Assembly: GCA_905181865.1 (NCBI GenBank)
Contig: CAJIZG010000004.1
Coordinates: 310,001 to 374,000, forward strand
Length of the DNA: 64,000 bases
Origin: Urechidicola croceus
GTDB lineage: Bacteria > Bacteroidota > Bacteroidia > Flavobacteriales > Flavobacteriaceae
Direction of reading: 5' to 3'
The position numbers were made by a program, and so were the translations under genes. The notes under the pieces are model-generated. The model did no database searches. It had not been told where the DNA came from and saw only the letters and a program-made list of their open reading frames with translations. Shown piece by piece: positions 1 through 64,000 of the stretch; position 1 is the first letter of the stretch, and each line of letters begins with the position of its first letter.

Positions 1-1
1 A

Positions 2-469
2 ATGGAGTTTATGTTGATGAATGAACTCATGTTAAAAAAATACGATGATCATTACATCAAATTAAAATTAATTTTTGAACGAACAGTAGAATTAATAGAC
101 ACCTATCATCCAGATGAAATTGCTATTGAGGCACCATTTTTTGGAAAAAATGTGCAGTCTATGTTAAAATTAGGTAGGGCTCAAGGCGTCGCAATGGCGG
201 CAGGTCTTTCGAGAGAAGTTTCTATTACGGAATATTCGCCAAAGAAAATAAAAATGGCAATTACCGGAAATGGAAATGCCAGTAAAGAGCAAGTCGCCGC
301 AATGTTACAAAACAACTTAAAATTAAAATCATTGCCTAAAAATTTAGATGCTACAGATGGCTTGGCCGCCGCAGTTTGTCATTTTTATAATAGTGGAAAA
401 GTAATTGGCGATAAAAATTATTCAGGCTGGGGTGCTTTTGTAAAGCAAAATAAAGATAGAGTTAAGTAA
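2..469 (+). CDS. ruvC: Crossover junction endodeoxyribonuclease RuvC (5' end cut by the window)
   Basis: RuvC cleaves Holliday junctions with RuvAB during recombinational repair. The frame is open to the window edge and the visible protein begins inside the family: the first beta strands with the first catalytic Asp (the DPG motif) lie outside. Visible are the [10 protein letters not shown] block with the second catalytic acid, the [16 protein letters not shown] helix, the [11 protein letters not shown] segment and [13 protein letters not shown] near the C-terminus with the last two catalytic Asp residues. The Met at base 2 is an internal residue, not a start. The stop lies two bases before hemW, so the two genes are probably co-transcribed. 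Family assignment is near certain. Confidence 0.95.
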
Positions 470-471
470 TC

Positions 472-1593
472 ATGGCAGGTATTTATATTCATATTCCCTT
501 TTGTAAACAAGCATGTCACTATTGTGATTTCCATTTTTCTACATCGCTAAAGAATAAGGATTCGATGCTCCATACAATCTCAAAAGAACTATTTTTAAGA
601 AAAGAAGAAGTAAACTCAGAAATTGAAACAATTTATTTTGGAGGAGGAACTCCTAGTGTATTGGAGAATTCGGAAATTAATGGGCTACTAGAGCAGATTT
701 ATAAGAACTATACAGTGATTGAGAATCCTGAGATAACGTTAGAAGCGAATCCTGATGACCTTTCAGAAAAAAGAATTATAGAACTTAGCAAAACCGATAT
801 TAACAGATTAAGTATTGGAATTCAGTCGTTTTTTGATGAAGATTTAAAAATGATGAATCGTTCCCATACGGCATCCGAATCAGTTAATTGCTTGTCTGTG
901 GCGGCGCTCCACTTTGAGAATATTACGATTGATTTGATATATGGAGTTCCGAATATGACGGGAGATAGATGGAGAGAAAATTTACAAAAAGCATTTGAGT
1001 TAAAAATTCCTCATATTTCGAGTTATGCTTTAACGGTGGAACCAAAAACACCTTTAGATGCGTTTATTAAAAACGGGAAATATCCACCTCTAAATGAAGA
1101 ACTAGCTGCGCAACATTTTGATATACTCATTGATGAAACCGCTAAACAAAGATTTGTGCATTATGAAATTTCCAATTTTGGAAAAGGAGAATTTTTCTCT
1201 AAGCATAATACGTCTTATTGGCAGGGAAAGCAGTATTTGGGAGTTGGACCTTCGGCTCATTCTTTTAATAGTAATGAGCGCTCTTGGAATATATCTAACA
1301 ATACAAAGTATATAAAGGAAATAGAAAAAAATCAGTTGCCATCAGAAAAGGAAATATTAGCTGTGAGCGATGTTTTTAATGAAACTATTATGACAGGTTT
1401 GCGAACTATTTGGGGAGTAGATTTAGAAAAAATTCAAACTAAATTTGGCGAAGAATATAAAAGTCATTTATTAGTTACAACGTTGGTTTTTATTAATCAA
1501 GGTCTTTTAAGTATTGAAAGAGGGGTTTTAAAAACCACCAACAAAGGAAAGTTTTTGGTGGATGGAATTGCTTCTGATTTGTTTGTAGTTTAG
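472..1593 (+). CDS. hemW: HemW-like radical SAM protein (coproporphyrinogen III oxidase family)
   Basis: The N-terminus YIHIPFCKQACHYCDF carries the radical SAM CxxxCxxC cluster-binding motif in the HemN/HemW form. FGGGTPS follows near residue 60, LEANPDDL near 100 and RLSIGIQSF near 120, and the C-terminal HemN domain runs to residue 373, a normal length for HemW. HemW proteins are heme chaperones rather than true anaerobic oxidases; the longer N-terminal extension of HemN is absent here. It starts two bases after ruvC. Part of its 3' end recurs in decayed form near base 3200, beyond the next gene. Confidence 0.93.
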   Translation: MAGIYIHIPFCKQACHYCDFHFSTSLKNKDSMLHTISKELFLRKEEVNSEIETIYFGGGTPSVLENSEINGLLEQIYKNYTVIENPEITLEANPDDLSEKRIIELSKTDINRLSIGIQSFFDEDLKMMNRSHTASESVNCLSVAALHFENITIDLIYGVPNMTGDRWRENLQKAFELKIPHISSYALTVEPKTPLDAFIKNGKYPPLNEELAAQHFDILIDETAKQRFVHYEISNFGKGEFFSKHNTSYWQGKQYLGVGPSAHSFNSNERSWNISNNTKYIKEIEKNQLPSEKEILAVSDVFNETIMTGLRTIWGVDLEKIQTKFGEEYKSHLLVTTLVFINQGLLSIERGVLKTTNKGKFLVDGIASDLFVV

Positions 1594-1639
1594 TTTCTCG
1601 ATAGAATTTTAATTAACTTTATAAATAATCTAAATAATA

Positions 1640-1647
1640 TATTTTTG
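1640..1647 (+). promoter_or_regulatory. Possible promoter -7 element (TATTTTTG)
   Basis: TATTTTTG fits the Bacteroidota TAnnTTTG consensus, with TTTA (one mismatch to TTTG) 18 bases upstream. It ends only four bases before the ATG at 1652, so an mRNA from it would be nearly leaderless. The region is A/T rich, so a chance match is quite possible. Confidence 0.3.
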
Positions 1648-1651
1648 TGTT

Positions 1652-3130
1652 ATGTCAAATTTTAAACAGTTTGAAAAGTACGTATTGTTATTTCTTATCA
1701 TGAATTTTAATGATGCTTTTTCGCAAGAATCATGGTCAAAAATATTACCAAACATAGGTACGCTATCTTCCCCAAGAGTTACAGATTTGAATAATGACGG
1801 TGTTGGAGATATTATTTTAGGTGCTGGGAGATATGAATTTATGGCGTGTGATTCTGCAGTAGTTGCTTTAAATGGTAAAAACGGTGATTTGTTGTGGAAA
1901 GTAAAAGCTAAGGATCAAATGTTTGGTTCTGCAACTCTTAAAGATGTAAATAATGATGGAGTAAAGGATATATTCATAGGTGGAAGATCGGCTCAGCTGA
2001 TGGCTATTGATGGTAGTACAGGAAAAGTTATTTGGAAGTTTAAAGTTCCAAAAAATCAAAAAAATCAATGGTTTAATTTTTACAATCCGCAATTTATAGC
2101 AGATCAAAATGAAGATGGTTTTGAAGATATTATTGTTTCTAACGGGGGAGATGTTAATGCTGCGCCTTATGATACAGATAGGCCTACCGGATATTTGGCG
2201 ATTATTGATGGTGAAAATGGTGATTTGATAAGTAGGGCTCCTATGCCAGATGGGAAGGAAACGTATATGTCGATATCAGTACTCCCGAGCGAATCTAATA
2301 CGAAGAAAAATATAATTTATGGAACTGGAGGAGAAACTGTAGGCGGTGCTCTTTTTATAACCTCTTTGGAGGAAGTATTAAAGGGTGACTTATCGGGTTC
2401 GATAAAGTTGGATAAAAGTAAATCGAAGGGCTTTGTAGGAACGGCTGTTTGGGTAGATATTAATATGGATAGAATACCAGATATTGTCACCAATTCGGCA
2501 GATGGTAGATTGCTCGCTTTCGATGGCAAGAGCTATGAAAAAATATGGTCTGTTCAAATTCCAAATACTGAAGCATATGGGGCAGTGGCTGTGGGGAATT
2601 TTAATGGAGATTTAATTCCAGATTTTTTTGTATCTTATGCTGAAGGAGTTTGGCCAGATTTGGAATGGTCAAAACAAATTATGGTGAACGGTAGTAATGG
2701 GGTAATTGAGTTTGAAGATTCTTTAGGATATTATCAAATGAGTTCGCCTGTGGTTGCTGATGTTAATAATGATGGAATTGATGAAGCTATAATAACCATG
2801 AACTATAAGGAAACAGATAAATATTTTCTAACGTATTATCATGTGAATTTAGCTATTATAGATTTTACTATTAATGAAGTGAGGTTTTGGAAGGTGAATT
2901 ATCCAGGCTCTAATATTGCATCGACGCCATGGATTGGAGACTTAAACAATAATGGATTTGCCGATATTATATTTGTTCATGGTTCTAATAACAGAAAAGT
3001 TTATAAGTTTGATGGCGTACAAGTTAATAGGATCCTTACAGGAATACCCTTAAGTAAAAAAATAAAATGGGGCTCTTATATGGGGAGTAATTACGACGGG
3101 GTTTTTGAGAAATTAGAAGGTGAGAATTGA
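1652..3130 (+). CDS. Secreted FG-GAP/VCBS repeat protein (predicted beta-propeller)
   Basis: The 492-residue product starts with a hydrophobic segment (YVLLFLIMNF) and ends its likely signal peptide near FSQ-E, so it should be exported. The body is a run of FG-GAP-type blades, each with a calcium-binding DxNxDG motif (DLNNDGVGD, DVNNDGVKD, DQNEDGFED, DINMDRIPD, DVNNDGIDE, DLNNNGFAD), interleaved with PQQ-propeller-like strands (GKNGDLLWK, GSTGKVIWK). No enzyme motif is visible. Such propellers are usually binding or scaffold proteins at the cell surface; the ligand is unknown. It sits between hemW and a decayed piece of hemW, which suggests that it was inserted there. Confidence 0.85.
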   Translation: MSNFKQFEKYVLLFLIMNFNDAFSQESWSKILPNIGTLSSPRVTDLNNDGVGDIILGAGRYEFMACDSAVVALNGKNGDLLWKVKAKDQMFGSATLKDVNNDGVKDIFIGGRSAQLMAIDGSTGKVIWKFKVPKNQKNQWFNFYNPQFIADQNEDGFEDIIVSNGGDVNAAPYDTDRPTGYLAIIDGENGDLISRAPMPDGKETYMSISVLPSESNTKKNIIYGTGGETVGGALFITSLEEVLKGDLSGSIKLDKSKSKGFVGTAVWVDINMDRIPDIVTNSADGRLLAFDGKSYEKIWSVQIPNTEAYGAVAVGNFNGDLIPDFFVSYAEGVWPDLEWSKQIMVNGSNGVIEFEDSLGYYQMSSPVVADVNNDGIDEAIITMNYKETDKYFLTYYHVNLAIIDFTINEVRFWKVNYPGSNIASTPWIGDLNNNGFADIIFVHGSNNRKVYKFDGVQVNRILTGIPLSKKIKWGSYMGSNYDGVFEKLEGEN

Positions 3131-3138
3131 ACTGTAAA

Positions 3139-3275
3139 ATGAGTGATTTGCTCATTATTTGGGGTAGATTTAGAAAAATTAATCAAACTAAATTTGGAGA
3201 ATCTTATAAAAACTATGTACTAGATACAACGTTGATTTTTATTAAGCAATGATTACTCATTATTGAGAATAAAGT
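3139..3275 (+). pseudogene. Decayed duplicate of the hemW 3' end
   Basis: This stretch aligns with hemW bases of about 1405-1530: the segments coding for IWGVDLEKI, QTKFGEEYK, TTLVFINQ and LSIE are recognisable in the DNA, with small indels and an in-frame stop (AAGCAATGA). It has no start and cannot code for a functional product. It sits just downstream of the FG-GAP gene, which is therefore flanked by two related hemW sequences. The alignment was made by eye. Confidence 0.75.
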
Positions 3276-3457
3276 AAAACAGTCTGTACCAAGTAAACAT
3301 AGTTTCGTCTCCAAGACTTTGCAATGGCGATATACTAAAAACCATAATAAAAAAATAATTTTATGGTTAGTGTTAGCGAAAATTGAACTTTAAAGTTTTA
3401 AATTTAAGAGGTAGATTTAATATATTTATAAGAATTAATTATTCCGGCTGTTGTGAT
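3276..3457. other. Intergenic sequence without recognised content
   Basis: A/T-rich sequence between the hemW remnant and the first short frame of the minus-strand island. I see no promoter-like element, hairpin with a T run or protein similarity here. Confidence 0.5.
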
Positions 3458-3592
3458 CTATTTTTTATAATCTATCATTTCAGACATATCTAAAAACTTA
3501 ATACTCTCTGGTACTATAATATGCTCTATTTGAGGAGCTAATCTTCCTAACACCCATAATTCACTGTTGTATTTTGAGATAATTTTGTTCAT
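3458..3592 (-). CDS. 44-residue frame coupled to the MerR gene, possibly a gene remnant
   Basis: The frame begins MNKIISKYNSELWVLGRLAP and continues to MIDYKK before its stop. Its ATG overlaps the stop of the MerR C-terminal frame in an ATGA arrangement, which is typical of translational coupling and argues that it was once a real gene. It is much shorter than an enzyme, has no signal or membrane segment, and I do not recognise the family. Because the neighbours are decayed, it may be the surviving start of a longer gene. Confidence 0.4.
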   Translation of the reverse strand: MNKIISKYNSELWVLGRLAPQIEHIIVPESIKFLDMSEMIDYKK

Positions 3593-4357
3593 ATTTCATT
3601 TATATGTTCAGGAATCTTATCAGTTGAAGGCTTTACAGTAAAATAGGTTATAAAGGTTATTTTATCATTGTAGCTCAAGAATAATTTTAAACAATTGATG
3701 GGTACTGATTGTCCTAAATAAATTGAGGCATAACCCCTTCTGATAATTTCATAATTTGTATCGGTAAGTCCAAGTGCGTGAATTTCATTTTCAGGTAAAA
3801 ACAAAATAAAATGGTTGTCATGTCTTGTGGGAGGAAAACCTTGCACTTTTTCTATATTGACCAGTATTTTTTGCTTAATCAATGCGGTTATGAAATGTTC
3901 ATGTGCTGGATTAATAGTATCCGTATGCCATAGTAATCCAATTTCATCAAAAAAGGGTAAAAAATAAGATATATAAACTTCCTTAAAATCTATTACTCTT
4001 AATAATTTCTGATAAGAAGATTCAAAAAGAGGATGGTCAAAATTGAGTATAGAAAGTTTCAAATTATTGATAAATAAGTTTTTGACTGCCTTTTCTGAAA
4101 TAATACTTCTACATTGTGATTTGATTTCATCATCGGTTAATGAAGGAATTTTAGAAATCTTAATATCATGATTAGATAAAAGTGTTACGTTCAATAATTC
4201 TTTTCAGATTTTCTAAATTATAAAAACGAATATTGGTGTCAGTTCGTTTTGGGGATAATAACTTATAACGCTTTTCCCATATCCGCATAGTATGTACTTT
4301 AATACGTGAGATGTTTTCCAAATCTTTGATACTAAAAAGGGTGTTTACATTGTTCAT
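3589..4357 (-). pseudogene. MerR-family regulator with B12-binding-like C-terminal region, frameshifted
   Basis: The N-terminal part (4357 to about 4190) is a MerR helix-turn-helix: FSIKDLENISRIKVHTMRIW followed by EKRYKLLSPKR. The rest (about 4190 to 3589, with NVTLLSNHDIKISKI, HPLFESSYQKLLRVIDF, WHTDTINPAHEHFITALIKQK) has the layout of the B12-binding helical and Rossmann regions of CarH/LitR-type regulators. The two parts lie in different frames; removing one T in the ATTATTG run near 4191 would join them as ...LENLKRI-LNVTLL. So this is one gene broken by a single-base insertion. Relatives repress light-inducible carotenoid and photolyase genes; the photolyase and pterin genes upstream fit that role. 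The break could also be a sequencing error. Confidence 0.8.
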
Positions 4358-4370
4358 TAAAAACGGGTTT

Positions 4371-4402
4371 TTGTTTAATTATTTTTATAAAAAGTTAAGC
4401 CA
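4371..4402. promoter_or_regulatory. Palindromic operator candidate A, upstream of the MerR gene
   Basis: TTGTTTAA (4371-4378), 16 bases, then TTAAGCCA (4395-4402), which matches the second arm TTAAACAA at 6 of 8 positions. Site B upstream of the pterin genes has the same spacing, and in gene orientation both share TTAACTTT followed by ATAATTAAACAAAA. It lies just upstream of the regulator's own ATG, as expected for autoregulation. Confidence 0.55.
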
Positions 4403-4456
4403 TAATAATTCATGAAGAAGAATTAGGTTAGTTCTTTGCAAAGGTCTTTTTTGAAT

Positions 4457-5632
4457 CTATTTTTTAACGTACTTCAAATCTTTGCCAAACTGCTGGAGTG
4501 GTCGGGCTGGATTAAAAACTTTAAAACAAGATGCAGTATTACATCCGATATCTGCTGCCCATTGCCAGTTATCATTATTGGAAGATAATTCATAATCCAA
4601 CAATTTTTCTGCAAAATAAGCTTTCCGTTTCTAATCTATTAGTATGTGTTTGCCTAAAAAGTCCGGCGTTACCAATCGACACGATTATGCATATACCCTG
4701 TTGTATTTAATTATCTTATATCTCCGTACCCCCGTTTTACCCTCACACTAACTGTCAAACTTACCTGATTTGTTACGCCAAGGAATTTCATCATATTTTG
4801 ATCGAAAGTTATACGTTTCAACTTTTAGGAAAAGAAATAAGATATACATAAAAAACTCTTGCCAGATCAATTCGCTTAGAAAAACTTGATTCTTAGTTTT
4901 TGCGAGTCCAACCAACTTTCTGATGCTAGTACCCCCCCAAAAAAACTTCAAATATAGAGAGAAGTTTGAAATTCCTTTTATTCCTGGATAGTCCCTATAG
5001 ACATCATACTCTGAAATAGTTTTTAAATTATATGGAAATATCTTTTATTTACTTTTATAAAGCCAAGGGATTCCAAAGAAGGGAAGGGTCTTTCTGTTTT
5101 ATAGAAATTATTTACCTTCTTCTTCTTCTTCTTCTTCTTCTTCTTTGTGAATTATTGGGTTATAATTAATAGACTCAAGTAAATTAGGCCACTTATTCTT
5201 ATATGGAGTACAAATGGTATGTGGGGTGCTATCCGTTTTAATGATTTTATTCTCTTCAAAAAAGACCTAGTCATTGTATATATTTATTGAAACAACATTG
5301 GAATCCAAAAGCTAAAAATTTCATTGTCACGACTAACTGCATAAGTTCCGAAGTATTTATTGAAGTACACTTTTTTAATAGGATATTTTACTATGAGGTC
5401 TTTCTATAATATTTCCTCTTTGAATAAGGAATGAACTCTGTTTATCTTTGAGTTGTAGATCAATCTCTTTAAGGTTTGTATATATGAATGAAACCCGGGT
5501 ATCTTTTTTTGATAGGCTATCAACTATTTCCTCATCATAAATAAATATTAGCAAGACAGGCATGCTATTTGCTAAAGCATGATTTAAACCGATATTCATA
5601 TCTATTCGAAGATCGCGTCTGAACCAAAACAT
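4457..5632 (-). pseudogene. Cyclobutane pyrimidine dimer photolyase / cryptochrome family, in pieces
   Basis: Pieces of one photolyase lie in order on the minus strand. The N-terminal alpha/beta domain starts at 5632 with FWFRRDLRIDMNIGL. Mid-domain blocks VYFNKYFGTYAVSRDNEI, FEENKIIKTDSTPHTICTP and YKNKWPNLLES lie at about 5360-5165. The FAD-domain blocks FLSELIWQEFFMYIL and NFRSKYDEIPWRN lie at 4860-4770, then GYMHNRV near 4690, AEKLLDYELSSNNDNWQWAA near 4590 and FGKDLKYVKK before a stop at 4457. Several frameshifts, stops and a short missing C-terminal tail make it non-functional. Intact relatives repair UV lesions with blue light. It follows the CIA30 gene by 34 bases. Confidence 0.85.
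5116..5145. repeat. (CTT)10 trinucleotide run inside the photolyase remnant
   Basis: Ten uninterrupted CTT units on the plus strand, i.e. GAA codons (poly-Glu) in the former reading direction. Slippage expansion in a gene no longer under selection is the simplest explanation. Confidence 0.9.
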
Positions 5633-5666
5633 AGAAATTTTATTTTTTTGTTACACGTATAATTGT

Positions 5667-6209
5667 TTATTTAAATTCTATGTAGTCTATTTCTATTTCA
5701 AAGGGTCCTTCTTTTTTATCACTAAGAATAATCCCAATCCTCATAATATTTTCGAGTTTATCTTTGCTCACAGTTGCGCCTGAAAGTTGCCCCATTGTAT
5801 ATTCTTTAAAATCTGATATTTTTAATTCGGCAATATTCCATTTTCCGGTTGAGGAACTAAAATTTTGTTTATAATTGGGCTTAAAAAATAATTTTGAGTC
5901 TTCAAGCAGTAAAGAAAAGTCCCGTCCAGCACTTCTGAATTTAATTTTTACAGTTGTATATTTTGACAAATCAAATTTTCCCTTGCCGCTCCTTATGGAA
6001 GCAAAACCACCATTATTTTGTAAAGATAGCGTGCCTTTGAATACCAGGCCATTCTCCGTAAATGTTACCTTTGATTTTGATAATCCCCCCATGACACTAT
6101 CATTGACGATTATCCAATCCTGGCCTCCCGTGTTTTGTCCAAAATCTATTTTATAGTTATTGTCAGATGATACAATCATCAGTATTGATATTAAAATAAG
6201 TGGTTTCAT
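5667..6209 (-). CDS. CIA30-family protein (complex I intermediate-associated protein 30 domain)
   Basis: The 180-residue product begins with a short hydrophobic segment (PLILISILMIVSSD), possibly a signal peptide, and then reads as the CIA30 galactose-binding-like fold: WIIVNDSVMGGLSKS near residue 31, GTLSLQNNGGFASIRS near 59, then KIKFRSAGRDFSLLL and, at the end, GPFEIEIDYIEFK. The frame is complete at normal length. The molecular function in bacteria is unknown; the eukaryotic relative assists complex I assembly. It lies between the photolyase and SRPBCC remnants, so it is an intact survivor of a decaying operon. Confidence 0.85.
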   Translation of the reverse strand: MKPLILISILMIVSSDNNYKIDFGQNTGGQDWIIVNDSVMGGLSKSKVTFTENGLVFKGTLSLQNNGGFASIRSGKGKFDLSKYTTVKIKFRSAGRDFSLLLEDSKLFFKPNYKQNFSSSTGKWNIAELKISDFKEYTMGQLSGATVSKDKLENIMRIGIILSDKKEGPFEIEIDYIEFK

Positions 6210-6223
6210 ATGTTATTTTATTT

Positions 6224-6675
6224 CTATTTATAAAGACCAAATCCTTGCTCAATTACGTGGGTTCCAAAGTTAAATATCTCGTTAAGTTTATTTTTTATAA
6301 GAAGTAAATTTGCAATGGCACTAAGTAAACCGAAAGGTAATTGAGATAAAAGAATAGTAGTCATTAATACCTCATCATCGGTGGGTTCAATAATATGCTG
6401 ATGATGCCACAATATATAGGGCTTTTCACGTTGTTTATCTAAAAAATATTTTTTCTATTGAACCTACGTAATTTCTGTAACCCATGTCGTTTTCTACCTA
6501 TCAAAGGACGCACCTCATATTTTATAATCATTTCTGTATCATATTATCAGAAATCTCTTTTGAGGTAATATCAAACCCCATATAGTCAGACGTAATCTCT
6601 TTTAGATTAGCTGGTGATGAAATGAATTACCATATCTCATCTATAGTTGATTTAATTTTTTGTTTCCCTTGAAAT
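6224..6675 (-). pseudogene. SRPBCC-family ligand-binding protein, decayed
   Basis: Reading down the minus strand gives IKSTIDEIW, then an in-frame stop, FISSPANLKEITSDYMGFDI, a frameshift, MIIKYEVRPLIG, another frameshift, REKPYILWHHQHIIEPTDDE and LPFGLLSAIANLLLIKNKLN, ending before 6224. The WHHQHI...FG..GAIA pattern is that of short SRPBCC (START-like) proteins often found next to photolyase genes in Flavobacteriia. The N-terminus seems to be missing: the sequence runs directly into a dehydrogenase fragment upstream. The ligand is unknown. Confidence 0.7.
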
Positions 6676-6679
6676 AGGT

Positions 6680-6900
6680 TTTAGGTTAATGATTTCCGAG
6701 CAATAGATAAGAAAATCAACGCAATCTATATCTGTTAAATCATTTTGCAATACGCTACTCGAATAATGTGTTAAGTTTTGACAATCGATAGTCGGAAGTG
6801 TACTACTAATGTTTATTATTTTTTATTGTTCCACCAACTATTCGCATAATAGCATTTTTTATAGCCTTGTCACCTCCTATAATTACGATTATTCTTATTT
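6680..6900 (-). pseudogene. N-terminal fragment of a short-chain dehydrogenase (SDR)
   Basis: The decayed start reads RIIVIIGGDKAIKNAIM, a worn version of the SDR nucleotide-binding loop, followed in another frame by STLPTIDCQNLTHYSSSVLQ, NDLTDIDCVDFLIYCSEI and INLKPIS, the usual strands leading to the second half of the Rossmann core. The catalytic part is absent and the next recognisable sequence is the SRPBCC gene, so a deletion probably fused the two. The substrate cannot be inferred. Confidence 0.65.
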
Positions 6901-6913
6901 ATTAAATTTATAA

Positions 6914-7615
6914 TCAAGTATTTATATTATTTTGTAATTCAGCTATTTTTGATGGAGAATTGAAAACGCCGCCATAATAGCTGGTAACTGTACTTGACGT
7001 ATCATCTTGAATCCCCCTTGAAGATACACATAAATGCTTGGCATCAATAATAACAGCAACATTTTCAGTCCCTAGGATTTCCACGAAATCTTTTGCAATT
7101 TGATTGGTTAAGCGTTCTTGCACCTGCGGTCTTTTGGCATAATACTGTACAATTCTATTAATTTTAGATAAACCTATAACTTTACCTGATGAAATATACG
7201 CTACATGAGCTTTACCAATAATCGGAACAAAATGATGCTCACAGTTTGAATAAAAAGTAATATTTTTCTCAACCAACATCTGGTTGTATTGATACTTGTT
7301 ATCAAACAAAGCTATTTTTGGTTTGTTCGTCGGGTTCAAGCCTGAGAATATTTCGTCTATATACATCTTTGCTACTCTTTTTGGTGTTCCTTTGAGCGAA
7401 TCATCGTTAAGATCAAGCCCCATAACTTTCATTATTTCTCCAAACAAATATGATATCTCTTCTTTTTTTTTGGTATCGGAAAGATTGAAAGCATCTTCTC
7501 TTAAAGGAGTCTCTAAACCAGTATATAAGTGATCATCACCAATTTCATGTTCAGTAATGCCATTCAGTTGATTTCCATTAAGCAGGGTATTCAACAAAGT
7601 TTCTGGTTGTTTCAT
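6914..7615 (-). CDS. folE: GTP cyclohydrolase I
   Basis: FolE opens the guanine ring of GTP to give dihydroneopterin triphosphate, the first step to folate and tetrahydropterins. The 233-residue product shows the family core: GTPKRVAKMYIDEIFSGL near residue 60, the zinc ligands in CEHHFVPIIGKAHVAYI near 124 and CVSSRGIQDDTSSTVTSYY near 195. The first 35 residues are a variable extension. It overlaps the upstream pterin synthase gene by 38 bases, so the two are translated together. Its position beside photolyase remnants suggests a pterin (possibly a chromophore or cofactor) rather than bulk folate supply; that is inference. The frame is intact. Confidence 0.93.
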   Translation of the reverse strand: MKQPETLLNTLLNGNQLNGITEHEIGDDHLYTGLETPLREDAFNLSDTKKKEEISYLFGEIMKVMGLDLNDDSLKGTPKRVAKMYIDEIFSGLNPTNKPKIALFDNKYQYNQMLVEKNITFYSNCEHHFVPIIGKAHVAYISSGKVIGLSKINRIVQYYAKRPQVQERLTNQIAKDFVEILGTENVAVIIDAKHLCVSSRGIQDDTSSTVTSYYGGVFNSPSKIAELQNNINT

Positions 7616-8003
7616 ATAGTGTTATTTTTAATTCTAATTTTTTATCTAAACGGTTTCTTATTATAGTGTAAATAATCTGCGCAATATTCTCAGTCGTAGG
7701 GTTCAATTCTTTAAATTCAACGACATCTAAATTCAGATTCTTATGATCTAATTTATCCAATACTTCTATTTTAATAAGATTGGATAATTTTTTCGTATCC
7801 ATCACATATCCAGTAGAAGGGTCACAAAATCCAGTTACTTTCACTTCCAACTCATAATTATGGCCATGATAGTTAGGGTTATTACATTTCCCAAAAACTT
7901 CAATATTTTTTTCATTACTCCAAAGACGATTGTGAAGCCTATGCGCTGCATTAAAGTGTTCTCTTCTTATGATGGCAGTTTTATGCTCGGGTTGATCTAT
8001 CAT
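7578..8003 (-). CDS. 6-pyruvoyl-tetrahydropterin synthase / QueD family protein
   Basis: The enzyme family converts dihydroneopterin triphosphate, the product of FolE. The 141-residue protein has the three zinc histidines (FNAAHRL near residue 20, YHGHNY near 46), the nucleophile Cys region FGKCNNPNYHGHNY, the GYVMDTKKL strand, the LDHKNLN loop and the terminal ETTRNFVEYPA segment whose Glu anchors the pterin. It may be a PTPS (tetrahydrobiopterin-type) or QueD (queuosine) enzyme; the fused expression with folE and the photolyase context favour a pterin role over queuosine. A palindromic operator candidate lies five bases upstream of its start. Confidence 0.88.
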   Translation of the reverse strand: MIDQPEHKTAIIRREHFNAAHRLHNRLWSNEKNIEVFGKCNNPNYHGHNYELEVKVTGFCDPSTGYVMDTKKLSNLIKIEVLDKLDHKNLNLDVVEFKELNPTTENIAQIIYTIIRNRLDKKLELKITLYETTRNFVEYPA

Positions 8004-8007
8004 AATT

Positions 8008-8039
8008 TTGTTTAATTATTATGAAGTAAAGTTAAACAA
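8008..8039. promoter_or_regulatory. Palindromic operator candidate B, upstream of the pterin genes
   Basis: A perfect pair of arms, TTGTTTAA (8008-8015) and TTAAACAA (8032-8039), separated by 16 bases. The proximal arm is five bases from the ATG, so a bound protein would block transcription or initiation. Arms and spacing are identical to site C. Confidence 0.65.
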
Positions 8040-8131
8040 AATAAACGAATAAAACATTAAGAAAATGTTAATTATGAGTGAGACGAGATATCATCTCACT
8101 AAATATGAACCCATGAAATGCTGCATATGGA

Positions 8132-8342
8132 TTAAATGATATCTATATCTTTTGCTATCCTATCAAAACTATTAGTATTTAAAAAGTCAAACTCGATTGG
8201 TACTATATTTTTATTTTTTAATAATTTCAGGAACTCTTTGTTTTTGTATAGTGCATTATATGAGCGCATGATTCATTTCTAGAAGGAAAGGAATGAACTA
8301 CTTTCCAATGTACCCTAAAGTTCCTGACAATAAAATTTTCAT
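8132..8342 (-). pseudogene. NAD(P)-binding (atypical SDR / NmrA-like) gene fragment
   Basis: The start MKILLSGTLGYIGK is a Rossmann nucleotide-binding motif, followed by an in-frame stop and then, after frameshifts, FIPFLLEMNHALI, KNKEFLKLLKNKN and IVPIEFDFLNTNSFDRIAKD before a stop. This matches the first 70 or so residues of extended or atypical SDR proteins; the rest is gone. It was the first gene of the minus-strand island and has its own palindromic site (C) upstream. Confidence 0.65.
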
Positions 8343-8446
8343 TCTTATAAATTTTACCACCTTTTTAATAAGGATACTAGTTCGGCAAATCATTTCATAA
8401 ACTAAAAGTAATTATTCTATCAATTGCAAGATGTCCAATCTTTTTA
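8343..8446. other. Leader between operator C and the dehydrogenase fragment
   Basis: A/T-rich sequence of about 100 bases on the downstream side of site C. No hairpin, promoter element or coding similarity stands out. Confidence 0.4.
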
Positions 8447-8478
8447 TTGTTTAAGTATTTTAACAAAACTTTAAACAA
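8447..8478. promoter_or_regulatory. Palindromic operator candidate C, upstream of the dehydrogenase fragment
   Basis: Perfect arms TTGTTTAA (8447-8454) and TTAAACAA (8471-8478) with a 16-base spacer, the same geometry as site B. Before the IS4 insertion this site lay in the region between the divergently oriented dehydrogenase and fasciclin genes. Confidence 0.65.
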
Positions 8479-8495
8479 TAATTTTATATTTTCTA

Positions 8496-8504
8496 AACCT
8501 TTTA
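8496..8504. repeat. Left copy of the 9-bp IS target duplication (AACCTTTTA)
   Basis: AACCTTTTA directly precedes the insertion sequence and is repeated exactly at 9805-9813 after it. Length and position fit IS4-family insertion. Confidence 0.8.
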
Positions 8505-9804
8505 CACTAGTGTCCACTTAAAATAAGTTAAAAACCAGTTGATTAGCATTTTGTTCATTGACATTATTGTAATCTGATTTCATAAGTAATTCATTTACAG
8601 GAGTTTTATCAAGTAATGATGCTGATAAAATTTGTATGATTTCATAAATTGAACGATTGATTTTTAAATCTTTTGCAATTATAGAAATTAAGCAATAAGT
8701 TATTATTGCAATGTTAATTTGTATGCGAACCGCATTTTCTGTTCTACCCCAAAAAGTTTTAACTTTTAAGTGTTGTTTTATCCATTTGAAGAATAATTCA
8801 ACTTGCCATCTTTGTTTATAAAGCAATGCAATATCTTGTGCTGATAACTCAAAATTATTTGTTAAAAACACTAATTTTTTTCCGTTTTCGCTATCAACGA
8901 ATTTTACTTTTCGTAATCTTTTCGGATAATCTTTAGAGGTATAGAATCCTTCTATTTTTCCAATTTGATCGTATTTAATACCAGTAGTTTTATCCACTTT
9001 ATTTGAATACATTCTTTTGAATTTTATATTAGATTTTGCTCTAACTACAAAATAAGCTTTCGCTTTTGTAATTCGATAAAGACGCTGATAATCTACATAA
9101 GCTCTGTCAAAAATATAATAAGCTAATGGTTCATAATCGATAACATCCATTGCATTAACATCGTGTATGTTTGCCTTTGTAATATGAATAAATACAGGGA
9201 TTTGAGTATTAACATCAAAAAGCGTATGCAACTTTATTCCTGCTTTTGTTTTACGGAAATGAGCCCAACAAAATACACTTAAACAAAGGTCAATTGTTGA
9301 AGAATCAAAAGCATAAATATTGCCTTTTATATCAAAAGTATCATTGCTGTTTTTTCGTTGAGCAATGGTAATTAAATGATTAGCAAACTCTTCAAATATT
9401 TTGTAGTTGCGTTTTTCATTTGCTTTTGATAAGTTACTGCGAGTTATATTTTTTCCAAATCCTAAATGATATGATTTTGATTGATGTGCTTCTATAGTAG
9501 TTGTCAAATCTCTCAGACTTTCTCTAGCAGATAGTTGACCAAAAATCATACATAATAATTGATTCCAACACGTAAAATGCTTAACAGATTTATTTCCAGA
9601 ATAGTTCGATGTTATTCTATCAAAAACACGTTGAGGAAGAAATTTAACCAATTGAGAAAATACATATTTACCTTGATTCATATTCGTAACTTTAATTTAC
9701 GAACATAACATTCATTTCAAATCGTCACGCTTCAAAATGAGACTTAAAATACAGATTTACAATAATTTCAAAGAACTTTGTTTAACTTTTAGTGGACACT
9801 AATG
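8505..9804 (-). mobile_element. Complete IS4-family insertion sequence (about 1300 bp)
   Basis: The element is bounded by near-perfect 14-bp terminal inverted repeats: CACTAGTGTCCACT at the left and, on the other strand, CATTAGTGTCCACT at the right, with one mismatch. It is flanked by a 9-bp direct duplication and contains one full-length transposase gene. Intact ends, intact frame and an exact target duplication indicate a recent insertion. It lies between the dehydrogenase fragment and the fasciclin gene. Confidence 0.9.
8518..9681 (-). CDS. IS4-family transposase
   Basis: The 387-residue protein has an N-terminal domain typical of IS4-group transposases (VFSQLVKFLPQRVFDRI, then CWNQLLCMIFGQLSARESLRD near residue 38), the first catalytic Asp in YAFDSSTIDLCLSVF near 125, the second in AYYIFDRAYVDY near 195, and the hallmark Y-(2)-R-(3)-E-(6)-K signature in YKQRWQVELFFKWIK near 290. 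Length and frame are intact, so it should be active. The stop lies within the left inverted repeat. Confidence 0.95.
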   Translation of the reverse strand: MNQGKYVFSQLVKFLPQRVFDRITSNYSGNKSVKHFTCWNQLLCMIFGQLSARESLRDLTTTIEAHQSKSYHLGFGKNITRSNLSKANEKRNYKIFEEFANHLITIAQRKNSNDTFDIKGNIYAFDSSTIDLCLSVFCWAHFRKTKAGIKLHTLFDVNTQIPVFIHITKANIHDVNAMDVIDYEPLAYYIFDRAYVDYQRLYRITKAKAYFVVRAKSNIKFKRMYSNKVDKTTGIKYDQIGKIEGFYTSKDYPKRLRKVKFVDSENGKKLVFLTNNFELSAQDIALLYKQRWQVELFFKWIKQHLKVKTFWGRTENAVRIQINIAIITYCLISIIAKDLKINRSIYEIIQILSASLLDKTPVNELLMKSDYNNVNEQNANQLVFNLF

Positions 9805-9813
9805 AACCTTTTA
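9805..9813. repeat. Right copy of the 9-bp IS target duplication (AACCTTTTA)
   Basis: Exact repeat of 8496-8504. Removing the IS and one copy restores a continuous intergenic region between site C and the fasciclin start. Confidence 0.8.
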
Positions 9814-9838
9814 ATTATCTTTGGTTAAAATTAAACAA
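9807..9838. promoter_or_regulatory. Weak palindromic site D upstream of the fasciclin gene
   Basis: TTAAACAA at 9831-9838 is a perfect half-site; the partner position 16 bases away holds CCTTTTAA (5 of 8 matches to TTGTTTAA). The IS target duplication overlaps this weak arm. It is eight bases upstream of the ATG at 9846. I rate it less certain than sites A-C. Confidence 0.35.
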
Positions 9839-9845
9839 TAATATT

Positions 9846-10436
9846 ATGAGAATTAACAATTTAATGATTGCCTTTGCCATGACCGGATTTATCTTTAGTA
9901 CTGCTTGTGTTAATAATAGAAAAGAGAATAAGCAAAATGAAACAAAAGAAATAACTACTGAAAATGTTACAGAAGTAGAAGTAGTTAAACAAACACCTAC
10001 TATTGTCGGGGTTGCAGTTGCCAATGAAAATTTTTCAACACTAGTAGCAGCGGTTAAAGCAGCAGGTTTAGTTGAAACACTTAATGGAGATGGTCCTTTT
10101 ACAGTTTTTGCTCCAGTAAATTCAGCCTTTGAGAAATTGCCAGAAGGTACCGTCGCAGGATTGTTAAAACCGGAAAGTAAAGAAGCATTAACTTCACTTT
10201 TAACCTATCACGTAGTCGCAGGTAAATTTATGGCTGCCGATGTTTTAAAGGCTATCGGTGACAATAATGGGGAATTCTCAATTCCTACCGTACAAGGAGG
10301 AGCACTTACTGCTTCAATAAGTGATGGAAATGTCATCTTAACAGACGCAAAAGGAAACACTTCTAAAATTATTATTACGGATGTAGCAGCTTCAAATGGT
10401 GTAATTCATGCTATTGACAGTGTAGTTATGCCATAA
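9846..10436 (+). CDS. Fasciclin-domain lipoprotein
   Basis: The start is placed at the ATG at 9846: the frame is open upstream to 9792, but those codons come from the IS end and the target duplication. The protein begins MRINNLMIAFAMTGF and has a lipobox FSTAC, so it is a lipoprotein of about 196 residues. A charged linker (Glu/Asn/Lys) leads to one FAS1 domain: ENFSTLVAAVKAAGLVETL, GPFTVFAPVNSAFEKLP, LTSLLTYHVVAGKF, and the H-box end ASNGVIHAIDSVVMP. FAS1 domains mediate adhesion or protein contacts. Fasciclin genes often accompany light-response clusters in Flavobacteriia. It ends at a clear terminator. Confidence 0.9.
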   Translation: MRINNLMIAFAMTGFIFSTACVNNRKENKQNETKEITTENVTEVEVVKQTPTIVGVAVANENFSTLVAAVKAAGLVETLNGDGPFTVFAPVNSAFEKLPEGTVAGLLKPESKEALTSLLTYHVVAGKFMAADVLKAIGDNNGEFSIPTVQGGALTASISDGNVILTDAKGNTSKIIITDVAASNGVIHAIDSVVMP

Positions 10437-10462
10437 GAAAAATAGTTTCCCTTGCTAGTAAT

Positions 10463-10500
10463 AACCGCCATTAGAAAATAATCTGATGGCGGTTTTTATT
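10463..10500 (+). terminator. Rho-independent terminator of the fasciclin gene
   Basis: Stem AACCGCCAT (10463-10471) pairs with ATGGCGGTT (10485-10493), followed by a T-rich tract, 27 bases after the stop. Confidence 0.85.
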
Positions 10501-10546
10501 AGTATATGGTAGCGATGTTTTTATTAATAAGTAACATTAAATATAC

Positions 10547-11314
10547 TTAATGGTTTATTATTTTTCGAATCCCAATAAAGAGGATAATAAAAAGTGAATA
10601 TGCTATAAAAAACAGAAAAATATAATTTTCTAAACCTACGATAAGCATAATACTTATTATCAATAACTGAAATCCAAGGCCAAAAGTTGAGATTGCAGTC
10701 ATAAACAAATTAGGGAAATACTTGCTTTCAGCAGCATTCTTATCCAAATTATAAATTATTTTATCAAATACCCCGTAGAGCAAAGTATAAAGTTTGAATA
10801 GAATAGTTACGCTACGTTGGCTTTCACCATTGAGAGCAATTGGTATTTGGTTTTCAATAATTCGACTTGTCTTATCACCGTTATATCTATTCCTAAGAAT
10901 AACACAATAATAATTGTATAAAGTTCCTTGTAACTGAATCGCTATAAAAGCCAATATCATATATACAAATGGACCTTGTGTAACATACCATATCGTTATT
11001 AAAATAAAAAAATTCAGAATAATATCTGAAACAGAATCTAAGTATCGGCCTGTATAAGATGGCTTTTTGTTGACACGTGCCAATTCACCATCTGCAGCAT
11101 CTAATATTGATTTTAAGATTAAGAAAAAAGCAGTTGCCCAATAGTATTGGTTCAGTATACATAGGATAGCTAAAAAACCAGAAATTATAAAACTAATGGT
11201 TACATGGATTGGTGTTATTGATGTGTCTTTTAGTGATTTTGCAATAACCTTGGCAATAGGTCTTCCGTAATCTGATAAATCAAAAAATTGATTTTTTTTG
11301 GGCAGTTTTGACAA
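10547..11314 (-). CDS. CDP-alcohol phosphatidyltransferase family membrane protein
   Basis: The family transfers a phosphatidyl group from a CDP-lipid to an alcohol within the membrane. The complete signature D-x2-D-G-x2-A-R-x8-G-x3-D-x3-D is visible as DAADGELAR, YTGRYLD and SVSD around residues 88-113. Six or so hydrophobic segments span the 255 residues. The acceptor alcohol cannot be read from sequence. The frame starts with TTG at 11314; I found no in-frame ATG upstream before the sequence turns non-coding, so TTG is the likely start. It converges on the fasciclin gene. Confidence 0.88.
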   Translation of the reverse strand: MSKLPKKNQFFDLSDYGRPIAKVIAKSLKDTSITPIHVTISFIISGFLAILCILNQYYWATAFFLILKSILDAADGELARVNKKPSYTGRYLDSVSDIILNFFILITIWYVTQGPFVYMILAFIAIQLQGTLYNYYCVILRNRYNGDKTSRIIENQIPIALNGESQRSVTILFKLYTLLYGVFDKIIYNLDKNAAESKYFPNLFMTAISTFGLGFQLLIISIMLIVGLENYIFLFFIAYSLFIILFIGIRKIINH

Positions 11315-11449
11315 AGTTTGTAGGCTTTTTAAATTTAAATATATTTTATGAGAAATGAGATGAATTTAAGTTCGTTGGGTCTAATCATAATTATAGAGTC
11401 ATTTTCCAAGAACAAATTTAGTTATTTTTATGGACTTACTTTTAAATTT
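11315..11449. other. Spacer between the CDP-alcohol transferase and the comM remnant
   Basis: A/T-rich, no recognised gene. A minus-strand open frame across 11399-11599 is probably fortuitous, because the plus strand here carries the comM remnant. Confidence 0.5.
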
Positions 11450-11688
11450 TTTAATCAATAAAACATTGTATAAAAATTTCAGTAGCGGAAGGCTACAATG
11501 TTTTATTAATTGGAGTCGCCGGGAAGTAAAAAAAAAATACTCGCATAAGGCTATCAATAATTCTATCTCGAATGACTTTGCGTGAGGCTTTAGAAACAAG
11601 TAAAATGCATTCGCTTGTGGGAAGAATTAATGTAAATAGTAGTTTTATGAATCTACCCCCTTTTAAAATCCGATATCATACTATTTAA
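11450..11688 (+). pseudogene. Decayed fragment of comM (YifB / Mg-chelatase-like AAA+ ATPase)
   Basis: The best preserved part (from 11551) reads LSIILSRMTLREALETSKMH, then SLVGRINVNSSFMNLPPF, then KIRYHTI and a stop, the segment after the Walker A motif in ComM. Upstream, the DNA still resembles the codons for GGHNVLLIG and for a worn P-loop, but with indels. Only about 75 of some 510 residues are represented. ComM aids branch migration during natural transformation; this copy cannot work. Confidence 0.65.
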
Positions 11689-12021
11689 TATGTAGAATTT
11701 GTAGGTGAAATATATAATATTGTTTGTATTTCCATTGATTTACTCAATATTTGTAATAAGATGTATCTTTGAGAAATTCGAAATTAATTTCAAATAAACG
11801 TAGAATGATTTAGAGATTACTACTTATCCAAAAAACGTGTAACGGACGGTTTTCCCTGTGATGAGAACACCCTAGTTAATCAATTTTTATAAAAGGTGAA
11901 TGTTTTTAATTGGAAGTCCGCTTATGCAAATTAACAATTATGAGTTGTTAGTCTTATTGACAAATCCTAGTTTTTAAAGCAGTCTGTAAAGTTTTTACTA
12001 TTAGTGGATTATAATATTTAA
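11689..12021. other. Intergenic sequence, no gene recognised
   Basis: About 330 bases of A/T-rich sequence between two gene remnants. The last 20 or so bases before 12022 may be worn codons of the DHDPS-family gene; otherwise I see no promoter, hairpin or protein similarity. Confidence 0.4.
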
Positions 12022-12503
12022 GTGACCTTGGATATGTTCGAAGATTTGTTAAAAAATTGCAGTAATATATCAGCAGTGAAGGAGTCTACTCGAGATGTTT
12101 CAAATGTAACACGAATCAAAAATAGATTTGGAGATCGTTTAAAAATAATGACGGGTGTTTTTACCGTGGCACTAGAAAGTTTGTTAATGTGTGCAGATGG
12201 ATGGGTTGCTAGTTTAGTTTGTGCATTTCCGTTAGAAACTGTGGCAATTTACGAATTGAAAAAGGCAGGAAGAATACAAGAAGAGATTGAAATTTATCGT
12301 TGGTTTTTGCCTTTGTTAGAGTTAGATATTAGTCCTAAATTGTGCAAAATATTAAATTGGCACAGGTGTATACAGGTATTGGTACAGAGTATGTCCGTAA
12401 ACCAAGATTACCGCTATATGGAGAAGAAAGAAAACACATAATTCAGATTATTGAAGAAGGATTGAAAACGCGTCTAACTTTACCTGACTATAAAAATTTA
12501 TAA
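12022..12503 (+). pseudogene. Dihydrodipicolinate synthase (DapA)-family protein, beheaded and frameshifted
   Basis: Only the second half of a DHDPS-family TIM barrel remains. It includes the Schiff-base Lys in ISAVKESTRDVSNV, then RLKIMTGVFTVALESLLMC and ETVAIYELKKAGR. The frame breaks near 12342, where one G appears to be missing; the downstream frame continues as KLAQVYTGIGTEYVRKPRLP and RLTLPDYKNL up to a TAA at 12501-12503. About 135 N-terminal residues are absent. Paired with the following dehydrogenase, it resembles hydroxyproline-degradation enzymes that make ketoglutarate semialdehyde, but that pathway role is inferred from gene order. Confidence 0.8.
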
Positions 12504-12504
12504 A

Positions 12505-14088
12505 ATGATTACAGGAAAAAATTATATTGGCAATACCCTTTCTTCGAAAGGAACAATTTCTTATAAAACATTTAATCCACAATTGAATGTTGAAAATCCA
12601 ACTGAATTCTTAGAAGCCACAAGGGAGGAAATCAGTATTGCATTGGGATTAGCTTCAGAGGCATACAAAGCATTTAGAAAAAAAGATGGAAAGCAAAAGG
12701 CACTTTTTTTAAATACTATTGCAGATGAAATTTTGAATTTAGAGGATGAATTAATAAATACATATTGTGAAGAATCTGGTTTGACAGTAGGCAGAGCTCA
12801 AGGAGAACGAGGTCGCACCATTGGACAGTTGCGTTCATTTGCTACATTGGTAGAAAATGGTTCATGGGTAGAAGCAAGTATAGACCCCGCAGATCCTGAT
12901 TGCAGTCCAATGGCCAAATCAGATGTACGAAAGATGTTCATGCCTTTGGGCCCAGTAGTAGTGTTTGGTGCGAGTAATTTTCCTTTGGCGTATTCTACGG
13001 CAGGTGGAGATACTGCTGCAGCCTTGGCTGCTGGATGTCCTGTAATTATTAAGTCTCATCCAATGCATGCTGGGACTGGAGAATTAGTAGCCTCAGCCGT
13101 TATTAAAGCGGCAGAAAAAACAGGAATGCCTAACGGTGTGTTTTCGAATATTAATGCTGGCGGCATTTCAGTAGGTTCTCAATTGGTTTCTCATAGCAGC
13201 GTAAAGGCTGTTGGTTTTACAGGAAGTATTAGAGGAGGAAGAGCACTGTTGGATTTAGCTTCAAAAAGGGACGAACCAATTCCAGTTTTTGCAGAAATGG
13301 GATCTGTAAATCCTGTGGTAATGTTACCGAAAGCATTGGAAAATAGAGCGACTGATTTAGGAAAGATCTATGCTGGATCTATAACCTTAGGTACAGGTCA
13401 ATTCTGTACGAATCCAGGACTGATTTTTGGATTAAAAGGAAAGGGTCTTTCAATTTTTGTACAAACTTTGGGTGAAGAGATTTTAAGAGTAGTACCAATG
13501 AGTATGCTACATCCAAATATCCTAGGTGCATATGAGGGTAATAAAGCAAGGGCTATTTCTCAGGAAAATACAAATATTGTTGCAAATTATAATGCAGATG
13601 TAAAAGCGAATTATGCCCAACAGGGAGTATTAACGGTAGACGGTGCTGTGTTTTCAGAAAACCCGACTTTACATCAAGAGGTATTTGGGCCATTTTCAAT
13701 TGTTGTACAATGTGATGATAAAGAACAATTGGAAACAATAATTTCAAAATTAGAAGGGCAGTTAACAGGTACAGTGATTGCAGATAATAATGAAGAGCAA
13801 AATTATGAAGATTTAATAAGTACGCTTCAGAATAGAGTTGGAAGGCTTGTTTTTAACGGCGTTCCTACTGGCGTAGAAGTGACTGCTGCGATGCATCATG
13901 GTGGACCTTATCCTGCATCTACAGATAGTAGATTTACCGCAGTAGGAATCCATTCCATAAAAAGATGGGTTAGGCCTATTAGTTATCAAGATTGGCCAAA
14001 TAATTTATTGCCGAAGGAACTTCAAAATGAAAATCCTCTCGGTATTACTAGGTCAATTAATGGTGAAATTTCTACACGTAAAATTTAG
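12505..14088 (+). CDS. Aldehyde dehydrogenase, likely 2,5-dioxovalerate (ketoglutarate semialdehyde) dehydrogenase
   Basis: The family oxidises 2-ketoglutarate semialdehyde to 2-ketoglutarate. The 527-residue product has the ALDH landmarks: FGASNFPLAYSTAGGDTA near residue 155, KSHPMHAGTGELV for cofactor binding, GFTGSIRGGRAL near 245, the general base Glu in PVFAEMGSVNPV and the nucleophile Cys in LGTGQFCTNPG near 301. The SHP in place of the usual KPS and the PLAYSTAGGD form are typical of the KGSADH group. The gene is full-length. It starts one base after the stop of the broken DHDPS-family gene and its stop overlaps a decayed DUF885 gene, so it is an intact survivor in an eroded operon. 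Confidence 0.85.
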   Translation: MITGKNYIGNTLSSKGTISYKTFNPQLNVENPTEFLEATREEISIALGLASEAYKAFRKKDGKQKALFLNTIADEILNLEDELINTYCEESGLTVGRAQGERGRTIGQLRSFATLVENGSWVEASIDPADPDCSPMAKSDVRKMFMPLGPVVVFGASNFPLAYSTAGGDTAAALAAGCPVIIKSHPMHAGTGELVASAVIKAAEKTGMPNGVFSNINAGGISVGSQLVSHSSVKAVGFTGSIRGGRALLDLASKRDEPIPVFAEMGSVNPVVMLPKALENRATDLGKIYAGSITLGTGQFCTNPGLIFGLKGKGLSIFVQTLGEEILRVVPMSMLHPNILGAYEGNKARAISQENTNIVANYNADVKANYAQQGVLTVDGAVFSENPTLHQEVFGPFSIVVQCDDKEQLETIISKLEGQLTGTVIADNNEEQNYEDLISTLQNRVGRLVFNGVPTGVEVTAAMHHGGPYPASTDSRFTAVGIHSIKRWVRPISYQDWPNNLLPKELQNENPLGITRSINGEISTRKI

Positions 14089-14867
14089 TGATATGCGTTT
14101 GTTTCGATGTTTTTTTAGTACTTGTTTTGACTAGTTTTAGTTTTTATAATATGAATACCCAAGACAACTCATTAGTTAAATTAGATTCCGTAATATCAAA
14201 ACATGAAAAGCATAAGAGCTATGATAATACGTTGCATCCTTTAGGTCTTTTTACAAAGGAGTATTACAAATCTGAGGCGAGTTTTGCTTCGAGTTTGTTC
14301 GTTGAATTGAAAATAATTTCGACGGATCAATTGATTGTGACAGACTAAATTTCATATCAACTTCTCGGGTTTGTTTTAGAAGATAAAGTCTCGTATTACA
14401 AATTTGAGCGTTATCTTAATCCTTTATTGTCAGACGCTGGTTTTCCTAATAGTTTAGGGTTCAATGTTAGGCCGTTGAATGACTAGAGATCAGTAATAAA
14501 CTATTTGAATAAATTAAATGCTATTCCTGAATTTGTAGACCAGCATTTTGTGAATTTAAGAGAAGGGTTGGAAAAAGGAGTATCGCAACCTCTTGTAATA
14601 GATGAAGGATATGAAACTAGTTATAATGATCATATCGTTGACAAGTTCACCAAAAGTTATTTTTACATACCTTTTGAAAATTTACCGATAGATTTAACCG
14701 AATCCCAGAAAGCTTCAGTTATGATGGCGGCAAAGATTTCCATTGAAAAAAATGTAATACCTCAATTTAAAAGAGATCGAACTTTTTTTGAAAACGAGTA
14801 CTATCCTAAAACTAGAAAAACTCTCGGAGTTTCTGAAACGCCAAATGGGGAATCCTATTATCAAGAT
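14088..14867 (+). pseudogene. DUF885-family protein with nonsense mutations
   Basis: A GTG at 14088 overlaps the stop of the dehydrogenase gene and begins a signal-like segment (VFLVLVLTSFSF). One reading frame then gives SLVKLDSVISKHEKHKSYDN, a TAA stop at 14346, ISYQLLGFVLEDKVSYYKF, a TAG stop near 14482, and NYLNKLNAIPEFVDQHF through TLGVSETPNGESYYQD. No frameshift is needed, only two stops, and the C-terminal half with the metal-site motif is missing. DUF885 proteins are secreted, probable peptidases. The gene looks recently disabled and deleted at its 3' side. Confidence 0.75.
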
Positions 14868-15408
14868 AGTTCTCCGAATTTAGTAATCATTAATACTTTT
14901 AATAATATTGATGCGTAACCTGATTGGAGTAGTGTTGGAGATCTTTTTCCAGCTGTAAAAATGGCTGATATTAGTACGAACGAATTATCAGTTAACATGG
15001 CTACAATTTTTTTACGGGATATGGGTAATGAAGTTCAGGGTGTTGATGTAGTTCCTAGTGAAGATTTTAATATTATGAAAATTCTCTATCACAATGTAAA
15101 AGAAACAGATGTACATTTAAAGTGGCAAAAGGAAAAATGGAAACCGATGATTCAAAAGGCCATAAATGAAGGAAAATACGAGTATGAAAGGTTGGATAAA
15201 TTCAAGAATAGTATATCCAAGTTCTAGCAAATTCCCTTATACAATTTCTAATCATGATTTCTTTTGATCAATAACAGATGTATTAAGCCCACATTTTAAG
15301 GTACCTTTTGTAGAAGGTTTTTTCGATGATATATCGGGCAATGTGAGCGGGCCAAGAAACAGTTTAATGTATAGATTGGTGAGTTTTGTAACGACGAATA
15401 CAGAATAA
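14868..15408 (+). pseudogene. Remnant of an unrecognised secreted protein
   Basis: In frame with the DUF885 remnant come NLVIINTFNNIDA, a stop, DWSSVGDLFPAVKMADIST, then an open stretch with MATIFLRDMGNEVQGVDVV and TDVHLKWQKEKWKPMIQKA, ending at 15227. A second short piece, PHFKVPFVEGFFDDISGN to VTTNTE, ends near 15408. They read as parts of one protein with conserved polar blocks, but I do not recognise a family. The junction with DUF885 seems to be a deletion point. Confidence 0.4.
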
Positions 15409-15429
15409 AATATTTTATATTTTTATTAA

Positions 15430-16827
15430 TTATAAATTTCTTTTACTTAATTCGGTATAATATTTATAAAACAAGGGAATGGTTTCAATGCCTTTTAAAT
15501 AATTAAAAATTCCAAAATGTTCGTTGGGAGAGTGGATGGCATCACTGTCTAGTCCAAATCCCATTAAAATAGTTTTACTATTTAATTCTTCTTCGAATAA
15601 AGAAACAATTGGAATGGATCCTCCACTGCGTTGAGGGATTGCTTGTACTCCAAAACTTTCGGTATAGGCTTTATTAGCGGCTTTGTATCCAATATTATCA
15701 ATGGGTGTTACATAACCTTGTCCGCCATGATGCGGCGTTACCTTAACCTTTACAGATTTTGGAGCAATACTTTTAAAATGTTCTGTGAATAGTTCTGTGA
15801 TTTCATGCCAATCTTGGTTTGGAACTAATCGCATAGATATTTTTGCATACGCTTTTGAAGCAATGACAGTTTTGGCACCTTCACCAATATAACCTCCCCA
15901 AATTCCGTTTACGTCTAATGTAGGTCTAATTGAATTCCGTTCGTTGGTTGTGTATCCTTTTTCCCCAAACACTTCATCAATGTCTAACGCATCTTGGTAT
16001 CCTTCTAATAAAAACGGAGCTTTAGCCATTTCAGCTCTTTCTTCTAGTGATAATTCTTCAACGTTGTTATAAAATCCAGGAATTACAATGTGATTGTTTT
16101 CATCATGCAATGAAGCAATCATTTTAGTCAAAATATTAATGGGATTTGCTACGGCTCCCCCATATAACCCAGAATGTAAATCCCTATTTGGTCCGGTTAT
16201 TTCAACTTCTACATAACTTAAACCTCTAAGCCCTGTTGTGATTGATGGTTGAGAGTTACTAATCATTCCAGTATCTGAAATTAGAACAATGTCGTTTGCT
16301 AATTTCCCTTGATTTCGTTTCACATACCAACTCAAACTTTCAGACCCTACTTCTTCTTCACCTTCAATCATAAATTTTACATTGCATGGTAATTGATTGG
16401 TTTGCGTCATCAATTCTAAAGCCTTTACATGCATGTACATTTGACCCTTATCATCACAGGCTCCTCGAGCAAAAATGGCTCCTTCTGGATGAATGTCCGT
16501 CTTTTTTATGATGGGTTCAAAAGGTGGAGAGTCCCATAATTCAATCGGGTCTGCTGGCTGAACATCGTAATGTCCATAAACCAATATGGTTGGGAGATCT
16601 TCAGAAATTATTTTTTCTCCATATACGATCGGATATCCAGGAGTTTCGCATATTTCAACAGTACCACAACCGGCCTTTTCTAGTGCTAATTTTACCGCAT
16701 CGGCAGTTTTTAATACGTCATTTTTATAGGCTGGATCGGCACTAATAGAAGGCGTTTTAAGTAATTCAATGAGTTCATTGATGAATCTGTCTTTATGTTC
16801 TGAAATATAAGATTGAATATGTTGCAT
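15430..16827 (-). CDS. M20-family dipeptidase (metallopeptidase)
   Basis: M20 dipeptidases cleave small peptides with two zinc ions. The 465-residue protein shows the ligand set in order: YGHYDVQPAD near residue 86, ARGACDDKGQMY near 120, the general base and ligand in IEGEEEVGSES near 154, LISDTGM near 183 and the last His in SPNEHFG near 444. The dimerisation domain (GLRGLSYVEVEITG, then DLHSGLYGGAV) sits between. No signal peptide, so cytoplasmic. It lies downstream of the GMC gene but behind a terminator, so it probably has its own promoter. Confidence 0.92.
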   Translation of the reverse strand: MQHIQSYISEHKDRFINELIELLKTPSISADPAYKNDVLKTADAVKLALEKAGCGTVEICETPGYPIVYGEKIISEDLPTILVYGHYDVQPADPIELWDSPPFEPIIKKTDIHPEGAIFARGACDDKGQMYMHVKALELMTQTNQLPCNVKFMIEGEEEVGSESLSWYVKRNQGKLANDIVLISDTGMISNSQPSITTGLRGLSYVEVEITGPNRDLHSGLYGGAVANPINILTKMIASLHDENNHIVIPGFYNNVEELSLEERAEMAKAPFLLEGYQDALDIDEVFGEKGYTTNERNSIRPTLDVNGIWGGYIGEGAKTVIASKAYAKISMRLVPNQDWHEITELFTEHFKSIAPKSVKVKVTPHHGGQGYVTPIDNIGYKAANKAYTESFGVQAIPQRSGGSIPIVSLFEEELNSKTILMGFGLDSDAIHSPNEHFGIFNYLKGIETIPLFYKYYTELSKRNL

Positions 16828-16865
16828 AATTGTTGAATTAAGGATTCCAAATGTAGGCTATTTCA

Positions 16866-16895
16866 ATAAAAAAGTCGCTCTAAAAGAGCGACTTT
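16866..16895 (-). terminator. Rho-independent terminator between the GMC and M20 genes
   Basis: AAAGTCGCTC (16871-16880) pairs with GAGCGACTTT (16886-16895) around a five-base loop; on the minus strand it is followed by TTTTTTATT. It lies 23 bases past the stop of the GMC oxidoreductase gene. Confidence 0.85.
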
Positions 16896-16917
16896 CAGTT
16901 TTATACAATACAAATAA

Positions 16918-18627
16918 TTATCCTTTTTTAGACGCTTTAATGGCATGATCTACCGCTCTTGCAGTTAACGCCATGTAGGTTAAAGAAGGGTTTTGCGTGG
17001 CCGTTGAAGTCATACAAGCGCCATCTGTAACATATACATTTTTACAAGTGTGTAATCGATTCCATTTATCGAGTAACGAAGTTTTAGGATCTTTACCCAT
17101 ACGTACTCCACCCATTTCGTGAATATCATTACCCGGAGCTCTATTATTGTCATTCGATTTTATATTGGTGAATCCAGCCGCTTCAAACATTTCTGTAAAC
17201 TGTTCCACATAATCATCTACCATTTTTAAATCATTCTCGTCGTAATCAAGGTTGATTCGTAATTGTGGAATACCGTATTTATCTGTTTTTGTAGCGTCTA
17301 GGCTCAACTGACTTTTTTCTTTAGGAATGGTTTCTCCCATCATGTGTGAACCAACTCTCCAATTCCCATACGTAGGGTTTAGTAGATTTTCCTTCAATTC
17401 CTCACCGACGCCATTTTTATTTTGAATAATTTTCCTGCTGGCACTAAATCCGGCTGCATATCCACGCAAGAAATCTGTTTCTTGTTTGTGAACATTTCTA
17501 AATCTAGGAACATAAGCACTGGTTGGTCTTCGTCCTTCCGTTGTTTTGTCTAAGTTACCATCAAATTCTGCACTAATACTTACTTTGTAATTGTGAAATG
17601 CAATGTATTTTCCTAATAAACCATTGTCGTTTCCAAGTCCGTTAGGGAAGCGTTTAGATTTAGAATTTAATAAAATCATATTACTGTTAAATGCACTACC
17701 ATTTACAAAAATAACAGGTGCGAAATATTCAGTGGTTTCTTTGGTAATCGCATCGATAACTAAAACTCCGGTTGCTTTTTCTTGCGTATCGTCATAAATT
17801 ACAGAATGTACAACTGCATCGTTTTTTAAGGTTAAATTACCTGTTTTTTGTGCCCAAGGAATGGTGCTTGCATTGCTACTAAAGTAGCCGCCGAAAGGAC
17901 AACCTCTTCTACATAAATCACGCTGCTGACAGAGCATTCTCCCTTGTTGTGTAAAAATATCTTTATTTTCAGTTATGTGTGCACATCGTGCATAAATAAC
18001 GTGCCTTGATCCACCATACTTTTTGGCTACGACTTCTTTAAAATGTTCCTCTGTACAATTCAGTCCAAGAGATTTTAAAAATTCTCCATCAGGCAACACA
18101 TCGAGTCCGTCATATTCTCCGGAGATGCCAGCAAATTTTTCAACATGACTGTACCATGGAGCTAAATCTTTATAGCGAATTGGCCAATCAACAGCAAATC
18201 CATCTCTAGCAGGTCCTTGAAAATCTAAATCTCCCATGCGCTGCGTTTGTCTTGCCCATAACAAAGATTTTCCGCCTGTTTGGTAAGAGCGAATCCAATC
18301 GAACCTGTTTTCTTGAATATAAGGTTGCTCGTCATCCTTCGTAAAAAAGTGTTCAGAATCTTCTTTATAATTATAGCATTTTGCTGCAATAGGATTTTTA
18401 ATCCGTAAATCATTAATTGCTTGACCTTTATGTTTTAATTCCCATGGTTGGAGATTTGTAGTAGGATAATCTTTTATATGCTCTACCGATTTGCCTCTTT
18501 CTAGAACCAAGGTTTTAAGTCCTTTTTCTGTAAATTCTTTGGCTGCCCATCCTCCACTAATACCGGACCCAATTACAATGGCGTCAAACGTATTATTCTT
18601 TGTACTGTCAATATTAAAATTAGCCAT
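16918..18627 (-). CDS. GMC-family FAD-dependent oxidoreductase
   Basis: The 569-residue protein begins with the FAD Rossmann motif DAIVIGSGISGGWAAKEF, shows the GGKSLLWARQTQR loop near residue 118, a Cys-rich segment (CQQRDLCRRGCPFGGYF near 235), and ends with the GMC_oxred_C landmarks NDIHEMGGVRMG (catalytic His region) and ATQNPSLTYMALTARA (catalytic Asn). It resembles the large subunit of membrane gluconate 2-dehydrogenase-type enzymes that oxidise sugars or polyols. It has no signal peptide of its own; the partner upstream overlaps it by eight bases and carries one. The substrate is unknown. Confidence 0.9.
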   Translation of the reverse strand: MANFNIDSTKNNTFDAIVIGSGISGGWAAKEFTEKGLKTLVLERGKSVEHIKDYPTTNLQPWELKHKGQAINDLRIKNPIAAKCYNYKEDSEHFFTKDDEQPYIQENRFDWIRSYQTGGKSLLWARQTQRMGDLDFQGPARDGFAVDWPIRYKDLAPWYSHVEKFAGISGEYDGLDVLPDGEFLKSLGLNCTEEHFKEVVAKKYGGSRHVIYARCAHITENKDIFTQQGRMLCQQRDLCRRGCPFGGYFSSNASTIPWAQKTGNLTLKNDAVVHSVIYDDTQEKATGVLVIDAITKETTEYFAPVIFVNGSAFNSNMILLNSKSKRFPNGLGNDNGLLGKYIAFHNYKVSISAEFDGNLDKTTEGRRPTSAYVPRFRNVHKQETDFLRGYAAGFSASRKIIQNKNGVGEELKENLLNPTYGNWRVGSHMMGETIPKEKSQLSLDATKTDKYGIPQLRINLDYDENDLKMVDDYVEQFTEMFEAAGFTNIKSNDNNRAPGNDIHEMGGVRMGKDPKTSLLDKWNRLHTCKNVYVTDGACMTSTATQNPSLTYMALTARAVDHAIKASKKG

Positions 18628-19177
18628 TGATATTTATTTTTTCGGTAGGATTTATAGTTTTACAAGGTACATAAGAGCCAGCACCTGGAACTAGTTTGTA
18701 AGGCATTTGTTGTGTCATGATGTATTCGGAATTCATGTAGCCAGAAATAGCAATTCTTTTTGTTGTATTTAAAAAGTTTTGAATGTCTGAATTTGCTTGC
18801 CTCGATTTTATTAAATTTTTAAGCATATTTGCACGGTCATTTTCTTTCAAATTGACAAAATATTTTTTAGAAAGTTCAAGAACTTTCATATCGAATTTTG
18901 CTAATCCATTTAGGAAAGATTCTTGTGTTTCTTTTGTACTGCAATCATCAATCATAACCCAAACAAAATTTTGCACTTTTAAGGATAAACCGCCTGGTAT
19001 TTCACCTTCAGGCAATAAAGTGCCAACAATTGCTTCTACAAGAAACTCTTGTTTAGCATCTATATATAGTTTGTTTAATAGGATAGAAACTTTCTCGTCA
19101 GAAAAATCACAAGATGGAAATAGTAACATACCACTCGTAAATAGGCCTATGTTTTTGAGAACTTTACGTCTTTTCAT
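18620..19177 (-). CDS. Gluconate 2-dehydrogenase subunit 3 family protein
   Basis: This is the small subunit that usually accompanies GMC-type dehydrogenases. The 185-residue protein starts MKRRKVLKNIGLFTSGMLLF followed by PSC, a twin-arginine-like leader with a possible lipobox. The conserved core follows: EAIVGTLLPEGEIPGGLSLK, VQNFVWVMIDDC, and YFVNLKENDRANMLKNLIKS. Its end overlaps the GMC gene by eight bases, showing tight coupling; the small subunit may carry the large one through the Tat pathway. No cytochrome c subunit gene lies next to the pair. Confidence 0.88.
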   Translation of the reverse strand: MKRRKVLKNIGLFTSGMLLFPSCDFSDEKVSILLNKLYIDAKQEFLVEAIVGTLLPEGEIPGGLSLKVQNFVWVMIDDCSTKETQESFLNGLAKFDMKVLELSKKYFVNLKENDRANMLKNLIKSRQANSDIQNFLNTTKRIAISGYMNSEYIMTQQMPYKLVPGAGSYVPCKTINPTEKINING

Positions 19178-19255
19178 AGTTGTTCATTAGGTTTATGATT
19201 CTTGTATCAAAATTACAGAGTAAATATAAATATTTTTCAGTAATTGTATTTACAA

Positions 19256-19445
19256 CTCCCGCTTATAAGTAGGGCAGAATCATACTTTTAATTTTTTCTT
19301 AAAAATATTCAATATTAATGTTAAATCAATATTTTTTATATGAGACATTAAGAATGTGTAAGGTGAAAATTAGGTTAAAACTGTTAAGTGCATAAAAGTA
19401 AATTTTAACAAAGTATGATTCTGCCCTGCTTTTATAAGGGGTAGG
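19256..19445. repeat. MITE-like element with long terminal inverted repeats
   Basis: The left arm 19262-19288 (CTTATAAGTAGGGCAGAATC then ATACTTT) and the right arm 19410-19438 are inverted copies with two extra bases and one change in the right arm; weaker pairing continues a few bases outward. The 120-base centre is A/T rich without a coding frame. A small non-autonomous element about 190 bp long with identical ends is the likeliest reading. I see no clear target duplication. Confidence 0.6.
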
Positions 19446-19487
19446 TTATAATGAATTAAGATTCATTATAATTTATAAAAGAACTTC

Positions 19488-19517
19488 TTTGTGATTTACA
19501 AGTATTGTGTATATTTG
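19488..19517 (+). promoter_or_regulatory. Bacteroidota-type promoter of the tRNA-Leu gene
   Basis: TTTG at 19488-19491, 18 bases, then TATATTTG at 19510-19517, an exact fit to TAnnTTTG. The tRNA begins 11 bases later. Confidence 0.75.
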
Positions 19518-19527
19518 CACCCTCTTT

Positions 19528-19609
19528 GCGGGCGTGGTGGAATTGGTAGACACGCTAGACTTAGGATCTAGTGCCGCAAGGTGTGAGAGTTCGAGTCTCT
19601 CCGCCCGCA
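19528..19609 (+). tRNA. tRNA-Leu, anticodon UAG
   Basis: Acceptor GCGGGCG (19528-19534) pairs with CGCCCGC (19602-19608), with A as discriminator and no encoded CCA. The anticodon arm CTAGA-CTTAGGA-TCTAG gives anticodon TAG. A long variable arm (TGCCGCAAGGTGT) marks the class II leucine type, and GTTCGAGTC forms the T loop. Confidence 0.97.
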
Positions 19610-19618
19610 CAAGAATAG

Positions 19619-19650
19619 TCCTGATTACATATTTTGTAGTCAGGATTTTT
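19619..19650 (+). terminator. Terminator after tRNA-Leu
   Basis: TCCTGATTACA (19619-19629) pairs with TGTAGTCAGGA (19635-19645) with one mismatch, followed by TTTTT. Confidence 0.8.
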
Positions 19651-19780
19651 GTTTTATACCATTATTTTTATGATTACTATTTTTTGAGATTTATTTAACT
19701 TTTAATAGAACTGCAGGTTTGAATGGAAACCTTATTTTTACGGCGAAACGTAAATAAAATTAAAACCAAAATTTATTACA

Positions 19781-20323
19781 ATGAAGAAAAATTTATTATT
19801 TATTGCTTTTATAGCAATCGGATTATTATTTAGTAATGAAATTACAGCTCAGAAATTTGCTGGATTAGATAAAAGTCCTATGGACGGAGCATCGTATCCT
19901 GCAGATTATAAAGAGTCTAACAAAATGGTGAAAATCATTTATGGTAGACCTCAATTAAAAGGGAGAACGGTTGAGAAATTAGCGCCTAAAGGAAAAGTTT
20001 GGAGAACTGGTGCAAATGAGGCTCCCGAAATTACATTTTATAAAGATGTAACTTTTGGAGGGAAAGCTGTAAAAGCGGGAACGTATAGTTTATTTACGAT
20101 TCCAAATGATGGGGAATGGACCGTAATTTTAAGTACAGCAGAAAATGTATGGGGTTCTTATTTTTATAAAGAAAATGAAGATGTAGTGCGTGTATCAGGA
20201 GTAGTTTCAGAATCGGCAGAAGTAATTGAAGCCTTTTCAATTGCTTTTGACGGAGAAGGAAATAACGCAAATATGCATTTTGGATTTGGAAATACAGTTG
20301 TAACGGTTCCTGTAAAAGGATAA
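19781..20323 (+). CDS. DUF2911-family secreted protein
   Basis: The 180-residue protein starts with a signal peptide (NLLFIAFIAIGLLFSNEITA, cleavage after AQ) and contains the DUF2911 block: SPMDGASYP near residue 32, YGRPQLKGRTVE near 53, GKVWRTGANEAPEITFYKDV near 70 and AGTYSLFTIP near 96, then WTVILSTAENVWGSYFY. The family is common and often multi-copy in Bacteroidota; its function is unknown. The gene stands alone between the tRNA and a hairpin. Confidence 0.9.
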   Translation: MKKNLLFIAFIAIGLLFSNEITAQKFAGLDKSPMDGASYPADYKESNKMVKIIYGRPQLKGRTVEKLAPKGKVWRTGANEAPEITFYKDVTFGGKAVKAGTYSLFTIPNDGEWTVILSTAENVWGSYFYKENEDVVRVSGVVSESAEVIEAFSIAFDGEGNNANMHFGFGNTVVTVPVKG

Positions 20324-20341
20324 ACAATTTATTTTTAATAT

Positions 20342-20376
20342 ATAAGGGTCGAAAAACTTAGTTTTCAGACCCTTAT
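20342..20376. terminator. Hairpin between convergent DUF2911 and lipoprotein genes
   Basis: ATAAGGGTC (20342-20350) pairs with GACCCTTAT (20368-20376). The T run after the stem is poor on both strands, but its position between convergent genes suits a shared terminator. Confidence 0.55.
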
Positions 20377-20437
20377 GTATTTAATATAGGCTCTGAAATT
20401 TATTTCAGCATGTCGATATCTGCATAAATATGTATAA

Positions 20438-21091
20438 TTACTCTGTCGGAGTAATCATAATATGTGCGTTGTATTTCCCGGGAAACATTAACCATGGATG
20501 GCTGCTTACATTCGGACTTAATGGAAGACCGGTAGTTGCTTGAGTTGCATACGGAATATAAACTACATAGCGATATTTAGCATTAATAATGGAATCATTT
20601 TTTGTATCAAAATAACCATCTTTGCCATAATAAATATGTAAGGTTGCCGGTGATTCAGGTAGTTTTAAGATACCAGACTTTGCTTCAGAGGATCTAGTTT
20701 CTTCTTTTTCCTTTCTAGATTTCCCTTCCTTGACAAGCGCTCTTCCTCTGGCCATTATTGGTTCTAAACTTGTATGGTAAGAAACAATTTGAAATCCATC
20801 TTTTTCAGGGTTGTCAGCAATACAAATAAATTCGTTTGAACCTTCTCTAAGGACGATTAATTTCCCTTCCGTATCATAGCCATATACTTTGGCTTCTTCT
20901 CTGGCTTTTTTTGGTGCAGCTATAATTGCAGCGGCAATTTGTTGTTCATTGCTTAAGATTTGATTTCTTGGAATTTCTTTAGAAACCTGTTCATCAGTAG
21001 TTGCATTTTTTTCAGCTTCTTTTTGTTGCTGATTGTTATTACAAGATGCAAGTAAGATGATAAGTGTAAGTAAAGAATAATAGATTCTCAT
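20438..21091 (-). CDS. Uncharacterised lipoprotein
   Basis: The 217-residue product begins MRIYYSLLTLIILLASC, a lipoprotein signal with lipobox LASC, followed by an Asn/Gln/Lys-rich linker. The globular part has QIAAAIIAAPKKAREEAKVY, GKLIVLREGSNEFICIAD, an acidic-basic helix (KEGKSRKEKEETR) and TLHIYYGKDGYF, ending in MFPGKYNAHIMITP. I recognise no enzyme motif. It is likely anchored in the outer or inner membrane facing the periplasm. Confidence 0.7.
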   Translation of the reverse strand: MRIYYSLLTLIILLASCNNNQQQKEAEKNATTDEQVSKEIPRNQILSNEQQIAAAIIAAPKKAREEAKVYGYDTEGKLIVLREGSNEFICIADNPEKDGFQIVSYHTSLEPIMARGRALVKEGKSRKEKEETRSSEAKSGILKLPESPATLHIYYGKDGYFDTKNDSIINAKYRYVVYIPYATQATTGLPLSPNVSSHPWLMFPGKYNAHIMITPTE

Positions 21092-21187
21092 GATTTTAGT
21101 TTTGAACCGGTTTGGCAGTCGGTTTGATTTATTTCAAAAGTACTAAAATATTCGAAGTATTAGACAACACTTTATAGATGAGACTAT

Positions 21188-21634
21188 TTACTTATTATTT
21201 AAGATAATATTTTCAAAGTCTATTACTTTCTCTAATTTATTGAAGATGCCAATCATATCTTCAGGTGGCGTTGTTAACTTTCTTTTGGCCAAGTCTATCC
21301 AAGCGCCATAAACAGAAATCTCTGCAGAGACGACCCCATTTGCTTTAATAATTTGGTGCTTAAATTTGAAACGTTCAAATTTTTCTGAAGCTCCTATGAA
21401 AATTAGGTTTACAGTAATATCCTCACCCAATTTTATTTCTCTATAGAATTTAGTGTTTTCAGAAAATAATATAGGGCCAATATTATGCTTGGAAAATTCA
21501 GTTAATGAAAAGCCTTGTTCTGAAAAAAAACGAGATCTCACTTCTGCCGCATAGTCATTATAGGCCGTATGTCGCATGTGTGAATTCGCATCAAAATTTG
21601 CCCAAATCGTGGGGAAAGTAATTTCAAACTTCAT
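21188..21634 (-). CDS. Acyl-CoA thioesterase-like hotdog protein (4HBT family)
   Basis: The 148 residues form a single hotdog domain: FPTIWANFDANSHMRHTAY has the conserved Asp/Asn-x-x-x-His segment of 4-hydroxybenzoyl-CoA-type thioesterases, followed by the helix NDYAAEVRSRFFSEQGF and strands KFYREIKLGEDITVNLIF and SAEISVYGAWIDL. These enzymes hydrolyse acyl-CoA in the cytoplasm; the chain length is unknown. The gene is followed 50 bases away by the permease gene on the same strand. Confidence 0.82.
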   Translation of the reverse strand: MKFEITFPTIWANFDANSHMRHTAYNDYAAEVRSRFFSEQGFSLTEFSKHNIGPILFSENTKFYREIKLGEDITVNLIFIGASEKFERFKFKHQIIKANGVVSAEISVYGAWIDLAKRKLTTPPEDMIGIFNKLEKVIDFENIILNNK

Positions 21635-21683
21635 CGTCTTAAATTAAAATTTTAGTGCTCAAAAATAGTCTTTTATTTGCAAA

Positions 21684-22772
21684 TTAATTTTTTACATCCA
21701 AGGCATCTCTCAGTGCGTTTCCAATAAGCATAAAGGCCAGTACTAAACTCATAATAGCAAGACCTGGGATAACTGCTAAATAGGCTTTTCCAACGATTAT
21801 ATAACTATAATGATCCTTTATCATGGCGCCCCATGATGGCGTAGGTGGCTGTGCTCCAATACCTAAAAAACTAAGGCCACTTTCAATTAAAATTGCCGCT
21901 GCAAAATTCGCTGCTGAAATCACAATAATAGGAGCCATGATATTTGGTAAAATATGCTTAAAAATAATTCTAAAATCTGAAAATCCAAGTACTTTGGCCG
22001 CTTCAACATATTGTTGTTGTTTGGTACTTAATATTTGTCCGCGAACAATCCTCGCAACTTCCACCCACATTGTCAATCCTACGGCAATAAAAATTTGCCA
22101 AAATCCTTTTCCCAATGCCAGTGTTATGGCTATTACTAAAAGTAGGGTTGGTATAGACCAGGTAATGTTAATTAACCACATAACCATATTGTCAACTTTA
22201 CCACCGTAATAACCTGCAATTGCTCCAACCGTAATTCCTAAAACTAAGGATATGAAAACTGCAATAAATCCAATAAAAAAGGAGATCCTTGTTCCTATTA
22301 AAATTCTACTCAAAAGATCTCTTCCATATTTGTCCGTTCCTAAATAGAAAGTTTTCTCTTTTATCGAGTCTATCGGGTTTTTATTGAAATTTTGAATAGG
22401 ATAAGACTTTGTTTGTTGAAGGCTAGGATAGTCAGAATATAACTTCACAACTAATTGGTCATTGGAGATGACATAAGAAGAAATAGGTACTTCTGAAGTT
22501 TTAGTAGTACTTCCTTTTATAATAAAGTCAACAAGAGATTGCTCTTTGGATTCTGAGGGTAGGGTTAGAATTTGAGTTGTAAAACCTGGTGGTTTGGAAT
22601 GAATTTCAAGATGCATTTGATTGGCATTGTTCGAATTGTCTGGAGCAACGGCATAACAAAAAATAGCAATGAATCCGCAAAGTATAATATACCAAAAACT
22701 AAGCACTCCGGTGGTGCTTTTTTTAAAGCGCTGAAGTGCTATTTTTGTTAATGATGTAGGTTTTTCTTGCAA
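21684..22772 (-). CDS. ABC transporter permease, DppC/OppC type
   Basis: The 362-residue protein has an N-terminal membrane helix (FWYIILCGFIAIFCYAVAP), a soluble periplasmic insert, DSIKEKTFYLGTDKYGRDLL (the typical DppC/OppC entry), then the BPD_transp_1 core with the EAA motif EAAKVLGFSDFRIIFKHILP and ESGLSFLGIGAQPPTPSWG. It would pair with a DppB-type permease, ATPases and a binding protein, none of which is adjacent. The substrate is probably oligopeptides, by family only. The start codon is TTG: the frame upstream runs back to the stop of the prc gene without an ATG. Confidence 0.88.
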   Translation of the reverse strand: MQEKPTSLTKIALQRFKKSTTGVLSFWYIILCGFIAIFCYAVAPDNSNNANQMHLEIHSKPPGFTTQILTLPSESKEQSLVDFIIKGSTTKTSEVPISSYVISNDQLVVKLYSDYPSLQQTKSYPIQNFNKNPIDSIKEKTFYLGTDKYGRDLLSRILIGTRISFFIGFIAVFISLVLGITVGAIAGYYGGKVDNMVMWLINITWSIPTLLLVIAITLALGKGFWQIFIAVGLTMWVEVARIVRGQILSTKQQQYVEAAKVLGFSDFRIIFKHILPNIMAPIIVISAANFAAAILIESGLSFLGIGAQPPTPSWGAMIKDHYSYIIVGKAYLAVIPGLAIMSLVLAFMLIGNALRDALDVKN

Positions 22773-22814
22773 GTAAAAAGTTCTTAAAGAACGTAAAAGT
22801 TCGAATTTAGGTTT

Positions 22815-24986
22815 CTAATTTTTCACCATTTGAAGTGCATCCTTTATTTTTAATTCTGCCAAAACACGCAAGCCTTCTTCTACATAAGCATCTTTTGCTA
22901 AATTTTTATGCCAAACCGTTCTTTTCTGTCCAAGAATAGAATCCTTTTCAATCAATGATAATTCATACCGTGGCGAATTAAAAGACAAGTTGGTTGTATA
23001 TTCTCCTAATTTTTTAAATGTTTTGCTTTCTTCTTCATGCCTTTCCAAATCCTCTTTATATGCTTTGTAATTTAAATAAGCAATTTTATCATCTTGAGAT
23101 TTCTTTAACCATTTTGCATTTTTGTCAATTAAAAAGAATTGATCATTTTTATTAATCCTCTTTAAACTATTATTTACAACTTCTTCAAAATTAGCATAAT
23201 ACCCCCACTTATTATAGTTTGCTTTTTTGATTTGATCCCAAGGAAGTGGATTGTTTTGCTCTTTCTCACCAATATCCATATACGTAAAACGAGACGGTAA
23301 AATAACATCAGGCTTCACACCTTCAAGTTGATTAGAACCTCCGTTAATTCTATAAAACTTTTGAATGGTTATTTTTAAAGCACCTAAATCTTCCGGATAT
23401 TTATAATACCTATTTAAGTCCATTACACTTTGAACGGTACCTTTACCAAAAGTTTGTTTACTTCCAAGTATAACGGCTCTATTGTAATCTTGCATCGCAG
23501 CAGCAAAAATTTCTGAAGCCGATGCCGAAAGTTCATTGGTCAAGACTACTAAAGGACCATTCCATAAAATGGATTTGTCTCTATCTTTTTGAACAATAGG
23601 CTCATCATTTTTATATTTTACTTGGACAATAGGGCCGTCTTCTATAAATAATCCAGCCATTTCTATAACGGCGGGTAAAGATCCCCCTCCATTATTTCTA
23701 AGGTCAATCATAATTCCGTTAACATTTTCAGTTTTTAGACGTTCGATTTCCTTTGCCATATCTTTTGCACAATTTCGTCCATTTTTATCAGCGAAGTCAA
23801 TATAAAACGAAGGGAGATTAATTACTCCAAATTTCTTACTATCCTTTTCTATGATACTAGATTTCACAAAAGTTTCTTCAATTTCTACAATATCTCTAAT
23901 GATAGAAATAACTTCCATAGAGCCGTCAATTTTCTTCAACGTTAATCGTACTTCTGTTCCTTTTTTTCCTTTTATAAATTCAATAGCATCACTTAATCGC
24001 ATGCCAACAATATTCAAAGGTTCTTCGTCACCTTGAGCCACTTTTAATATGATATCTCCAACTTCCAATTCTCCTGCTCTCCACGCCGGCCCTCCAGATA
24101 TTAAACCAGATACTTTGGTGTAATCGTTCTTTTGAAATAATCGGGCGCCAATTCCTTCTAGTTTCCCAGAAATTGCTTGATCAAATTCCTTTTTTGCTTT
24201 TGGTGGAAAATAGGTGGTATGTGGATCAAAGGCTCCTGAAATATTATTTAAGTAGGTTGAAAACCAGTCTGTATGGTCAAAATCATCCATTCTACCAAAG
24301 AAGTCATCATAATTCTCTTCAGTAGATTGACGAGCTTCTATTTCCAAATCAATAAATTTTTGATCTGTCGCAGAAACTGTGCTTATTTCTTTTTTAGTTT
24401 CATTATCTTTAGGCACTTCTTCATCCGCTATTTTGTTATGAATTCTAGAAAGCGTACTAAATTTTAATTGCTTTCTCCATAATTCATAAAGTTCTTTCTT
24501 ATTCGCAGCAAATGCTGCGTTTTCACCATCAAGATCTACCGTTTCTTCAATGGTAAAATCATTAGGAATACTTAAGATTTTCGGATAATAGGTTTTCACC
24601 TCTGTTAAGCGTTCTAGGAAGCGAGTTTGAACCAAATGAAAGAAAGAAATGTCTTCCTTTAGTATTTGGTCATCAATTAGTGTTTTATATTTCGAAAATT
24701 CATCAATATCACTTTGAATAAAATAACGTTTTCCGCCATCTAAACTTTCTATAAAACGGGTATAGACAATTTCTGAAAATTCATCATCTATTTCTTGTGG
24801 ATCAAAATGATAGTTGGATAGCACATGCCTCAAAAGGCTAACCAATACTTTATCTTTTTCTTCGGGTGTTTTAGTTATTTCGTTAAAACTAAAAAGAGTT
24901 AAAACCAATACAGCAATTGGTAATATAAATTTCAAATTTCGTCTCATAAATCTTCCTATTTTTCTCATGAAATTATTGTAGCCCAC
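22815..24986 (-). CDS. prc: Carboxy-terminal processing peptidase Prc/Tsp (S41 family)
   Basis: Prc removes C-terminal segments of periplasmic proteins. The 723-residue product has an N-terminal signal or anchor (FILPIAVLVLTLFSF), the TSP N-terminal helical domain, a PDZ domain around residues 260-350 (RLFQKNDYTKVSGLISGGPA), the S41 core with NNGGGSLPAVIEMAGLF near 435, the nucleophile in LTNELSASASEIFAAA near 488 and the general base Lys in KQTFGKGTVQ near 518. The C-terminal DUF3340-like tail is present, so length is complete. A second Met at residue 7 could be the true start. The permease gene follows 42 bases later on the same strand. Confidence 0.93.
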   Translation of the reverse strand: MGYNNFMRKIGRFMRRNLKFILPIAVLVLTLFSFNEITKTPEEKDKVLVSLLRHVLSNYHFDPQEIDDEFSEIVYTRFIESLDGGKRYFIQSDIDEFSKYKTLIDDQILKEDISFFHLVQTRFLERLTEVKTYYPKILSIPNDFTIEETVDLDGENAAFAANKKELYELWRKQLKFSTLSRIHNKIADEEVPKDNETKKEISTVSATDQKFIDLEIEARQSTEENYDDFFGRMDDFDHTDWFSTYLNNISGAFDPHTTYFPPKAKKEFDQAISGKLEGIGARLFQKNDYTKVSGLISGGPAWRAGELEVGDIILKVAQGDEEPLNIVGMRLSDAIEFIKGKKGTEVRLTLKKIDGSMEVISIIRDIVEIEETFVKSSIIEKDSKKFGVINLPSFYIDFADKNGRNCAKDMAKEIERLKTENVNGIMIDLRNNGGGSLPAVIEMAGLFIEDGPIVQVKYKNDEPIVQKDRDKSILWNGPLVVLTNELSASASEIFAAAMQDYNRAVILGSKQTFGKGTVQSVMDLNRYYKYPEDLGALKITIQKFYRINGGSNQLEGVKPDVILPSRFTYMDIGEKEQNNPLPWDQIKKANYNKWGYYANFEEVVNNSLKRINKNDQFFLIDKNAKWLKKSQDDKIAYLNYKAYKEDLERHEEESKTFKKLGEYTTNLSFNSPRYELSLIEKDSILGQKRTVWHKNLAKDAYVEEGLRVLAELKIKDALQMVKN

Positions 24987-25230
24987 TAAAATACTATGAT
25001 TTTACTAATTTACTAGAATTATCAAGAATTAATTATTCAAGGATCAAGCCATAAACAATTAGTTCGTTTCTTTCATTGTGAGGTGATTCGTCATCACGTC
25101 ATTCTTTTGTATGTATAAGGTTCAATAACTTACACATCTTTTGTAATTACTTTAAATAAACACAGAACATATTTTTTACGTAGCAATTTTACAATATCTA
25201 ATTGTATCCTTGTCTTTATAAAATGTTAAA

Positions 25231-25270
25231 TTTGATTTGAATTAATTCTAGCAAAATTGTAGTAGTTTTG
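25231..25270 (+). promoter_or_regulatory. Probable surE promoter
   Basis: TAGTTTTG (25263-25270) fits TAnnTTTG. TTTG occurs at 25231 and 25236, a spacing of 23-28 bases that is longer than usual. The -7 element ends 23 bases before the ATG at 25294 and makes the upstream TTG at 25273 an unlikely start. Confidence 0.5.
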
Positions 25271-25293
25271 TTTTGCCAGATAACGAAAAAAAT

Positions 25294-26061
25294 ATGAATA
25301 AAAGACCTTTGATACTAGTGACCAATGACGATGGAATTTCGGCTCCAGGAATACGTAAACTTATCCGCATTATGAATACCATTGGAGATGTGGTAGTGGT
25401 TGCGCCTGATAGTCCACAAAGCGGTATGGGTCATGCTATTACAATAGATTCGACCTTAGCTTGTGACCAGATAAAAATTGATCAGGGCCCTCAAAAAGAA
25501 TATCAATGTTCTGGGACTCCAGCAGATTGCGTAAAAATGGCGGTGCGTGAGGTGTTGAAAAAAAAACCAGATTTATGTGTGTCCGGTATCAACCACGGTT
25601 CTAATTCTTCAATTAGCGTAATTTATTCTGGTACCATGAGTGCCGCGATTGAAGCTGGAATTGAAGGAATCCCCGCTATTGGTTTTTCTTTGTTAGATTA
25701 TTCTTTAGATGCTAAATTTGATCATTTAGAGGAGGACGTGCTAAAGATCACGAAAAATGTTTTAGAGAATGGATTACCTAAAGGGGTTGTTTTAAATGTG
25801 AATTTCCCAAAAACGGAAGAGCTATTTAAAGGAATAAAAATTTGCAGACAAGCAAAAGGAAATTGGGTAGAAGACTTTGATAAACGTGTAAATCCAATGG
25901 GGAAAGAATATTATTGGTTGACAGGAAAATTTGTAAATGAAGATAACGGTGAAGATACAGATGAATGGGCTTTGGCTAATAATTATGTTTCTATAGTTCC
26001 AACTCAGTTTGATTTAACGGCGCATCATTTCATTCAGCATTTAAATTCATGGGATTTATGA
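25294..26061 (+). CDS. surE: 5'/3'-nucleotidase SurE
   Basis: SurE dephosphorylates nucleoside monophosphates and is a survival protein. The start is set at the ATG at 25294, giving MNKRPLILVTNDDGISAPG with the metal-binding NDD; the frame extends seven codons further to a TTG, but a promoter element ends just before it. Further landmarks are SPQSGMGHAIT near residue 41, YQCSGTPADCVKMA, CVSGINHGSNSSISVIYSGT with the metal-binding Asn, and AAIEAGIEGIPAIGFS. Length of about 255 is normal. The next gene overlaps by 13 bases. Confidence 0.93.
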   Translation: MNKRPLILVTNDDGISAPGIRKLIRIMNTIGDVVVVAPDSPQSGMGHAITIDSTLACDQIKIDQGPQKEYQCSGTPADCVKMAVREVLKKKPDLCVSGINHGSNSSISVIYSGTMSAAIEAGIEGIPAIGFSLLDYSLDAKFDHLEEDVLKITKNVLENGLPKGVVLNVNFPKTEELFKGIKICRQAKGNWVEDFDKRVNPMGKEYYWLTGKFVNEDNGEDTDEWALANNYVSIVPTQFDLTAHHFIQHLNSWDL

Positions 26062-26336
26062 GGAGAGATATAAGCATTGGAATGCTGGCAGCAAGCTTTG
26101 CAACGGCGTGCGGTTTTTTTATCTATGTACAGTTTGTTTCCAAATTAGGGTTTTATGAAACTATTGAATTTATAGAAAAAGGAGACTTGCTTGGAAAAGT
26201 TTTGACCTTGGCAGCGATTCCAAATTTATTTGTATTTTTTGTTTTTATAAAAAAGAAACAAGATTATAGAGCACGAGGTGTTTTAATAATGACTGTGTTT
26301 ACCGCTGTTACCGTTTTACTATTGAAGTTTATTTAA
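26049..26336 (+). CDS. Small predicted membrane protein
   Basis: The 95-residue product has three hydrophobic stretches: ISIGMLAASFATACGFFIYV, VLTLAAIPNLFVFFVFI and GVLIMTVFTAVTVLLLKF, separated by short charged loops, so it is an inner-membrane protein. It overlaps surE by 13 bases and precedes lpxB by 100 bases. I know no function; the position between surE and lpxB is common in Flavobacteriia. Confidence 0.75.
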   Translation: MGFMRRDISIGMLAASFATACGFFIYVQFVSKLGFYETIEFIEKGDLLGKVLTLAAIPNLFVFFVFIKKKQDYRARGVLIMTVFTAVTVLLLKFI

Positions 26337-26435
26337 AGATGAATCGATAAGACAAGTATATTTAAGTTTTTCTCAGCAAAAGGAATGATTAATAACGAAC
26401 AACATGTAATCATTGCAAACAATAAAAATGAACAC

Positions 26436-27539
26436 ATGAAATATTACATCATAGCGGGCGAGGCATCAGGAGATTTACATGCATCTAACTTAATGAAAGC
26501 GTTGCAAAATCAAGACGCCAACGCCGAATTTAGATTTTGGGGAGGTGATTTGATGCAAGCTGTTGGAGGAACTTTGGTAACGCATTATAAAGAGCGTGCT
26601 TTTATGGGCTTTGCAGAAATTATAATGAATTTAAGAACCATAGTAGGCTTAATGAGTTTCTGTAAAAAAGATATTGAACAATATCGACCAGATAGTATAA
26701 TTTTTATTGATAATTCTGGATTTAACTTACGTATCGCGAAATGGGCTAAGAAGTTAGGGTATAAAACTAATTATTATATTTCACCACAAGTTTGGGCGAG
26801 TAGAGCTGGCAGAGTAGAAGATATTAAGCGAGATATTGATGCAATGTTTGTGATTCTACCTTTTGAAAAGGCATTCTATAAAAAGTACAATTACGATGTT
26901 ACTTTTGTAGGTCATCCGCTTTTAGATGCGATTTCAGATCGCAAACAAGTTAATGAAAAGGGGTTTAGAGAGGAGCACCGTTTATCTGATAAACAAATCA
27001 TTGCATTATTACCTGGGAGTAGAAAGCAAGAAATTAAAAAGATGCTTTCTATAATGCTTAAAATGGCAGATAAATTTAAAGAATATCAATTTGTAATAGC
27101 TGGGGCTCCAAGTCAGGATTTTGAATTTTACCAACAGTTTATCTCCATAGAAAATGTGCAGTTTATTTCCAATAAAACATACGATTTACTCTCCGTTTCT
27201 TACGCTGCCCTCGTGACTTCTGGAACAGCTACGCTAGAAGCAGCTTTGTTCAAAGTACCTGAGGTTGTCTGTTATAAAGGTAGTTGGTTATCTTATCAGA
27301 TTGCAAAGCGTATTATTACGTTGAAGTTTATTTCCTTAGTCAATTTAGTCATGGACAAAGAGGTGGTTACAGAATTGATTCAACATGATTTTAATGAGCG
27401 TCGATTAGAAGAAGAATTAAAATTGATTCTAGCTAAAAAACAGCGTCAAGCGATATTTGAAAATTACGCTGCATTAGAAAGTGAATTAGGAGGTAAGGGA
27501 GCTAGCGAAACTGCAGCGAAATTAATTGTAGGTGTTTAA
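26436..27539 (+). CDS. lpxB: Lipid-A-disaccharide synthase
   Basis: LpxB joins UDP-2,3-diacylglucosamine and lipid X in lipid A synthesis at the inner membrane. The start is set at the ATG at 26436, giving MKYYIIAGEASGDLHASNLM, the canonical N-terminus; the 17 codons before it do not belong to the family. Other landmarks are FMGFAEIIMNLRTI, IIFIDNSGFNLRIAKWAKK, YYISPQVWASRAGRV, FVGHPLLDAI, LPGSRKQEIKKML and ALVTSGTATLEAALF. At 367 residues it is complete and confirms a lipid A-bearing Gram-negative. Confidence 0.93.
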   Translation: MKYYIIAGEASGDLHASNLMKALQNQDANAEFRFWGGDLMQAVGGTLVTHYKERAFMGFAEIIMNLRTIVGLMSFCKKDIEQYRPDSIIFIDNSGFNLRIAKWAKKLGYKTNYYISPQVWASRAGRVEDIKRDIDAMFVILPFEKAFYKKYNYDVTFVGHPLLDAISDRKQVNEKGFREEHRLSDKQIIALLPGSRKQEIKKMLSIMLKMADKFKEYQFVIAGAPSQDFEFYQQFISIENVQFISNKTYDLLSVSYAALVTSGTATLEAALFKVPEVVCYKGSWLSYQIAKRIITLKFISLVNLVMDKEVVTELIQHDFNERRLEEELKLILAKKQRQAIFENYAALESELGGKGASETAAKLIVGV

Positions 27540-27622
27540 ACTTTCATTGCGAGAATTCTTTGCGACTGATATTTAGTTAGTTATTACTTATGAAGTGATA
27601 ATTTCTGTATCTTTAGCATGCT

Positions 27623-29653
27623 ATGAAAAATATGCTACAGTTTATTCCTGTGCAACTCACTGTATTCCTAATTCTAGGAATTCTCTTTGGGTATTATATT
27701 TTTATCATTCCTTTCCATGTTTTAATGGGATTGCTAGGCTTGCTGATTGGTTTAGGAATAGCGTTTTATCACGCGAACATGTCCTTTAGTAAAAAGGGAT
27801 ACTTTAATATTTTGTCATATATTCTTTGTTTTTTTCTTGGGATATCTTCTATATCAATTAAGAAGGAGATTTATGATACTTCGCATTATAGTCATTATGT
27901 TTCTGATAGAACTAGTTCCATACTCATTATAAGGGAGGTACTTAAGCCGAGTTTGTATCACATCAAATATATAGCAGAAGTATGCAGTGTTAATTTAACT
28001 TCAGTAATTGGAAAAGTATTGTTGAATGTTGAAAAGGACAGTACATCACAATTGAAAGTTGATGATAGACTATTTGTAAAAACGAAGTTTGAAGATATAA
28101 ATTTCCCGTCGAACCCCTATTATTTTAACTATAACGCGTATATGCAAAATCAGCAGGTATATCATCAGTTATTTGTTAAAGCACCCGAGATTTTAAAATT
28201 AAAAACAGAAAAAATTTCATTAAGGGGGATGGCTGCTAGTTTTCGAGATAAAGCGAATAAGGCTTTAAAAGAAAATAATTTTAAAGATGATGAATTAGGG
28301 GTGATTAATGCGTTACTCTTAGGACAGCGACAGGAGATTTCAAAAGAACTTTTAGAAGCCTATGCCAATGCAGGGGCGATTCATATTTTGGCAGTTTCTG
28401 GTTTACACGTCGGAATCGTCTTACTGATTTTAAATTTTCTCTTTAAGCCGCTGGAGGGTTTGAAAAATGGGAAAACGATTAAATTGATATTAGTTATCGG
28501 ATTTCTATGGATTTTTGCGATTGTTGCTGGGTTATCAGCTTCCGTAGTGAGAGCCGTAACCATGTTTTCGGCAGTAGTTATTGGTGTGCAGGTGAATAGG
28601 CCAACAAATATATACAATACATTAGTTATGTCTATGTTTATTTTGTTGCTAATTCAACCTTATTTTTTGTTTGATGTTGGTTTTCAATTAAGTTATGTTG
28701 CGGTATTTTCCATTGTTTCGATACAGCCATTAATTTATAAAACATGGAGTCCCAAATTAAAAGTAATTGATTATTTCTGGAAACTATTCTCAGTGTCACT
28801 TGCCGCACAATTGGGAGTATTGCCGTTGAGTTTGTATTATTTTCATCAATTTCCTGGATTATTCTTTTTGTCTAATTTGGTCATCATTCCAATACTAGGG
28901 TTGATTTTAATGGTTGGAATTCTTGCAATTTTTCTCAGTTTATTAGATGTCCTTCCTGCGGTTTTAAGCGAATTATATTCAGAATTATTACAGTTGATGA
29001 ATTCCTTTATTCGCTGGATTTCGTTACGAGAAGATTTTTTATTTGAAAATATATCCTTTTCATTTTTAATTCTTTTAGCATCTTATGGTTTACTCGTGTT
29101 TGGCGTTCGATTTATAGAAAATTTTAAAGCCAAACGAATGCTATGGTTCTTAAGTTTCGTATTATTTTTTCAAAGTGTTTTAATTTTCGAAAAAAGTGAA
29201 GTTAACCGTGGTAAAGAATTTGTTGTATTTCAAAAGTCAAGAAATTCTATTATTGGAGATCGTTTAGGAAAACAGATAACGGTATATCATAGTATGGATA
29301 GTTCACAGATCAATAATGAGCGAATACTTCAGAATTATCGGTTAGGTGTTGGTGAAATTGAAATTGTGAAAAGTGATACCATTCCAAGAATTCACCAGTT
29401 TGGTGAGCATATGATCCTTATTGTAGATAGTTTGGGGATCTATCAATTCCCTAAATTTAATCCAAGTGTTGTAGTTTTACGACAATCTCCAAAGTTGAAT
29501 TTAGAAAGACTATTAGGAATACTAGATCCCGTAATTGTTGTCGTCGATGGTTCTAATTATAAAAGTTATGTGCAGCATTGGAAAGAGATATGTATGCAAA
29601 GAAAAACGCCCTTTCATGATACATCAAAAAAGGGAGCGTATATTTTAAAGTAG
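27623..29653 (+). CDS. comEC: ComEC/Rec2-family DNA uptake channel protein
   Basis: ComEC forms the inner-membrane channel for single-stranded DNA in natural transformation. The 676-residue protein has several N-terminal helices, a DUF4131-like soluble segment (RTSSILIIREVLKPSLYHIK), the hallmark AGAIHILAVSGLHVGIVLLI near residue 252, and the Competence domain helices after it (GLSASVVRAVTMFSAVVIGV, FDVGFQLSYVAVFSIV). The C-terminal region from about 510 lacks the metal-binding HxHxDH of the lactamase domain found in longer ComEC proteins. An intact comEC shows competence may exist, although comM elsewhere in the window is a remnant. Confidence 0.9.
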   Translation: MKNMLQFIPVQLTVFLILGILFGYYIFIIPFHVLMGLLGLLIGLGIAFYHANMSFSKKGYFNILSYILCFFLGISSISIKKEIYDTSHYSHYVSDRTSSILIIREVLKPSLYHIKYIAEVCSVNLTSVIGKVLLNVEKDSTSQLKVDDRLFVKTKFEDINFPSNPYYFNYNAYMQNQQVYHQLFVKAPEILKLKTEKISLRGMAASFRDKANKALKENNFKDDELGVINALLLGQRQEISKELLEAYANAGAIHILAVSGLHVGIVLLILNFLFKPLEGLKNGKTIKLILVIGFLWIFAIVAGLSASVVRAVTMFSAVVIGVQVNRPTNIYNTLVMSMFILLLIQPYFLFDVGFQLSYVAVFSIVSIQPLIYKTWSPKLKVIDYFWKLFSVSLAAQLGVLPLSLYYFHQFPGLFFLSNLVIIPILGLILMVGILAIFLSLLDVLPAVLSELYSELLQLMNSFIRWISLREDFLFENISFSFLILLASYGLLVFGVRFIENFKAKRMLWFLSFVLFFQSVLIFEKSEVNRGKEFVVFQKSRNSIIGDRLGKQITVYHSMDSSQINNERILQNYRLGVGEIEIVKSDTIPRIHQFGEHMILIVDSLGIYQFPKFNPSVVVLRQSPKLNLERLLGILDPVIVVVDGSNYKSYVQHWKEICMQRKTPFHDTSKKGAYILK

Positions 29654-29697
29654 TAATTTCGGTATTGGGCTTTGATTGTTTTCGTTCTTTCTATCAA

Positions 29698-31440
29698 CTA
29701 GCGAACCCCATGCATTAATTTCTTTAACAATGGATTTAGTGCCATCGAAATAAAACCTAAAATGATTGGAATTAAGGTAAAAATTAAGAAGAAAGTAGAC
29801 ATGGAATAGGTTGCTGTAATTTCATCAATCATACCTCCAAGTGAATGCGCCGTTTTGTTTCCAATAGCAATAGCGATATAAAACACACCAAACATTAATG
29901 CAATCATTCGCCTGGGTACTAATTTGCTGATATATGAAAGCCCAAGCGGTGATAAGCATAATTCTCCCAAAGTATGAAAAAGATATGCAAAAATTAACCA
30001 AACCATACTCACAGATGCAACTTTGGCACCTTGGTCAATGGTGGAAGAGCCATACACTAAAAAGGCAAACCCAAGTCCAAGAAGAATTAATCCGAATCCG
30101 TATTTCACTGCCGCACTCGGATTGTATTTACTTTCCCACCAACGAGAAAATAAAGGAGCAAATATGATAATAAATAAAGAGTTTAAAATGGCAAACCAAG
30201 TGGCTGGCACTTCTGTTCCTTGATCTGAGAATTCTCTATTTAGTTTGTAGATTACAATGCCCCATACAAATATAAAACTGATCCCAAGAATGATATTTGA
30301 TAGCGTTATTTTCTTAATAGTTTTTGAAAATAAACTGTACAATACCCAGGTGATAATTAAAAGAGGTACGACGGTAACAATAGTATCCACAATTTTAAAA
30401 GTATAGGCATATCCACCGGTTAAAGTTCTTGCTGTATAATCACGAGCAAAAATTGCCAATGAACCCGCTGCTTGCTCAAAAGAAGCCCAAAAGAAAATAG
30501 TAAGAAATGAAAATATGGTAACAGCGATCATTCGATCTCTTACTAGCGTAGTATATCTAATAATTCTAGAAACGATTAGTATAAAAAAAGCAATAACAGC
30601 GATTATAATGGTAATGGTTGCTCCAGAAATTCCAAACGCTTCAAAAGTAATCAGTGGTGCGTTGCCAATTTTTGACATAGGGTCATTTAAAATCCATATA
30701 ATAGCTAAGAATGAAAATAAGACCATTAAAATTTTATCGAAAAGGGTGAACGGATTTAGCTTATCACCTTCAGGTATTTCAATTTCTTCCATGGTTTTAG
30801 CTTTAGGAATTCCGCCAATACCTCCAAATATAGGTTTAGCATACCAAAATTGAAGCATTCCTAAAAACATAAAGATTCCTGCCAATCCAAAACCAAAACT
30901 CCATCCAACTTTTTCACCTAAATAACCGCACAGCATAATTCCCAAAAAGGCACCCGCGTTCACTCCCATATAATAAATGGTGTAAGCTCCATCTTTTTTA
31001 TCATCATTGCCTTCATACATTTCAGAAATAATTGAAGTCATATTCGGTTTGAAAAATCCGTTTCCAAGAATTAGAAACGAAATTCCGATATACAAAAATA
31101 ATGGTGTTTCAATTGCCATAGAGGCATGCCCAATAGTCATCAATAACGCCCCAATTGCAACAGCACATCGGTACCCTATTTTTCTATCGGCTAAATATCC
31201 ACCTAAAATGGGCGTTAAATAAACCAGTAAAGCATAGGTTCCTAAAAGTGACAAGGCGTTTTCTCTTGCCCAACCCCATCCTGGATTGTCTCCTGTCGCC
31301 GCAGCCGTCAAAAAGATAACCAATATGGCACGCATTCCATAGTATGAAAAACGCTCCCACATTTCAGTAAAAAACAAGACAAATAAACCTGCTGGGTGTC
31401 CCAGTACTTTATTTTTAAATAATTGATCTGTTGAATTCAT
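29698..31440 (-). CDS. POT-family proton-dependent peptide transporter
   Basis: POT (PTR2) transporters import di- and tripeptides with protons. The 580-residue protein has the ExxERFxYYG signature in FFTEMWERFSYYGMRAIL near residue 26, about 14 hydrophobic helices, the GYLADRKIGYR loop between helices 2 and 3, FFKPNMTSIISEMY near 130, and the family motif FWASFEQAAGSLAIFA near 315. It is longer than its neighbour in the middle loops. It lies 60 bases downstream of a second POT gene; the two are a tandem pair. Confidence 0.92.
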   Translation of the reverse strand: MNSTDQLFKNKVLGHPAGLFVLFFTEMWERFSYYGMRAILVIFLTAAATGDNPGWGWARENALSLLGTYALLVYLTPILGGYLADRKIGYRCAVAIGALLMTIGHASMAIETPLFLYIGISFLILGNGFFKPNMTSIISEMYEGNDDKKDGAYTIYYMGVNAGAFLGIMLCGYLGEKVGWSFGFGLAGIFMFLGMLQFWYAKPIFGGIGGIPKAKTMEEIEIPEGDKLNPFTLFDKILMVLFSFLAIIWILNDPMSKIGNAPLITFEAFGISGATITIIIAVIAFFILIVSRIIRYTTLVRDRMIAVTIFSFLTIFFWASFEQAAGSLAIFARDYTARTLTGGYAYTFKIVDTIVTVVPLLIITWVLYSLFSKTIKKITLSNIILGISFIFVWGIVIYKLNREFSDQGTEVPATWFAILNSLFIIIFAPLFSRWWESKYNPSAAVKYGFGLILLGLGFAFLVYGSSTIDQGAKVASVSMVWLIFAYLFHTLGELCLSPLGLSYISKLVPRRMIALMFGVFYIAIAIGNKTAHSLGGMIDEITATYSMSTFFLIFTLIPIILGFISMALNPLLKKLMHGVR

Positions 31441-31500
31441 AAAGTGATATTTGAAATATTGAAAAAACTTTTCAATTGAAGTTAAAAGGTTTTGTTTGTT

Positions 31501-32859
31501 TTAGTTATTCATTGCTGTTTCATTATCCTCGGCACCATGTGTTAGTGCTTTCAATTTATTAAGGAAAACATAAATAAGTAATCCAAAGAGAATACAAAAC
31601 AATGCGATTCCTGTAAAGATTGAAAGTTCTCCAAGTTTAGAGGCCGATTCTCCCAATAGTCCGGCAACTTTATTACCTAAGCCTGTAGTGGCAAAATACA
31701 ATCCCATCATTAGAGATGCATATTTAGCCGGAGCTAACTTTGTGACAAATGACAACGAAACGGGAGATAAACTTAATTCTCCAATCGTGTGAAATAGATA
31801 TGCTAATACCAACCAGTACATTGCAGATGATCCAGAATTTTGAAATTCGATGGATGCTGCAGACATAAATAAGAATCCCATTCCCATAATTATTAATCCG
31901 ACAATCATCTTAAATAGTGAAGAGGCCTTTTTACTTTTTAATTTTCTTCTAGCCCAAAAAGCAGCAACAGAAGTTCCGAAAACGATGATAAAAAAAGCAT
32001 TTAAAGATTGGAACCATGATGCAGGAATTTCGGTTCCAAAAAACACTCTGTTTGTTTGGTTCTTGGCGTATAAGTTCATTAATCCACCTGCTTGCTCAAA
32101 TGCTCCAAAGAATACAATGACCATTAAAAAAGAAAGAATCAATACAATTACGCGATCTTTTTCAATTTTAGAAAGAGGTTTGTTCAATAATTCTCGATCT
32201 TCTAAGTTTTTAGATTTCCCGAGATGATCACCTACGCCAACTAAATATTTTTGACCATAAATAAATTGTACCAATCCTACTAACATACAAATTCCAGCTA
32301 ATCCAAATCCATAATGCCAACCATGAACTTCTCCAACATACCCGACGATTAAACTCGATAAAAAGGCACCTACATTTATTCCTATATAAAATATGGTAAA
32401 TCCTTTATCTCTTCTAATATCACCTTTTTTGTATAATCCCCCAACCATGGTTGAAATATTAGGCTTTAACATTCCAACTCCAGAAATAATAAATCCTAAT
32501 CCAGTATAAAATGCCCATATTTCTTCAATAGCCAAAATACTGTGTCCGATTACTAAAAGAATGGCACCTATAATTACAGCTTTTTTTTGCCCCAAAATTT
32601 TATCGGCAATAATCCCTCCAGGTATAGAAGCCACATAAACGAGCATTGTGTACCATCCGTAAAGGGCCAATGCTTCCATATTGGTCCAGCCAAGACCTGC
32701 ATTTATATCTGTAGTCTTGGTTGTGAGATATAAAACAAGAATGGCTCGCATACCATAGTACGAAAAGCGTTCCCACATTTCGGTGAAAAATAATACATAT
32801 AGCCCTATGGGATGTCCAAAAAGTTCTCTTTCATGTGGTTTTAAAACGCTATTTTCCAT
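31501..32859 (-). CDS. POT-family proton-dependent peptide transporter (second copy)
   Basis: The start is set at 32859, giving MENSVLKPHERELFGHPIGL; the longer frame adds 19 residues that are not family-like. Landmarks are EMWERFSYYGMRAILVLYL, GGIIADKILGQKKAVIIG, GVGMLKPNISTMVGGLYKKG and FFGAFEQAGGLMNLYA. At about 452 residues it is a standard length. It shares the same N-terminal block (GLYVLFFTEMWERFSYYGM) with the downstream gene, so the pair arose by duplication, but the two differ in length and loops. Confidence 0.9.
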   Translation of the reverse strand: MENSVLKPHERELFGHPIGLYVLFFTEMWERFSYYGMRAILVLYLTTKTTDINAGLGWTNMEALALYGWYTMLVYVASIPGGIIADKILGQKKAVIIGAILLVIGHSILAIEEIWAFYTGLGFIISGVGMLKPNISTMVGGLYKKGDIRRDKGFTIFYIGINVGAFLSSLIVGYVGEVHGWHYGFGLAGICMLVGLVQFIYGQKYLVGVGDHLGKSKNLEDRELLNKPLSKIEKDRVIVLILSFLMVIVFFGAFEQAGGLMNLYAKNQTNRVFFGTEIPASWFQSLNAFFIIVFGTSVAAFWARRKLKSKKASSLFKMIVGLIIMGMGFLFMSAASIEFQNSGSSAMYWLVLAYLFHTIGELSLSPVSLSFVTKLAPAKYASLMMGLYFATTGLGNKVAGLLGESASKLGELSIFTGIALFCILFGLLIYVFLNKLKALTHGAEDNETAMNN

Positions 32860-33020
32860 ATTAATTTGGTGAGTTTGACAGTTAAAATGTATGATTTGAT
32901 AAACCATAGAATACACGGTTTTTTATAATGCGGATAAATGTAAGGATTTTTTAATAATTGGTTAATGCATTTTTTAAATGGGTTAATTGAATACTACATT
33001 TTTTTACATGAAAATTCAAT

Positions 33021-33028
33021 TATCTTTG
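33021..33028 (+). promoter_or_regulatory. Promoter -7 element of the HMG-CoA reductase gene
   Basis: TATCTTTG matches TAnnTTTG and lies 23 bases before the ATG at 33052. I see no good TTTG at the -33 distance. Confidence 0.5.
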
Positions 33029-33051
33029 TTGAGAATTATTTAGTTATACGT

Positions 33052-34323
33052 ATGGAAAAAACCATTACTGGATTTTCGAAATTTTCGAAAGAAGAAAAAA
33101 TAGATTGGGTTGTCAGCACCTTTTTTGATGATGCGGATAGTGCTAGAAAAACCTTAGGACAGTATTTGAATTCCAATCAAATTATTCAAGATGTACATGA
33201 TGACTTTATAGAGAATACCATTTCAAATTTTTACTTACCGTATGGTGTCGCTCCAAATTTTGTGATAAACGGAAAAGAGTATACGATTCCCATGGTTATT
33301 GAAGAAAGTTCTGTGGTGGCTGCCGCTTCTTTAGTGGCGAAATTTTGGAGTACTAGAGGTGGGTTTAAAGCAACCGTTTTATCGACTACAAAAATAGGAC
33401 AGGTGCATTTTATGTATGAGGGAGGTGTTCATGAACTGAAAGCATATTTTGAGGAAGCGAAAGATCAATTGATTGAAGTCACGGATGCGATCACAAAAAA
33501 CATGCGCAAGCGTGGAGGAGGAATTTTAGATATAGAATTGAGAGATAAAACGGCCGAGTTAGCTAATTATTATCAATTGCACATCACTTTTGAAACGAAG
33601 AACTCTATGGGCGCCAATTTCATCAATTCTTGTTTGGAGGCGATTGCAGCTACATTTAGAAATGATTCCATTCAAATTGTGATGAGTATTTTATCTAATT
33701 ACGTTCCAGAATGTTTGGTAAGAGCAGAGGTAAGTTGTCCTATCGATCGCTTGCATAAGGAAAATGCGAAACAATTTGCTCAAAAATTCCAACAGGCAGT
33801 TCAAATAGCCAATATTGAGCCTCATCGAGCAGTGACTCATAATAAAGGTATAATGAACGGAATTGATGCCGTAGTGATTGCTACAGGAAATGATTTTAGA
33901 GCCATCGAGTCTGGTGCGCACGCCTATGCAGCAAAAAGTGGAAAGTATAAAAGTTTATCTCAGTGTGAAGTAAAGGATGGCATTTTTAAATTTTGGATTG
34001 AAATTCCATTAGCACTTGGAACGGTGGGTGGATTGACTGCCTTGCATCCCTTGGCTAAACTGTCTTTAGAGATGCTACAGAATCCATCTGCTAGTGAGTT
34101 AATGGAGATTATTGCTGTGGCCGGATTGGCTCAAAATTTTGCTGCATTAAGAGCGTTGACAACTACTGGAATTCAACAGGGTCACATGAAAATGCATTTG
34201 TCAAATATTATCAAACAATTGGATGCTACAGAGGAAGAAAAGAATTATTTATTGAATTATTTTGCCAATAAGCAAGTATCCCATAGTGCCGTGGTGGCGG
34301 CATATCAAAAGATGAAAGAGTAG
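33052..34323 (+). CDS. Hydroxymethylglutaryl-CoA reductase, class II
   Basis: This enzyme reduces HMG-CoA to mevalonate, the committed step of the mevalonate pathway. The start is at 33052 (MEKTITGFSKFSKEEKIDWV); the 29 codons before it belong to the promoter region. Catalytic residues are visible: Glu in IEESSVVAAASL, Lys in HNKGIMNGIDAVV, Asp in IATGNDFRAIESGAHAYA and His in QQGHMKMHL. Class II enzymes are sometimes called degradative, but the downstream mevalonate kinase and decarboxylase genes show a biosynthetic role here. Length of 423 is complete. Confidence 0.93.
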   Translation: MEKTITGFSKFSKEEKIDWVVSTFFDDADSARKTLGQYLNSNQIIQDVHDDFIENTISNFYLPYGVAPNFVINGKEYTIPMVIEESSVVAAASLVAKFWSTRGGFKATVLSTTKIGQVHFMYEGGVHELKAYFEEAKDQLIEVTDAITKNMRKRGGGILDIELRDKTAELANYYQLHITFETKNSMGANFINSCLEAIAATFRNDSIQIVMSILSNYVPECLVRAEVSCPIDRLHKENAKQFAQKFQQAVQIANIEPHRAVTHNKGIMNGIDAVVIATGNDFRAIESGAHAYAAKSGKYKSLSQCEVKDGIFKFWIEIPLALGTVGGLTALHPLAKLSLEMLQNPSASELMEIIAVAGLAQNFAALRALTTTGIQQGHMKMHLSNIIKQLDATEEEKNYLLNYFANKQVSHSAVVAAYQKMKE

Positions 34324-34377
34324 TGATTGGTATTTCCTACTCCTATCAGATAGCGAAAATTAGAGTAATAGTTTGAT

Positions 34378-34565
34378 AGTTGAGCGGGGTCGAAACTGCT
34401 GAAACGAATTAAAACTAGTAGTTAGAAGTAATTTATAATACAAAAGTCAAATGTGGTGGGCGAGCGGAGTCGAAGTCAATAATAGGAGTTAACTCCGAAG
34501 TTGAGCGGCGTCAAATGTTTAAAAAGTAATATAAATCTGGTGGTTGAGCGGAGTCGAAACCACGT
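34378..34565. repeat. Four REP-like repeats (core TTGAGCGGAGTCGAAA) in tandem
   Basis: Direct copies lie at 34378-34399, 34453-34477, 34497-34517 and 34538-34565. Each has the core GAGCGGAGTCGA with flanks that pair with each other: AGTT/AACT in the first, GTGGTT/AACCAC in the fourth. The third is shortened. The same core occurs inside the next gene, downstream of the GHMP kinase gene and in the argD-proC spacer. Confidence 0.85.
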
Positions 34566-34577
34566 AATAATAAGAGA

Positions 34578-34958
34578 ATGCCAAAAGGTTTTGTTTATAT
34601 ATTAGAATGTTCAGATGGTACGTTCTATTCTGGAAGTACTATTGATATTAAAGTTCGAATAAAACAGCATCAAGATGGTAGCGGAGCAAATTATACTAAA
34701 AAACGCTTGCCAGTTATATTAGTTTTTTTAGAGGAGTTTCAAAGAATAGATGATGCCTTTTATAGGGAAAAACAAATACAGGGATGGAGTCGAGAAAAAA
34801 AGGAAGCTTTAATAGAGAAAGAATATGATACCTTACCTAAACTTTCAGAATGCAGGAATGATAGTCACTTTAAAAATGTGGCTTTGACTCCGCTCAGTCA
34901 CGGAAAAGAGAACTGTAACTCTGCAGTTGAGCGGAGTCGAAACTACAAAGGCAATGAA
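34578..34958 (+). CDS. GIY-YIG nuclease domain protein, reading in frame into the GHMP kinase
   Basis: Residues 1-95 are a small UPF0213/UvrC-type GIY-YIG domain: FVYILECSDGTFYSGST (the GIY and YIG tyrosines), RIKQH with the catalytic Arg, and YREKQIQGWSREKKEALIE with the metal-binding Glu. There is no stop codon after it. The tail VALTPLSHGK and SAVERSRNY is encoded by two inverted REP-like repeats (34878-34947), and the frame continues straight into the GHMP kinase at residue 128, giving a 435-residue open frame. Either a fusion protein is made or the kinase starts at its own ATG (34959). The substrate of such stand-alone GIY-YIG proteins is unknown. Confidence 0.8.
34878..34947. repeat. 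Inverted pair of REP-like repeats inside coding sequence
   Basis: Minus-orientation copy at 34878-34901 (contains GACTCCGCTCA) and plus-orientation copy at 34923-34947 (contains TGAGCGGAGTCGAAAC) face each other across 21 bases and could form a long hairpin. Both are translated, as TPLS and VERSRN, in the tail of the GIY-YIG protein. Confidence 0.8.
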
Positions 34959-35885
34959 ATGAGATTTTACAGCAACGGTAAACTACTCCTCTCGGGAGAA
35001 TACTTGGTCTTAGACGGCGCCAAGGCCTTAGCGATCCCTACAAAGTATGGACAAGACTTAATTGTGAGTGCAATTCAAGAGCCATCGTTGGTTTGGGAAA
35101 GTTTGGATGTAGATAATAATTATTGGTTTCAAGCAGAGTTTAGGATGTCTGATTTGCGAATTATAGACGAAACATTTGATGCAGAATCAGAAGATTCAAA
35201 AGAATCGATAGCAACAACCTTACAAACAATTTTACATACGGCTCAAAATATGAATCCTAAATTTTTGGTTTCAGAGACTGGCTTTCATGTAAAAACACAA
35301 TTGACTTTTCCAAGAAAATGGGGATTGGGAACGTCGTCTACATTGATTAATAATATTGCCCAATGGGCGAAAGTGGACGCATTCGAGTTACTCCATAAAT
35401 CTTTTGGAGGAAGCGGATATGATATTGCTTGTGCGCAAAATAATACACCTATTTATTATCAGATTGTTGATAATAATCCAATGGTGAAACCCGTTTATTT
35501 TCAGCCATCTTTCGCAGAGCAACTGTATTTTGTTTATTTAAATATTAAACAGGATAGTAAAAAAGGAATTCAAAGATATCAGGAAAATAAAAAAGGCAGG
35601 CAGTTAAATTTTGAGGCTATTTCTTTTATATCCGAACAAATGACTAAGTGTGAATCTATCCAAGAGTTTGAAAAATTAATTGAGACGCATGAACAGGAAG
35701 TCTCAAAAATTATAAAGAACAAGCCCATTAAAACTATTTTGTTTAATGATTATTTTGGGGCTGTTAAAAGTTTGGGAGCTTGGGGCGGTGATTTTGTATT
35801 GGTCACTGGTAATGAAAACACACCTGTCTACTTTAAAGAAAAGGGGTTTGAGGCGGTGATTCCTTTTAAGGATATGATTTTATAG
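34959..35885 (+). CDS. GYDIA-type GHMP kinase, candidate phosphomevalonate or mevalonate-pathway kinase
   Basis: The GHMP superfamily includes mevalonate and phosphomevalonate kinases. From the ATG at 34959 the protein reads MRFYSNGKLLLSGEYLVLDG, the normal N-terminus of these kinases. The ATP loop is FPRKWGLGTSSTLINNIAQW near residue 120, followed by FGGSGYDIACAQNNTPIYY, the GYDIA motif, and the C-terminal motif LGAWGGDFVLVTG. The window also has mevalonate kinase and decarboxylase genes but no canonical phosphomevalonate kinase, so this gene may supply that step. It is in frame with the GIY-YIG domain upstream; a family start at 34959 makes independent translation likely. Confidence 0.82.
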   Translation: MRFYSNGKLLLSGEYLVLDGAKALAIPTKYGQDLIVSAIQEPSLVWESLDVDNNYWFQAEFRMSDLRIIDETFDAESEDSKESIATTLQTILHTAQNMNPKFLVSETGFHVKTQLTFPRKWGLGTSSTLINNIAQWAKVDAFELLHKSFGGSGYDIACAQNNTPIYYQIVDNNPMVKPVYFQPSFAEQLYFVYLNIKQDSKKGIQRYQENKKGRQLNFEAISFISEQMTKCESIQEFEKLIETHEQEVSKIIKNKPIKTILFNDYFGAVKSLGAWGGDFVLVTGNENTPVYFKEKGFEAVIPFKDMIL

Positions 35886-35951
35886 TCATTTCGACTCCGC
35901 TCAATTCCCAGTGGAACTATAAATTGGTGATTGAGCGGAGTTAAAATCACC
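35885..35951. repeat. Inverted pair of REP-like repeats after the GHMP kinase gene
   Basis: Minus-orientation copy 35885-35909 (TTTCGACTCCGCTCAA) and plus-orientation copy 35926-35951, whose flanks GGTGATT and AATCACC pair with each other. The pair begins at the stop codon and could act as a transcript end. Confidence 0.8.
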
Positions 35952-36010
35952 TCTAAGAAGAATGCTATATGATATAAAATCAGTCGAAATCACTATTGAA
36001 AAAAATTATC

Positions 36011-36033
36011 AAGTCGAGTGGCTTTCGACTTTT
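36011..36033. repeat. Small hairpin related to the REP-like repeats
   Basis: AAGTCGA (36011-36017) and TTCGACTTT (36024-36032) form a short stem; GTCGAAA-like strings nearby suggest a worn repeat copy. Confidence 0.45.
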
Positions 36034-36164
36034 AGAGAAAATTATATTGAGAACATTTTAGTTGTTGAATTACTCTGGATATAAAATCTTTAGAATGAAT
36101 TTGATCGGAACTGACGAAAGAAAAATACAAAATAAAAATCTGAAACAATATAGGGGTAAAGCAT

Positions 36165-37376
36165 ATGAACAAAATAATTATTATTGGTGGAGGAGCAGCT
36201 GGATTTTTTTCTGCAATTACCATTGCAGAAGCAAATCCAGCATTGGAAGTGATCATCCTAGAGAAAGGTAAAAATATATTACAAAAGGTGAAAATTTCTG
36301 GTGGAGGTCGTTGTAATGTTACACATGCCTGTTTTACGCCGAGAGACTTGGTTGAATATTATCCTAGAGGTAAAAAAGAGTTGTTGGGGCCATTTCATCA
36401 ATTTATGACGGGAGACACCATGGAATGGTTTGCAAATAGGGGGGTAGAATTGAAAATTGAAAATGATAATCGAATTTTTCCAATTTCTAATTCTTCACAA
36501 ACCATTATAGACTGTCTAACACAGAGTGCTAATAATGCGGGAGTCAAAGTGTTGTTGGGTCAGAATGTAAATACAGTGACTCCAAAAAAGAATGGATTTG
36601 TTGTCACTACCAATTTGGAAGAATTTACTGCCGCCAAGGTATTGATGGCGGCTGGTAGTAATCCGAAAATGTGGGATTTGGCAACTTCACTCGGACATAC
36701 AATTGTAAAGCCAGTACCTTCGCTCTTTACGTTTAATATTAACGACAAAAGGCTGGAAGATTTGATGGGCGTTTCTGTTCCAAATGCCACTGTGAAAATA
36801 GTTAAAACAAAATTAGAATCTTCAGGGCCGTTATTAATTACTCATTGGGGTATGAGTGGACCTGCTGTTTTAAAATTGTCGGCTTTTGGAGCACGAATTT
36901 TAGCCGATAAAGATTACCAATATAATGTTGAGGTCAATTGGATGTCTGAGTCCAACGAAAGTGTACTGCAACAATTGAAGGTATTGAAAAACATACAACC
37001 GAAAAAAGTGGTGGTTTTAAAATCTCCATTTGCCAGTATTTCTAAACGATTGTGGGAACGCTTATTACTTGTAAGTGGTTTACAGCCTCAAATGAAATGG
37101 GCGGACTTAAGCAATAAATTAATACAAGAAATTGCCAATCAATTGACCAAAGGTATTTTTAATGCCAATGGTAAGAGCACATTTAAAGATGAATTCGTAA
37201 CCTCTGGGGGTATAAAATTAAAAGAGATTGATTTTAAACGTTTTGAAAGTAGAATTCATAAAAACCTATTCTTTGCAGGCGAGATTTTAGACATAGATGC
37301 CGTAACAGGAGGATTCAATTTTCAAAATGCCTGGACTGGTGGTTTCATTGCTGGCAAGTCAATATCCGAATATTAA
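36165..37376 (+). CDS. BaiN/HI0933-like NAD(P)/FAD-dependent oxidoreductase
   Basis: The 403-residue flavoprotein starts with the dinucleotide fold IIIIGGGAAGFFSAITIAEA, then the family hallmark KISGGGRCNVTHAC near residue 46, RIFPISNSSQTIIDCL near 105, PALFTF-type strand PSLFTFNIND, THWGMSGPAVLKLSAFGAR near 225, and ends with FAGEILDIDAVTGGFNFQNA near 370, where FAD binds. The family reduces or oxidises unknown substrates; BaiN acts on bile-acid intermediates but most members are unassigned. It is a complete gene and follows the GHMP kinase after 280 bases of repeats. Confidence 0.9.
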   Translation: MNKIIIIGGGAAGFFSAITIAEANPALEVIILEKGKNILQKVKISGGGRCNVTHACFTPRDLVEYYPRGKKELLGPFHQFMTGDTMEWFANRGVELKIENDNRIFPISNSSQTIIDCLTQSANNAGVKVLLGQNVNTVTPKKNGFVVTTNLEEFTAAKVLMAAGSNPKMWDLATSLGHTIVKPVPSLFTFNINDKRLEDLMGVSVPNATVKIVKTKLESSGPLLITHWGMSGPAVLKLSAFGARILADKDYQYNVEVNWMSESNESVLQQLKVLKNIQPKKVVVLKSPFASISKRLWERLLLVSGLQPQMKWADLSNKLIQEIANQLTKGIFNANGKSTFKDEFVTSGGIKLKEIDFKRFESRIHKNLFFAGEILDIDAVTGGFNFQNAWTGGFIAGKSISEY

Positions 37377-37416
37377 AAAAGGATAATTTACAGTTACCAG
37401 CAAAGTTCTTTATAAT

Positions 37417-38727
37417 CTAACTCTGAGCCCGATTTAGTTGTTTTGCTATTTTTTTGATCGCTGATTCTATGGATTTTTCAGGTTCTATAATATTATATTC
37501 TCCCCAAAATTCCGGATCAGAAAACCCGGAAGCTTCATCAATTAAAATAATGGATGATTTTAAACTATTATCAGGTTTCCTATCTCCCGTAGCATTTACA
37601 ATCCAGTCTGTGATTGCCATTTCAATATCCAATGTGTAAGTATTGCTGAAAATTTTGTTTTTCCATTTAACTTTAAAAGCGGCCTGTATATTGCTATAGC
37701 CATAATGCCATTTGCCGTTTTTAGTTTTATAATCTACTCTATAGGTTGCTTCGGTTGGCTCCACAGAAACTTTCGCAGGTTTCTTACGAATAAACATTTG
37801 GCTTGCTTCCTCTATGTTTTTAAGATTAAGACTATAGGCAGCACTAACTAGTGTAAAGGTCTCAGCATCTATGTATAATTTCCCATAGTACAATGGTGAG
37901 TTTTCAACTTCTATCTGTTTGAATCTTACAGTATAAACCTGACGATCATTAATTTCGGTTGATTTATCAAAATTAAACTCGTATTGTTGAAAGGTGTCTT
38001 CATTAAAGATATATTCTGGATATTTTACAATATCTGTATACAAGGTAGTAAATGGTCCGCCTTGAAGTTTTAGCGCAAGTGTATCAAGTCTTGAGTAATT
38101 GGTGTTTTTACGTGACTTAACCATATTGATTTGATCTTTTCTGAGAGCTTTATAAGGTTGCTTGTATATTTCCACTACAGCTTCAGATAGAGACGCATTT
38201 CTTTTACCCTTCCTAACGGCTTCTCTGTAAAATGCAGTCATAATTGCCTGTTTGTCGTAGTAGTTTTCATTTTTTCTACTTAGGGCCATTTTAACCAATG
38301 ATAATGCATCATTAGGCATATTTATTTTAACCTGATTCAATTCGGTAATCGAAATATTAAGGCTAATGGTATTGATGTTGTTATGTAACTTATTAAGCCA
38401 AATTTCTATTGTTTCATACCCTAAATAAGAAACGGTGATCATTTTACCCAAAAAATTGTTGGGTACTTTGAGAAGAAATTCACCTTCCTTATTGGTAACA
38501 GTTCTAATATTTGTATTATTTATATTAATGTCAGCAAATACTAACGTCTTTTTCGTTTCACTGTCAATTATAATGCCCTTGTATTCAGTGAAAGACTGTG
38601 TGTTTTTTTGGCTATTTACTTGTACTAGTTTTGTTGCGTTGATATCATCTGAATATCCAACTAATAGGATAAAAGCCATCGAATAAATACCTAATGTAAT
38701 TGGTTTAATCACTATTTTTCGTTTCAT
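37417..38727 (-). CDS. CarboxypepD_reg-like domain protein, exported
   Basis: The 436-residue protein has an N-terminal hydrophobic signal (ITLGIYSMAFILLVGYS), then a carboxypeptidase regulatory-like beta domain around residues 45-125: YKGIIIDSETKKTLVFADIN, NTNIRTVTNKEGEFLLKVP, MITVSYLGYETIEI. The rest (FYREAVRKGKRNASLSEAVV, then DTFTLVSAAYSL-type beta strands) matches a Bacteroidota envelope family of unknown role, sometimes linked to TonB-dependent systems. No TonB barrel follows in the same protein. Likely periplasmic or outer membrane. Confidence 0.8.
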   Translation of the reverse strand: MKRKIVIKPITLGIYSMAFILLVGYSDDINATKLVQVNSQKNTQSFTEYKGIIIDSETKKTLVFADININNTNIRTVTNKEGEFLLKVPNNFLGKMITVSYLGYETIEIWLNKLHNNINTISLNISITELNQVKINMPNDALSLVKMALSRKNENYYDKQAIMTAFYREAVRKGKRNASLSEAVVEIYKQPYKALRKDQINMVKSRKNTNYSRLDTLALKLQGGPFTTLYTDIVKYPEYIFNEDTFQQYEFNFDKSTEINDRQVYTVRFKQIEVENSPLYYGKLYIDAETFTLVSAAYSLNLKNIEEASQMFIRKKPAKVSVEPTEATYRVDYKTKNGKWHYGYSNIQAAFKVKWKNKIFSNTYTLDIEMAITDWIVNATGDRKPDNSLKSSIILIDEASGFSDPEFWGEYNIIEPEKSIESAIKKIAKQLNRAQS

Positions 38728-39017
38728 GGGTTAATTAATTATTTTTATAAGTTATGTATTTTGTCAATGATTATTTCCTAAAGTTAGAAAACATCAAGGT
38801 GTTTATTTTATTAATTAACAGTATAACCTGTTAAAGGTGAACTCGATTAGTTCGTTAAGTTACGAGATTTTTTTTATTAATTGGCTGTTTAATATTTTTT
38901 AACATACCAATATCTAACTCAATTTATTTTTTATTCTATACGTGTTTTTGAGGGTTTCGTGTCCCTTCGAAAAATAAAGAATTTGTTTGCGTTAGGTAAG
39001 ATTCTATTCTGCTAATT
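38728..39017. other. Intergenic sequence before the CarboxypepD-like gene
   Basis: A/T-rich and without a frame or hairpin that I can support. It must hold the promoter of the minus-strand gene at 38727, but no clear TAnnTTTG is visible on that strand. Confidence 0.4.
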
Positions 39018-39053
39018 AAATATGGGTTACTGCCTTTGCAGTAACCCATATTT
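39018..39053. terminator. Terminator hairpin after the DUF1501 gene
   Basis: AAATATGGGTTACTG (39018-39032) pairs perfectly with CAGTAACCCATATTT (39039-39053) around six bases. It lies 33 bases past the DUF1501 stop and the stem ends in A/T-rich arms on both sides, so it can work in either direction. Confidence 0.8.
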
Positions 39054-39085
39054 TTATTTCTAGAAATAAGATTTTTTGATAAACT

Positions 39086-40600
39086 TTAATTTAAAATATC
39101 TTTCACCACATGCCCATGAACATCTGTCAATCTAAAACGTCGTCCTTGACTTTTAAAAGTTAACCGTTCGTGATCGATACCAAATAAATGTAATAAAGTG
39201 GCTTGGAAGTCATGCACATGCACAGGGTCTTTGGTAATATTATAACCAAAGTCATCGGTTTCACCATGTGAAAATCCTGCTTTGACACCTGCTCCTGCCA
39301 TAAACATGGTAAACGCTTTTGGGTGATGATCCCGTCCGTAGTTGGTTTCTGTTAATTGCCCTTGAGAATATACAGTTCGACCAAATTCACCTCCCCAAAC
39401 AACCAGTGTGTCTTCCAACATTCCGCGTTGTTTAAGGTCTTTAATCAATGCTGCATTAGCCTGATCGGTCTTTTTACTTTGTGACTTTACACCGCCCGGA
39501 CAGTTTCCATGTCCGTCCCAACCTTGATGGTATAGTTGTACAAATTTTACATCTTTTTCTAATAATTTCCGAGCCATTAAGCAGTTGGCAGCATAGGTGC
39601 CAGGATCACGGCTGTCTTCACCATACATTTCAAAGATATGTTCTGGTTCGTTAGAAATATCGGTCACTTCAGGAACCGAAGTTTGCATTTTAAAAGCCAT
39701 TTCATATTGAGACATGCGTGCATTAATTTCTGGATCACCATAAGTATCAGTAGCGACATCATTTAATTTACCCAAATAATCGAGCATATTTCTTCGGTCG
39801 TTACCGTCATAATTTTCAGGATCACTTAAATACAATACAGGGTCTTTACCCGATCTAAATTGCACCCCTTGATGCTCTGTTGGTAAAAATCCATTTCCCC
39901 ATAAACGTGAGTATAATGGTTGTCCACCTCCATTTTTAGAAACTAAGGAGATAAAAGTAGGCAAGTTGTCATTGTCTGACCCCAATCCGTAACTCAACCA
40001 AGAGCCGATAGAAGGTCGGCCTGGTAGTTGACTTCCCGTTTGAAAAAATGTAATGGCAGGATCGTGATTGATAGCATCTGTATGCATACTTTTGATAAAA
40101 CACAAGTCATCAACTACTTCTGAGAGATAGGGCATTGCCTCACTAACCCATGCTCTAGATTCTCCATATTGTTTAAATCCTAGGGTAGAACCAGCAATGG
40201 GGAAAGCAGTTTGGCCGGCACTCATTCCTGTAAGTCGTTGACCCGCCCTTACGGAGTCTGGAAGGTCTTGCCCAAACATATCCGTTAATTTTGGTTTGTA
40301 GTCAAACAGATCTAGTTGAGAAGGACCGCCACTTTGAAACAAATAGACAATACGTTTTACTTTGGGCGAATGATGGGGTAAACCTAATTTATTGGGATTG
40401 ATAGTATCTAGTAGCGAATTTTCTAGCGAAGAAGAGGTATTGGGAGTTCCCCAAACGTTATTAGCATTTAATAGAGAACCTAGCGCCAAGGCTCCTATTC
40501 CCATAGAGGTTTTCTTTAGGAACGTTCTTCGATCTAATTGCTTTTCAATTTCTTGTAAATCCTTATTCGATGATCTTAACGCTTTATGATGATTACACAT
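39086..40600 (-). CDS. DUF1501-domain protein (alkaline phosphatase/sulfatase-like fold)
   Basis: The 504-residue protein has a twin-arginine-like leader: RRTFLKKTSMGIGALALGSL near residue 24. The DUF1501 body follows, with VKRIVYLFQSGGPSQLDLFD near 80, GSWLSYGLGSDNDNLPTFIS near 205, DGHGNCPGG near 365, TLVVWGGEFGRT near 400 and GRDHHPKAFTMFMAGAGVK near 425. DUF1501 proteins are related to sulfatases and phosphatases and are encoded almost always beside a DUF1549/DUF1553 gene, as here. They are best known in Planctomycetes and marine Bacteroidota; the substrate is unknown. Probably periplasmic. Confidence 0.92.
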   Translation of the reverse strand: MCNHHKALRSSNKDLQEIEKQLDRRTFLKKTSMGIGALALGSLLNANNVWGTPNTSSSLENSLLDTINPNKLGLPHHSPKVKRIVYLFQSGGPSQLDLFDYKPKLTDMFGQDLPDSVRAGQRLTGMSAGQTAFPIAGSTLGFKQYGESRAWVSEAMPYLSEVVDDLCFIKSMHTDAINHDPAITFFQTGSQLPGRPSIGSWLSYGLGSDNDNLPTFISLVSKNGGGQPLYSRLWGNGFLPTEHQGVQFRSGKDPVLYLSDPENYDGNDRRNMLDYLGKLNDVATDTYGDPEINARMSQYEMAFKMQTSVPEVTDISNEPEHIFEMYGEDSRDPGTYAANCLMARKLLEKDVKFVQLYHQGWDGHGNCPGGVKSQSKKTDQANAALIKDLKQRGMLEDTLVVWGGEFGRTVYSQGQLTETNYGRDHHPKAFTMFMAGAGVKAGFSHGETDDFGYNITKDPVHVHDFQATLLHLFGIDHERLTFKSQGRRFRLTDVHGHVVKDILN

Positions 40601-40622
40601 AATCTTTAATTTAACTAATTAG

Positions 40623-43600
40623 TTATCGTTTAGTAATGGTTACATCAGAATTCATAATGGTACTCGCTACCACAGCATTGGCTGCAACTAAAGCGATATC
40701 GTCTGAACTATTCAATTTAAATTCCCCCGTGTTTATCCAACCTTTCGTCTTGTCTATATTCTTTTGAAACTTGTTATGCTCTTCTTTTTGAAGTGCAAGT
40801 AATATATCTAACTCCCTTGGCAGAATAACCTTTCCGGTCAAAAGTCTAAAGGTTGTTGCTATGGCTTCTTTTTGATTTGGAAACGCGAGCATTTTCATAC
40901 CCAAAACGCGAGCGGCCTCAATATAGGTAGGGTCGTTCATTAAAACCAAGGCTTGTAAAGGTGTATTGGTTTCTTGTCTCCTTATGGTGCAAACACTTCT
41001 AGAAGGTGCATCAAAAGTAGCAATGGTTGGATGCGGAACTGAGCGCTTCCAAATGGTATACATACTTCTTCTGTATAATTTATCTCCCGTATCTTGTTCG
41101 TAAGTGGCATTATTTACTCTCCACAACCCCTCAGGTTGGTACGGTTTCACGCTCTCTCCACCAATAGTTCTATTCAATAACCCAGAACTTGCTAAGGCAT
41201 TATTACGTAACATTTCTCCAGTTAAACGTTTGGAAGGCCCCCTTGCTAATAATCGATTTTCTTTATCTTTTTCTAACAACTCTTTACTAATATTTGACGA
41301 CTGTTGATAGGTGTTAGACATTACAATCAATTTTTGCAAAGCCTTTACATCCCATCCAGTTTCCATAAAATGAAGTGAAAGCCAATCTAATAATTTTGGA
41401 TGACTTGGCATTTCTCCCTGATTTCCGAAATCTTCACTCGTCTTTACCAATCCGTTGCCAAAATAATGTTGCCAATACCTGTTAACCGCAACTCTAGCTG
41501 TTAATGGATGGTCTTTATGAAATAGCCATTTTGACAAACCTAATCTGTTTTTAGGATAATCTTCTGGTATGGGTAAAATAGATTCCAAGATATCCGGATA
41601 GACTTTTTCTCTCTGGGCGGTGTAATCACCACGCTCTAATAAGAAGGATTGCACAGGTTCCTCGGTCTCCTTCATGACCATCACCTCTTGAATTGTTTCA
41701 ACGCTATCTACATACGTTTTTTTCAACTTCGCCAACTCCTTATAGAGTCCATTCGCTTTGTTTGAAATACTGAGGGTATAATGGTTTTGTAATAATTCTT
41801 TTTCAGTTTGAGAAAGGGAAGAATAATTTTTAGAAGTTATAGTTTTGAGTTGTGCGTTTTTAGAAAGTTTTAATAATTCTAACGTTGATAATTCTCTATT
41901 AAAAACCTTAATTTCGTCTAAAACGCCGCCTTTAATTCCTTTGCCTCGCATTCGAGCACCCAATTGCAATCCAGGTTCATTTCCTCCAAATAAGATATCT
42001 TTGTATAAATCATCTACAGAGGTTGTCATTTCTTGTATTTCACCATTTACATATAATTTTACTCCCGATGCTTTACTTGAGCCGTTGTATGAAATTGCTA
42101 AATGAATCCATTTATCTCTTGGGAATTCTAACGTTGAAGTCTTGATAATAGCATTTCCCGGAGCAGTATTTGCCAGCATTACTTCTAATTTGTTATCTAC
42201 AATTTTTAGGTGATAGCCGCGCCAATTGTATAAAATAGCACCTGATCCTTTATGAAAAATATTACCTTTCTCAAGATTCTGAGGGATGTTTGCCCATAGC
42301 CCTACAGTGAAAGAATTATCCCTGCCAAATACACCTGTATTTTTTAGATCTAACCAAATATCACCATTAAACTCAACTCCTTTCCCATATTTTCCTTCGG
42401 TAAGTTGTAGTAATTGATTGCCTCGAATTCCAACACCAATCATTTCACCTTTTATGGTTGGATCTAACAAGTTTTTAAGTTGGTTGTCATCCAAAGTAAA
42501 GTGAGATTCCAATCCTTTAATTCCTTTTGAAGTTGAAATAGTCTTGTAATTTTCGTTATGCAACCAGCTGTTAAAATCAGTTACAATCGCTCTCTCTTCA
42601 GCTTTTTTGATTTTAGATTCGGAATCTTTGATGAGCCCTTGTAAATAATTCAAAGTTTTATCTTGTTCGTCTGTAGTTAAAAGCAATGTTGGCACAGGCA
42701 TAGCGCTATTGTAAGAAATTTGACCAGATTCGTTAATATTGTTAAAATAACTGGTCATTTCATAAAAGTTTTTCTGAGAAATAGGATCGTATTTATGGTC
42801 GTGACATCTGGCGCATGCTACCGTTAGCCCCATAAATGCCTGACTTGTAGTTGAAGCTCGATCAACAGCATATTCTAACAAAAACTCTTCATTAATAATT
42901 CCACCTTCCATATTGTTCGGATGAATTCTGTTGAAGGCCGTGGCTAATTTCATTTCTTTGGTTGGGTTCTCTAGCAAGTCACCCGCCAATTGCCAAGTTA
43001 CAAATTGGTCATAAGGCATATTTTTCTGAAAAGCCTTAATGACCCAATCTCGCCAAGGCGACATATCTCTATAGCGATCTACACTATAACCATGTGTGTC
43101 TGCAAATCGAGCTAAATCCATCCAGTCTAGCGCTATTTGTTCGGCATAATGGGGTGAAGCGATCAAACGATCTACTTGTTTTTCGAAAGCATTTGCACTC
43201 TTGTCATTGATAAATTCATCCAACTCTTCTAAAGTAGGAGGTAAACCCGTTAGATCAAAAGAAAGTCTTCTCAGTAAAATTTCTTTAGAGGCTTTTGGAG
43301 CAGGTTTTAGATTTTCTAAGCCCAAACGATCGAGGACAAAATTATCAATTGGATTTGTGCTTCTTTCGTTTTTGGGAATTTCTGTAGGTTTTGGTTTAAT
43401 AAAAGCCCAATGATCTTGATATTCAGCTCCTTCATCAATCCATTTGATTAAAACTGCTTTTTCATAAGCTGTCAAGACCAAATGAGATTCTGGTTTTGGC
43501 ATTATAAAACTAGGATCCTCTGTTAAAATGCGATCAACGAGTATACTTTTAGCAGGATTACCTGGTTTTATGGCAACTTTTCCAGGGTTGTTAGGTAATT

Positions 43601-43844
43601 CAGAATAAGCAGTTTCTGCCAAATGCAATTGGAGACCGGCATCAATTTTATTTTTATCAGGACCATGACACAAAAAACATTTGTCAGATAAAATGGGTTT
43701 TACATCTTGATTGAAATCTATTTTTTTAGAAAGTTTTTGATATTGTTCCGCTACAGATTCACTCATGTCGACACCTCCACAGGCAACTAATAACAGTATT
43801 GATGATAAGATACAAAAGCGTTTTATTTTCCTGTGTAAAGGCAT
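40623..43844 (-). CDS. Large secreted PSCyt1-DUF1549-LamG-DUF1553 lipoprotein
   Basis: The 1073-residue protein opens with a lipoprotein signal (FCILSSILLLVAC). Next comes a planctomycete-type cytochrome c domain, with heme motif CFLCH in DKCFLCHGPDKNKIDAG near residue 57. DUF1549 follows (LRRLSFDLTGLPPTLEELDE near 190; VACARCHDHKYDPISQ near 345, a second CxxCH). A LamG-type beta sandwich lies around 450-670 (GLWANIPQNLEKGNIFHKG), then DUF1553 (ARVAVNRYWQHYFGNGLVKT near 795, RRQETNTPLQALVLMNDPTY near 970). It precedes DUF1501 by 22 bases. The domain set suggests redox-linked handling of a large substrate in the periplasm; that is inference. Confidence 0.92.
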   Translation of the reverse strand: MPLHRKIKRFCILSSILLLVACGGVDMSESVAEQYQKLSKKIDFNQDVKPILSDKCFLCHGPDKNKIDAGLQLHLAETAYSELPNNPGKVAIKPGNPAKSILVDRILTEDPSFIMPKPESHLVLTAYEKAVLIKWIDEGAEYQDHWAFIKPKPTEIPKNERSTNPIDNFVLDRLGLENLKPAPKASKEILLRRLSFDLTGLPPTLEELDEFINDKSANAFEKQVDRLIASPHYAEQIALDWMDLARFADTHGYSVDRYRDMSPWRDWVIKAFQKNMPYDQFVTWQLAGDLLENPTKEMKLATAFNRIHPNNMEGGIINEEFLLEYAVDRASTTSQAFMGLTVACARCHDHKYDPISQKNFYEMTSYFNNINESGQISYNSAMPVPTLLLTTDEQDKTLNYLQGLIKDSESKIKKAEERAIVTDFNSWLHNENYKTISTSKGIKGLESHFTLDDNQLKNLLDPTIKGEMIGVGIRGNQLLQLTEGKYGKGVEFNGDIWLDLKNTGVFGRDNSFTVGLWANIPQNLEKGNIFHKGSGAILYNWRGYHLKIVDNKLEVMLANTAPGNAIIKTSTLEFPRDKWIHLAISYNGSSKASGVKLYVNGEIQEMTTSVDDLYKDILFGGNEPGLQLGARMRGKGIKGGVLDEIKVFNRELSTLELLKLSKNAQLKTITSKNYSSLSQTEKELLQNHYTLSISNKANGLYKELAKLKKTYVDSVETIQEVMVMKETEEPVQSFLLERGDYTAQREKVYPDILESILPIPEDYPKNRLGLSKWLFHKDHPLTARVAVNRYWQHYFGNGLVKTSEDFGNQGEMPSHPKLLDWLSLHFMETGWDVKALQKLIVMSNTYQQSSNISKELLEKDKENRLLARGPSKRLTGEMLRNNALASSGLLNRTIGGESVKPYQPEGLWRVNNATYEQDTGDKLYRRSMYTIWKRSVPHPTIATFDAPSRSVCTIRRQETNTPLQALVLMNDPTYIEAARVLGMKMLAFPNQKEAIATTFRLLTGKVILPRELDILLALQKEEHNKFQKNIDKTKGWINTGEFKLNSSDDIALVAANAVVASTIMNSDVTITKR

Positions 43845-43930
43845 AGTTTAAGAGTCAACAAATTAGGCATAGCAAGGTACATAAAAAAATAAAATTTAGT
43901 TGTGCAAATTTAAAAATTAAAGAACGTTTT

Positions 43931-44164
43931 TTAGGCTAATTGACCTCTATGGGGTTTTAATGCATCTCGATAAATTTTCATATCTTTTTCATCTATGACA
44001 ATGAAAGACAAACAGTGGAGATCAGATAATTCCAACTGGTCGATTTCGTAAAAATTTAATTTCTCTATTTGCGCAAATTCCTTTAAATGTTTGCCGTGAT
44101 GCTGAGCCGTTTTTAAACCATTCGGTCCTCTAAAGTCCCAAATTAATTTTATTTTTTTAGACAT
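43931..44164 (-). CDS. Small conserved-looking protein of unknown function
   Basis: The start is best placed at 44164 (MSKKIKLIWDFRGPNGLKTA), because the seven codons upstream lie in the promoter zone of the divergent mvaD gene. The 77-residue product has FAQIEKLNFYEIDQLELSDL and SFIVIDEKDMKIYRDALKPH. It is soluble and has no motif that I recognise. Steady codon use and a compact alpha/beta pattern suggest a real gene. Confidence 0.65.
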   Translation of the reverse strand: MSKKIKLIWDFRGPNGLKTAQHHGKHLKEFAQIEKLNFYEIDQLELSDLHCLSFIVIDEKDMKIYRDALKPHRGQLA

Positions 44165-44223
44165 AGTTACGAAGTTATGTGGCAAATGTAATTAATCTTA
44201 TCTTTACATAAATATTTTTAGCA

Positions 44224-45354
44224 TTGACTGAACAAGATTTTATACCTCAGTACTACGATTCCTCTATATTGACTGAAGGAAGTTATACCTGGAAAACACC
44301 AAGTAATATTGCACTTGTGAAGTATTGGGGTAAGAAAGACCCCCAAATTCCTGAAAACACATCGATTAGTTTTACCTTGAATAATTGTCATACAATTACT
44401 TCGATGGAGTTTATAAAGCGGCGTTCCGAGTCTGATCATATATCGGATCAGGGTGAGACCCTGAAACAAGTTCAGCGTGACGAAATGAATTTTGAAATTT
44501 ATTTTGAAGGAGAAAAAAAAGAAGCTTTTAAACCAAAGATTGCTTCTTTTTTTGAAAGAATAAAAAGGTATGCACCTTATTTAAATGATTATAATATAGT
44601 GATTAACTCTAAAAATTCATTTCCACATAGCAGTGGGATTGCTTCTTCTGCAAGCGGAATGTCGGCACTGGCGTTATGTATTATGAGTTTGGAAAAGGAA
44701 TTTAACGTGTCAATGACGGATGATTATTTTTATAAAAAAGCTTCTTTTTTAGCAAGATTAGGATCTGGAAGTGCCTGTAGAAGTATCAAAGGCGAAATTG
44801 TTGTTTGGGGTAAACACGAATTAATTGCGGGGAGTTCTGATTTATATGGAGTGGAATTTGCTGATGAAGTTCATGAAAGTTTTAAAAATTATCAGGATAC
44901 TATTTTGTTGGTCGATACGGGAGAGAAACAGGTGAGTAGTACGGTTGGTCACGGATTGATGCATGGACATCCATTTGCGAAAGAACGTTTTAAGCAAGCC
45001 GAAGAGAATATTTCAAAAATAAAAACTGTTTTGAAATCTGGTGATTTGAAAACATTTGTCAATTTAGTTGAAAGTGAGGCATTGACTTTACATAGCATGA
45101 TGATGACTTCCAATCCATATTTTATTTTGATGAAACCGAATACTTTGAAAATAATTAATAAGATTTGGGAGTATCGAGCGACAACCAATTCCAACTTGTG
45201 CTTTACACTAGATGCCGGTGCGAATGTGCATTTATTATTTCCAGTCATTGAAAAAGAGAATGTTAGTAAGTTTGTTGAAAAAGAATTGGCACAGTACTGT
45301 CAAAATAATCAGTATATTTGCGATATTGTAGGCAACGGAGCAACGCTATTATAA
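44224..45354 (+). CDS. mvaD: Diphosphomevalonate decarboxylase
   Basis: MvaD makes isopentenyl diphosphate from diphosphomevalonate with ATP. Landmarks are SNIALVKYWGKKDPQIPENT near residue 27, SISFTLNNC, SKNSFPHSSGIASSASGMSA near 137 (phosphate loop), RLGSGSACRSIKGEIVVWG near 180 and LDAGANVHLLFP near 330. An in-frame TAA lies just upstream and no ATG is available, so the start is probably the TTG at 44224. Residues of about 66-87 (RRSESDHISDQGETLKQVQR and the next two) are encoded by palindromic repeat DNA and are not part of the family. mevalonate kinase follows three bases later. Confidence 0.92.
   Translation: MTEQDFIPQYYDSSILTEGSYTWKTPSNIALVKYWGKKDPQIPENTSISFTLNNCHTITSMEFIKRRSESDHISDQGETLKQVQRDEMNFEIYFEGEKKEAFKPKIASFFERIKRYAPYLNDYNIVINSKNSFPHSSGIASSASGMSALALCIMSLEKEFNVSMTDDYFYKKASFLARLGSGSACRSIKGEIVVWGKHELIAGSSDLYGVEFADEVHESFKNYQDTILLVDTGEKQVSSTVGHGLMHGHPFAKERFKQAEENISKIKTVLKSGDLKTFVNLVESEALTLHSMMMTSNPYFILMKPNTLKIINKIWEYRATTNSNLCFTLDAGANVHLLFPVIEKENVSKFVEKELAQYCQNNQYICDIVGNGATLL
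44432..44480. repeat. Palindromic repeat elements inserted in mvaD
   Basis: CTGATC (44432-44437) and GATCAG (44446-44451) form one stem; CTGAA (44461-44465) and TTCAG (44471-44475) around ACAAG form a second, within GACCCTGAAACAAGTTCAG, a palindrome type widespread between genes in this group. The reading frame of mvaD stays open across both. Confidence 0.75.
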
Positions 45355-45357
45355 TTT

Positions 45358-46284
45358 ATGAAAGGCCCTTTATTTTACGCTAAAATATTATTGTTTGGAG
45401 AATATGGAATTATCAAAGATTCTAAAGGCCTAGCAATTCCCTATAATTCTTATCAAGGAGGTTTAAAGATTTCGGAGAACTTGACGAATGAGGCGGGAGA
45501 ATCAAATAAAAATCTTTGTAGATTCCATATATATTTAGCCAATTTGGAAGTTGATTTAGTTCATTTCAGGTTGGATGAATTTAAGGAGGATATTGATAGA
45601 GGAATGTATTTTGATTCAAGTATCCCTCAAGGTTATGGAGTGGGCAGTTCAGGCGCTTTAGTAGCCGCTATTTATGATAAGTATGTTGATGATAAAATTA
45701 CCGTATTAGAAAGTTTAACGCGGGAGAAATTATTGAAGTTAAAGGCAATTTTTTCTTTGATGGAATCTTTTTTTCACGGTAAAAGTTCGGGTCTTGATCC
45801 ATTAAATTCCTACTTAAGTTTACCTATTTTAATAAAATCTAAGGATAATTTAGAAGCCACAGGGATTCCTTCTCAAAAGGAAGGGAAAGGAGCGGTATTC
45901 TTACTAAATTCTGAAATTATTGGGAAGACAGCACCCATGATCAATATCTTTATGAACAAGATGAAGAATGAAGGGTTCCGTAAAATGTTAGATGAAGATT
46001 TTGCAAAATATACGGATGCTTGTATTGATGATTTTTTACATGGAAATGTGAAGTCATTATTCGGAAACGTAAAAAGTTTGTCAAAAGTAGTATTGTCAAA
46101 TTTTAAACCAATGATTCCTCAGGCATTTCACACTATTTGGCAGCAAGGAATCGATTCAAATGCTTATTATTTAAAACTTTGTGGCTCTGGTGGTGGCGGG
46201 TATATCCTTGGATTTACCGAAGATTTCGAGAATGCTAAAAAAATATTGAGCAAGTACAAACTAGAATTGGTTTACCGATTTTAA
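45358..46284 (+). CDS. Mevalonate kinase (GHMP family)
   Basis: The kinase phosphorylates mevalonate. The 308-residue protein starts with YAKILLFGEYGIIKDSKGLA, the GHMP N-terminal motif, has the ATP-binding loop SSIPQGYGVGSSGALVAAIY near residue 90, the ESFFHGKSSGLDPLNSYLS segment (Ser/Thr and Asp of the active site) near 137 and the C-terminal motif LKLCGSGGGGYILGF near 275. It begins three bases after mvaD, so the two are one transcript. It is shorter than eukaryotic enzymes but complete. Confidence 0.9.
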   Translation: MKGPLFYAKILLFGEYGIIKDSKGLAIPYNSYQGGLKISENLTNEAGESNKNLCRFHIYLANLEVDLVHFRLDEFKEDIDRGMYFDSSIPQGYGVGSSGALVAAIYDKYVDDKITVLESLTREKLLKLKAIFSLMESFFHGKSSGLDPLNSYLSLPILIKSKDNLEATGIPSQKEGKGAVFLLNSEIIGKTAPMINIFMNKMKNEGFRKMLDEDFAKYTDACIDDFLHGNVKSLFGNVKSLSKVVLSNFKPMIPQAFHTIWQQGIDSNAYYLKLCGSGGGGYILGFTEDFENAKKILSKYKLELVYRF

Positions 46285-46316
46285 AATATTCGGAATTCAA
46301 AGAGAGAGTTCAGAAT

Positions 46317-47228
46317 ATGACAAAAGAAAACATCAGTAAGCAGCATCTTTTTTATTCAATCCTTAGCCTTTTTTCGGTAGTGAGAGGTTACAACATCTTA
46401 ACCTTGGTTATCGCCCAATATTTGGCGTCTATTTTTATTTTTTCGCCCCAACACTCTCTAAGAGTTGTACTGCTAGATTTTCATTTGTTTTTAGTCGTTA
46501 TCTCTTCTACATGCGTAATTGCAGGCGGGTATATCATCAATAATTTTTACGATAGAGAAAAGGATAGAATCAACAGGCCTGTTAAATCGAGAATTGACAA
46601 TTACGTAAGTCAAAAGATTCAACTGAGTTTGTATTTTGTTTTGAACTGTATTGGATTTTTATTAGGCTATTTGGTATCTTGGAGAGCCGCTTTATTTTTT
46701 GGAATGTATATTTTTTTAATTTGGTTTTACTCCCATAAGTTAAAAAAGTATCCTGTTATTGGTTTGGTGTCCGCTACGGTATTAACAATCCTACCGTTTT
46801 TTGTGGTATTCATTTATTTCAAAAACTTCTCCGTGATAATTTTTGTTCATGCAGTCTTTCTTTTTCTGCTATTGTTAATTAGAGAACTAATGAAAAACTT
46901 GGAAAATATGGATGGCGATATTTTGACAGGGCACGAAACGGTTCCAACCCGTTATGGAGAATTGTTTGTTAAAAAATTAAGTACACTGTTGTCTTTACTG
47001 ATACTTATTCCAATTTATTTTTTATGGCAGTATCCAGAGATGGAATTGATGAAATTTTATTTTTACTTGGCGTGTATATCCTTGATTTCTTGCGTTTTTT
47101 TTATGTGGGGTTCAAAATCAAAACGCAGTTATATAGTGCTTCATAATTTATTGAAATTACTCATTATTGCAGGAATCTTTAGTTTGATGTTGATTGACAC
47201 TTCTGTGATTATTGAACGGGTGTTGTGA
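46317..47228 (+). CDS. UbiA-family prenyltransferase
   Basis: UbiA enzymes attach prenyl chains to acceptors in the membrane. The 303-residue protein has about eight hydrophobic helices and both Asp-rich motifs: NNFYDREKDRINRPVKSR near residue 80 (NxxxDxxxD) and ELMKNLENMDGDILTGHETV near 190. The surrounding mevalonate genes supply the prenyl donor. In Flavobacteriia, members at this position are often annotated as geranylgeranylglycerol-phosphate geranylgeranyltransferases; the acceptor cannot be confirmed from sequence. It starts 32 bases after mevalonate kinase. Confidence 0.85.
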   Translation: MTKENISKQHLFYSILSLFSVVRGYNILTLVIAQYLASIFIFSPQHSLRVVLLDFHLFLVVISSTCVIAGGYIINNFYDREKDRINRPVKSRIDNYVSQKIQLSLYFVLNCIGFLLGYLVSWRAALFFGMYIFLIWFYSHKLKKYPVIGLVSATVLTILPFFVVFIYFKNFSVIIFVHAVFLFLLLLIRELMKNLENMDGDILTGHETVPTRYGELFVKKLSTLLSLLILIPIYFLWQYPEMELMKFYFYLACISLISCVFFMWGSKSKRSYIVLHNLLKLLIIAGIFSLMLIDTSVIIERVL

Positions 47229-47305
47229 TTTTTTGAAGGAAATTTATTGTTTAAATGGGTAATCCCAAATTCGTAATTCATCAATCCTAATTCCGAAATA
47301 AGGCG

Positions 47306-47313
47306 TACCTTTG
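47306..47313 (+). promoter_or_regulatory. Promoter -7 element before the pseudouridine synthase gene
   Basis: TACCTTTG matches TAnnTTTG and lies 17 bases before the ATG at 47331. No good -33 TTTG is seen. Confidence 0.45.
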
Positions 47314-47330
47314 CGAAAATTATTTTTAAG

Positions 47331-48203
47331 ATGGCAGCAAGAGAAAACTCGTCGCGAGGACGACACGCTAAAAAAAGCACTCCTCAAAAATCTACGGCTA
47401 AAAAGATGAAAACCAAGAATTTCCGTCCGAATCCGCAAAATGTCAAAACCTATAAAAGAAAACCAAACACAACTCCTAAAAAAGAAAATGTTGCGGATGG
47501 TGTACGTTTAAATAAATACATTGCTAATGCAGGCGTTTGCTCGCGTAGAGAGGCAGATGTTTATATTGCGGCAGGTAATGCAACTGTAAACGGAAAAATT
47601 ATAACCGAAATGGGTTATAAAGTACAAGTTGACGATGTAGTTCGATTTGATGGAGCATTGTTGTCTATGGAGGAAAAGAAATATGTACTGTTAAATAAGC
47701 CAAAGAACATGATTACTACTATGGAAGATGATCGCGGTCGCATAACGGTGATGGATATTATTGATAAAGCAACAAAAGAACGTATCTACCCAGTTGGAAG
47801 ATTGGACAGAAATACAACAGGTTTGTTGATGTTTACGAATGATGGTGAGTTGGCGAAAAAATTAACGCATCCTAAGCACAATGTAAAGAAATTGTACCAT
47901 GCATCTTTAGATAAGAAATTATCAATGAAAGATATGCAGGCTATTTCGAACAATTTTATGTTAGAAGGTAAAATGGTATTTGTTGATGCAATTTCGTATG
48001 TAGAAGGTGAATCTAAAACGGAAGTAGGTATTGAAATTCATTCTGGAAGAAATAGAATTGTTCGTAAAATATTTGAACATTTCGGATATGCAGTAGTAAA
48101 ATTAGATCGAGTACTTTTCGCAGGGTTGACAAAGAAAAACTTACCTAGAGGTCATTACCGTCCGCTTACAAATCAGGAAGTGATTAATTTGAATATGATA
48201 TAG
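47331..48203 (+). CDS. rRNA pseudouridine synthase of the RsuA/RluB/RluF family
   Basis: The enzyme isomerises uridine in rRNA. Residues 1-55 are a basic Lys/Arg/Pro/Thr tail (an RNA-binding extension common in Bacteroidota). Next is an S4 domain, RLNKYIANAGVCSRREADVY near residue 60, then the catalytic domain with VLLNKPKNMITTMED near 118 and the active-site Asp in YPVGRLDRNTTGLLMFTNDG near 152, ending with HSGRNRIVRKIFEHFGYAV and KLDRVLFAGL. Whether it is RluB (U2605 of 23S) or a relative cannot be told. Confidence 0.92.
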   Translation: MAARENSSRGRHAKKSTPQKSTAKKMKTKNFRPNPQNVKTYKRKPNTTPKKENVADGVRLNKYIANAGVCSRREADVYIAAGNATVNGKIITEMGYKVQVDDVVRFDGALLSMEEKKYVLLNKPKNMITTMEDDRGRITVMDIIDKATKERIYPVGRLDRNTTGLLMFTNDGELAKKLTHPKHNVKKLYHASLDKKLSMKDMQAISNNFMLEGKMVFVDAISYVEGESKTEVGIEIHSGRNRIVRKIFEHFGYAVVKLDRVLFAGLTKKNLPRGHYRPLTNQEVINLNMI

Positions 48204-48246
48204 GTTATATAACTAATTGTGAGATGAAGTTATTGCAAATGAAATG

Positions 48247-48287
48247 AAGTGTGGCAATCTGTTATTTATAACAAGACTGTCACACTT
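48247..48287 (+). terminator. Hairpin after the pseudouridine synthase gene
   Basis: AAGTGTGGCAATCT (48247-48260) pairs with AGACTGTCACACTT (48274-48287) with two mismatches; the following T tract is short. Confidence 0.6.
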
Positions 48288-48639
48288 TGCTATTTTAGTC
48301 AAAGTTTGAAGTGACGTTTTTATTTTGAGTTTATTCCGTTGGAAAATCCACCTCCACGCATTCCAAAGGATTATTACTTATGCATAAGGAAGCATTTGAC
48401 AGCGAAAAGGGATGCCTAAAAGCTTCCCGAAGAATAAATAATAGACCAATACACAAAATAAAAACGGGAATTACCTTTTGTATTTTGATCGAATCGAAAC
48501 GGAAAGTAATGCCAATTTAATTATTTAAAGGCGTATTTATTTTGTGTGTTTGGGAATGTGAAAAGTAAAAAAAATAACAATAAAAGAGAGCTATTCTGAA
48601 CAGGTTTTTATTCTGAAAAAATAAATATTATATCGTGTT
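48288..48639. other. Intergenic sequence, no gene recognised
   Basis: About 350 bases with stops in all frames. It may include the worn left end of the IS630 element, but I could not find inverted repeats to prove it. Confidence 0.4.
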
Positions 48640-49526
48640 GAAAAACGAGTACTTCGGCGTAAGGAACTTCAAAAAAGTAAATTTAAAACTCGTGAAGATT
48701 TAGTAAGGTATTTAGATACAAACTTACGAACGTAAGAACGTTGGATTACATGATATATGTCAGGTAGCGTAGAGGAATTATTGAATGATAAACCCAAAAA
48801 TAATCAAGTCAAGAGTCATTACTCCAGGGATTCATCAAGCATTGTCTCAATGTGTAAACTCAAGTGAGTACCCTTTTGAGGTTATTGGGATGCTGTGTAA
48901 TGGGTTAAAAATAAATATAATGTTGATTTTAGTATTATAACCTGATAATATATTTGATTTAACATTTTAAGACGAAGTTTAAAAGTCTGAGAAAATCTGA
49001 TTATAAGAAAGATGATAAGGCTGTAGAGGCCTTTTTAAAAACTCAATAATACATTGTAAGACATGAGGCTTCGTCTAAATAAAGATACGTATTCTACTGT
49101 GAATACATGCTTCTAAAGCGAAGTTAGATTTGGAATGGCGCATCTTGGAAGGTGCTTAACAGCTTCTGAGGCAAAACCTATGGTCTCTTATTAGCATATT
49201 TTAAAACCACTCACGAATCAATGAAGATAGTTTAGTTTGGGAAATTAACTTTGTAGATAGAGTTATATTTGAGTCCTATCTCAATGAATTCTCGCAATAT
49301 AAAACAGAGGAATATAGAATTATAGTCACAGGTAATACTGGTTTTCACTCAATAAAACATATAGAAATACCTGAAAATATTTTCTTATTAAGAATTCCTC
49401 CTAAACACCAGAACCGCGCTCTGACGAACAAGTTTGGCAATATATTAAAAATAGATATAAAAATTAACGATTTCAAACTATGGGAAAATTAACAGATTGG
49501 TATAAAAAATGGCAACTGCAAACTTT
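48640..49526 (+). pseudogene. IS630-family transposase remnant
   Basis: Scattered over three frames are the pieces of an IS630-type transposase: LRRKELQKSKFKTREDLVRY and NDKPKN (N-terminal HTH region), YPFEVIG / GYWDAV / WVKNKYNVDF near 48870-48930, RFGMAHLGRCLTASEAKP near 49130-49180, WEINFVDRVIFESYLNEFSQ near 49240-49300, YRIIVTGNTGFHSIKHIEIP near 49315, LRIPPKHQ, then EQVWQYIKNRYKN and KLTDWYKKW at the end. Many stops and frameshifts make it long dead. It ends where the Crp/Fnr remnant begins. Confidence 0.75.
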
Positions 49527-50026
49527 CTAAGTTGAGTAGTAATGGTAAAGATCAAATTGTACGTTTTTTAAAAGAGGGAGCATTGTTGGACTATCATTCT
49601 GTAATTGGCCAAGAAGCTGCAAGTTTAACAGTAACGGCTTTGGATGATATGCAGGCTTGCTTTATTTCAAAAAACAAAATTTTTGAAATGATAAAAAGTA
49701 ACGCCAGTTTTTCACTAGATATTTTTAAGGCAGTATGCCATGATTTAAAAGAGGCGAATTCTGCAATTACAGATATGGTATAAAAATCTGCGGGTGAACG
49801 TTTGGTCGATACCTTACTGTTTTCAATGATATTTTTGTTACAGATAATGAAGAAAATATCTATATTCAATTATCTCGAGGAAATTGCGAATGTCATTGGA
49901 ACTGCCACAGAATCTGCTATTCGATTATTATCTGAATTTAAGAAGGGAGAATTAATCCTTTTAAACGATAAAAGGATTAAGATTTTGGATAGTACAGGGT
50001 TGGAAAAAATTGCCCTTGGATTTTAA
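49527..50026 (+). pseudogene. Crp/Fnr-family transcriptional regulator, N-terminus lost
   Basis: What remains is the end of the cyclic-nucleotide-binding-like domain (KLSSNGKDQIVRFLKEGALL, DYHSVIGQEAASLTVTALDD, the long helix FSLDIFKAVCHDLKEANSAI), a TAA stop at 49781, a frameshift near 49840 and the DNA-binding domain (LEEIANVIGTATESAIRLLS, EFKKGELILLNDKRIKILDS). About 65 N-terminal residues are absent, cut off where the IS630 remnant begins. Relatives act as global regulators; this copy is inactive. Confidence 0.8.
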
Positions 50027-50078
50027 AATTAAGTATGCGCGTAATTTCTAATACGTATTGACTGTGACAATATATAAA

Positions 50079-50120
50079 AAAAACTACGAGTTTTCAATTC
50101 TATGAAAACGCGTAGTTTTT
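50079..50120. terminator. Strong bidirectional terminator between the Crp remnant and argH
   Basis: AAAAACTACG-A-GTTTTC (50079-50095) pairs with GAAAAC-G-CGTAGTTTTT (50104-50120), flanked by A and T runs on both sides. It lies 19 bases past the argH stop and ends the arginine operon. Confidence 0.88.
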
Positions 50121-50138
50121 GTCATTAAGTAAATAAAC

Positions 50139-51425
50139 TTAATGATTTAGTGCTTTTTCCATTTTCTTTTTAATCTCTTCTAAACACAAATTATTGATGC
50201 TTCCTTCGTGTGTATGATTCACTTGCTTATCTGGATTAAAATTGCCATCAGCAATATTTTTTCCAACAATTTTATAGGCGTCTCTAAAAGGAGTTCCGTT
50301 TTGAACTAACTTATTTACTTCTTCTACACTAAACAAATACAAATACTTGTCATCGTCCAAAATATTCTTGTTTACCTGAATTTGATCGAGAGAGAATGTA
50401 ATCATTTCTAAACACGATTTTAATATTTGAATCGCAGGTACTATCCCTTCTTTTAAAAGTTGTAAGTCTCTATGATATCCACTCGGTAGATTATTAGAAA
50501 TCAATGTTAATTCAACAGGCAGTGCTTGTAGTTTATTGCATTTACCCCTGATCAATTCGAATACATCAGGATTCTTTTTATGAGGCATAATACTTGAGCC
50601 TGTTGTTAATTCATCTGGAAAAGAAATGAAATTAAAATTTTGACTCATATACAGGCAAATGTCCATACTCATTTTAGACAATGTCCCTGCAACACTGCTC
50701 ATGGCATAAGAAACAGATTTTTCTAATTTTCCTCTACCCATTTGTGCCGCAACTGAATTGAATTTAAGTGTCTCAAATTCTAACAATTCTGTTGTAAGTT
50801 TTCTGTTTATTGGAAAGGAACTTCCGTAACCAGCAGCAGATCCTAATGGATTTTGATCTGTGATCTTTTGAGCGGCATTTAAAAAATAGATATCGTCTAT
50901 CAAGCTTTCTGCATAGGCAGAAAACCACATTCCAAAAGACGAAGGCATGGCAACTTGTAAATGCGTATAGCCAGGTAATAAAGCGGCTTTGTATGTGTTA
51001 GATAAATCTAATAGTAAATCAAAAAATCCTTTGGTTAATGCTTTTATTTCTTTCAATTCATCTTTTAGATACAAATGCATGTCGACTAAAACCTGATCAT
51101 TTCTAGAACGAGCTGTATGGATTTTCTTTCCTGTATCTCCTAATTTTTCTGTTAAGATATGCTCCACTTTTGAATGTACATCTTCAAAAGAGTCTTCAAT
51201 AGTAAACGTTCCTTCTTCTATCGTTTTTTGAATGGCGTTTAACTCTTTTTCCAATGATATAATTTCATCATCAGTTAATACGCCAATTTGATGTAACATT
51301 TTAGCATGAGCGATATTCCCAATGACATCATACTTTGCAATAATGAGGTCTAATTCTCGATCGTTTCCAACAGTGAAAACATCTATTTTTTTATCTGTAC
51401 TAAAGCCTTTATCCCAAAGTTTCAT
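50139..51425 (-). CDS. argH: Argininosuccinate lyase
   Basis: ArgH splits argininosuccinate into arginine and fumarate, the last step of arginine synthesis. The 428-residue protein has EDVHSKVEHILTEKLG near residue 82, HTARSRNDQVLVDMHLYLKD near 103, PGYTHLQVAMPSSFGMW near 152 (catalytic His), and the superfamily signature TGSSIMPHKKNPDVFE near 270 with the catalytic Ser. It is somewhat shorter than E. coli ArgH but complete in motifs. It is the last gene of the operon and lies 87 bases after argE. Confidence 0.94.
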   Translation of the reverse strand: MKLWDKGFSTDKKIDVFTVGNDRELDLIIAKYDVIGNIAHAKMLHQIGVLTDDEIISLEKELNAIQKTIEEGTFTIEDSFEDVHSKVEHILTEKLGDTGKKIHTARSRNDQVLVDMHLYLKDELKEIKALTKGFFDLLLDLSNTYKAALLPGYTHLQVAMPSSFGMWFSAYAESLIDDIYFLNAAQKITDQNPLGSAAGYGSSFPINRKLTTELLEFETLKFNSVAAQMGRGKLEKSVSYAMSSVAGTLSKMSMDICLYMSQNFNFISFPDELTTGSSIMPHKKNPDVFELIRGKCNKLQALPVELTLISNNLPSGYHRDLQLLKEGIVPAIQILKSCLEMITFSLDQIQVNKNILDDDKYLYLFSVEEVNKLVQNGTPFRDAYKIVGKNIADGNFNPDKQVNHTHEGSINNLCLEEIKKKMEKALNH

Positions 51426-51512
51426 TTTTCAAAATGTTTATTTGTTTAACTGTTGAGTCATTTGATTGAGGTCATCAGTTCTAATCTTTTTTCATCATTT
51501 CACTAGAAATGA

Positions 51513-52571
51513 CTAAACTATTTTTTCTAGTAATTCAATATATAATTCAATTCCTTCTTCAATTTCAGTGACAAAAATAAATTCATCTGCCGAGTGTGAT
51601 CTTTTAGAATCACCAGGGCCTAATTTTAAAGATTGACAACTCAAAACAGCCTGATCTGATAGGGTAGGAGAACCATAGGTTTTTCTTCCCATCTCAATTC
51701 CTGCTTTTACAATTTCGTGATTTTCATCTATACACGATGAATTTAAGCGTAGAGATCGTGGCTTTACTTCACAAGGTGCATTTTCTTTTATAATATCGTA
51801 AACCTCTTGATTAGAGTATTTGTCGTTCACCCTGACATCAATTACGATATCTGTATGTCCAGGAACGACATTGTGCTGGGTTCCAGCATTAATTTGAGTA
51901 ACAGTCATTTTCACTTCTCCTAATGCGCTAGACACTTTTTTAAATGTATAATCTCTAAACCACTCTAAACTTTGAATGGTTTTATAAATTGAATTATCTT
52001 CATTTGGATGCGCAGCATGACTAGGAGTTCCTTTTACCATGGCATCAAAAACGACCAAACCTTTTTCAGCAATAGCCAATTGCATCAACGTGGGTTCACC
52101 AACAATCGCAAAAGCAATTTCAGGTAATTGTGGTAAGGTACTGTTTAATCCGTTTCGCCCTGAATTTTCTTCTTCAGCAGAAGCAACAATTACAAAATTA
52201 TATTTTAAATTCTCTCGCGCATAAAAATAAGTAAATGTTGCGAGAAGGGAGACTAGGCATCCTCCAGCGTCATTACTTCCTAATCCATATAGTTTTCCAT
52301 CTTCTACGTGTGGATTAAAAGGATCTTTGGTATATGCCGAATTTGGTTTTACCGTATCGTGATGAGAATTTAATAGTATGGTTGGTTTGCGCTTGTCAAA
52401 ATATTTATTGTAAGCAATAATGTTATTTTGAGATCTTTCAAATAGAATTTTTTCTGAATGGAACCAATTTTCAATTAATAAGACTGTTTGTCCTTCTTCT
52501 TGAGAAAAGGACTGAGTGCGGATTAATTTTTTTAATAACTCAATAGCATTTGTAGTAAGTTTCTCTTTCAT
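51513..52571 (-). CDS. argE: M20-family deacylase, acyl-ornithine/citrulline deacetylase
   Basis: In this operon the enzyme removes the acyl group from N-acyl-citrulline or -ornithine. The 352-residue protein shows the zinc ligands LLNSHHDTVKPN near residue 70, YGLGSNDAGGCLVSLLA near 93, ASAEEENSGRNGLN near 130 and VGEPTLMQLAIAEKGL near 157, with the closing His in RSHSADEFIFVTE near 326. Because the carbamoyltransferase of the operon uses acylated ornithine, the natural substrate may be N-acetylcitrulline. Its ATG overlaps the argB stop by four bases. Confidence 0.88.
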   Translation of the reverse strand: MKEKLTTNAIELLKKLIRTQSFSQEEGQTVLLIENWFHSEKILFERSQNNIIAYNKYFDKRKPTILLNSHHDTVKPNSAYTKDPFNPHVEDGKLYGLGSNDAGGCLVSLLATFTYFYARENLKYNFVIVASAEEENSGRNGLNSTLPQLPEIAFAIVGEPTLMQLAIAEKGLVVFDAMVKGTPSHAAHPNEDNSIYKTIQSLEWFRDYTFKKVSSALGEVKMTVTQINAGTQHNVVPGHTDIVIDVRVNDKYSNQEVYDIIKENAPCEVKPRSLRLNSSCIDENHEIVKAGIEMGRKTYGSPTLSDQAVLSCQSLKLGPGDSKRSHSADEFIFVTEIEEGIELYIELLEKIV

Positions 52572-53350
52572 AAAATTAATGTTGTAAATGATTGGTTTTT
52601 ATCTCTAATTACGCTTGGATTTCCAATGACTACTTTCTCGACCCCTTTCTCTAAAGCGTTAAAACAGTTTTCCATTTTAGGAAGCATACCATCTGTAATA
52701 ATGCCCTCTAATTTTAACGTCTCATATTTTTTTGAATCAATATTCTCTATCACAGAATTTTTATCTTCAATAGATCTTAAGACACCATTCATTTCAAAGG
52801 TATAAATTAATGAAATATTGTATTGATTAGCCATTGCTATTGAAATTTCAGCGGCAATCGTGTCTGCGTTTGTATTCAATAATTGTCCGTTTTTGTCATG
52901 GGTAATAGCACAAAAAATAGGGGTCATTCCATTTTGAAGGAAAACATTTATATTGTTCGAATGAACGGTGTCAATGTCACCAGCAAATCCGTAATCGACG
53001 TCTTTCACAATTCTTTTATGTGCTAGAATACAATTGGCATCAGCTCCAGATAAACCCAATGCATTACAATTGTTTTGTTGTAATACTGCAGTAATATTTT
53101 TATTTAATAAACCTGCATATACCATCGTAACAATCTCCAAATTGGCTTTGTCTGTAATTCTTCGTCCATGTAATATTTTCGGCTCTAACCCAATAGAATT
53201 AGCTAATGAAGTTGCTTTTTTACCACCTCCATGAACTAAGATTTTCAGCCCTTCTAATTCAGAGAAATCTTTCAAAAAAGAACTCAATAATTCTGAGTTG
53301 TTGATGATATTCCCACCAATTTTTATAATAGATAACGATTGTTTAGCCAT
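52568..53350 (-). CDS. argB: Acetylglutamate kinase
   Basis: ArgB phosphorylates N-acetylglutamate. The 260-residue amino-acid-kinase protein starts LSIIKIGGNIINNSELLSSF, has LVHGGGKKATSLANSIG near residue 39, GRRITDKANLEIVTMVYAG near 62, LSGADANCILAHK near 98, and NTNADTIAAEISIAMANQYN near 155, then DGMLPKMENCFNALEKGVEK near 220. Its start lies within the last codons of a small membrane-protein gene (8 bases shared), and its end overlaps argE by four bases. Confidence 0.93.
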   Translation of the reverse strand: MAKQSLSIIKIGGNIINNSELLSSFLKDFSELEGLKILVHGGGKKATSLANSIGLEPKILHGRRITDKANLEIVTMVYAGLLNKNITAVLQQNNCNALGLSGADANCILAHKRIVKDVDYGFAGDIDTVHSNNINVFLQNGMTPIFCAITHDKNGQLLNTNADTIAAEISIAMANQYNISLIYTFEMNGVLRSIEDKNSVIENIDSKKYETLKLEGIITDGMLPKMENCFNALEKGVEKVVIGNPSVIRDKNQSFTTLIL

Positions 53351-53522
53351 TTTTTTTTGATTGATAAATTAAATAGATTCCAAGAACTATCAAAAATATA
53401 TTTGAAATTATTCCATAAAATGAATTTTGATTTAAATTGTTAAAATCTAATTGGTAAACATTTACAGCGAATAGTATAAATGATATAATTATTATAATGT
53501 ATGGAATGATTTTTTTTTTCAT
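53343..53522 (-). CDS. 59-residue membrane protein in the arginine operon
   Basis: The frame starts with ATG at 53522-53520 and reads MKKKIIPYIIIIISFILFAV, then NVYQLDFNNLNQNSFYG, then IISNIFLIVLGIYLIYQSKK and ends N-G. It predicts two membrane helices joined by a short polar loop. Its stop codon lies inside the start of argB (8-base overlap), which is strong evidence of coupled translation. It was too short for usual length cut-offs. I know no function; a small membrane partner for the pathway, or a gene of no relation kept by position, are both possible. Confidence 0.65.
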   Translation of the reverse strand: MKKKIIPYIIIIISFILFAVNVYQLDFNNLNQNSFYGIISNIFLIVLGIYLIYQSKKNG

Positions 53523-53537
53523 CTTTTAATATTCAAG

Positions 53538-53615
53538 TCATTTCGAAGATAGGAGAATTCCCATATAATGAATCACGTGAGCAATATGATGTGATTTCTC
53601 CTAGCGTCGAAATGA
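53538..53615. repeat. Long imperfect hairpin repeat in the arg operon
   Basis: TCATTTCGAAGATAGGAGAA (53538-53557) pairs with TTCTCCTAGCGTCGAAATGA (53596-53615) with two mismatches, and pairing continues inward with more mismatches. It is a different repeat type from the GAGCGGAGTCGA family. It lies between argF' and the small membrane-protein gene and could lower downstream expression or protect mRNA ends. Confidence 0.75.
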
Positions 53616-53619
53616 TAGA

Positions 53620-54570
53620 TTAGTCTAATTTTTCTAATATTTTCTTCAGCACTATCTGGGCTGAATAAGTTCTGTTATTTGCTTGTTCAATTACTAATGA
53701 ATTTTCAGAATCAATTACTTCGTCAGAAATAATAATATTTCTTCTTACAGGAAGACAATGCATGAATTTTCCGTTATTGGTCAACTTCATTTTATCTCCA
53801 GTAATCTGCCAATTTTCATCTTTAGAAACTACCTGGCCATATTGGTTATATGAACTCCAATTTTTCACATAAATAAAATCAGCATTTTTAAAAGCTTTAT
53901 CTTGATCATATTCTACGGTTGAATTTTTTATAATTGTCGGATTTAAATCATAGCCTTCTGGATGCGTAATTACGAAATCAGCATCTTGCAATTGCATCAT
54001 TTCAATGAATGAATTAGCAACTGCATGAGGCAATGCTTTTGGATGAGGAGCCCATGATAATACCACTTTTGGTTTGTGATCAACCTTATGTTCTTCTAAA
54101 GTAATGGCATCTGCCAATGCTTGCAATGGATGTCCTACAGAACTTTCCATATTTACCACAGGAACTGAAGCATATTTTATGAAACTATTGATAACCAATT
54201 CAGCCTCATCTTTTTCTTTATCATCTAAAGATGCAAAGGCACGTATGGCAACAATGTCACAGTATTGAGAAACTACTTTCGCCGCTTCTTTTACATGTTC
54301 AGATTTATTTTGATTCATAATCGTTCCATCGCCATATTCTAATTGCCACCCTTCACTACCAAAATTCATAACAATAGCATTTAGCCCCAAATTTTGAGCG
54401 GCTTTTTGTGTACTTAAACGTGTTCTTAGACTATTGTTGAAGAATAATAAACAAATCGTTTTTCCATCACCCAAGGCTTTATACTTTAGTGGATTTTTCT
54501 TAAGTGCAATAGCTTCTTGCACTGTTGTTTGTAAGTTGGTAAGATCGCTGATATTTGAATAATGTTTCAT
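53620..54570 (-). CDS. N-acyl-L-ornithine carbamoyltransferase (acetyl- or succinylornithine type)
   Basis: The enzyme carbamoylates an acylated ornithine rather than free ornithine, as in Bacteroidota and Xanthomonas. The 316-residue protein has the carbamoyl-phosphate loop FFNNSLRTRLSTQKAAQNLG near residue 43, the acyl-specific FGSEGWQLEYGDGTIMNQ near 70, the loop NKSEHVKEAAKVV near 88, MESSVGHPLQALADAITLEE near 140 and HCLPVRRNIIISDEVIDSE near 269. In Bacteroides the loop residue Pro selects succinyl and in Xanthomonas a Glu selects acetyl; here my by-eye alignment gives Ser, so acyl specificity is open. Confidence 0.88.
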   Translation of the reverse strand: MKHYSNISDLTNLQTTVQEAIALKKNPLKYKALGDGKTICLLFFNNSLRTRLSTQKAAQNLGLNAIVMNFGSEGWQLEYGDGTIMNQNKSEHVKEAAKVVSQYCDIVAIRAFASLDDKEKDEAELVINSFIKYASVPVVNMESSVGHPLQALADAITLEEHKVDHKPKVVLSWAPHPKALPHAVANSFIEMMQLQDADFVITHPEGYDLNPTIIKNSTVEYDQDKAFKNADFIYVKNWSSYNQYGQVVSKDENWQITGDKMKLTNNGKFMHCLPVRRNIIISDEVIDSENSLVIEQANNRTYSAQIVLKKILEKLD

Positions 54571-54572
54571 AC

Positions 54573-55343
54573 TTACTTTGTAATTATTTTGGTAAAATCA
54601 ACCGCTTCATTTATCGCATTTTCGATAAAATTATCTTTTAGGCCATTAACAATCCATATGTCAATTTTTGCTGCTTGAGCAATACTTGCTGCTTCTATTT
54701 TTGTTGTCATACCGCCAGTTCCATGTTTAGAAATAGAAGCAAAAATTTCATTTTCTAAATCAGTAATATCCTCAATTGACTTTATAGTTTCTTGACGGTT
54801 ATTAGTAATAGAATCCTTGGTGTAAATTCCATCGGTATTCGTTGCAATTATAAATAAATCTGCTTTTAATAACACAGCCGTTAACCCACCTAATTTGTCG
54901 TTGTCTCCAAATTTTATTTCATCTGTGGCAACGGTATCATTTTCATTTATTATCGGAATGTAATCATTCTCAATTAAAACGTTCATCGTATTTAGAATAT
55001 TCGTTTTTGATTGTTCCCTTTCAAAATCAGAATAAGACAATAGGCATTGTGATGTTAAAAGTCCCAATTCTCTAAAGCTTTCTTGAAAAATACGCATCAA
55101 ATGAGGTTGTCCAATAGATGCCAAGGCTTGCTTAACAAACACTTCCTTTCCTTCTAAATGTACAAATTGTCTTGCAGCAGCAATTGCGCCAGAGCTAACA
55201 ATTACAAACTCATATTCGTCCTTTAAATTGGCAATTTGACGTGCAATATCTTCAATCTTACCGCGTGAGATATGATCTGTTCCTTTGGTCAATACATTTG
55301 AACCAATTTTAAGTAATATTCTTTTTTTACCTGATTTGCCCAT
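54573..55343 (-). CDS. proB: Glutamate 5-kinase (without PUA domain)
   Basis: ProB phosphorylates glutamate for proline synthesis. The 256-residue kinase has KRILLKIGSNVLTKG near the N-terminus, VIVSSGAIAAARQFVHLEGK near residue 48, QALASIGQPHLMRIF near 72, NENDTVATDEIKFGDNDKLG near 134 and ISKHGTGGMTTKIEAASIAQ near 208. It stops before the C-terminal PUA domain that E. coli ProB carries. It overlaps proA by 17 bases. Confidence 0.92.
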   Translation of the reverse strand: MGKSGKKRILLKIGSNVLTKGTDHISRGKIEDIARQIANLKDEYEFVIVSSGAIAAARQFVHLEGKEVFVKQALASIGQPHLMRIFQESFRELGLLTSQCLLSYSDFEREQSKTNILNTMNVLIENDYIPIINENDTVATDEIKFGDNDKLGGLTAVLLKADLFIIATNTDGIYTKDSITNNRQETIKSIEDITDLENEIFASISKHGTGGMTTKIEAASIAQAAKIDIWIVNGLKDNFIENAINEAVDFTKIITK

Positions 55344-56523
55344 TTCCTTTTATATACCATTTATTAGTGACCAAATGGTGCAATCCCATTGGACCTCTGT
55401 GATGCAATTTGTCTGTACTAATTGCCAATTCTCCTCCAAGACCAAACTGACCTCCATCGGTGAATCGAGTAGAAGCATTTTGATACACAGCTCCAGAGTC
55501 TACACTGGACATAAAGTTATCGGCAGTGGCATCATCCTTCGTAATAATTACTGCAGAATGACCTCCGCTATACTTGTTGATTTTGGCAATAGCATCTTGC
55601 AATGAATCCACCAAAGCAATCACTATTTTATAATCTAAAAATTCTTTATACCAGATATCTTCAGATTCATATGGCTTCGTATTTTCAAAAGCAGTAATGG
55701 ACTTGTCACCTAAAATTTCGATATTACTTTCTAAAAGTTTATCGATCAATTTTTGAATAAAGGCCTCTTTCTTTTTAAGTTTACTATTGATAATTACTTT
55801 GTCAATGGCATTACACGCAGATATTTTTGTTGTTTTTCCATTATTGATTACACTTAGGGCTAAATCTAAATCAGCTTCAGTATCCACATAAATAAAGTTA
55901 TTTCCACGGCCACTGATAATTACAGGGCATTTGGCATTTTTCTTGACAAAAGCAATTAATTTTTCACCTCCACGAGGTACGATCAAATCAATCTTTTGAG
56001 TTGGGTTTTCTAAAAACGCCTGTGTTTCCGTCCTATTATAATTTAGGTATTCAACCCAATCTGTAGTGATGTTGTTTTGCTCCAGCGCTTGATGCCATAA
56101 CTTCACTATTTCCAAATTAGAATTCAAAGATTCTTTTCCACCTTTTAATAATATTTTATTTCCTGATTTAAAGGCAATTCCAGCAGCTTCTACAGTTACG
56201 TCTGGTCTAGATTCATAAATAATCATTACCGTACCAAATGACGCTGTTTTATTCACAATTGTCATTCCATTATCATGAGTGAAATGATACAACTCTTTTC
56301 CAATTGGATCGCTATCGGCTATTAATTGTTCTAGTGATAAAATCATTCCATCAATCTTATCGGCATCAGCTTTTAAGCGATCATACATTGCGATATCAGC
56401 GCCGCTGTAGGCCTCTATATCTATTTTGTTGGCTGTAATAATAGCATCTCTTTCTTTGGCAATTAAAGTTGCCATAGATTGCAATACCGCGTTGCGTTGT
56501 GCTCCTGTTAGTGTTGTTCTCAT
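55327..56523 (-). CDS. proA: Gamma-glutamyl phosphate reductase
   Basis: ProA reduces glutamyl phosphate to the semialdehyde. The 398-residue aldehyde-dehydrogenase-fold protein has DRLKADADKIDGMILSLEQL near residue 47, FGTVMIIYESRPDVTVEAAG near 95, KSGNKILLKGGKESLNSN near 119, DLIVPRGGEKLIAFVKKN near 178 and the Cys in TTKISACNAIDKVIIN near 230. The C-terminal RFTDGGQFGLGGELAIST with HHRGPMGLHHLVTNKWYIKG is diagnostic of ProA. It overlaps argD by four bases and proB by 17. Confidence 0.94.
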   Translation of the reverse strand: MRTTLTGAQRNAVLQSMATLIAKERDAIITANKIDIEAYSGADIAMYDRLKADADKIDGMILSLEQLIADSDPIGKELYHFTHDNGMTIVNKTASFGTVMIIYESRPDVTVEAAGIAFKSGNKILLKGGKESLNSNLEIVKLWHQALEQNNITTDWVEYLNYNRTETQAFLENPTQKIDLIVPRGGEKLIAFVKKNAKCPVIISGRGNNFIYVDTEADLDLALSVINNGKTTKISACNAIDKVIINSKLKKKEAFIQKLIDKLLESNIEILGDKSITAFENTKPYESEDIWYKEFLDYKIVIALVDSLQDAIAKINKYSGGHSAVIITKDDATADNFMSSVDSGAVYQNASTRFTDGGQFGLGGELAISTDKLHHRGPMGLHHLVTNKWYIKGNGQIR

Positions 56524-57650
56524 GAGTTTAATATATCTTTTAAAGCCTTAATAAAACTATCAATATGCTCTTTTGTAACTGTTAATGGCGGAAGTATTCT
56601 TATTAAATTTTTGTTCATGGCTCCACCTGTAAAAATGTGATGGTCATAAATTAATTTTTTTCTTAACTCGCCCACTTCAAAATCAAATTCTATTCCAGCC
56701 ATTAAGCCTCTTCCTTTTATGTTTTTAATCTGAGGAATTTTCCTTATTTCTTTATTGAAATAAGCGGAAACAATAGTTGCATTTGAAATTAAATGTTCCT
56801 TTTTAATAATCTCTAAAACTGAAATTGCAGCAGCACAAGCCAAGTGATTTCCTCCAAATGTAGTTCCTAATAATCCGAAACTGGCTTCAAATTTTGGAGA
56901 AATTAATACCCCGCCAATTGGGAACCCGTTCCCCATCCCTTTAGCAATTGTAATAATATCTGCTTTAATTCCATGGTGCTGATGTGCAAAAAACTTTCCA
57001 GTTCTTCCGTAACCTGATTGAATTTCATCCAAGATTAAAACGGTATTGTATTTTGTACATAGCGCTTCTAAGGTTTTAAAAAATTCAGTTGTTCCTTGAT
57101 CTAATCCTCCAACCCCCTGAATACCTTCAATAATAACACAGCAAACATTACCTTTTTGTAATTCTTGCTCAACAGCATTAGCATCGTTTAGGGGTAAAAA
57201 AGTTGCCACTTGTTGTTTGTTAATTGGAGCATTTATTTTTTTATTGTCGGTAACGGCTACCGCTGCAGAAGTTCTACCGTGAAATGAATTCTTAAAAGAA
57301 ATTACTCTCGAATTCCCTGTATGAAAAGAGGCTAGTTTTAAAGCATTCTCGTTGGCTTCCGCACCTGAACTGCATAAAAACAAGTCATAATCAGGATACC
57401 CAGAAAGACTTCCTAATTTTTTCGCCAATTCAACTTGCAATGGATTTTGAATTGCATTAGAGTAAAAGCCTAGATTGTCTAGTTGACTTTTTAATTTAGC
57501 CACATAGTCTGGGTGAGAATGCCCTACAGAAATAACTCCATGGCCACCATATAGATCTAAATATTGTTTGTTGTTGTTGTCCCATACAAAGCAGTCTTTC
57601 GCTTTTATAGGAGTCACATCATATAACGGATAAACATTGAATAGATTCAT
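56520..57650 (-). CDS. argD: Acetylornithine aminotransferase
   Basis: ArgD transaminates N-acetylglutamate semialdehyde using pyridoxal phosphate. The 376-residue class III aminotransferase has LDLYGGHGVISVGHSHPDYV near residue 32, FLCSSGAEANENALKLAS near 90, FKNSFHGRTSAAVAVT near 118, ILDEIQSGYGRTGKFFAHQ near 200 and the PLP Lys in IITIAKGMGNGFPIGGVLI near 225, followed by LLGTTFGGNHLACAAA. REP-like repeats fill the 99 bases between it and proC upstream. It overlaps proA by four bases. Confidence 0.93.
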   Translation of the reverse strand: MNLFNVYPLYDVTPIKAKDCFVWDNNNKQYLDLYGGHGVISVGHSHPDYVAKLKSQLDNLGFYSNAIQNPLQVELAKKLGSLSGYPDYDLFLCSSGAEANENALKLASFHTGNSRVISFKNSFHGRTSAAVAVTDNKKINAPINKQQVATFLPLNDANAVEQELQKGNVCCVIIEGIQGVGGLDQGTTEFFKTLEALCTKYNTVLILDEIQSGYGRTGKFFAHQHHGIKADIITIAKGMGNGFPIGGVLISPKFEASFGLLGTTFGGNHLACAAAISVLEIIKKEHLISNATIVSAYFNKEIRKIPQIKNIKGRGLMAGIEFDFEVGELRKKLIYDHHIFTGGAMNKNLIRILPPLTVTKEHIDSFIKALKDILNS

Positions 57651-57670
57651 TTTCTAATATTTTATTTTCT

Positions 57671-57739
57671 TAGTTGAGCGGAGTCGAAACTACACTATAT
57701 TTTTATTTTGTTCGGGGACTTCGATTCTGCTTAGTCACC
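57671..57739. repeat. Inverted pair of REP-like repeats between proC and argD
   Basis: Plus-orientation copy 57671-57694 (AGTTGAGCGGAGTCGAAACT, flanks pairing) faces a worn minus-orientation copy 57716-57739 (CTTCGATTCTGCTTAGTCAC). A third, more worn copy seems to form the end of the proC frame. Confidence 0.75.
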
Positions 57740-57749
57740 AGCATAACTT

Positions 57750-58589
57750 TTAACTATTAGTCACTGAGCGCAGCTGCGATGAACCGAAGCTACTTTTTAA
57801 TTCATTAATTTTTTCATAGGATTGTATCAATCCTTTAATAAAGGCTTTACTCATTCCTTTGTTTTCCATTTCATTTAAACCAGCAATAGTGCATCCTCCA
57901 GGTGTTGTTACTTTATGAAATTCTTGCTCAGGATGCCCTTGAGATTTCATTAACAATGTTGCTGCTCCAAATGCTGTTTGCATTGACAGTTCTTGTGCAA
58001 CATCCGCTTCAAATCCTAATTGTATAGCACCTTGTGCACTCGCTCTAATTAAACGCAGCCAAAAGGCGATACCGCTCGCGCAAATAACCGTTGCCGCTTG
58101 CATAAGGTGTTCTTCAATATACTTAGTACTGCCCAAGCAATTGAATATTGCTTTCGCAGAATCGATGTTTTTCTCACCCTTGGTATTGGCACTCAAACAT
58201 GTCATTGATTGAGAAACAGAAATTGCGGTGTTAGGCATACTTCTGATTATTGCAACATTGGCAGGAAGACTTTTTTCAATCTGCTCAATAGAACGGCCTG
58301 CAATAACTGAAATGATAGTATGTCTTGATGGGTCAATTGCATCGTAAACAGTTTTTAGAATAGGTTCTAATTGACCAGGTTGAACAGCCAATATTACAAT
58401 ATCAGAATTTTTAACCGCTTCTTTGTTGTCACAAGTGATTGTAACTTTGGGGAAATTTTCAAAAGAATTCAATGTTTTTGTATTCCTTTTCGAAAGGTAT
58501 AACGATTTAAAATTAATCTGACTTTCTCCTAAAACTCCAAGAGCAATTGAATACCCTAAATTACCAACTCCGATTATTGCTATTTTCAT
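57750..58589 (-). CDS. proC: Pyrroline-5-carboxylate reductase
   Basis: ProC makes proline from pyrroline-5-carboxylate. The 279-residue protein has the N-terminal Rossmann fold IAIIGVGNLGYSIALGVLGE, ILAVQPGQLEPIL near residue 70, SVIAGRSIEQIEKSLPANVA near 97, IRSMPNTAISVSQSMT near 118 and the signature FHKVTTPGGCTIAGLNEMEN near 228 with KGMSKAFIKGLIQSYEKINE. The last dozen residues (SSFGSSQLRSVTNS) look repeat-derived. It follows argC by 35 bases. Confidence 0.92.
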   Translation of the reverse strand: MKIAIIGVGNLGYSIALGVLGESQINFKSLYLSKRNTKTLNSFENFPKVTITCDNKEAVKNSDIVILAVQPGQLEPILKTVYDAIDPSRHTIISVIAGRSIEQIEKSLPANVAIIRSMPNTAISVSQSMTCLSANTKGEKNIDSAKAIFNCLGSTKYIEEHLMQAATVICASGIAFWLRLIRASAQGAIQLGFEADVAQELSMQTAFGAATLLMKSQGHPEQEFHKVTTPGGCTIAGLNEMENKGMSKAFIKGLIQSYEKINELKSSFGSSQLRSVTNS

Positions 58590-58624
58590 ATGTTACATTT
58601 TGTTAATTGGTAGGCGCCCGGCGA

Positions 58625-59602
58625 CTAAAAATAGGTAGACTTAAGGTTTAATCCTAAGTTTTCTTCCAATCCAAATACGAGATTCATATTCTGTATTGCT
58701 TGGCCGGAAGCACCTTTTAATAAATTATCAATAACACTTGTAATTAAAATTTTGTTTCCCTGTTTCTGAAGGTGAATAAATCCGTTATTTGTATTCACTA
58801 TTTGTTTCAAATGAACAGGGTTCTTGCTTACATGAGTAAATGCCGCATCCTCATAAAATTTTTCGTAGATTTCATATGCCTCTTCAATACTTCCATCAAA
58901 GTCTGTATATACTGATGCAAAAATGCCCCTACTAAAATTCCCTCTATTCGGAATGAAATATAATTCTTTATCAAAACCATTCTGAAGAGATCCTAAACTT
59001 TCGCCTATTTCGTCTAAATGCTGATGTGTAAAAGCTTTATAGATTGAAAAATTATTATCTCTCCAACTAAAATGTGTTGTTGCCGATGGAGAAACTCCAG
59101 CGCCTGTAGCACCTGTTGTTGCATTGATATGAATATCATTCTTTAACAAGATGTTTTTAGCAAGCGGTAATATTGCTATTTGAATTGCTGTAGCAAAACA
59201 TCCTGGGTTTGCAATATATGATGCAGACTCAATTTTTTCTTTTTGCAATTCTGGTAAACCGTACACAAATTCTTTTCCTTCAAATAGCGCATCATCATGC
59301 AATCTAAAATCATTGCTCAAGTCAATGATTTTTGTATTATCAGAAAAAGTATTGTTCTTCAAAAAAGTAGTAGAGTTACCATGCCCTAAACATAAAAAAA
59401 CAACATCCACATCTGGGTTGATGCTATCAGAAAATGCTTGCTCAGTTTGGCCTACTAAATCTTGATGAACGGCGTAAATTTTATTTCCCGCGTTTGACGT
59501 ACTATATACAAAATTTATTTCTGCTGCAGGATGATTGATTAGTAGCCTAACCAATTCTCCTGCAGTATATCCTGCACCACCTATAATTCCTACCTTCAAC
59601 AT
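58625..59602 (-). CDS. argC: N-acetyl-gamma-glutamyl-phosphate reductase
   Basis: ArgC reduces N-acetylglutamyl phosphate. The 325-residue protein has the NADP motif VGIIGGAGYTAGELVRLLIN, VVFLCLGHGNSTTFLK near residue 67, IIDLSNDFRLHD near 93 and the active-site Cys in YIANPGCFATAIQIAILPL near 133, then NATTGATGAGVSPSATTHF near 160 and FTHQHLDEIGESL near 192. Length is normal. It begins within the argG stop (TAATG). Confidence 0.94.
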   Translation of the reverse strand: MLKVGIIGGAGYTAGELVRLLINHPAAEINFVYSTSNAGNKIYAVHQDLVGQTEQAFSDSINPDVDVVFLCLGHGNSTTFLKNNTFSDNTKIIDLSNDFRLHDDALFEGKEFVYGLPELQKEKIESASYIANPGCFATAIQIAILPLAKNILLKNDIHINATTGATGAGVSPSATTHFSWRDNNFSIYKAFTHQHLDEIGESLGSLQNGFDKELYFIPNRGNFSRGIFASVYTDFDGSIEEAYEIYEKFYEDAAFTHVSKNPVHLKQIVNTNNGFIHLQKQGNKILITSVIDNLLKGASGQAIQNMNLVFGLEENLGLNLKSTYF

Positions 59603-60789
59603 TACTGTTCGTTTACGTGATTAAATATTTTTCCTGAGTTCGATAAGATTTTAATAAATCCTTTTGCTTCATCTGCAGTCCAACCTTTATTCATTTCTCC
59701 ATAACTTCCAAAAGAAGCATTCATTAAATCATGTTTAGACTCAATTCCTTCTACCACAAAACGATACGGGTAAAGACTAACGATAACGTCACCAGTTACT
59801 TGTTTTTGTGTGTCTTCTAGAAAGACTTCAATATTACGCATCACTTCGTCTAAGTATTGACCTTCGTGAAGCATCATTCCATACCAGTTGCCTAATTGTT
59901 CTTTCCAATGTTGTTGCCATTTTGTTTGCGTATGCTTTTCAAGTGTATGGTGTGCTTTGATGATTACTATAGGTGCGGCCGCTTCAAAACCAACTCTTCC
60001 TTTAATCCCGATAATGGTATCACCAACGTGCATACCTCTACCAATGGCATATTTTGACGTGATTTCTTCTAATTTTACGATATTGTTTACGGCTGTATCC
60101 TTCGTTCCGTTTAATGCAACTAATTGTCCTTTATCAAAAGATAAGATTACTTTTTCAGTTCCTTTTTTTTCTAATTGACTTGGATACGCTTCTTCTGGCA
60201 ATGTTAAGTTGGAGGTCAGCGTTTCATCACCTCCAACACTTGTTCCCCATAACCCTCTGTTCACAGAGTATTTTGCTTTTTCCCAAGGCAAGTTCATTCC
60301 ATTTTCTTTAAGATAGTTGATGGAGTATTCTCTCGATAGTCGATTGTCTCTAATCGGTGTAATAATTTCAATTTCTGGAGCGAGTGTTTGGAAAATTAAA
60401 TCAAAACGAATTTGATCATTTCCTGCACCTGTGCTTCCATGAGCAATATATTTAGCATTTACACTTTTTGCATAATTAGCAATTTCTACTGCTTGTATGA
60501 TTCTTTCAGCACTTACAGATAACGGATATGTATTATTTTTTAATACATTTCCATAAATAAGATATTTCACTACTTTTTCATAAAAAGTGGCTACAGCATC
60601 AATTGATTTGTACGAAGTAGCACCCAATTGGATTGCTTTTTCTTCAATATTTTTAATTTCTTTTTTTGAAAAGCCACCAGTGTTAACACTCACTGCATGT
60701 ACTTCATATCCTTCTTCTTTCGATAAATATTTTGCGCAATATGACGTGTCAAGACCTCCGCTATAGGCTAAAACTAATTTTTTGCTCAT
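59602..60789 (-). CDS. argG: Argininosuccinate synthase
   Basis: ArgG condenses citrulline and aspartate with ATP. The 395-residue protein begins with the ATP-pyrophosphatase loop LVLAYSGGLDTSYCAKYLSK, has ISAERII-type segment PLSVSAERIIQAVEIANYAK near residue 86, YIAHGSTGAGNDQIRFDLIF near 115, EIITPIRDNRLSREYSINYL near 139 and NRGLWGTSVGGDETL near 177. It overlaps the GNAT gene upstream by four bases and argC downstream by one. Confidence 0.95.
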   Translation of the reverse strand: MSKKLVLAYSGGLDTSYCAKYLSKEEGYEVHAVSVNTGGFSKKEIKNIEEKAIQLGATSYKSIDAVATFYEKVVKYLIYGNVLKNNTYPLSVSAERIIQAVEIANYAKSVNAKYIAHGSTGAGNDQIRFDLIFQTLAPEIEIITPIRDNRLSREYSINYLKENGMNLPWEKAKYSVNRGLWGTSVGGDETLTSNLTLPEEAYPSQLEKKGTEKVILSFDKGQLVALNGTKDTAVNNIVKLEEITSKYAIGRGMHVGDTIIGIKGRVGFEAAAPIVIIKAHHTLEKHTQTKWQQHWKEQLGNWYGMMLHEGQYLDEVMRNIEVFLEDTQKQVTGDVIVSLYPYRFVVEGIESKHDLMNASFGSYGEMNKGWTADEAKGFIKILSNSGKIFNHVNEQ

Positions 60790-61412
60790 TTCTTTTTATT
60801 TTTTAAAAATAATGTTTGTTTAACATTTTTTAATCGTCTCCATATTTTCTTGTTATATGGATATTCGTGTTCTTTTGCTTTGTTTTTGTCTTTTTTTGGA
60901 TCGTGCAACATTCCTGTACACAGACACATTTTATATTCTTTTGATTTTAAAATCTCATAATTAGTGCAAGTTTGGCAACCCGCCCAGAAATTAGCGTCGT
61001 CTGTTAATTCCGAAAAAGGGACAGGTTTGTATCCCAATTCTGAATTGATTTTCATCACTGCCAATCCAGTTGTAATTCCAAAAATCTTAGCATCAGGGTA
61101 TTTTTCTAAAGAATAATCAAATATTTTCTTTTTTATTTTTTTTGCGAGTCCTGATTTTCTGTAATCAGGATGCACAATTAAGCCTGAATGTGCTACGTAT
61201 TTCCCATGCCCCCAACATTCTATATAACAAAACCCTGCAAAGGTATCACCATCTAAGGCAATTATTGCATTTTTGTTTTCTAATTTGGTAATAATATACT
61301 CTGGAGTTCTCTTTGCAATACCCGTTCCTCTCTCTTGAGCAGAGGTCTCAATGGTTTCGCAAATAATAGTTGCATATTTATTATGTGAACTATCAGCAAT
61401 GATTATGTCCAT
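60786..61412 (-). CDS. GNAT-family acetyltransferase, candidate N-acetylglutamate synthase
   Basis: The 208-residue protein is a single GNAT domain: AIIALDGDTFAGFCYIECWG near residue 49, then the acetyl-CoA loop LIVHPDYRKSGLAKKIKKKI near 78 and IFGITTGLAVMKINSELGYK near 109. A Cys-rich part (WAGCQTCTNYEIL, CLCTGML) near 143-170 could bind metal, and a basic tail follows. First gene of the arginine operon, overlapping argG by four bases. The operon has no classical argA or argJ, so this gene probably acetylates glutamate; that is inferred from context. Confidence 0.8.
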   Translation of the reverse strand: MDIIIADSSHNKYATIICETIETSAQERGTGIAKRTPEYIITKLENKNAIIALDGDTFAGFCYIECWGHGKYVAHSGLIVHPDYRKSGLAKKIKKKIFDYSLEKYPDAKIFGITTGLAVMKINSELGYKPVPFSELTDDANFWAGCQTCTNYEILKSKEYKMCLCTGMLHDPKKDKNKAKEHEYPYNKKIWRRLKNVKQTLFLKNKKK

Positions 61413-61675
61413 TACAGATGAAATTTGATTTTAAAAATTGTGTTTGTGCGCTCGCTTGGAGATGCGGAATTGGACTCACCTAATCCCATAATATAATTGA
61501 ACCCTTACGGGCGACGACGTAAGCGAACGAATAATGTGCGTGTATTGAATACTTCTAGTTTCACAATGCAATATTACAATAATAATTTTAATTGTCAAAA
61601 ATTATTACTAATAATTGAATCTGTATTTTAATGAGTTGAACTCGGGTCTAAAAGTGTAAAAAAATCCTATTAGAA
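61413..61675. other. Divergent spacer between the arg and his operons
   Basis: It must hold the arg operon promoter on the minus strand, but I see no clear TAnnTTTG there. A small palindrome CTTACGGGCGACGACGTAAG lies at 61505-61524. No coding frame. Confidence 0.45.
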
Positions 61676-61706
61676 TTTGTCAAGATAAAATTATGATTTA
61701 TATTTG
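61676..61706 (+). promoter_or_regulatory. Promoter of the histidine operon
   Basis: TTTG (61676-61679), 19 bases, then TATATTTG (61699-61706), a perfect fit to the Bacteroidota consensus. The leader peptide ATG follows 19 bases later. Confidence 0.82.
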
Positions 61707-61725
61707 TATCCTAATTCAAAAGAAT

Positions 61726-61782
61726 ATGAATTTTAATCGCAGACATCATCACCACTTTACCCTTACTTTTCAGGTGAGTTAA
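61726..61782 (+). CDS. hisL: Histidine operon leader peptide (18 residues)
   Basis: The short frame reads MNFNRRHHHHFTLTFQVS and a stop. Four consecutive His codons (61744-61755) make it a sensor of charged tRNA-His: ribosome stalling there would alter folding of the downstream RNA. It lies 19 bases past the promoter, 32 bases before the terminator hairpin and ahead of hisG, the arrangement of classical his attenuation. Confidence 0.85.
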   Translation: MNFNRRHHHHFTLTFQVS

Positions 61783-61814
61783 GATGTTATGGATTAAAAT
61801 CTAAAATAAATATC

Positions 61815-61848
61815 AAAACCCGTCTGAATGTTTTCAGACGGGTTTTTT
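61815..61848 (+). terminator. Attenuator terminator of the histidine operon
   Basis: AAAACCCGTCTGAA (61815-61828) pairs perfectly with TTCAGACGGGTTTT (61833-61846) around a four-base loop and merges into TTTTTT (61843-61848). It lies between the His-rich leader peptide and hisG, so it should end most transcripts when histidine is plentiful. Confidence 0.88.
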
Positions 61849-61890
61849 GATGAATCTAGCGAAAGCATTTAGATATAAATTAAAATTAAA

Positions 61891-62751
61891 ATGAGTAAAC
61901 TTAAAATCGCAGTTCAGAAGTCAGGCAGATTAAACGAAGATTCGTTAAAATTATTAAAGGATTGTGGGATTTTAATTGATAATGGTAAAGATCAATTAAG
62001 AGCTTCGGCTCGTAATTTTCCAGTTGAGGTGTTGTACTTGAGAAATGGTGATATTCCACAGTATTTACGTGACGGAGTAGTTGATGTAGCCATTTTAGGG
62101 GAGAATACTTTAGTGGAAAAAGGAGAGGATTTAGAAATTGTTGAACGTTTAGGGTTTTCTAAGTGTAGAGTTTCTTTAGCAATCCCCAAAGATGTTGAAT
62201 ATAGCGGAATTAGCGATTTTGAAGGTAAAAGAGTAGCAACCTCATATCCTAATACAGTTAAGAAATATTTGAAATCTCAAGGAATTGAAGCAGAGTTACA
62301 CATTATTAATGGATCGGTAGAAATTGCGCCAAATATTGGCTTGGCAGATGCCATTTGCGATATCGTTTCAAGTGGAAGTACTTTATTTAAAAACGGTTTG
62401 AAAGAAGTAGAGAAAATGTCTACTAGTGAAGCCGTATTGACTGTTGCTCCAAATTTATCTTCAGAAAAAAAGAAAATACTAGATACGATTCAGTTTAGAA
62501 TTCAATCTGTTTTAAGAGGGCAAAATTCAAAATATATTTTGATGAATGCTCCTAATGATAAAGTTGAAGGGATTTTAAAATTATTACCAGGAATGAGAAG
62601 TCCAACAGTTTTGCCATTGGCAGAAGAAGGATGGAGTTCAATACATACTGTTGTTTTAGGGAAACGAAAGTTTTGGGATATTATAGAAGGGTTAAAGGCA
62701 AAAGGAGCAGAAGGGATTTTAGTAGTTCCTATTGAGAAGATGGTGTTGTAA
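61891..62751 (+). CDS. hisG: ATP phosphoribosyltransferase, long form
   Basis: HisG starts histidine synthesis by joining ATP and PRPP. The 286-residue protein is the long form with a C-terminal regulatory domain and needs no HisZ. Landmarks are KIAVQKSGRLNEDSLKLLKD at the start, GDIPQYLRDGVVDVAILGEN near residue 53, VATSYPNTVKKYLKSQGIEA near 115, GSVEIAPNIGLADAICDIVS near 140 (PRPP loop), and the PII-like end KYILMNAPNDKVEGILKLLP and LPGMRSPTVLPLAEEGWSSI, the histidine-binding part. Feedback and attenuation would both control it. Confidence 0.95.
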   Translation: MSKLKIAVQKSGRLNEDSLKLLKDCGILIDNGKDQLRASARNFPVEVLYLRNGDIPQYLRDGVVDVAILGENTLVEKGEDLEIVERLGFSKCRVSLAIPKDVEYSGISDFEGKRVATSYPNTVKKYLKSQGIEAELHIINGSVEIAPNIGLADAICDIVSSGSTLFKNGLKEVEKMSTSEAVLTVAPNLSSEKKKILDTIQFRIQSVLRGQNSKYILMNAPNDKVEGILKLLPGMRSPTVLPLAEEGWSSIHTVVLGKRKFWDIIEGLKAKGAEGILVVPIEKMVL

Positions 62752-62771
62752 TTTTTGAAAAATTTGAAGTG

Positions 62772-64000
62772 ATGAACATTACTGTAAATCCAACTAGAGA
62801 TAATTGGGCTAATTTAACGACCAGACCCGCAAAAGAAGCGGCTAATTTAAGTAAAACTATTTCAGATGTTTTTGATGAGGTACAAGTACATGGAGATAAG
62901 GCCTTGCTGCTGTATACTAAAAAGTTCGATAAGGTTGCTTTAAAAAACTTAAAAGTAAGCGAGGTAGAAATAGGGCAAGCACGTTCATTATTGTCTCAAG
63001 ACTTGAAAGATGCCATTGCTTTGGCAAAAAAAAACATTGAAATTTTTCATAGTTCTCAGTTAATAGAAAAGCAAGTAGTTGAAACCACGAATGGAGTAGA
63101 GTGCTGGCAAGAGATGAGACCGATTGAAAAAGTAGGTTTGTATATTCCGGGAGGAACAGCACCACTATTTTCAACTATTTTAATGTTGGGGATTCCTGCG
63201 AAATTAGCAGGGTGTAAGGAGATTATTTTATGTACACCTCCGGATGTTTTTGGAAATATTAATCCGGCGATATTATATGCAGCCGAGTTGGTAGGAGTAA
63301 CCACCATTTTTAAGTTGGGTGGAGTTCAGGCGATTGCTGCATTAACATTTGGAACTGAGTCAGTGCCGAATGTATATAAGATTTTTGGACCAGGAAACCA
63401 GTTTGTAACAGGTGCAAAACAATATGCGTTAACCAAAAGTGTAGCAATTGATATGCCTGCAGGGCCATCGGAATTGATGGTGGTTACAGATCAAAAAGCA
63501 AATGCTACTTTTGTAGCTTCAGATTTACTATCTCAGGCAGAACACGGACACGATAGTCAGGTGATTTGTGTGTCAGATTCTTTGGAGAAATTAAAAGAAA
63601 TAGAAGCAGCGGTTGAAAAGCAATTAGCAGTTTTACCAAGAAGAGATATGGCAACAAGTGCTATTGAAAATTCGCAATTGATACTGATAGAAGATGTAAG
63701 CACTCAAATTGATTTTATAAACGAATATGCTCCCGAACATTTGATTTTAAATGTTGAGAATGAGGATGCGTATTTGGATAATATTATCAATTCTGGTTCG
63801 GTATTTATTGGGGCATACACTCCAGAAAGTGCAGGAGATTACGCTTCAGGAACAAATCACACATTACCTACAAATAGTTATGCAAGAATGTATAGCGGTG
63901 TAAATATGGATTCGTTTACGAAGAAGATTACTTTTCAAAAAATAACGAAGCAAGGGATTAAAAATATTGGACCTGCTATTGAATTGATGGCAGAAGCAGA
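62772..64000 (+). CDS. hisD: Histidinol dehydrogenase (3' end cut by the window)
   Basis: HisD makes the last two oxidations to histidine. The frame opens at ATG 62772, 20 bases after hisG, and stays open to the window edge (409 residues). It shows EKVGLYIPGGTAPLFSTILM near residue 120, GGVQAIAALTFGTESVPNVY near 183, FGPGNQFVTGAKQYA near 206, the zinc-site segment DLLSQAEHGHDSQVICVSDS near 253, then NEYAPEHLIL near 317 and NHTLPTNSYARMYSGVN near 363. Only the last 15-20 residues should be missing. Confidence 0.94.
   Translation, partial: MNITVNPTRDNWANLTTRPAKEAANLSKTISDVFDEVQVHGDKALLLYTKKFDKVALKNLKVSEVEIGQARSLLSQDLKDAIALAKKNIEIFHSSQLIEKQVVETTNGVECWQEMRPIEKVGLYIPGGTAPLFSTILMLGIPAKLAGCKEIILCTPPDVFGNINPAILYAAELVGVTTIFKLGGVQAIAALTFGTESVPNVYKIFGPGNQFVTGAKQYALTKSVAIDMPAGPSELMVVTDQKANATFVASDLLSQAEHGHDSQVICVSDSLEKLKEIEAAVEKQLAVLPRRDMATSAIENSQLILIEDVSTQIDFINEYAPEHLILNVENEDAYLDNIINSGSVFIGAYTPESAGDYASGTNHTLPTNSYARMYSGVNMDSFTKKITFQKITKQGIKNIGPAIELMAEA

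Follow-up and report, generated by a model that had tools for sequence, protein, structure and literature searches.

Short hairpin repeats crowd around a GIY-YIG nuclease gene in Urechidicola croceus (Flavobacteriaceae), and the locus raises the question of whether the enzyme and the repeats belong together and, if so, which part of the one answers to which part of the other. No enzyme is known for many of the palindromic repeats of bacteria; here several hairpin families can be tied to one small nuclease family. We analysed a window of 64,000 nucleotides (contig CAJIZG010000004.1, positions 310,001 to 374,000), its own genome and related loci elsewhere. Judged from these sequences, the repeat is probably the recognition hairpin of the adjoining UPF0213-type GIY-YIG nuclease.

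The nuclease gene and its neighbours

The nuclease sits between HMG-CoA reductase (HMGR) and a GHMP kinase. The features of the window are as follows (position, strand, description).

32965..34323, +, HMG-CoA reductase, upstream edge of the nuclease slot (Pfam HMG-CoA_red, E 6.2e-96)
34378..34397 (core 34381-34394), +, hairpin copy 1, core with 1 mismatch
34461..34474, +, hairpin copy 2, core CGAGCGGAGTCGAA, weak stem
34502..34515, +, hairpin copy 3, decayed core with 2 mismatches
34540..34563, +, hairpin copy 4, exact core, stem GTGGT/ACCAC, immediately upstream of the nuclease gene and facing it
34578..34877, +, GIY-YIG nuclease domain, UPF0213 type, residues 1-100 of a 435-aa frame (Pfam GIY-YIG, E 1.6e-15)
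34845..34868, +, C-terminal tail S90-H97 (SECRNDSH), proposed loop-reading segment, with a motif that predicts loop type
34883..34896, -, hairpin copy 5, core with 1 mismatch, immediately downstream of the nuclease domain and facing it
34925..34944, +, hairpin copy 6, exact core, in frame between nuclease and kinase
34962..35885, +, GYDIA-family GHMP kinase, in frame with the nuclease (NCBIfam NF040656, 429.6 bits)
35888..35906, -, hairpin copy 7, exact core, downstream of the kinase gene
35926..35951, +, hairpin copy 8, core with 2 mismatches, stem GGTGAT/ATCACC kept
57671..57692, +, hairpin copy 9, solitary, exact core

The first-pass annotation described a stand-alone GIY-YIG gene that the repeats enter. 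The GIY-YIG assignment is upheld by the Pfam match, but the gene does not stand alone: its 435-aa frame continues, through one repeat, into the GYDIA GHMP kinase, and it is the linker part of this frame that is entered, not the nuclease domain. By our own count, 9 of the 14 distinct HMGR-nuclease-GHMP loci keep the nuclease-kinase frame (34578-35885 in the window) open, which is above chance framing; shared descent or a real fusion could explain it. The kinase is a neighbour, outside the nuclease-repeat system.

By sequence and by fold, the solved chains closest to the nuclease domain are the UPF0213 proteins 1zg2 and 1ywl, with Slx1 next. Residues Y7, Y17, H31 and E64 are invariant in 38 aligned rows and R27 is nearly so; this is a small UPF0213-type domain with its catalytic residues present. 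The genome also carries two long GIY-YIG genes (618- and 477-aa frames; UvrC-like and DnaQ-like by frame length), neither with a repeat within 1.5 kb, and three broken GIY-YIG copies at C1:335815, C2:126011 and C5:610396 (L012, L014 and L010), two with a type-A repeat close by and the third with none.

The hairpin repeat

Within 34378-36033 the core GAGCGGAGTCGA occurs four times exactly, six times with at most one mismatch and eight times with at most two, so that the earlier figure of at least eight copies holds only when two mismatches are allowed. Nine such copies are found in the whole window, eight in 34382-35944 and the ninth, exact, at 57676, where shuffles of the whole window lead one to expect 0.78 (largest 4). 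A decayed hairpin of the GTCGAGTG kind can be seen by eye at 36013-36055, between the kinase and an HI0933-like gene; more intact hairpins of similar kind lie at the corresponding place in L047 and L052.

Across the genome (3.42 Mb, six contigs) the 12-mer matches exactly 24 times and its reversed pattern not at all. The 14-mer TGAGCGGAGTCGAA is found 48 times with at most one mismatch, the reversed 14-mer once. Four short GIY-YIG places have eight of the 48 within about 1-1.5 kb, where 0.15 would be expected; the window gene accounts for six of these and two broken copies for one each, and the other 40 are away from any such gene, on both strands.

Each copy has a stem of free sequence followed by GAG-loop-CGA, usually with a T:A pair outside. 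Complementary flanks had been quoted for three copies (AGTT/AACT, GTGGTT/AACCAC, GGTGATT/AATCACC) as a sign that a folded structure is conserved and not just a sequence; all three pairs are present, and stem covariation bears the idea out. Copies were picked on the core alone. In the 34 of the 48 own-genome copies (at most one mismatch) with flanks available, the three pairs outside the core T:A are Watson-Crick in 29, 26 and 31 (shuffled means 16.5, 15.4 and 12.0), while pairs 4 and 5 do not rise above the largest shuffle. Among foreign copies (204 of the 205 type-A copies near relatives' genes, described below) pairs 1-5 are Watson-Crick in 192, 183, 181, 156 and 123, with shuffled means of 117, 77, 91, 114 and 61; each exceeds the largest of 2000 shuffles, and pairs 2-5 use three or four pair types.

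Computed folding is modest for two window copies (-4.0 kcal/mol, z -1.2, and -4.8 kcal/mol, z -3.6) and gives -9.9 to -11.3 kcal/mol for consensus hairpins. The program pairs GAG with CTC in the type-C hairpin. It draws no G.A pairs and folds the opposite strand almost as well, so that the tandem-G.A cap and the choice of strand proposed below draw no support from folding.

Association with the nuclease across relatives

A scan of named genomes gave 551 loci, of which the best 80 (57-77% identity) span Bacteroidota, Cyanobacteriota, Ignavibacteriota, Pseudomonadota, Spirochaetota and others. In these 80, the type-A core TGAGCGNAGTCGAA (at most one mismatch) occurs 205 times within 400 bp of the gene (85 kb) and 40 times in the other 506 kb; it is near the gene in 47 loci, and the reversed core is found twice overall and never near. 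Of the 33 remaining loci, 30 carry a nearby hairpin that keeps the frame but in most cases has a different loop.

Frame search. Hairpins of the form [>=5 Watson-Crick pairs]GAG-(3-14)-CGA[pairs], that is with at least five pairs, were sought, near meaning within 400 bp of the gene. The best 80 loci contain 228 near and 62 far, in a flank six times larger. One dinucleotide shuffle per locus gave 2, and six other triplet frames gave 0 to 4 near. As 75 of the 80 loci, from several phyla, have a frame hairpin beside the gene, the clustering that had been noticed in the window is neither absent elsewhere nor peculiar to one strain. The main loops are CGNAGY (A), CYTGT (B) and GNNCY (C), with CGAGGNACGAGY (D) rare.

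Orientation. Most copies face the gene. The nearest upstream copies (within 130 bp) are 84 plus and 21 minus, the nearest downstream copies (within 100 bp) 97 minus and 20 plus. In 88 of 171 loci the 130/100 bp limits take in a copy on each side, and 65 of the 88 pairs face inward.

Tandem arrays. Beside the nuclease gene of six loci (L076, L092, L131, L133, L137 and L138), half-hairpins or cores have expanded to short tandem arrays, and the borders of the array units may mark a point of cutting or re-priming.

A C-terminal tail that predicts the loop

A locus was assigned the loop type most frequent within 400 bp of its gene, and protein positions 91-97 plus 87 hold most of the information on this type. 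In a training table of 109 distinct loci (one identical row of each of two pairs was left out; both were kept in the body-tree and AUC analyses below), C.N tails come with A loops in 66 of 67 cases, AYRD-like tails with C loops in 15/16 and NY[TS]Q-like tails with B loops in 8/8; KK.[FW] tails (class K) are without A-D loops in 8/9, and nine tails were left unclassed.

The tail rule was fixed in writing before trial on unseen loci, the A rule being written as C.N..H or C.N.[STM] and applied as C.N.[STMH]. Held-out set 1 consisted of 60 listed relatives that did not yet have a locus, taken roughly by rank; matches interrupted by in-frame stops were passed over, as was the second member of a neighbouring pair in G093. 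Its loci obeyed the rule in 32/33 cases for A and 22/23 for K (without A-D loops), with four tails unclassed. Held-out set 2 consisted of 50 loci after seven known or own loci and two further duplicates had been dropped, and gave 10/10 for A, 8/9 for C, 1/1 for B and 13/13 for K without A-D loops; its 17 unclassed tails have B loops (8), C loops (4), A loops (3) or none (2).

Taken together, the held-out loci join C.N.[ST] tails to CGNAGY loops in 42 of 43 cases and AYRD-like tails to GNNCY loops in 8 of 9, with 1/1 for B and K tails free of any A-D loop in 35/36. Tails of no class make up 21 of the 110, and nine of these 21 have B loops, so that the B rule is too narrow. Classes A and K are well tested, C fairly and B hardly.

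Tail and body were compared over 100 labelled loci (68 A, 16 B and 16 C). Same-loop pairs are told from different-loop pairs with an AUC of 0.98 by tail identity and 0.42 by body identity. The nearest neighbour shares the loop for 95 of the 100 loci by tail and 61 by body; always guessing A would give 68. Two Aquimarina genes (L079 and L129) have 89% body identity, yet their tails and loops differ. In the slot between HMGR and the GHMP kinase, A-tail genes have A loops, and three genes with AYRD-like tails (L023, L070 and L071) have C loops despite bodies that are nearest to A-tail genes. With the whole protein, tail included, 65 of 73 nearest other-family relatives have the same loop type (shuffled mean 35, largest 50).

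On a tree with the tail columns included loops cluster (17 changes against 35.6), which nearly disappears once the tail is removed: the body-only tree, of 81 columns and poorly resolved, needs 28 loop changes against 29.8 in shuffles, with 34 of 200 shuffles as low. It rejects a single clade for type C (p-AU 0.003) and shows weak clustering for type A taken by itself (23 changes against 27.4, as low in 12 of 500 shuffles).

These sequence comparisons indicate that the C-terminal tail, not the catalytic body, predicts the adjacent loop, which we present as new. Derivation of the tail from repeat DNA was considered and is ruled out, as tail codons share bases with a hairpin (1 to 9 of them) in 10 of 101 loci. 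In the apo model residues 93-110 have a pLDDT under 50, and such predicted disorder in the free protein is what a segment that folds on DNA would be expected to show.

K-tail enzymes and GTC tags

Reading of the flanks of K-tail genes revealed a composite element: a short stem, GAGTG, a variable inner hairpin, TATCGA and the stem again. In post hoc counts it is near 30 of 32 K-tail genes at the loci that suggested the rule, and near 1/100 A-tail, 0/17 C-tail and 0/9 B-tail genes. In held-out set 2 it is near 3 of 13 K-tail loci, and a single genus accounts for seven of the ten misses. AKKIWKK-like tails occur in one genus (G669, G590, G649, G687, G673 and G700); their enzymes (L262, L264, L266, L268, L276, L277 and L286) have no known element within 400 bp and may have a further target type. 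A CGTC-like hairpin with an AT stem was also tried as the K-tail element and rejected, with 4 copies near and 14 far and hence no enrichment.

CGTC-tagged REPs are described as palindromes of Bacteroidetes and other phyla that seem to have no dedicated transposase (PMC3733652). Some elements near the nuclease genes recall them: a GTC stands just 5' of the stem in 80 of 99 elements of the K type and in 30 of 45 copies with CGCAG. Unlike them, the CGGAG copies, which are the window's type, are without such a tag, with GTC near the stem in 14 of 110 and the control CTG in 21 of 110.

Repeat number and gene presence across genomes

Among 199 Flavobacteriaceae genomes, the A-tail enzyme was represented by a proxy, a listed match reaching at least residue 96, broken copies included, drawn among the matches listed down to about E 3e-12. 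The 49 genomes with such a match have a median of 14 repeats, and the 150 without a listed one a median of 1; the p of 3e-14 overstates the evidence because the genomes are related. Four or more repeats are found in 44/49 and 46/150, respectively. Repeat number thus tracks gene presence, and the independence named beforehand as a refutation is not borne out; together with the enrichment near the gene this places the repeat with this GIY-YIG family.

There are exceptions on both sides: 5 of the 49 A-tail genomes have fewer than four repeats, and 17 of the 150 without a listed A-tail match have 10 or more, so that the gene is dispensable for persistence of the repeats. An A-tail query run on these 17 found broken A-like copies beside repeats in two (G178 and G111); ten of the other 15 have only other-tail enzymes, fragments or distant relatives, and five have no match.

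Mobility and alternative explanations

The alternative that fares best is a selfish gene-repeat pair, in which the nuclease cuts the hairpin and spreads the repeats and itself in the manner of RAYT/REPIN or homing systems, with the bracketed gene as master. The first-pass annotation had suggested such a part in repeat spread, equivalent to that of RAYT transposases in proteobacteria; we consider it possible though rather unlikely. Broken nuclease copies beside repeats at two places in the own genome and the spread of relatives over several phyla at 57-77% identity speak for it, as does the slot, which has the gene in some genomes and lacks it in others. Within the genus HMGR lies upstream of the GHMP kinase in 11 of 14 loci, with the nuclease between them in two; the other nine are nuclease-free, three with empty gaps of 5-9 bp and six with other hairpin repeats (by eye). 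Moreover, direct repeats of at least 40 bp flank the gene in 29 of 71 loci (nine too near a contig end being omitted) and 2 of 131 controls shifted by 2 kb. These direct repeats and the tandem arrays fit recombination or copying at repeats and are no demonstration of transposition.

Against such a pair, the loci compared, empty slots included, show no new insertion at a defined target, and we know of no joining activity in GIY-YIG enzymes. Among the best 80 of 551 loci the nuclease occupies the same slot in Winogradskyella, Bizionia, Polaribacter, Lutibacter, Aestuariivivens and Pontimicrobium. Occupation of this position in several Flavobacteriaceae genera is compatible with long residence and losses; the place is either old or has been refilled many times.

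A role in RNA, with hairpins that end or stabilise the gene's transcript and a protein that binds or cuts its own mRNA, is improbable. Close copies do lie directly upstream (median 52 bp) and downstream (median 25 bp) of the gene, and one is inside the window's reading frame; however, 40 of the 48 own-genome copies are away from any such gene, on both strands, and copies mostly face each other, so that one of two would be transcribed as the other strand, TTCG...CTCA.

It is very improbable that the nuclease genes lie with the repeats only because both settle in tolerant intergenic sites rich in repeats. The nuclease-free slots of L048, L050, L052, L053, L056 and L058 might suggest this, as they hold hairpins of the types CGAGCGGAGTCGAG, GTCATTCCTGCG... 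and TTGAGCGAAGCGAA, as if this intergenic slot tolerated the landing of repeats; but chance sharing can neither make a protein tail predict a loop, a match that largely refutes this explanation, nor account for the orientation towards the gene.

Y1 transposases were sought in thirteen genomes; eight gave a Y1_Tnp match, and in the own genome there are three, all broken. All 44 Y1 places (41 loci, 116 kb) have three repeat copies between them, in two loci, L350 (G176 C8) and L345 (G181 C5), where type-A repeats lie within about 1.5 kb of Y1_Tnp. Least credible of all, and rejected, is the idea that the repeats belong, as REPs, to a RAYT (Y1 transposase) and have nothing to do with the GIY-YIG gene, since five of the 13 genomes have no Y1 match, including three with 39 to 52 repeats (G067, G122 and G178), and the density of three copies in 116 kb resembles the genome-wide one where repeats are plentiful (G176, with 91 copies in 3.8 Mb), whereas the surroundings of GIY-YIG genes have 205 in 85 kb.

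A proposed recognition code

Association, stem covariation, orientation, the tail-loop match and the genome correlation are observations. On the preferred reading, that of a recognition hairpin, they would reflect binding and cutting of the hairpin by the nuclease, with single-stranded DNA as the substrate. The TGAG...CGAA strand would fold in single-stranded DNA, its stem capped by tandem sheared G.A pairs, with G.A and A.G stacking beside a G:C pair. The catalytic body would read the common GAG...CGA frame and the flexible C-terminal tail the loop, and the nuclease would then cut this strand. Modelled on Ssn nucleases, cutting would act on cellular single-stranded DNA, such as incoming transforming DNA and lagging-strand gaps, and might thereby tune recombination around the repeats and the nuclease gene itself; any effect on DNA uptake or repeat spread is likewise proposed by analogy with Ssn.

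A broader proposal seems to us somewhat likely, namely a modular code in which an exchangeable tail of ~10 residues picks the loop on one GAG...CGA-reading body, tails and repeats having switched together many times and moved between phyla. Its pairs would be ECxNx[ST]H with CGNAGY, NY[TS]Q with CYTGT and AYRD with GNNCY; less surely, KK.F would go with the composite GAGTG-hairpin-TATCGA. Such enzymes would be reprogrammable single-strand nucleases and the missing partners of a large share of the orphan palindromes of bacteria. The partner hairpin could be predicted from a few tail residues, which makes this a testable protein-DNA code. Should it hold in the laboratory, exchange of tails could yield single-strand nucleases directed at chosen hairpins, and the role of the repeats in recombination and DNA uptake would become testable.

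Comparison with known systems

In the literature, no paper among the matches listed links these hairpins to a GIY-YIG nuclease. RepRanger names Flavobacterium genomes, and its main text mentions neither RAYT, a nuclease nor this repeat (PMC12306157).

Like the GTAG-tagged REPs and REPINs of RAYTs, the repeats are short and palindromic, accompany an enzyme gene, form pairs that face each other and are scattered over the genome. Unlike in those systems, the enzyme here is a GIY-YIG protein and not a Y1 HUH transposase, and Y1 genes of the 13 genomes have repeats at background level.

GIY-YIG homing endonucleases combine the GIY-YIG fold with a long DNA-binding domain, and their genes lie in an intron or intein or at a unique target. 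The present system shares the fold and a gene placed between its likely targets; it differs in that no intron or intein was seen, the tail is short and the target is repeated many times.

The closest parallel is Ssn, reportedly a family of site-specific single-stranded GIY-YIG nucleases with genomic target repeats (the NTS repeats of Neisseria). Ssn nucleases cut single-stranded DNA at the repeat and modulate natural transformation. The first-pass annotation had proposed a new type of nuclease-linked repeat system; the link to a nuclease stands, and its newness is weakened by this family. Both systems have a small GIY-YIG enzyme and many genomic copies of a short target, around the gene and away from it. 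The present one would differ in its hairpin frame GAG...CGA and in loop classes that track a swappable tail, no tail-loop rule of this kind being known to us for Ssn nucleases. By this analogy, the best reading is that the UPF0213-type nuclease works like the Ssn single-strand nucleases.
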